NCBI GenBank assembly: GCA_026122225.1
Contig: JANEZZ010001860.1
Location: forward strand, 1 to 64,000
From: Heloderma charlesbogerti
Taxonomy: Eukaryota; Chordata; Lepidosauria; Squamata; Helodermatidae
Reading direction: 5' to 3'
Length of the DNA: 64,000 bases
The notes under the pieces are model-generated. The model saw only the letters and a program-made list of their open reading frames with translations. It did not search any database and was not told the DNA's origin. Positions 1 to 64,000 of the stretch are shown one piece after another; position 1 is the stretch's first letter; the number at the start of each line of letters is the position of its first letter. The position numbers and the translations under genes are program-made.

Positions 1-407
1 CTTCCTGGCTCTCAGCTGAGCCATGATCCAGGCTGGTACTTACACACACTTCCCCCTCCTCCTGAGTAGTCTCACCTGCAGCTAGTGGGGCACTTCACTG
101 GCTGCCATTTGTCTCCTCCTCACGCTGAGCTGCTTCAGTTGAGCTGGTCATTGTCAGAACTTTTAAACTTGAAGAACTGGCACCTGCATTTGCTTGATTT
201 CTGCTCCCCCCCCTCCCTTTTTCCTTTTTGTGACATGTCTTTAACATTGTGAGCCTGTCTTGTTTGATATTGACCCGATGTGATCTATTCTGGGGTCTTT
301 GGGGGCTGAGGTGTGGGGTAAGAGTGCTTTAAATAAATATACTAAATAAGTCAGGGATGTAGTGAGTCATGGCAGGAATCCTAGGAGCTTGGATTTGTGG
401 GTGGAAA
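1..407. other. Intronic sequence, nothing recognised
   Basis: This precedes the SINE and the first PI3K exon in the window. No match to the missing adaptor-binding-domain residues was found in any frame. Confidence 0.5.
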
Positions 408-37576
<37,169 letters not shown>

Positions 37577-38240
37577 CGGCCACACAGGGGCCTCCGCGGC
37601 TAAGGGAGTGTGCACAAGCCCTCCAAAGCGCCATGGGAGGCCAAGTGCAGGGTCACCAGCTCCTTGCCAATACCACGGGGGAAAGGCCCACGTTACCTTA
37701 GGCCACCAGGTCCCTGGATCTCTCTTGACTCCAGCAGAGAGGAGCCAGGAGGGCTGGTGTGCCCAGAGAGGCAAGGAGAAAGGAGAGGGCGGGTGGAAGC
37801 CCCACACATTAAGGGATCGGAGGCTGAGAGAGGGTGGGTCGCCGGAAAGGGAACCCAGGCATCCTGGTCTCCATTCGCCTTCTGGAGAGGGAGCTGAGCC
37901 TCTTCCCTCCAGAGACGCCTTTGTTTTTCCATCATGGAACTGAAATTCTCTTCCCCGCTTTCATTTCCAGGCTAAACAGGAACCAAACTCTCCCCTGCCC
38001 TACAGGCAGCTTATAATTGAATGTCCCCCTTCTCTCCCCCTTCTTGGAGTTCCTTGGGAAGAAGATGGGGAGAGTGAGTATGAGAGCTGTTGGTGGGCCA
38101 GGGGGGTGGGGTGGGGGTGGAGAGAAGAGTGGGCTCCTTTTACTGTTGGGGAGTGGGCAGAAAGAGAAAGTGACAATACTTGAACATCTCCTGAGTTGGA
38201 AAGGTTTTTTGTTTTCCAAATAAACTTTTAAAAAGATGAT
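37577..38240 (+). other. 3' untranslated region of the PI3K gene
   Basis: This non-coding sequence follows the TGA at 37574-37576 and contains no repeat that I recognise. An AATAAA at 38219-38224 gives a natural end about 645 bases after the stop. Confidence 0.65.
38219..38224 (+). terminator. Polyadenylation signal AATAAA
   Basis: A canonical AATAAA about 645 bases after the PI3K stop codon. It is a plausible 3' end, but cleavage was not observed. Confidence 0.6.
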
Positions 38241-38475
38241 CTGGAAAACATATAATTTCACCTTGGATTAGAAAGGTGGGGGACTCTGAACCTTCCTGGC
38301 TTTTTTACAGTTCCCTCCCCTGTTCTTTGCAGTGTTAAGTGGGAGGCAGAAAGGGAGATGATTTGCACCATCCAGGGCCATGAGATGCTAATGCAGTTTA
38401 GAGTGAGTTTAGTTGTTACAGCCCACACATAAGACCAGAGGCTTATCTAAAGGGCTTCTTCCAGTGGGAGAGCTC

Positions 38476-39133
38476 CTATTTCTAACAGTCACAGGAACGT
38501 TGGAAGTGGCCTTTGGCTGAGTCAGACCCTGGGTCTGTCTAGCCCAGGATTTTTATTTATTTATTTGCAATATTTATATACCGCTCCACATCAAAAGATT
38601 TCGCAACAGTGAACAGCAAGGATAAAAGAATGAAACACCATGTTAAAACAATCAAAACATTTAAAATACGTTCCTGATAACACTGTGGTTTATTAAACCC
38701 GGTCTTATCGGAACTTGTTTCTTTTAAAATGTTTTCATTGTTTTAACATAGTGTTTTATTCTTTTATCCTTGCTGTTCACCGCTCTGAAATCTTTTGATG
38801 TGGAGGGGTATATAAATATTGCAAATAAATAAATAAAATAAATACAAATCCTGGGCTACATGGACCCAGGGTCTGACTCAATCGAAGGCCGCTTCCGACA
38901 TTCCTGTGATAGTTAGAAATAGGATTTTTGACCCTGACTGGCAGCCATGGCTCTCCCTCCAGGGTTGCAGGCCAGTCATTTTCCCTCCAGCCCTACCTGG
39001 AGATGCCAGGGATCAAACCTGGGACCTTCTGCATGCAAAGCAGGTGCATACTTTTGGGGAGGGGCCATGGCACAGCGGTTGAGCCCCTGCTTTGCATGCA
39101 GAAGGTCCCAGGTTCGATCCCTGGCATCTCCAG
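38476..39133. repeat. Large foldback built from SINE and LINE pieces
   Basis: Arms at ~38476-38660 and ~38723-38917 are inverted copies of a SINE tail joined to an AT-rich LINE tail. Just beyond, the SINE head at ~38990-39057 is followed by the same tRNA-like head in direct orientation (~39066-39133, 'gcatgcagaaggtcccaggt'). The whole could fold into two nested hairpins. It is in the intergenic region between the two convergent genes. Confidence 0.7.
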
Positions 39134-39974
39134 TTGTGCACAGAAAAGATTTAGGAGCCCAAGAAAATATACTCCCCATATTACAATGTCTCGCCCATCC
39201 TAGTGACTGGAGTTGCATGTCAAGCATCTTCAGTGTTACGCCTACGCACACTTTCACAATGGTTCCCCATGGACAGAAAACCCCACAGGCCAGCTTCCCC
39301 CCCCCCCATGGTTTAGCCTGAGATCTCTTGAGGCGAGAGGCCAGTTACACATTATGGGGACCCTGAGACCTGCCAGCCTTGGCCCACATTTTAAGGCCTG
39401 CTTCCATGATTAGGCAGGAAGGTTGCCACAGTTTCAGCTGTCTTCTTCTAGCTATCCCTTTAACAGCAGTTGGATCTATAACCATTAGTAGGTGTTAACG
39501 CTTAATTAAGTTCCCTTACAAGCTTCACCTGTGGATGCCTGTATAGTAACTGTCTTTAAAGACACAGGACCTCACAAGGTTAGCGTTTCTCAGGTCAGCT
39601 GGCAATAAGTATCTTGGAATAAGAGTCCCCAAACTCTGGCAGTAAGAGCTCTGTAGTGTTAGAAATTCAAGGGGTGAGTAAGGTTGCAGGATAGTCTACA
39701 GCCCTTGTTTATCAGGGTCAGGGCTCTTGGCTCATCTCTCACATCAGCAATAATAGGTGGGTGGCATTCATGAATCCATCGAGAAACACACGGAGTTGCA
39801 GGGCCACCGCATTGCCAGGGACCGGTTGCATGACCAAGGCAATGCACTGTTGCAGTTCCTTAGCTGCATAAAAACTGGGTTTGTTATCTCAGAACAACTA
39901 CTCTAAAATAACACCTGCTGCATTTTGATGATGTGAATTTCACTCCGTTCCTGTCTGACAGAATCCCAGCGTCT

Positions 39975-40108
39975 CGTTATACCAGCCTACCCCAATATGG
40001 GGCCCTCCAGAGGTGCTGGATTACAACTCCCATCTTCTCTGGTTGTGGGATTATGGGAGCTATATTGCAACACCTCTGGAGGGCCCCAGGTTGGGAAAGG
40101 CTGTACTG
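39975..40108. repeat. Palindromic hAT-like MITE
   Basis: Arms 'ggggccctccagaggtgctg' and 'caacacctctggagggcccc'. It lies just beyond the presumed TFR2 3'UTR. Confidence 0.62.
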
Positions 40109-40232
40109 TGAGGTGGGGGCCAAGGAACAAGCAGCCATCGAATTGGGTCCTTTCTAGCATTTGTGTGTTTGTTTGATTAGCTTGATAATACGATATGCGG
40201 AGAAATAATCACACAGATGTAATAAGAAATAA

Positions 40233-40259
40233 TTTATAGTGCTCTCTGCCACTGATACA
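40233..40259 (-). promoter_or_regulatory. Iron-responsive-element-like hairpin 4 (degenerate)
   Basis: Read on the TFR2 strand: lower stem UGUAU/AUAAA with one mismatch, unpaired C, upper stem AGUGG/GCACU with a G-G clash next to the loop, loop CAGAGA. It is clearly homologous to the other three but probably a weak or inactive IRE. Confidence 0.6.
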
Positions 40260-40330
40260 TTAATAAGATTTCAGTTATTATTAACTAGGTAAGTAAGGTA
40301 GATTTTCATCATATCTCATAGCAATAAACA

Positions 40331-40357
40331 TTTATAGTGATCACTGCCACTGATAAA
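40331..40357 (-). promoter_or_regulatory. Iron-responsive-element-like hairpin 3 (canonical loop CAGUGA)
   Basis: Read on the TFR2 strand: lower stem UUUAU/AUAAA, unpaired C, upper stem AGUGG/UCACU (four Watson-Crick pairs and a closing G-U), loop CAGUGA. It meets every sequence rule of the IRE consensus. Confidence 0.82.
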
Positions 40358-40392
40358 TTAATTAAACTGGAGGGGATCAGCAAAGCTGTGCA

Positions 40393-40424
40393 ATTTGTTA
40401 ATTGCAAAGGGGCAATTAACAAAT
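40393..40424 (-). promoter_or_regulatory. Perfect 13-bp hairpin between IRE-like elements
   Basis: Arms 40393-40405 and 40412-40424 are exact reverse complements around a 6-nt loop (CCCUUU on the TFR2 strand). It lies between IRE-like hairpins 2 and 3, the kind of position in which TFRC mRNA carries non-IRE stem-loops needed for rapid decay. Its function here is inferred. Confidence 0.55.
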
Positions 40425-40510
40425 GGGAAATTGGGTGGGAGGGCTGCAAAATAAAAGGTGGAAGTTAAGCACAGGATTTTGCTCTATTACATAGCAATAA
40501 ATCAATTCAA

Positions 40511-40537
40511 TTCATAGCAGACACTGCCACTGATGAA
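40511..40537 (-). promoter_or_regulatory. Iron-responsive-element-like hairpin 2 (canonical loop CAGUGU)
   Basis: Read on the TFR2 strand: lower stem UUCAU/AUGAA (extends to AAUUCAU/AUGAAUU), unpaired C, upper stem AGUGG/CUGCU with two G-U wobbles, loop CAGUGU. Compared with hairpins 1 and 3, the lower stem has a U-A to C-G double change that keeps pairing, so selection on structure is visible. Confidence 0.8.
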
Positions 40538-40640
40538 TTAGGAGGGAAAGTAACAATGAGGTAATTAACGAAGTGGGGTAATTAAGTTGCGGGAATACAA
40601 CAACAGCATGTTATCCCATTGCATAGCAATATATGAACAA

Positions 40641-40667
40641 TTTATAGTGACCCCTGTCACTGATAAA
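40641..40667 (-). promoter_or_regulatory. Iron-responsive-element-like hairpin 1 (first after the TFR2 stop)
   Basis: Read on the TFR2 strand: lower stem UUUAU/AUAAA (extends to AAUUUAU/AUAAAUU), unpaired C, perfect upper stem AGUGA/UCACU, hexaloop CAGGGG. The loop departs from canonical CAGUGN at position 4 but keeps the C1-G5 pair. It closely resembles the human TFRC IRE-A as I recall it (same stems, loop CAGAGU). It begins ~340 nt after the stop. Confidence 0.75.
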
Positions 40668-41007
40668 TTAAGAATAGGGGATGGACCAGGGTTGAGTAGA
40701 GAATATGGAAGGGTTTAGGAAGTGGAGCTGAAACTCTGCGTGCGTGTGTGTTCAAGAATTTGCTTGCCCAAGTTAAAACATCTCTATTCTGCCTAATTGA
40801 ACTGTTTTGCAACATTCTCCAATAAGGGATGCTGTTAGATACTAGAAGATTTGAGGGAAGTGGGAGAATATTGAACACTGAAGATTTCTCAGCACTGAAT
40901 ATTGAGATTTCAAACTTCAGACTTACATTTGGCACATTTTTGGTGTGTGCAAAATTTCATTTCAGCTCCAGCGGGGAGGGGGCATCCTTGTACATATTTC
41001 CCTGGGG

Positions 41008-44000
41008 TCAGAAGTTATTGTCAATATTCCAGACATCCCCACTCAGGGCGTTCGCTGCCCCCTGCAATGTCCAGGTGACGAGTGCCAGTTGGCGGCGGAA
41101 GAAGACTTCGTCAAAGTTTTCCGGGGCCTCCCGCAAGAGGCTGACGTGTTCCAGAAGAGCTCCCAGTGTGTGGGACCCCCGGCCGTGCAAGATGTGTCGA
41201 AATGGGGTCTCTGTGACCGCCACATACTGAGATAGGAAGTAGAATTCCACCTGGGGCAGAAAAGGGGAGCAATTAGTGGAGCAGAGGTACCCTAAAGTCC
41301 ATGGCTTTGTCCCCCACACCTAGCAGCCTTCCGTGCAGGGGAGTCAGAAGCTTGTGTGTCAGCAAAGTTAAGAACGTAAGAAGAGCCCTGATGCCAGACC
41401 AAATTAAGAGTCCATCTTGGACCATCAAAATGGCTGGTCCATCTAGTCCAGCATTCTGTTCCCAGTGGCCAACCAGCTGCCTGTGGGAAGCCCACAGGCG
41501 GGACAGGAGTGCCACAGCACCCTCCCACCCAAGTTCCCCAACAACTGATATGCATAGGTACACAACCACAGATGCTGGTGGTAGCATGGAAACATCAGTA
41601 GTAGTAACTGTTGATAGCTTTATACTCCGTGAATTTGTCTAATTCCTGTTTTAAAGCATCTAAATTGGTGGCCACCCATAGTTTAACTCCACACTATGTG
41701 AAGAAGTCCTTCCTTTGCTCTGTCCTGAATCTCCAATCTGTTTTATGGGATGACCTCATTGGGTTCTCATGGTATGAGAGAAGGGAGAAAAATGTCTCCC
41801 TCTCCACAACAGACATCATTTTGTTCACCTCTATCATGTCTCCTTTCACTCACCTTTTCTCTAAGCTAAACAATCCCAGCTGCCATAACTTTTCCTCCTA
41901 GGGGAGTTGCTCCAGCCCCTTGATCATTTGGGTTGTCCCATGTTGCAAGTTTAGAGGGACAAGCTATGCCCATGATGGAGGAGGAAACACACACGCCTCA
42001 TCTCAAAAAGGCTGCTCCCTTTTATTCCAGGCTAATTTGTCCAGAATTACTGCCACCCTCTTTTCCTGCACTCGCAGTTGCTAATGTGAATTCGAGGACA
42101 AAGTATACATGGAAAGCAGGAGACGGCTGCCTTTTGCTACCCATAAGCCACTCTGATTCGGAGCTGAAAAGAGTAGCTATGGTATAGGAAGAGGTCATTG
42201 CTCTGGACAAATTGTGCTGGGGCACCCTTGCCCACCAACGTATGTATAAACTCAATGCTATTCATGGGTGGAGAGAAGAGGACAAACGCTGGCAGGCCCC
42301 ACCCATGCACCCCAAATCCTGTTTTGTCTCACCCGCATGATCCGGACGTTGTAGATGCGCAACAGCCTCTCATTATGTTCTTCAGAACTGTAGATGTCCT
42401 TTCGCAGCTTCTCTGCTGCCCGTGTGTAATCGCCTCTGGCAGAGTACATCCATTGCAGGGTCAGCCCACGGCTCTTGATCAGGGGAAGAGGATAACAAGG
42501 GGAGGCAGAAAGTGGGGTTAAGATCAGTGGTGGTGTGGAGGTGGGGCTAACAGGGATGCAACACCTGCACTTTCTTCACTAATGGACTCTGACATCATGT
42601 GCCGCCCCACTCAGACCTCCGTTCCCTCTGAGCGCAGCTACAATCCTCACAGCAGCTGGGGGCAAATGAATTTTCCCTACAACAGTGTATTGTTCCTTGT
42701 AACGTAAAGTATTTTAGACCCATTATTAAATGGGCAATTAAGACCCAGTAGCTTTACAAAGGACCTGCTCCTGGTGGAGAGGGAAGGGAAGCTGCCAGAA
42801 CTGCTGATACGGATCAAACCACCTGCCTGCAGTTTTGAACTCTCCTTGGGGGTGTGGCTATGTCGGGGCTGTCATGATGAGTGCCTGCATTTCTGCATTT
42901 ACCCCTACACTGGTAGTTAAGATTTGGAAGCATGGAAGGTTCTGGTGCCTTCATGGATCACTGCCTTGTTGTGGCGAAGGGGCTTGCGTAACTCAGTGAA
43001 GCCATAAGCTATGCGGTGCAGGGCCACCCAAGACGGACAGGTCATGGCAGAGAGTTCGGACAAAATGTGGTCCACTGGAGAAGGAAATGGCAACCCACTC
43101 CAGTATTCTTGCCAAGAAAACCCCATGGAATGTATCACAAGGCTAAAAGATATGACGCCGGAAGATGAGCCCCTCAGGTCGGAAGGTGTCCAATATGCTA
43201 CTGGGGAAGACCAGAGGGTATTTCCAAGTAGCGCCAGAAAGAGTGAAGCGGCTGGGCCAAAGCCGAAAGGACACTCAGCTGTGGATGTGTCTGGTGGTGA
43301 AAAGAAAATCCGATGCTGTAAAGAACAATATTGTTTAGGAACCTGGAATGTCAGATAAATGAATCAAGGTAAGCTGGAGGTGGTCAAACATGAGATGGCA
43401 AGATTGAACATCGACATCTTGGGAATCAGCGAACTAAAATGGACAGGCATGGGCGAATTTAATTCAGGTGACCATCATATCTACTACTGTGGGCAGGAAT
43501 CCCTTAGAAGAAATGGAGTAGCACTCATAGTCAACAAAAGGGTGGGAAAAGCAGTACTGGGGTACAATCTTAAAAATGATAGAATGATCTCAGTACGAAT
43601 CCAAGGCAAACCATTCAACATCACAGTAATTCAAGTCTATGCCCCAACCACTGAGGCCGAAGAAGCTGAGGTTGATCGGTTCTATGAAGACCTACAACAC
43701 CTTCTAGAACTAACACCAACAAAAGATGACCTCTTCATCATAGGGAATTGGAATGCTAAAGTAGGAAGTCAAGAAATCACCGGGATAACAGGCAGGCATG
43801 GCCTTGGTGTACAAAATGAAGCAGGACAAAAGCTAATAGAGTTTTGCCAAGAGAACATGCTGATCATAGCAAACACTCTTTTCCAACAGCACAAGAGGCG
43901 ACTCTACACATGGACGTCACCAGATGGTCAATATCGAAATCAGATTGATTATGTCCTTTGCAGCCAAAGATGGAGAAGCTCCATACAGTCAGTAAAAACA

Positions 44001-47000
44001 AGACCTGGAGCTGACTGTGGCTCAGATCATGAGCTGCTTCTTGCAAAATTTCAGCTTAAATTGAAGAACGTCGGGAAAACCACTAAACCGTTCAGGTATG
44101 ACCTAAATCATATCCCTGATGAATATACAGTGGAGGTGAGGAATAGATTTCAGGGATTAGACCTGATAGACAGAGTGCCTGAGGAACTATGGACGGAGGC
44201 CCGTAACATTGTTCAGGAGGCAGCAACGAAATCCATCCCAAAGAAAAAGAAATGCAAGAAAGCCAAGTGGCTGTCTGATGAGGCTTTACAAGTAGCTGAG
44301 GAAAGAAGGGAAGCGAAAAGCAAGGGAGAAAGGGGAAGATATACCCAGTTTACATTCCAATTCCAAAGAAGGGCAACGACTGAACAACAACAACAAAGGT
44401 TTTGGTGCAGTGTTGAAAAGGGCAGGCAAGGAGGCTTGCCATGCACACAAACAGCGTCACACAGGCAACGAGTACTGGAGGCTGGTCGAGGAATAAGGGG
44501 TCCCATTCTATAGGCAAGTTCAAGCACCCAGGGCTGCAGCTGCACATTCTGGCCACTAGATGGTGCCAGAGTATACTGAAGGCACATCCAGGACCCTGTG
44601 GCCCCTGGGGAAAATAACTGGGAACACACCTGGCAGAACAATGTATTGGGTCTGATTGTCACCAGTGGGAGCATACCCAGATGACAGATGTGTCATGCTG
44701 GCCCAGTGCTGATCCAAATGTCTGATGGCAGGAAGGGAGACTCGGACAAGGAATGCCAGCATGCAAGGAGAAGAGCATCACAGAAGTCTACCTCTGGCCC
44801 ACTTCCTATTTCTTATGTGTGCCTGGTTAGGAGTGCATGAGGACAACTGCCTGGGGAAGCTCTTGTCAGGCTCAGCCACATTCCTAATCTCTCTCCCTTT
44901 CTGGAGTAGATCTCGAAGGATCGCTGCAGGATCCCTCTCCCCCCACCCCCAGGAAAATCTCTGTGCCCTACCTTCAGCTGTGTGGTGTATTCATTGAAGC
45001 GAGCGATATGTTGCAAGAGGACATCCCCGTAGCACCAGTAGTCGAGGGGCAGGAGGTGGTCATGGGTCAACTTGATCAGCAAGTGGCCCACAACCTCAGC
45101 CACAGTCTTCGCCACGGCAGGGAGACGCCCGTGGAGCGCGCGGTTGAGGTTATCGTATGTGTCCGCCATAGTATTGAGGAACGGGTATGGCCGAGAGTCC
45201 TACAGGCAGAGAGCCAGCAAAAGCAGGGGCAGGGAACATCCGGTCTGGATCCAAAGCTGGCCCACCAGATGGCCACACTTCCTTCTCATGGCCGCCCCAT
45301 GCCCCCCAAACCAGTGGATACTGGTAGCTCCGATGCCAGCTGGAGCTCACCAAGGTTCTGTGATGCCTTGGGGAGCTCCGCACCTTGGAGAGATCTGCAC
45401 CTTGGGGTGCTCCTTTATAGAGTCCTGACTGAAACCCGGACCAGAGTCACCGCCCCACTGGCATCGGAGCCACCAGCTTCCACTGTCCCAGCCTGCGACC
45501 ATTTGGGGGTCTCCCTGCTTTTGTGCAGTTTTTCCCCCCAGTTCTAAGTGGTTGAAACTTGTGCATGGCTGGCAGTAAGAGCCGAGCTACAAGAGGCTGG
45601 TGTTTCTAGTGTTTTGGCCCGCCCACCACTGGAATCTGGAATGTGGCTCCAAGAGCTTCTCCGAAACTGAATCTGGCCCAGAGGCAGAGAGGGGCCTCCC
45701 CGCTGCCCGCCCCAAGTTAGAGATTGAGGGACTTTGGCAAAGCTGTGGGAAATCTAGAACTGGCAGACCGCGGGGCTGGTATGTGTATATCTATCTGCCG
45801 GGACAGAAGAGTCTTTCCCCAACATTTAGAGGCTGTGGTAGGGAGCAAGAATAATCTTCCCGCCACCTCCCTTTTATTAAAAATGAGCCCAGAGAGACCA
45901 CACACCAAGTACATTAACAGGAGTGAAGAAATAAATGCTGGCAATGTATTTCAGTGTTGAGGGGGTGAGTGAGATGTGGGCTTTGCAGCCAGCCCTCCAC
46001 AAATCCCCCAAAATTCAGTCCACATTTTCTGCCCTGAAACCATACCCAGAACACAGGCAAAGAGCTCTAACCTCTGCAAAGGAGAATTCCACAGCAGGGA
46101 CGCCCCCAAACGAGGTGAAAGCAAAGGCGCTGCTGTCCATGGGAAGAGGACGGATACTGATACAATGGGGAGATTAAAAAATTGGCTGACAAAAGGAGAA
46201 ACAAAAAGGAAAGGGAAAGTAGGGGAGGTCTAATATGGGGGTACGGTCCCTCTTTGGGTTGGATTTGCATGTGGTGTATTTACTTCCACCCCCTTTAAGC
46301 CAGCCATCTTTTTTGACAGCCGCATTGATATTCTACTTCCGCACTTTTTGTGCGTTGTGGGCAGAAACAAAAACTTCTGCTTATTCATTGGTGTGGTTAT
46401 TCTGCATATGCTCAGGGGCATTCTTTCCTTTAGCATTACTCGCTACTTTCCAGGTTCTAGCTCCAACACTGAAGGTGGATTTCAGGGCTCAGCCTTGGAT
46501 CAAGTGAGAGAAAGATAAATGGAGTTGGGAGTCAAAAGCAGCGGGACCACAGGGAGGACCTCAAAATCACAAGGGATGGGAGTGGGGGGAGTCAAATGGC
46601 AAGGCTGAGCTCTTACACCTCGCTCTCCCAGCGCCGACCCTGCTCCGTCACCTGGTCAAAGATGCTGTGGCCGCTGCGGTTGGGACTATCCACCTGCCGA
46701 AAAGAGGTCAGGAGATGGAGAATAAACCCTCATCTTTGACCTGAAGCTAAAGCACCAAACTCCCTGAACAAGTTACTCAGATAATTAATGAAACTCGAAG
46801 GGCTGCCTTTGCCCTGTAAAAATGTCCAGTCCAGAGAACCCAGTGGGGAGTCTCCACAGTCGATCTGCTGCAAGCTGGCTCCATGTGGAGGCTGTTCGGG
46901 GCACATGCCGTCATGGCCATCCCACAGCCACCCTGGAGCTTTTCGTGGAAAACCCGTATTTCCAGAGAGTGCTTAAAGTCTTTTCCTCAAGTCGGGTTCT

Positions 47001-50000
47001 CCCCGGTATAGTTGTTGTGAGCTCCAACCCCCACATTGACCTCAGGTATGCCAGCCCAGCCCAGCCCAGGGGTGTTCCTTTCACCATGACCCCGATCAAG
47101 GGGTGTTTCCTGTCCCTGTGTTTCCCATCCCGTGTTTTCCAGCACAAACCAATTAGTGTCTACCCAGAAGTAACTCCTGTTGTGGTCAATGAAGCTTGTC
47201 CCCTGAATGTGCACTTCAGAATTTACAGAGATCCCCCTCAATCAAAAAAGCACCTTTTAAAGTACTATTTCCCTAAAGGCTGTGAAGTGCTATCTCGAAG
47301 CTGTGATTCTCCATTGTTTGGTTTATTTTCGTTCGGAAGTAACTAATTCGCACCTTCGTGCGCAGCATCAGGTTAGAAAGGGGGCTGCTTTCCCGTCCCT
47401 GTGTTTCCCACCACAAACGTGTGTGTCTACTCAAAAGTAACTCCCACTGTGTTCAATGAGGCTTCTCTTTGATGTTTACTTCCTTTCTTTTTGGAAGTAA
47501 TTTGCAGTTTCACTCCTTTGCAGCATTGGCAGCTTCAGGGGAAAGGAGAAAGCAGATTAGAAAAAGGGCTGGCTGGAGCCAGGGTGCTTCAAGTATTCAC
47601 AGGCTTAGGTCTCCTAAAGGCTCTGAAATGCTTTGCTAGCTGTAAGGGAGTAGTTAATGTGGGGCTTTGCGCTATCACAACATCAGGAGCTTTAATGGAG
47701 GGAGAAGGATCTACAGCTGTGTTTCTGTAATGTTTCAAGCTGTAAGGAAGCAATTAATGTGGGGGGGGGAGAGAAGGAGAGCACTTTTGTTGTGACACAG
47801 GAGGAAACCTCCCAGGATTTTATGGAAGGAGAAAGGTTGGGGAGCCTGGATGGCAGAGAGCCTCTTTTATTGGTTGAGCAGCCCCTGCAATCAGATGATG
47901 TTCACTCCACCCCCCGTCCCCGGAAGTATGTTCTGTGAAGAGACTTATGCTGGTGCAATGCACTCACTCGTAGAGCCCTGCACAGACCAAAGCCAATTCC
48001 TGGGAAAATCTGGATGAGCCTCCATTCGCTTCTCCTTCCATTGTTGTGGAGAACCGCCGCCCCAGGAGTCCTGACTCCCTGCCCCATCCTAAGCACCACA
48101 TTGCATCCATCTTGGCCCCCAGCTGTAACCCTATTGCACCCCATGCCTCCCCCAGAGAACCCTAGAACCCCGACGGCCTTCCCATCTACTGCTTTAACCC
48201 AGAGGCACCCCCGCCTGGGGGTCCTGGAAGGGGTCTGATTCACCTGTCTGATGACACTTTCAATGAGGCTGATCAGAGCTGGGCTGGTCTTGGCCAAGAA
48301 TTTGTCATCTCCTGGAATGAGGAGAGAAAACACATGCTGAGCATCAGTGTCCAGGTTTTGGTCCTCACACCTAACGCTGCCCGCCTTTCTGCCCCCTATC
48401 ATCTTCACCCATAATTCCCAACTTCTTTCCTCAACCTTAAAAGGGTTGCCCACCCCTCCACCAGATAGGTTTACACCCGCATCAGAAGACTGAGGCTTCA
48501 AGGAGTCCAGCATCCCATCCCTTTAGCCCCTGGACCCCTTCTCGCTCTCTCAGAGAACCCAGGAGCCCGGATTCCACGACCACACTGCCCACAAGGCCGA
48601 AAACCTTCCCAAAGCCACCCACCCGCCCAGGACTCCCTCACTCACCCAAAACTGCATTGTCCAGGCTGATGTATGCGGCCGCCTTGAGATGCAACATAGT
48701 GAGGTACCCCTGCAAAGAGAAGAGTGGGATTTAGGGGAGGAGGGACCTAGCAAGGCAGGTGAATAAGACAAACCAAGCACAAGGCTCAGCCTTGGCCAGC
48801 CTGGTGCCCTCCAGATGTGTTGCACTACAACTCCCAGCATCACTGGCTAGGGCATGCTGGGAGTTGTAGTCCAACGCATCTGGCGGGCGCCAAGTTGGCC
48901 AGGGCTGCACCAGAGGAAGGGGCAGTCGGAAACAAGGGGGATCCTCCACGGCTGGGCAGCCTCTCGTAGAGGAACTGGACGGCGCTCCCCTCCACCACCA
49001 CCACCAGCGTCATCTTGCCCAGGATTTCCCCTGCCGAGGGGGCACGCACTTTGCCTGGCCTTTGCAGCCAGCCCCAGTACGTGCTGTCCATCTGCCCCTT
49101 TCCTTCCCTGAGGAGGGGAGGGGTCTTCATGGTGACACCACGGCCCCACCCTGAACACAGGGGTGGTGGGGGAAGCAGTGGGCCATCCCTCTCGGCTCAG
49201 CACAACATCTGGGAGGTTCCCCCATGCTTCCCCAGGCTCAAAAGAGTGACCCCATCCTGGCTAGATGCCGTCCCAGAGAACCCAGGTGTCCTGGCCACCA
49301 GCATTTTGACACATTTCTGTATGTAAAATACTCCTAGGATGCATTTCAGGGCAACAGCCCTCCCAAGGCAGCTGATAACAACAAAATCCCATCCCATATC
49401 ATTAAAACTCAGTACAGTAATAAAGCAGCAAAAAATGCATAAAACTGTCCCTTGTGTACTTGACCACCTTGCTGCCATCAAAGGTGGGCAAGTGAAAAGT
49501 GTGTACAGACATGAATACATACACATCGGGTGGCCTGGCCCCCTCTTCTCTTTCAAACATCCACTTCTTAAGCAGCCCAATACATCCATAGGTCATAAAG
49601 GGACAACCCTCCTTCCTGGCCTGCTCACCTCCAGCCATTCAGTGGAGCCCACGCTGCCAAAATCCCCAGCATCCCAGCTCACAAAGAGCAAGCTTCTTCG
49701 TAGCTGGAACCCTACAATGGTGAAAAGAGAACAAAGAGGGCACTCCCAAACCCCCTCCCTCAAAATTGTAACATCCAGGATCCTAGGATGTCTCCCCACA
49801 CCCACCAATCTAGCGCTAAGCAGGTCCTGTTCCTCAAAATGGTGTATTTCTTTCCATCCCCTTTAAGGCAGCCACCTTTTTAGACAGCTACATTCCACGT
49901 CACATATGTTTCCAGTGTTGCTCTGGGCAAAGAAAAGGGTTGCCATTTTGACTCACGGTGTGTCCAACTTACTAAAGGACTCGTCCAAACCCCAGCACTG

Positions 50001-53000
50001 CTCACCATTTCGCACCATGGCTGCAAAGGTACGGGCCAGTTCCAGCAGGATGGCCGTGCCCACACCAGAACGGGCAGCTCCTGGTCCCAGAGAATCCCGC
50101 TGGGCCCCCACAATGAGATAATGATCTAGTGGGCAGAGGTAATGCATCATGTGTATAAAAAACAAAACCGCACCACCCACTTTCTCATGCAGAGGGAGGA
50201 AGAACTCCTGTCTGCAAAACTCCTCATCAATGCAGTCCCTCTGCATCACTCCACAGTTAATGCAATGCCCACCCATCCCCGTTCAGAAAACACAGGTGTT
50301 CTGAGCACCCACCCCTTCGCCCCTCCCCAGGAGACCAAGGAGACCTCCAGCCCTACCCACCTGGCTCAAATCGACCCTCAATGCACCCAAAGACATTGCT
50401 GATCATCACTGACTGCTTTGTATTCTGAACCCCCAGCTGCAGGCGGGAACCAGCTTCCCCCGGGCCAAGCTGGTATAGCACACCGGGGAGGCGCCCCTTC
50501 CAGGCTTGGGGGGCAGCGGGACCCATGAGCCGTCTGCAGGGAAAATGAAAAGAGGGTCCAGGGATCGGCAACCAGGACAGGAGAGGCCTCCGCCGCCATC
50601 TTCTCTGAGACCCCAGGGTGCTCCCTGCCTCCCCATCTATCGTCCTACTGTTTAACCCACTTCCCATCCCGACACCCTGAGGAAACCCACCCTCTGACTC
50701 ACCTGAGCAGATGCGCGGCAACGTCAGCACTAATGGGGTGAGCAGGGATTGTGGGGAGACCCGAGGACTGAATTGGGGGAAACTGGGTGTGGTTGAAGGA
50801 AGGGAAGCCAGGGCTGTAGGGGTCTCCAGCGCCCATGTGAACCTACACACACACGGGGAGATTTGGGGAAGAGAGAACACCATAAGCCGTGACAGCTAAG
50901 TGGGACCTCCATGTCTGGGGGACGTCTACCTGGGAATAGCAGTTGCTGGGCATGGCAACCTGGAGCCAACACTGGGTGTGATCGAGCAGGATGCTTCTGA
51001 TGTAGGCTCCCATCCCATCTTTCTGTTGAGATCCCAGTATAGGCCCCCTGCCCCCACTCACATGTCCATAAATGCCTGTGTTTGGGGATAGGCCGAGTTT
51101 ACGGGGGTCTTGTGGGACATCAAAGGGGTCTGGGTAAATGAGGACTCCTTTGGCCTGGGCAGCCTCCGCATTGGCGACCTATGACAAAAAGAACCAGTCC
51201 AGGCACTGAGTCCCTCTTAGATTTAACCCACAATATCCCTCTCACCACACAGAGAAGCCAGATGCTCTGGCTTCCGGGCCCGCAATGTTCTATTTCACTC
51301 CCTCCAAGTCCTCAAAATGGTGTTATTATTTTCCTCCCTTTCAAGGCAGACATCTTTTTTGCTGGCAGATTAATATTCCAAGTCATTTTCTCGAGCTCTG
51401 CCATGTGGCCTGAGGCAAGATTGCAGCCAGTCACATCCACACCCGCTCACACCCGCTCTTCTTGCCGAAAGAATCCTCGGGGCTTCGCCACACCGTGTAA
51501 CGGACCAATCAGCTGTTAACAGACGGTTGCGCCGAGGGTCCAGGCTCACCTTCTCAGCATAGCTGATCTCCCCAACGCGAACAATGACCAGGTGACCCAA
51601 CGGATTAACGCCACGCTGCTTCAAGACAGCAAAGTCCTCTCGGCGTCCATAGTTGGCAAAAACCAGGCCACCCTGTGGACGGACAGACAGCGTGGGAAAG
51701 CGAAGCTCGGGGAGGCAAGAGGATTTCAGAAGCAGGAAAGGCCAGCTGTCCCCAGACACTTGAAGGAGAGCGGCGGTGGCAGTGGGGCAATGGAGAAATG
51801 CAACTCAGAACCTCTTCCCTGAGGTTTTTCTGGGTGCCTCCCTTGATGCCAATGTTGGCACCAAGTAATTTTTTTAAAAATTTCCCCAGTCCTATTAATT
51901 GGTTCCAGCTCTAATGTGTTTTATCTTCGCTACTGTTGTTATGACTTTTAGAAATGTTTTACTCTTGGCTTGTTTTACTGTTATGTATTTTTAATTTGTT
52001 TTTATTCTTGTGATAAGCTGTCCTGGTTATAGGGTGTAGGAACCCAGCCCTGCAGGCTGCACCTGATGTCCCAATCCAGCCCCCAGAACCCCCCAGATGG
52101 CCACACACCCTCTCCCTCAGCCACCAATTGGTCTACAGTGTCTTGGCTGCCGTTCCACCCCCTGCCCCTGGTTCTCAAAAGCTGAAATGCCTCCGGAGGA
52201 TCCAGGGACGCTGAGTGGCAGGCAGGAAGAGCGCTAAGCTCAAATAGGCTGGTGTGTTTTTTTCATTTTGGCCCCGCCCCTTTTGCCCTTGGCCCCACCC
52301 ACCACTACAATGCAGCCCTGAGAGCTCCTCCAACACAGAATTTAGCCCTCAGGCTGAAAGAGCTTCAACCCCCCTGCTATAAGGTGGCACAGTGTTTTCA
52401 ATTTGCTGCCCCTTTAAAGGCAACCATCTTTGACAGATGTATTAATATTCCAGATTCTTGGGCACAGAATATTAAGTCCCCACCTAGGGCCCAGAGGCAG
52501 AACTGCAACCCACAGTCCCTCCCCACAGAGGGTCTGCACTGCTGGCGCTGAGCTAGTATTACCGTGACAGTGCCAGAGGCACTGTAGGGGCAATAGACCT
52601 CAGGGTCTTCCAGGGGCAATTTCTCCAGCACAATGCCGTTGGCATCCAGTCGGTGCAGAAAATTGGGCTGTATCCTGAAGGAGAAGGGCAGGAGGTGTTA
52701 AAAGAGGCGCACCTGCACACCCCAAAACAGAGCCTTCCCAGCACCTGCCCCAGCTTCCCAGTCCCCCTCTGGGGTCCTCCACTGACCGGCTGGGGCGCTG
52801 CAGCCCCACATAATGGCTGTCGGTCCAGCTGTGGTCCAGGCCGTAGGAGGTGAAGGAGCCGAGTATGTGTCTGGAGAGAGTGCCAAGGCGAGGGGAGCCA
52901 GGTGGGTGGGGGGCCTCGCTCATCATTCTGTGCAGGGGGGAAGAAATGTTAGAAGACCCACACTTATCCCCTCCCCCTGTCATGACACAAGGAACCCACG

Positions 53001-56000
53001 TGAGGGGAGAATCCCAGGGCCGGCCTGGCTGGGCACCTGCTGACGGCCCACACCCTGGCAGGAGCCCCTTGGACTTGCCCCTCCTCCCCTTCCCATAGCC
53101 ACCTGCTTGTCCCCTGCCCAGACCATGGCGGGGGGGGGGTACAGGAGGGGCCGCAGCCTGCACGCTCCCTGGCTCACAAGCAAGCGAAGGGAGGCAAGGA
53201 GGAGCAGGAGCGGGCGCAGCTGGCGAGGGTGATGGCGAGAAGGCAGGCCTGCCGGGAGAGGGGCCCTCCAAAACCTGGAGCTGGTTCTGGATAGTCCCAC
53301 ATGGGAGCAGCAGGATGAGGAACCCAGGTGTCCTGGCAAAATCCAACCGTATTCACGGAAGCCAAGATCTTCCCGGACAACTCCCCAAACACCTTTCCTG
53401 CTTGCTGCTCAGACCCCTTTTCAGAAACCCAGGTGTCTGAGGCATCCCGTCTCATGCGGCGAAACTGGGGGTACAGAAGCATCAGAGGGCCAGGCAGGTG
53501 CAGTTTGCCATGGGCACGATTTGGTGGCAAGTTCTCCTGCACAAGCCCCATTTAAATGAATGGGAGGCACGCAACAGCACAGTGGCGCTCTTGCGCACTT
53601 CCCTTCATTTCAATGGGGCTTGCGCAGGAGAACGCACTGCCAGATTGTGCCCTGCATGAACGAGTGGAAGGGGAATGATGCCACTTGGATATGCCACCTC
53701 ACATCAGCCCCTTGTGGGGAGACTCTCACCGGATGGTCCCTTCAATCTTCTCCTCGTTGAGGTACTTTTGAAACATCTCCCACAGCTCAGCCAAGTACAT
53801 GGGGGCACCTCCCTGGTTGTCCTCCACCTCGTATGGGCCGTCGTCGTTCACCAGGATGTCTGCACACGTTGTGCAGGAGGAGTGGCGGGACGAGATGTAC
53901 CCCAGAAGGAACCCTGGGAAGACCAGCAGACAGGAAGACAGGCAGTCCGGTTTTAAAGCAGGGGAAACAGGGCGCCAAGGCTGTGAGCGGCTGGACCCAA
54001 TCCTAACTCTGGAAGGCTTGGCAGGGGTGCTGCTGCTAAGCACTCAAAAGATTTGGGAGCCAGGCCCAAAGGACAACCATCATGTGCATTTATATCTACG
54101 TGTGCAACTATAGAAAGAATTACTAGGATTTATTTAGATTTCACAGGAGGCAAAGCCAGCCAATTAATTTCTCAGATCACTGCAAGCCAATGGAAAAATT
54201 TTCTAAGATTAATTGCCATGGGGGGGGGGCTGTTGTAGCATGTGGGGAGGGGAGAGTTAGCCCTTCCCCCCCAGCTGCAATCCCCTTCCAAAATCACCCC
54301 CTGCACGGCAATTGTGCTGGGAAAAAAACCTTCCATTGGCACCAACAGACACTCTGTGCTCTGGGGAAGAGATCCAGGGCCCTAGGAATAGATTTAGGCC
54401 CAGGCCTAGCAATGCCCCTGCCGTCAGGTGCAGCGACATGTGGAGCCCTTGCCTTGCTTGCCTCTTGGAGGGGCCACTGTTGAATCCCCCCTTCCCAAGG
54501 AAGAGTCTGCATGCACACAGATCCTGCAGTAGCGGCCCCAGCCACCCATCTTGAGGCCCTCAGTCCAAGCCCTAAACAGAGTTTCTGATCTGGGGGCATG
54601 CAGGTGGGGTTATCAGGCTTGGGGCCAACTGACCTGAAAGACCACCTTTTCCCAGGCCAGCCTGCCAGGTCTTAAGAGCTTCAAGGGAGGCCCTTTGCTC
54701 CGTCCCGCCACCGCCACAGGCACCTCCGTGGCTGCTCCCAGGCTCTGGAACACCCTGCCAAGGGAGCCTGGGCTCACCCCCTCCTTCCGCTGGCCGGCAA
54801 ATACATTTTCACTCAGGCAGGCCCCTTGGCTGGAGGGGTTTTTAATGGGCTGGGTGCTGTCTGTTTCCTTTACTGATGTGTTTTTGTGTGTTTATTTGGT
54901 TTTTATGTTATGTTTTAATTCAGATTTTGTTTTTAAACTAGATTATATTGTGAGCAGCCCTGAAGGCAATTTTTTGGCAGAAAAGTAGGATATAAATTAT
55001 ATGAGGCGGAGGAGGAGGAGGATGAAGATGATGATGTATGGTTTGAGAGGAATTGGCCAGTGGATGCCAGGTCAGCGCCTGGGGTGATGTGGCAATAGGA
55101 TAGTGTACGTGGATCATGATCAAAAACATATACGTATTTATTTAAATAATGTATACTCCCACTTTTGCCCTTAAAAACATGGTCTTGAAGCAAATTACTG
55201 GTGCAGATGGCTTTAAAAGGGGAATTAGGTTCATGGAGGAGGAGGAGAGATCTCTTGCTGGAAACTAGCCATATAATAGCTCAGTAGAACTTGCATATTC
55301 AGAAGCAGTCTACCCCTAAATCCCAGATGCTGGAGGAGTGTTGCTGCAATCTTGTTGTGCCTGTGGGCAGTGGTGCTGATATAGGGCTGGAACTTGGGGC
55401 CAAAGTCCAGCCCTCCCCCGCAAACGGCCCAGAGAGTGGCAATTGATCAGGGCAGCAGAAAACTGGGCCGTATTGGCACCTGGGCCAGCATGGGCATTCA
55501 GAGCAACACTGTGTGGTTACAGGATGGCCGTCTGAGCACGCACATGGCTACAGATGCTCATTTCATCCTTTTTTACTTTTAAACCACGTGCCCCTTTTCA
55601 ACAACGAAGTGGCGCTCATTCCCAAGTCAAGGTGTTTTGTACTCGAACAGCAGGAGCAAACTCTGTTTCGGTCCTGGCATCATGACGGTGCTGCTGTGAT
55701 TTTAGGTGAGTTTAAAATGCAACACTACACGTGCTCAGAGTATTTCTTTCTTTTAATCGGGGTGAGCAAGCCGAGTTTGGGGCTTTGGTTTTGGCTCTAA
55801 CCTCTCAGGAATGCAGGAGTGGCTGGGCAGGGGCAGAGAAATGCTAGTTCCGTGCTTGGCCACTGACATAACAGACATCACCATACCCCCACCCCCCCAG
55901 GCCATTAAGTCCAGGGTCTCAAATTACCTAGTTGCACTGCTGCCTGTGGGCTTCCTGGAGGCATCCAGCTGACCATTCTGGGAAACAAGTTGCTGGATGA

Positions 56001-57278
56001 AAGGGACCTCTGGTCTAATCCAGCAAGGCTGCACTTAGGCCTCACTGGAACACTGGAAGCTGCCTTAAGCGGAGTCAGACGGCCTGGCGGCAGCGGCCCT
56101 CCAGGGATTCAGGCAGGCGTCTTTCCCAGCCCAACCCAGGGATGCTGCTGGGGATCGAACCAGGGACCTCCTGCCTGCAAAGCAGGGGCTCCACCCCTGA
56201 GCTACAGCTCTTGTTCTTAATAAAATCAGCTGCAATCCTAAGCCAGAGCCAGCATGATGAAGACAGCGGAACCAGAAGATCAAGAATAACAACAACATCC
56301 AGAGCAGCTTTTTCCACCCTGTTGCCCTCCAGATGTGTTGGGCTACACTCCTGCAGGCTGGGGGATGTTGGGAGTTGTAGCCCAACACATCTGGAGGGCC
56401 CCAGGATGGGGAAGGCTGTGCAAAATAGCGAACAACAGCCACAGCAATGAGCACAGGGCTGGTGGCCAGAAAAAGCCGTTTGTGGCTGTGGAGCTGCACA
56501 TATGTCAGCAGGGTCAGACTTAGTTCCTCTCACCTACAATGAAGAGCAGCAGACCCACGAGCACCAGGTACACCACGGCCCTCCAGGGATCCCGCCACAG
56601 GCATCGTGCCACTTCCCTGGCCCTCTCCCTGCCGCCATGGGCCAAGCTTGCCGCGGGGCTGTCCCCTGCCACGACCATCATCTGCAGCCCCTCCGCACTG
56701 GGCTCCCCGTCCCCCTCGGTGGCGTTGCGGTAGATGGTGTATGAGCGGCGCGCTGGCTTCTTGCTCTTCTGGAGGGAGGGAGAGGGCAGCAAAGGGGGCT
56801 TGGTGTGGGGGGGCGGGTGGGTGTGCGTCAGCCAGCACTCATTGGGCTGCGGACACGGGACACCCGGCCTCACCATTTATTTATTTATTTCATTTCTATA
56901 CCGCCCAATAGCCGAAGCTCTCTGGGCGGTTCACAAAAATTAAATCCAAGCAACACACAATAAAACAATTTAAAATATACAGAACATTAAAACCACAATA
57001 TAACAATACAACCACAATAAAACCTAGCAGCAGTGCAGGAGTTTAAAATACAGATTTAAAACAGCAAAGATAAAAATTTAGAAAGCTAAAATGCTAAAAT
57101 GCCTGGGAAAATAAAAAGGTCTTCACCTGGCACCGAAAGGAATACAATGTAGGCGCCAGGCGAACCTCACTAGGGAGCTCATTCCAGAGCCGGGGTGCCA
57201 CAGCAGAAAAAGCCCTCCTCCTAGTAGCCACCCGCCTCACTTCTCACGGAGAAGGGCCGCTGATGATGATCTTACCAT
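41008..57278 (-). CDS. TFR2: Transferrin receptor 2
   Basis: A type II membrane glycoprotein that binds holo-transferrin and, with HFE, senses iron for hepcidin control; it is also expressed in erythroid cells. Exons in transcript order: 57276-57278 (tentative ATG), 56534-56768, 53730-53913, 52787-52927, 52563-52674, 51550-51672, 51062-51178, 50703-50842, 50361-50533, 50006-50125, 49629-49711, 48646-48709, 48244-48311, 46617-46693, 46072-46156, 44972-45199, 42333-42473, 41008-41250. All phases match, giving ~778 residues (human ~801) in 18 exons, with no frameshift. TFR2 rather than TFRC is shown by [32 protein letters not shown] and [16 protein letters not shown]. The transferrin-binding RGD is present (YSARGDY). 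The start exon is the only weak part. Confidence 0.93.
41370..41945 (-). mobile_element. CR1 LINE 3' end
   Basis: Read in reverse it gives the common CR1 tail: 'ggacttcttcacatagtg', 'gggtggccaccaattta', 'ggcttcccacaggcagctgg' and 'gaacagaatgctggactag'. It lies in the last TFR2 intron. Confidence 0.75.
42949..44395 (+). mobile_element. BovB copy 3, internally deleted, in a TFR2 intron
   Basis: It has the complete 5' end and the 3' tail (gactgaacaacaacaac) but lacks nearly all of the reverse transcriptase. The junction is near 44335-44350, where the endonuclease frame (43359 onward, [34 protein letters not shown]) jumps to tail sequence. It is flanked by a 13-bp duplication with one mismatch, aaggttctggtgc (42936-42948) and aaggttttggtgc (44396-44408). 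It opposes TFR2 transcription. Confidence 0.9.
46250..46350 (+). repeat. Unclassified ~100-bp repeat of TFR2 introns, copy 1
   Basis: 'ccctttaagccagccatctt' and 'cgcattgatattc' recur at ~49840-49930, ~51312-51420 and ~52388-52500, all within TFR2 introns and in the same orientation. Confidence 0.5.
48785..48908. repeat. Palindromic hAT-like MITE
   Basis: Arms 'gccctccagatgtgttgcac' and 'gtccaacgcatctggcgggc'. It lies in TFR2 intron 48710-49628. Confidence 0.65.
49840..49930 (+). repeat. Unclassified ~100-bp repeat of TFR2 introns, copy 2
   Basis: 'aaaatggtgtatttctttcc' and 'cctttaaggcagccacctt' match the copies at 46250 and 51312. Confidence 0.5.
51312..51420 (+). repeat. Unclassified ~100-bp repeat of TFR2 introns, copy 3
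   Basis: 'ctcaaaatggtgttattatt' and 'aaggcagacatcttttttgc' match the other copies. Confidence 0.5.
52388..52500 (+). repeat. Unclassified ~100-bp repeat of TFR2 introns, copy 4
   Basis: 'cctttaaaggcaaccatctt' and 'gtattaatattccagattc' match the other copies. It is followed at 52563 by a TFR2 exon. Confidence 0.5.
53514..53656. repeat. Foldback repeat, family 3
   Basis: Arms of ~60 bases: 'gttctcctgcacaagcccca' against 'tggggcttgcgcaggagaac'. It lies in TFR2 intron 52928-53729. Confidence 0.65.
54640..55010 (+). mobile_element. L2 LINE 3' end
   Basis: Encodes [18 protein letters not shown], matching the C-terminal L2 protein, followed by the same AT-rich tail ending in a (gag)n/(gat)n microsatellite (~55004-55036). 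It lies in TFR2 intron 53914-56533. Confidence 0.65.
55940..56044 (+). mobile_element. CR1 LINE 3' end fragment
   Basis: 'gtgggcttcctggaggcatc' to 'ctaatccagcaaggctgc' matches the CR1 tail and is followed at once by a SINE. Confidence 0.55.
56045..56210 (-). repeat. tRNA-derived SINE
   Basis: 'actggaagctgccttaagcg' to 'cacccctgagctacagc', directly after a CR1 tail in TFR2 intron 53914-56533. Confidence 0.72.
56300..56422. repeat. Palindromic hAT-like MITE
   Basis: Arms 'gccctccagatgtgttgggc' and 'gcccaacacatctggagggc' are nearly perfect. It lies in TFR2 intron 53914-56533, close to the acceptor-side SINE. Confidence 0.68.
56534..57278 (-). other. TFR2: TFR2 start exon (tentative) and cytoplasmic/transmembrane exon
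   Basis: Exon 56534-56768 encodes a basic cytosolic tail ([16 protein letters not shown]), a ~40-residue linker and a transmembrane helix ([15 protein letters not shown]) that continues as FLLGYISS in the next exon. Its frame needs an upstream exon ending in phase 0. The nearest candidate is an ATG directly abutting a strong donor (ATG at 57276-57278 followed by gtaagatc), which would make M the only residue of exon 1. A longer upstream frame or a different first exon is possible. SYTIY resembles the TFRC internalisation signal SYTRF more than the mammalian TFR2 YQRV. Confidence 0.55.
56876..57238 (-). mobile_element. L2 LINE 3' end
   Basis: Starts with (ttta)n, 'cgcccaatagccgaagctct' and 'gggcggttcac', then 'gggagctcattccagagc'. 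This is the reverse of the L2 tail also present at 12060-12310. It stops ~35 bases before the tentative TFR2 start-exon donor. Confidence 0.7.
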
Positions 57279-57879
57279 GCTCCACCTCCAGGCTCTCCAA
57301 AGCGCCGGGGCGTCCTTGGGTCCCACGCCGGCCCTTGCTGGCAGAGAAATGGACACAGAAAGTGTTCGAGTGTGCAGAAGAGCTCCCGCCCCGCCCCCAC
57401 CACATATCGGGATGCCCCCTCCCCATTCCTCCCCCACACCGAGGCAGGCGAGCTCACGGTGAATACGTGACTGCCGTGGCCATTTTATCAGGGACTTGGG
57501 CTTCAGGGCTGTTATCATCCCCTGCAGGCAGACACCCAGCCCTGACACTGGCCCAGCAGCCCCACCTTTCCCCTCCTCGGCAGAGGGGAGCACACGGGAC
57601 CCAGGGTGCCATCCCTGCTTGCACTCCCAGCAGTGCTGAAAACACATCCAGCAGAAGGGATCAGCCATGCCCCGTCCCAGAGCAGGCGCAGTGTGGAGCC
57701 CCCCAGGGTGGGCAGGCTGCTCTCAGGAGATCCTTGCAGGCCCAGGAAGAGAGGAGATGCTCTGGAGCAGCGTCCTCCCTCCCCTGCTGCCTCCAGTTGT
57801 GTCAAGCTGCAACAGCTGGCGAGGAATGCCGGCAGCTGTGGCCCAACATGCCTGGAGGCCACCCCTGGAAGGTGAGCGG

Positions 57880-58220
57880 TGGGAGGTTCAGGACAGAGAA
57901 AGGGACGTCCTTCTTCGCATAGCGCATGAACCATGCACGTTGCTGCCATGACAAGATGTGGTGATGGCCACCAATGTGGATGGCTTTAAGAGGATTAGCC
58001 AAGCTCCTGGAGAAGGCAATCGATGGCTGCTAGTCCTGAGGGCTCTGTGCTCCCTCCAGTATCAGAGGCAGGGAACCTATGTGCACCAGTGGCAGGGGAA
58101 CATGGGCGGGAGGGTGCTGCTGCACTCCTGTCCTGCTTGTGGGTTTCCCACGGGCAGCTGGTTGGCCACTGCATGACCAGTGCCTTGGTCTGATGCAGCA
58201 TCTTCTGATGTTCTTAATAA
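57880..58220 (+). mobile_element. CR1 LINE 3' end
   Basis: Shows the same tail blocks ('gtccttcttcgcatagcgc', 'gtggatggctttaagagg', 'tgggtttcccacgggcagc', 'atgttctta') upstream of the tentative TFR2 start exon. Confidence 0.7.
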
Positions 58221-59209
58221 TATTTAACTTTCATATTTATTATTTCCTTTCTTTATTATTGCAATTCAGAGTCAGCATGATGCAACCAGAGGTGGGAGTT
58301 CCGCTTGCAACACAAACTGAACCTCCTGCAGCTACAGGGATGAGTGGGTTACCCCGCCCCCAATAAATTTCTACGATGCTGTTGTCGTTTTTCTTGCCAG
58401 CATAAAATTAGGGACTAATGGTGAGGTGAAAGTTTACAGGAGGTTGAGAAGCAGGTTTACCTAAACAACAGTTCCGGATGCTCTTTGGAGTATATTGTCT
58501 TCTTCAAACACTGAGGAGCATTAATACAAGATGCAGCTACACTTACAAGAGGAATATGTCAAAGCGCGTCGTCTTGCGTGCTCTCGCTCTCTCTGCGTCC
58601 ACACCGGACTCCTTGCAGGCCACCAGGTAGGGAGACTCTCGGTCTCCCGCAGTCACTTTTAAAGTTCCAGTTTGCACAAACAGCCCACACAGATCCTCTT
58701 AGCCAACCGGCCAAGAAAGTAGAGGACGTAGGCAAGCCACACCACAATGTATTTATTTACACACACACTCATGTAATACTGTGCACTCAACTCAGATAAG
58801 TAAAATTATTGTAATGCATCCTGTTTTCTTTCCTAATCTTCATCTTAAGTAACATGCAGCTGATTGTGACTTTATTTTCTACCATGGAGTGTGCATGCAG
58901 GGCACCAATCCAGATCACCACCACAGCACGAAGGGGAGGTTTAAACCTTCCCCCGTCACTCCCCACCTCCAATTCACCCCACTGCCACACAGGGGCTAAA
59001 AAAAGGCAAACCTATCTATTGGTACCATTGACTCTGACTACTGGGCAGTATCGAAATGTAGTGAATGAACGAAATGAATGACAAGAAGGGCTCTTCTGGA
59101 ACATTTCCACCCCCAACTCCACAAATATTCTTCAGCACTGTGTCCCCTCCTGCCTAACCACCTGGCATTCTCTTCCTGTACCCAAGATCACTTGCCCTGG
59201 AGGAAGGCC

Positions 59210-59325
59210 ATCTTGAACCTGGCACCCCCCAGAGGTGTTGGGCTCCAACTCCCATCATCCCCAGCCAGCACAATGGGAGTTGTAGTCCAACACCTCTGGA
59301 GGGCATCAGGTTGAGGAAAGCTGGC
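59210..59325. repeat. Palindromic hAT-like MITE
   Basis: Arms 'ccccagaggtgttgggctcc' and 'gtccaacacctctggagggc'. It lies upstream of TFR2. Confidence 0.62.
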
Positions 59326-60094
59326 CCAGTTTCTTTAGGGTTAACATTCTGCTCAATAAATACCCTCTTTCTTTCCTCATCCACCCAGGTTAAAGATTAG
59401 CTCCTGCGTGAGACAGCCCTGGGACAGGCCTGCAGAAGTTAAGCCACCCTGTCCCACAGATACTTTTTCTCCTTCCAGAGAAAGACCCAGGAGCCCTGGT
59501 TCTTGGCAGTTCTATTCTACCTTCCTAAGTTGCATGATCTTTGCAGAGAACAGCCCAGGGATCCTGACCTTTAGCCACAGTTTTGGGTGGTCCCTGAAGC
59601 CAGCTTCTAACCTGGCAGGGTGTTCTGGGTGGGAGACCCCGTTGATCTCACCCGTCCGCCTCCCATTCCCTTCCCAGAGGCCAACAGAAAAATTAGTCCT
59701 CGTTTTTCAGGATGGAGGTGTCACCTTATCCCATGACCCTCCAACCTCCATCTTTGGTGCTTCTCTGCCTTTGAGGTCCTCCCCCCACCTGGTCTCCCCT
59801 GCGGGCCAAGTGGCAGCGGGAGAAGTGATCTTCGCAAAGACGATTCAGAAATCTCCCACCTGCCCACACTGGGTGGCTGGCTTGGCCTCTTTTAGCACGC
59901 ACAGGTGGCCCTCTCTGCTGCACCAGGACCGCCTCCTCCCCGCCACCAGCACTTCGAACACAGGAGAAAGAGGGATTCTGGACGATGGAGGGGAGACCAT
60001 CCAGGTGAGGCATTTTGGGCCTGCTGTTGGTGTCCGGGGGGGGGGGCTCAGTGTGTGTGAGTGGAGGGGGCACCTTGGCTGGGAGACGGGCCCG

Positions 60095-60207
60095 TGTAGC
60101 CCAACCCAGGGCCCTCCTGGTGTGTCGGACTAGGGCTCCCATCATTCCTGGGAGGATGGGAGTTGTAGTCCAACGTGTCTGGAGGGCCCCCAGTTGAGCC
60201 AGGCTGC
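60095..60207. repeat. Palindromic hAT-like MITE
   Basis: Arms 'ccctcctggtgtgtcggact' and 'gtccaacgtgtctggagggc'. It lies at the edge of the CpG-rich segment. Confidence 0.6.
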
Positions 60208-60289
60208 CCGGGGATATCCCAAGGGAGTCCCCCAACACCTTGCTCCCCTGGGATCCCCCCGCCCTGAAGGGTGGATCATCACAGACCAC

Positions 60290-61530
60290 AGCACCCGCGC
60301 CCCCGCCGCCTCACTCCCAAGAGCTTCCCCACCGCCCCGCCCCGACTCACTAGCTCCTGGGGAGGCCCGCGGAGGCAGCGCCGGACTCCGTCTGTTTCGG
60401 CGTCCGCCTCCCTGCCCCTGCCCTCCCTCGCTCCCTGCCCCGGGTTACTCCCCCTCTGCGCCGCTCCTCCCCTCGACGAGCCGAGCCGAGCCGGGCCCGC
60501 GCCGTCCAGGGCTGCGCGCGGGGGCGGGGGCTCCGCCCGCGGGCTCCAGCTGCCCGACGGCCCCTGCGCGGACGCCTGTGAACATTGCCGACCGCTCTGG
60601 AAGCGCCCGGTTGGCGATCCGAGAACGGGGAGGCGGCTGCTCGAAGTTGCTCGCATCCGCTGCTAGGCCTGCCCGTTCTTCAGGGGCCCTCCGCTGGCCG
60701 AGGATGATGGGGCTCGTGGCCCCACACCTGGCCCGGAGGTCCTCCGGGCCGGAGCGTGGCTGTCGCGACGGAGCAGCCCGACCCGGGCCGAGCATCGCTT
60801 CCAGCTCCGGGCCGGGCTCGGGGCGCTCGGCGCTCCCCGGCGGTTGCGTTTCCGTCGTGAACTCCCTCTAACTCACGTATCGGTGGGGCCGCGCACCGCT
60901 TACTCTGCGCGGCTCGACGTGCCCTTCCAAGCCGGCGCCTGCCCCCCGAGGGCCGGAAGGCCGCCCAGATGCGGCGCGCGGGGAGCGCGCCCTGGCGCAC
61001 GCCGGCCCTGCGCGGGAGGCGCCCGGCCAGGCGGGGCCCCGCTAGCGGCGCCTGGAGCGGGCCGGGGGGCGGCGCCCCGCGCGCGGCGCACGAGAAGCCC
61101 GCCCGAGGAGGCGGCTCCGGGCCAGGCCGTCGCGGGGGCTGCAGCGGGCACCGCCGAGGCCGGGAAGGCCGCCTCGCGCTCCCGCCCCGCTCGCAGGTCC
61201 GCGGGGAGGGAGCGCGCGAGGCGCCCCCGGCCAGGCCCGGGGGGCCGAGAGCAGCCGAGGCCCCCGCCTGCAGCCGGGCGCGGCGCTCCCCCGCCGCGGG
61301 AGCAGCGCTGAGGGGCCCCGCGAAGGGCGGGGGGCTGCGGCGAGACGCGCAGGCGGCGCCCCCTGCGAGAGGAGCGGCGCCTTCCGCAGCGTGGCCCCCG
61401 CGTTTGTCGCGCGCCGTGGACTTTCCGTGCCCCCCAGTCCGAGCGTTGGGGAGCCTTCAGCTGGGGCCGGGAGCCAGATCCGCCCTTACATGCGAAGGAG
61501 GGTTGCTCCTGCCCCTTTCGTGGCCGTGTT
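60290..61530. promoter_or_regulatory. CpG-island-like segment, probable promoter region
   Basis: This is a long, very G+C- and CpG-rich stretch with GC-box-like and CG-repeat text, unlike anything else in the window. It lies 3 kb upstream of the tentative TFR2 start exon, so it could hold a TFR2 5'UTR exon or a divergent gene's promoter. Its open frames are compositional (Pro/Ala/Arg/Gly-rich) and show no recognisable protein. Confidence 0.6.
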
Positions 61531-62567
61531 GAGGAGGGGACGTCAGCAGGCGCGTCGCTGTGGCCGGCTGCATTTGATCACATTCGGGCCAGTCAGTAAA
61601 GCCCCCTCTTCTTCCATGGCGAGGCCTCTGCGCCGCCCCCAAAGCCCCCTCCCCCGCGCCGGCGGGGGTCGCGGCAGTTGGAGTCAAGCACACCTGGAGA
61701 GCGCCAGCTTGGCGGAGGCTGCATTATGGCTTGTTTGCAAGGGCGCCGTTCTGCATGGTATCCGGGAAACGCAGCCCCGGGCCCTTCTGTCATGTTTTCT
61801 TAAGATAAGGGGGATTTGAGGAAGGGAATTTCAAGGACGGAAGTGAACCCAGTTCTGTAATATTCTGGGTAAATCACGGAAGAGGGAAATGGCCATTGGA
61901 CCTGCCTGCCTGCATAACCCTTGGATCCATTTCACACATACACACACCAGGAAGAAACGGGGCCATTTTTTAAAGAAGATCCATTCATCTCTGCTGAATA
62001 TTTGCTTTGTTCCACCCACAGTTTAGTGCCACCTTCCCCACATCTGGAAAGCTCCTGGTTGGGGAAGGATGATTTAGTGGAAACTTCTCTTTCAGTACAA
62101 GCATCTACCTTTGGGCCCAATCAAAATGGGGGCTAGCAAGTGGGATGTGTGATGTGGCAGGGGAAATCTGGCTTGGGTTACACCCCAAACAAATGTGGGG
62201 GAGAATTCTCAAGCAAACTGCAATGTTTGATTCTACACATTTGGATTGCCATACAGGTTGTGGCTTCCTGGGCCATTACAGGTGCTAAACTATTGGGCAA
62301 ATGGGAGGAAACAAGATTGCTCAGTACTACACAAATAATGTGAATAATTTAGCAATGTGAATGGAAAGCTAGACCTGCTGGCCTTTCTCCATAAGGAAAT
62401 AACAGACCATACTCCGAAAGCACGTCCTGAGCAATGCTGCAATGACTGTGTTAAAAAACACCAAAAAGGAAAAAATCCAAAAGCACCGCTGAGTATGGAC
62501 CGTAATAGTTATTTATTTGTTGTGCAGATTTCTAAAGTACTCATGGACTATATAAAAATTGTTTATT

Positions 62568-62731
62568 TTTAGGCAGATCACTAAAATGTTGGATGTGTTT
62601 TGAGACTATGTCAGCTGACAGAACTGACGAGTTTCGACAGAAGGACGCTTGCCTCAGTTGGATCAGTTGCTCCTGAGGAAGAGACACTACTCAAAATGCA
62701 CAGCACATTTTAGTGATCTGCCTAAAAAATA
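62568..62731. repeat. Foldback repeat with ~24-40-bp terminal inverted repeats
   Basis: Ends 'ttaggcagatcactaaaatg' and 'cattttagtgatctgcctaa' are perfect inverted copies around a unique core. This looks like a small DNA-transposon derivative, family unknown. Confidence 0.6.
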
Positions 62732-62749
62732 TTTTTTTCTCCTTCTCCC

Positions 62750-63120
62750 ATGATACTAGAACCCAAAGGGGTCGTCCCATGAAGCTGACTGGTGGGAGAT
62801 TCAGGATGGATAAAAGGAAGGAGGGCTTCTTCACACAGCACATAGCAATGGCCACCAAATGGGATGGCTTTAAAAGCGGGGTGGACAAATTCCTAGAGGA
62901 GAAGGCTATCAAGGGTACGAGTCCTGATGGCCGTGTACTCCCTCCAGTAGCAGCGGCAGTGAGCCTATGTACAGCAGGTGCTGGGGAACATGGGCGGGAG
63001 GGTGCTGCTGCACTCCTGTCCTGCTTGTGGGCTTCCCGCAGGCAGCTGGTTGGCCACTGAACGCTAGACTGGATGGACCCTGGGCCTGATCCCAACCAGG
63101 GCTCTTCCCGCGTTCTTATG
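62750..63120 (+). mobile_element. CR1 LINE 3' end
   Basis: Contains 'gggcttcttcacacagcac', 'tgggatggctttaaaagc', 'gggcttcccgcaggcagctg' and ends 'cgttcttatgac'. This is the same tail as at 20170-20495 and 41370-41945. Confidence 0.75.
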
Positions 63121-64000
63121 ACAGAACCCCAGTCGGGGGGCTCATCAGTTCCTAAGGAGGGAAGTTGATGCCCGGAGTGCCTTTTCCTTGCTATTGCATA
63201 GGAAGAGTGGACTCCCAGAAATAGCTGAGGTTGGGGGAGGGTTATTCAAGGCAGTGGGAATTTCTTCCCGTCAATACTTCCTCACAAGCTGGATAGCTCT
63301 CCTTCCGGAAATGCAAGCCTTGCAAGTCTTGGATTTTCTGGGAAGCGTAACAACCTTTAATAAAGATAAAAGAGAACCACAAAAAAACAAAATCCCATCC
63401 ACCAGGAATCTTCCTTTCCTGGACCCAGTGTACAAACCAGCTGCTCTCTGAAGTTTACAAGATAAATATACAGAAAACTGTACATGTTTAACTTAATATC
63501 AAATATAAACTCTCATGAAAGTCCCTTAGAACAAAATTATACATATATACATGTAAGTATATACGATGTAGTAGAGAGTGTCCACGAAAGCTTATACCAG
63601 AATATATTTGTTAGTCTTTCAGGTGCCACAAGGCTCTTCTTTTATGCACTGAGTGACACTGAAGGTCCTTTATCCCCTTCTGGGGAAGAACCAAACAATG
63701 GTTCTCAAGAAGCAATGCTTGATTCAGCAAATTCGGTGCACAAGACTGGCAGCTGTCAATCACCCACCTAGGCTTCACAGAAAATATTTGCAACACCCAT
63801 TTCTAACATTCTGCAAGAAGAGAGAGGAGGGGGTGGACCTATTTTGATGGAGTTCATCTGACATTTATTCAAGTCACATTCTGACAATCTGCTTCTTTCT
63901 CCACCACATTTAAGAGATTGACAACTGCCAATCATCTTTTGAGGCTTTATTGTCCCTTGGGGCATAGTGTGGGAGAATTGCCAACTGTTCCCACACACAC

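Follow-up and report, generated by a model that had tools for sequence, protein, structure and literature searches.

Hairpins of the TFRC IRE-A type downstream of the TFR2 coding region in the lizard Heloderma charlesbogerti

Downstream of the TFR2 stop codon in Heloderma charlesbogerti, on the strand of the gene, lie four hairpins (h1 to h4) that have the form of iron-responsive elements (IREs) and that, to judge from their bases, are all of one type, that of IRE-A in the 3' region of the sister gene TFRC. The element is of a known kind; what is new is its presence in a gene said to lack it. The gene is the same as mammalian TFR2 by its protein, but the mammalian mRNA is described as having no IRE in a 2025 review (PMC12045970), as the preliminary description of this DNA had also held, whereas the lizard gene has an IRE-like cluster. 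Neither SIREs 3.0 nor the IRE family paper names TFR2 in its main text, and among the matches listed from the open-access literature no title or abstract opening mentions an IRE in a non-mammalian TFR2. All coordinates below refer to the window, i.e. the whole stretch of DNA analysed (64,000 nt, one contig of a 2.30 Gb assembly), unless another contig is named.

The preliminary description had reported four hairpins 340-775 nt past the stop codon, each with one bulged C, a six-base loop starting with CAG and a 5-bp upper stem. The observation itself is confirmed, with the cluster at 339-777 nt, and the reading built on it is, as a whole, partly supported. Counted from the stop codon, and all on the minus strand, the hairpins are h1 (40639..40669), IRE-A-like with the non-canonical loop CAGGGG; h2 (40509..40539) and h3 (40329..40359), with the two canonical loops already described, CAGUGU and CAGUGA, respectively; and h4 (40231..40261), a degenerate IRE-A-like hairpin with the loop CAGAGA. 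The C at bulge position 8 (whether it bulges out will follow from the fold that the RNA adopts) and the six-base loop starting with CAG are found in 4/4. In the hairpin scan h1, h2 and h3 can form five of five upper pairs and six of six counted lower pairs; the description of a 5-bp upper stem in each hairpin is wrong for h4, which has four of five upper pairs (with a G.G beneath the loop) and five of six lower pairs. Of the 12 pairs in the alignment of the hairpins, h4 has lost 2. C14 and G18, which make the cross-loop pair, are likewise present in all four; in h1, G19 can also pair with C14 and competes for it. The bases A15 G16 U17 are present in h2 and h3, while h1 has G17 and h4 has A17; position 19 is U in h2, A in h3 and h4, and G in h1. 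Between h2 and h3 lies a further hairpin of 13 bp (40393..40424, minus strand; -13.3 kcal/mol, z -5.73), which recurs in the fold of the whole region and is neither an IRE nor a triloop hairpin.

The gene upstream of the cluster is, by sequence, the TFR2 of a squamate, perhaps an anguimorph lizard, with TFRC and FOLH1 more distant: squamate TFR2 proteins head its relatives, its last exon shares 63% identity with that of TFRC in this genome, and its best PDB chain, TFR1 (transferrin receptor 1), scores lower at 552 bits. The relatives were sought with the joined coding pieces (659 aa, the first of fifteen omitted). Among the best 120 of 1576 proteins, the top 17 are all squamate, at 76-87% identity, and almost all named TFR2; they are headed by Elgaria multicarinata TFR2 (87%, 1347 bits), which bears out the gene name of the preliminary description, and identity is 76-83% for the squamates at ranks 2-17. 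An incomplete match, that of Varanus komodoensis, has 75% identity across 80% of the query. On the minus strand of the window all fifteen coding pieces sought are present and open, together with one short middle exon, and their borders are intron-like wherever inspected; the first exon was not located on that strand. The last coding exon occupies 41011..41250 (minus strand) and is followed by the stop codon at 41010-41008.

On the other side of the cluster, a gene for a PI3K alpha-type catalytic subunit lies on the plus strand, tail to tail with TFR2, its frame stopping at 37576. Its C-terminal pieces (36107-37576, plus strand) are of class IA and match PI3K alpha with 286 bits and PI3K beta with 146; its earlier pieces presumably start at about 2.8 kb. 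Since human TFRC and PIK3CA share 3q, and human TFR2 lies on 7q22, this PI3K gene may be a second PIK3CA-like copy that dates from the same ancient duplication of the block. No other minus-strand gene was seen beside the cluster among reading frames of at least 120 aa below 40200. Several further frames, which we take to be retrotransposon-like and in several cases of LINE type, are found at 43359-44513 (plus), 12178-14427 (minus), 25643-28775 (minus) and 29497-31711 (plus); the first of these sits within a TFR2 intron. Three tRNA matches exceed the Rfam gathering score (39061-39132, plus; 8227-8282, minus; 56140-56211, minus) and are perhaps tRNA-derived SINEs.

Single hairpins of this shape are to be expected in a sequence of this length. 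Under a loose filter (bulged C, CAGNGN loop, at least four of five upper and at least four of six lower pairs) the two strands of the whole window yield 6, where 60 shuffles give 2.07 on average and 5 at most. The 808-nt region with the cluster yields 4 by itself; among its 5000 dinucleotide shuffles 4992 have none, 8 have one, and 0 have more, and under a strict filter three hairpins pass in the real sequence and none in any of the 5000. Isolated loose matches are thus ordinary, the cluster is not. A covariance-model search, of the kind proposed in the preliminary description, places h2 (36.2 bits), h3 (31.3) and h1 (30.3) above the gathering score of 30 for the Rfam family RF02253 (IRE_II), with h4 not among the matches; of the five TFRC IREs in this genome, four score higher, at 41.3-43.8 bits, the remaining IRE-D falling below the gathering score at 25.6. 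A second covariance model, trained solely on these five TFRC IREs and independent of the TFR2 sequences, recovers all four hairpins in the window, h1 with 35.6 bits (E 5.4e-7), h2 with 36.0 (E 4e-7), h3 with 36.8 (E 2.3e-7) and h4 with 24.3 (E 0.001), the sole other match up to E 10 having E 1.7. In the whole genome, the Rfam search at E <= 0.001, in which 87 of 595,597 candidates were scored, returns four places, all of them TFRC IREs and none a TFR2 hairpin. When the nine hairpins of TFR2 and TFRC are aligned, pairing holds in 95.4% of cells, against 77.4% on average in shuffles, and falls to 39.4-54.3% when the structure is slid along the alignment; 9 of the 12 pairs are changed on both sides, which 0 of 500 shuffles reach, much of this two-sided change being due to TFRC A versus B-E.

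Five IREs, A to E, lie downstream of the TFRC stop codon (contig C3038), and it is IRE-A that the TFR2 hairpins resemble: h1 and h3 differ from it at 2 of 29 positions each, h4 at 5 and h2 at 6, against 9-13 of 29 for the IREs B-E. The likeness comprises the stem AUC-AGUGR-CAG...NCACU-AUAAAU, the bulged C and the 3' position in a sister gene. Of a million random IRE-shaped hairpins, whose pair frequencies were chosen manually to follow the nine hairpins, 108 come within 2 mismatches of IRE-A. A core pattern of IRE-A, written after the hairpins had been seen, occurs at exactly four places in the 2.3 Gb, namely h1, h3, h4 and TFRC IRE-A itself (h2 misfits), where about 0.008 would be expected under equal base frequencies; its reversed form, the control, occurs at 0. 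This kinship and near-uniqueness point to descent rather than to chance, convergence or a transposon, and together with the covariance models they uphold the identification of the hairpins as IREs in the preliminary description.

Chance hairpins, or a repeat carried by a transposon, would be another explanation, as 64 kb of shuffled sequence holds about two loose IRE-like matches; set against this, the 5000-shuffle test, the genome-wide pattern count, the random-hairpin test, the TFRC-only model and the 511-nt region, for which a search of low sensitivity (it skips common words, and missed TFRC IRE-A too) found no second copy, make such an origin extremely improbable. A transposon or other repeat was rejected on the last of these results and on the confinement of the core pattern to TFR2 and the neighborhood of TFRC. 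A tandem repeat was rejected as well: Tandem Repeats Finder found none, and the units resemble diverged copies, with self-alignments of the cluster of 33-67 nt besides one of 17.

The two genes differ in how the element is deployed: in TFRC a single IRE-A precedes four others with AUCGG in common, whereas TFR2 has four of the A type and none of the B-E type. Outside the hairpins the 3' regions of TFR2 and TFRC have little in common, as similarity ends within about 34-45 nt around each of them. This kinship to IRE-A in the absence of wider similarity favors an old shared element, one inherited by both sister genes and later multiplied within TFR2, over recent copying of the TFRC 3'UTR; the choice left open by the preliminary description, between a cluster that was ancestral and one that was gained, is narrowed to this extent. 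A late copy, in which TFR2 would have received the element from TFRC within reptiles, by gene conversion or partial retroposition of the 3'UTR, and then duplicated it, is compatible with function and would readily explain why h1 and h3 are just 2/29 off IRE-A, which is close for a very old split. It accounts poorly for the abrupt end of the similarity, for the failure of IRE-B, the neighbor of IRE-A, to accompany it, and for the 3-8 of 29 differences among the TFR2 hairpins themselves, and we regard it as rather unlikely, and as the less likely of the two.

The TFRC locus itself holds a second last exon 37 kb from the first (in C3038:401000-410900, at 6244-6005 on the minus strand therein), with 80/80 identical amino acids and about 97% identity when its flanks are included; some 84 nt beyond the stop codon the two sequences part. 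The 9.9 kb of this segment gave no IRE match, and the penultimate exon is absent from the 3.6 kb upstream; it is a partial duplication or an alternative 3' end devoid of IREs.

Control of TFR2 through these hairpins would require that they be part of its mature mRNA, which the sequence suggests. Between the stop codon and h1 there is none of eight poly(A) hexamers (AATAAA, ATTAAA and six variants); the first three hexamers of this kind on the TFR2 strand are the TATAAA within h1, h3 and h4. AATAAA does not appear until 38760, and no ATTAAA precedes it. The 3' end is expected just past h4, where it is plausible because the TATAAA of h4 (at 40238) is a possible poly(A) signal and is followed by U-rich or GU-rich sequence. 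If transcripts usually ended before the cluster, the hairpins would not be transcribed into TFR2 mRNA at all: with no AATAAA or ATTAAA before 38760 the end is not fixed by sequence, and the TATAAA inside h1, h3 or h4 could end the mRNA early. The lack of hexamers ahead of h1, the plausible end just past h4, and the kept RNA pairing, which would itself imply transcription, all weigh against this, so that we hold it to be quite improbable and take the cluster as probably included.

Whether the hairpins could be bound by IRPs can be judged against the features given by Volz (2021; PMC8466369): A15 G16 U17 in the loop, a C14-G18 pair, a bulged C8, a five-pair upper helix, and at N19 a preference for U or C and not G, with A in 16% of classic IREs. 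By these five features h2 conforms throughout and h3 does so with A19; h1 departs at U17 and N19, and h4 at U17 and in the five-pair helix. Volz describes human TFRC IRE-A as having A17 and as not being an IRP1 site; unlike the human element, TFRC IRE-A of this lizard has U17. As isolated 31-mers, the IRE folds have energies of -6.7 (h1), -7.0 (h2), -6.0 (h3) and -2.6 kcal/mol (h4), where the validated set described in PMC12230718 has a mean fold energy of -7.11, and they lie 3.3, 0.7, 0 and 0.8 kcal/mol, respectively, from the best fold. In context, with flanks of 30-100 nt, the pairing probability of the IRE fold is 0.88-0.99 for h1, 0.00-0.03 for h2 and h3, and 0.01-0.18 for h4, competing folds winning by 4.0-4.1 (h2), 2.6-5.1 (h3) and 1.6-3.0 kcal/mol (h4). 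The TFRC IREs are themselves uneven by this measure: IRE-A and IRE-E reach 0.77-1.00, IRE-B gives high values too, with its lower stem at 30-nt flanks (0.37) as the one exception, whereas those of C and D drop to 0.00-0.06 once the flanks are 100 nt long. The fold of the whole region seems to retain h1 and not the IREs of h2, h3 and h4, for which no evidence was taken from it.

For h2 the rival fold is a UGU triloop on 7 bp (GUGGCAG-UGU-CUGCUAU), which is of the YRN kind accepted by Roquin, and would make of the same bases a candidate IRE and a candidate decay hairpin. In both h2 and h3 the apical GUGGCAGUG can pair 9/9, wobbles counted, with the adjoining repeated UAUUGCUAU, a partner equalled in 85 (h2) and 112 (h3) of 5000 shuffles of the 45-nt flank; where the apex is so paired, the loop would be hidden. 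The canonical hairpins may thus be bistable. IRP binding as tight as that stated for the FTH1 IRE (Kd about 30 pM; PMC8466369) could pay for the refolding of h2 and h3; the predicted context folds are nevertheless a real weakness.

Two of the four loops being off the rule for IRP binding, and the other two being predicted to fold otherwise in context, the main case against IRP control is that the cluster is a relic, derived from true IREs and no longer regulating, with loops that are decaying (CAGGGG in h1; CAGAGA in h4, where the stem too is off the canon) and alternative folds that hide the remainder. Against it stands h2, which is 6/29 bases off IRE-A yet keeps all 12 pairs, its lower stem having a double change from U-A to C-G and its upper stem wobble-preserving changes; nor would two well-spaced canonical loops be likely to persist for long without selection. 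We therefore consider a relic unlikely, if a possibility to be taken seriously, and IRP control of TFR2 in this lizard, to judge from the sequence, probable on balance.

Interleaved with the IREs are hairpins with UAU triloops, candidates for the type recognized by Roquin or Regnase-1. The first, UAUUGC-UAU-GCAAUG, has 6 bp and lies next to h1 (40617..40631, minus strand); the second, UUUAUUGC-UAU-GUAAUAGA, has 8 bp and lies next to h2 (40483..40501, minus strand). They share ten bases, UAUUGCUAUG, nine of which can pair with the apex of h2 and h3 as described above; the ten recur identically in a third copy after h3 (40317..40326, minus strand), the preceding spacer differing between the copies. 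In the third, the 3' arm has lost its triloop pairing, and the copy can pair with h3 instead; two of the three copies can thus form a YRN triloop, the kind of which YAU is the best variant, with a stem of about 6 bp. In context the first has a pairing probability of 0.02-0.75 depending on the flank (0.49-0.75 for its five inner pairs), and the second 0.94-0.96 at 60-nt flanks and 0.03 at 30-nt flanks. The region thus has two UAU triloops on stems of 6 bp or more; of 2000 shuffles, 19 reach two such YAU triloops and 4 reach two such UAU triloops. These statistics are weak, and the copies do not count as independent. A further decay hairpin, the third, was considered near 40840 because of 12 bases in common with TFRC (TAGTATCTAACA, E 0.26); it does not fold and was rejected.

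Human TFRC has Roquin/Regnase-type hairpins, and TFRC of this genome has nine YRN triloops of at least 5 bp, including the UAU triloops ATGACAGT-UAU-ACTGTCGT after IRE-B and GTTAG-UAU-CTAAC after IRE-E. The TFR2 array resembles the Roquin constitutive decay element and Regnase-1 stem-loop of TFRC in having UAU triloops on 6-8 bp beside IREs, and differs from it in stem sequence and in the failure of one of the three copies to pair. YAU triloops are described as the most efficient Roquin sites (PMC6294493), and IRPs are said to protect mRNAs with 3'UTR IREs from Regnase-1 and Roquin-1 (PMC13148413). With this literature, the UAU triloops beside the IREs of both genes make it seem that TFR2 holds both halves of the TFRC module, the decay half being suggestive only.

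We propose that the TFR2 3'UTR carries an IRE cluster that shares descent with TFRC IRE-A and was multiplied within TFR2. At low cellular iron, IRP1 or IRP2 would bind at least h2 and h3 and slow the decay of the mRNA; in iron-replete cells the IRPs would leave and the mRNA would be degraded, plausibly through the interleaved UAU triloops and their recognition by Roquin or Regnase-1, as for TFRC. Taken whole, this proposal appears to us reasonably probable. A broader reading, which we put forward tentatively and at somewhat below even confidence, is that the mRNA of an ancestral vertebrate transferrin receptor had an A-type IRE before TFRC and TFR2 split; TFRC would then have added B-E, reptile TFR2 would have multiplied A into an array of IREs and UAU triloops, and mammals would have lost it, leaving the lizard TFR2 as an iron-uptake receptor under direct IRP control, with canonical hairpins that are perhaps bistable.

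As a sensor of holo-transferrin, TFR2 acts on the control of hepcidin, and TFRC with IREs versus TFR2 without them is the standard contrast between the two receptors; the human disease of TFR2 is haemochromatosis type 3 (as described in PMC3944790). The cluster also bears on the origin of IRE-A, a TFRC element of doubtful role in humans. If reptile TFR2 does carry an IRE cluster akin to IRE-A, the standard contrast would be the mammalian state; both receptors would once have shared post-transcriptional control, and the sensor role of TFR2 may be derived.
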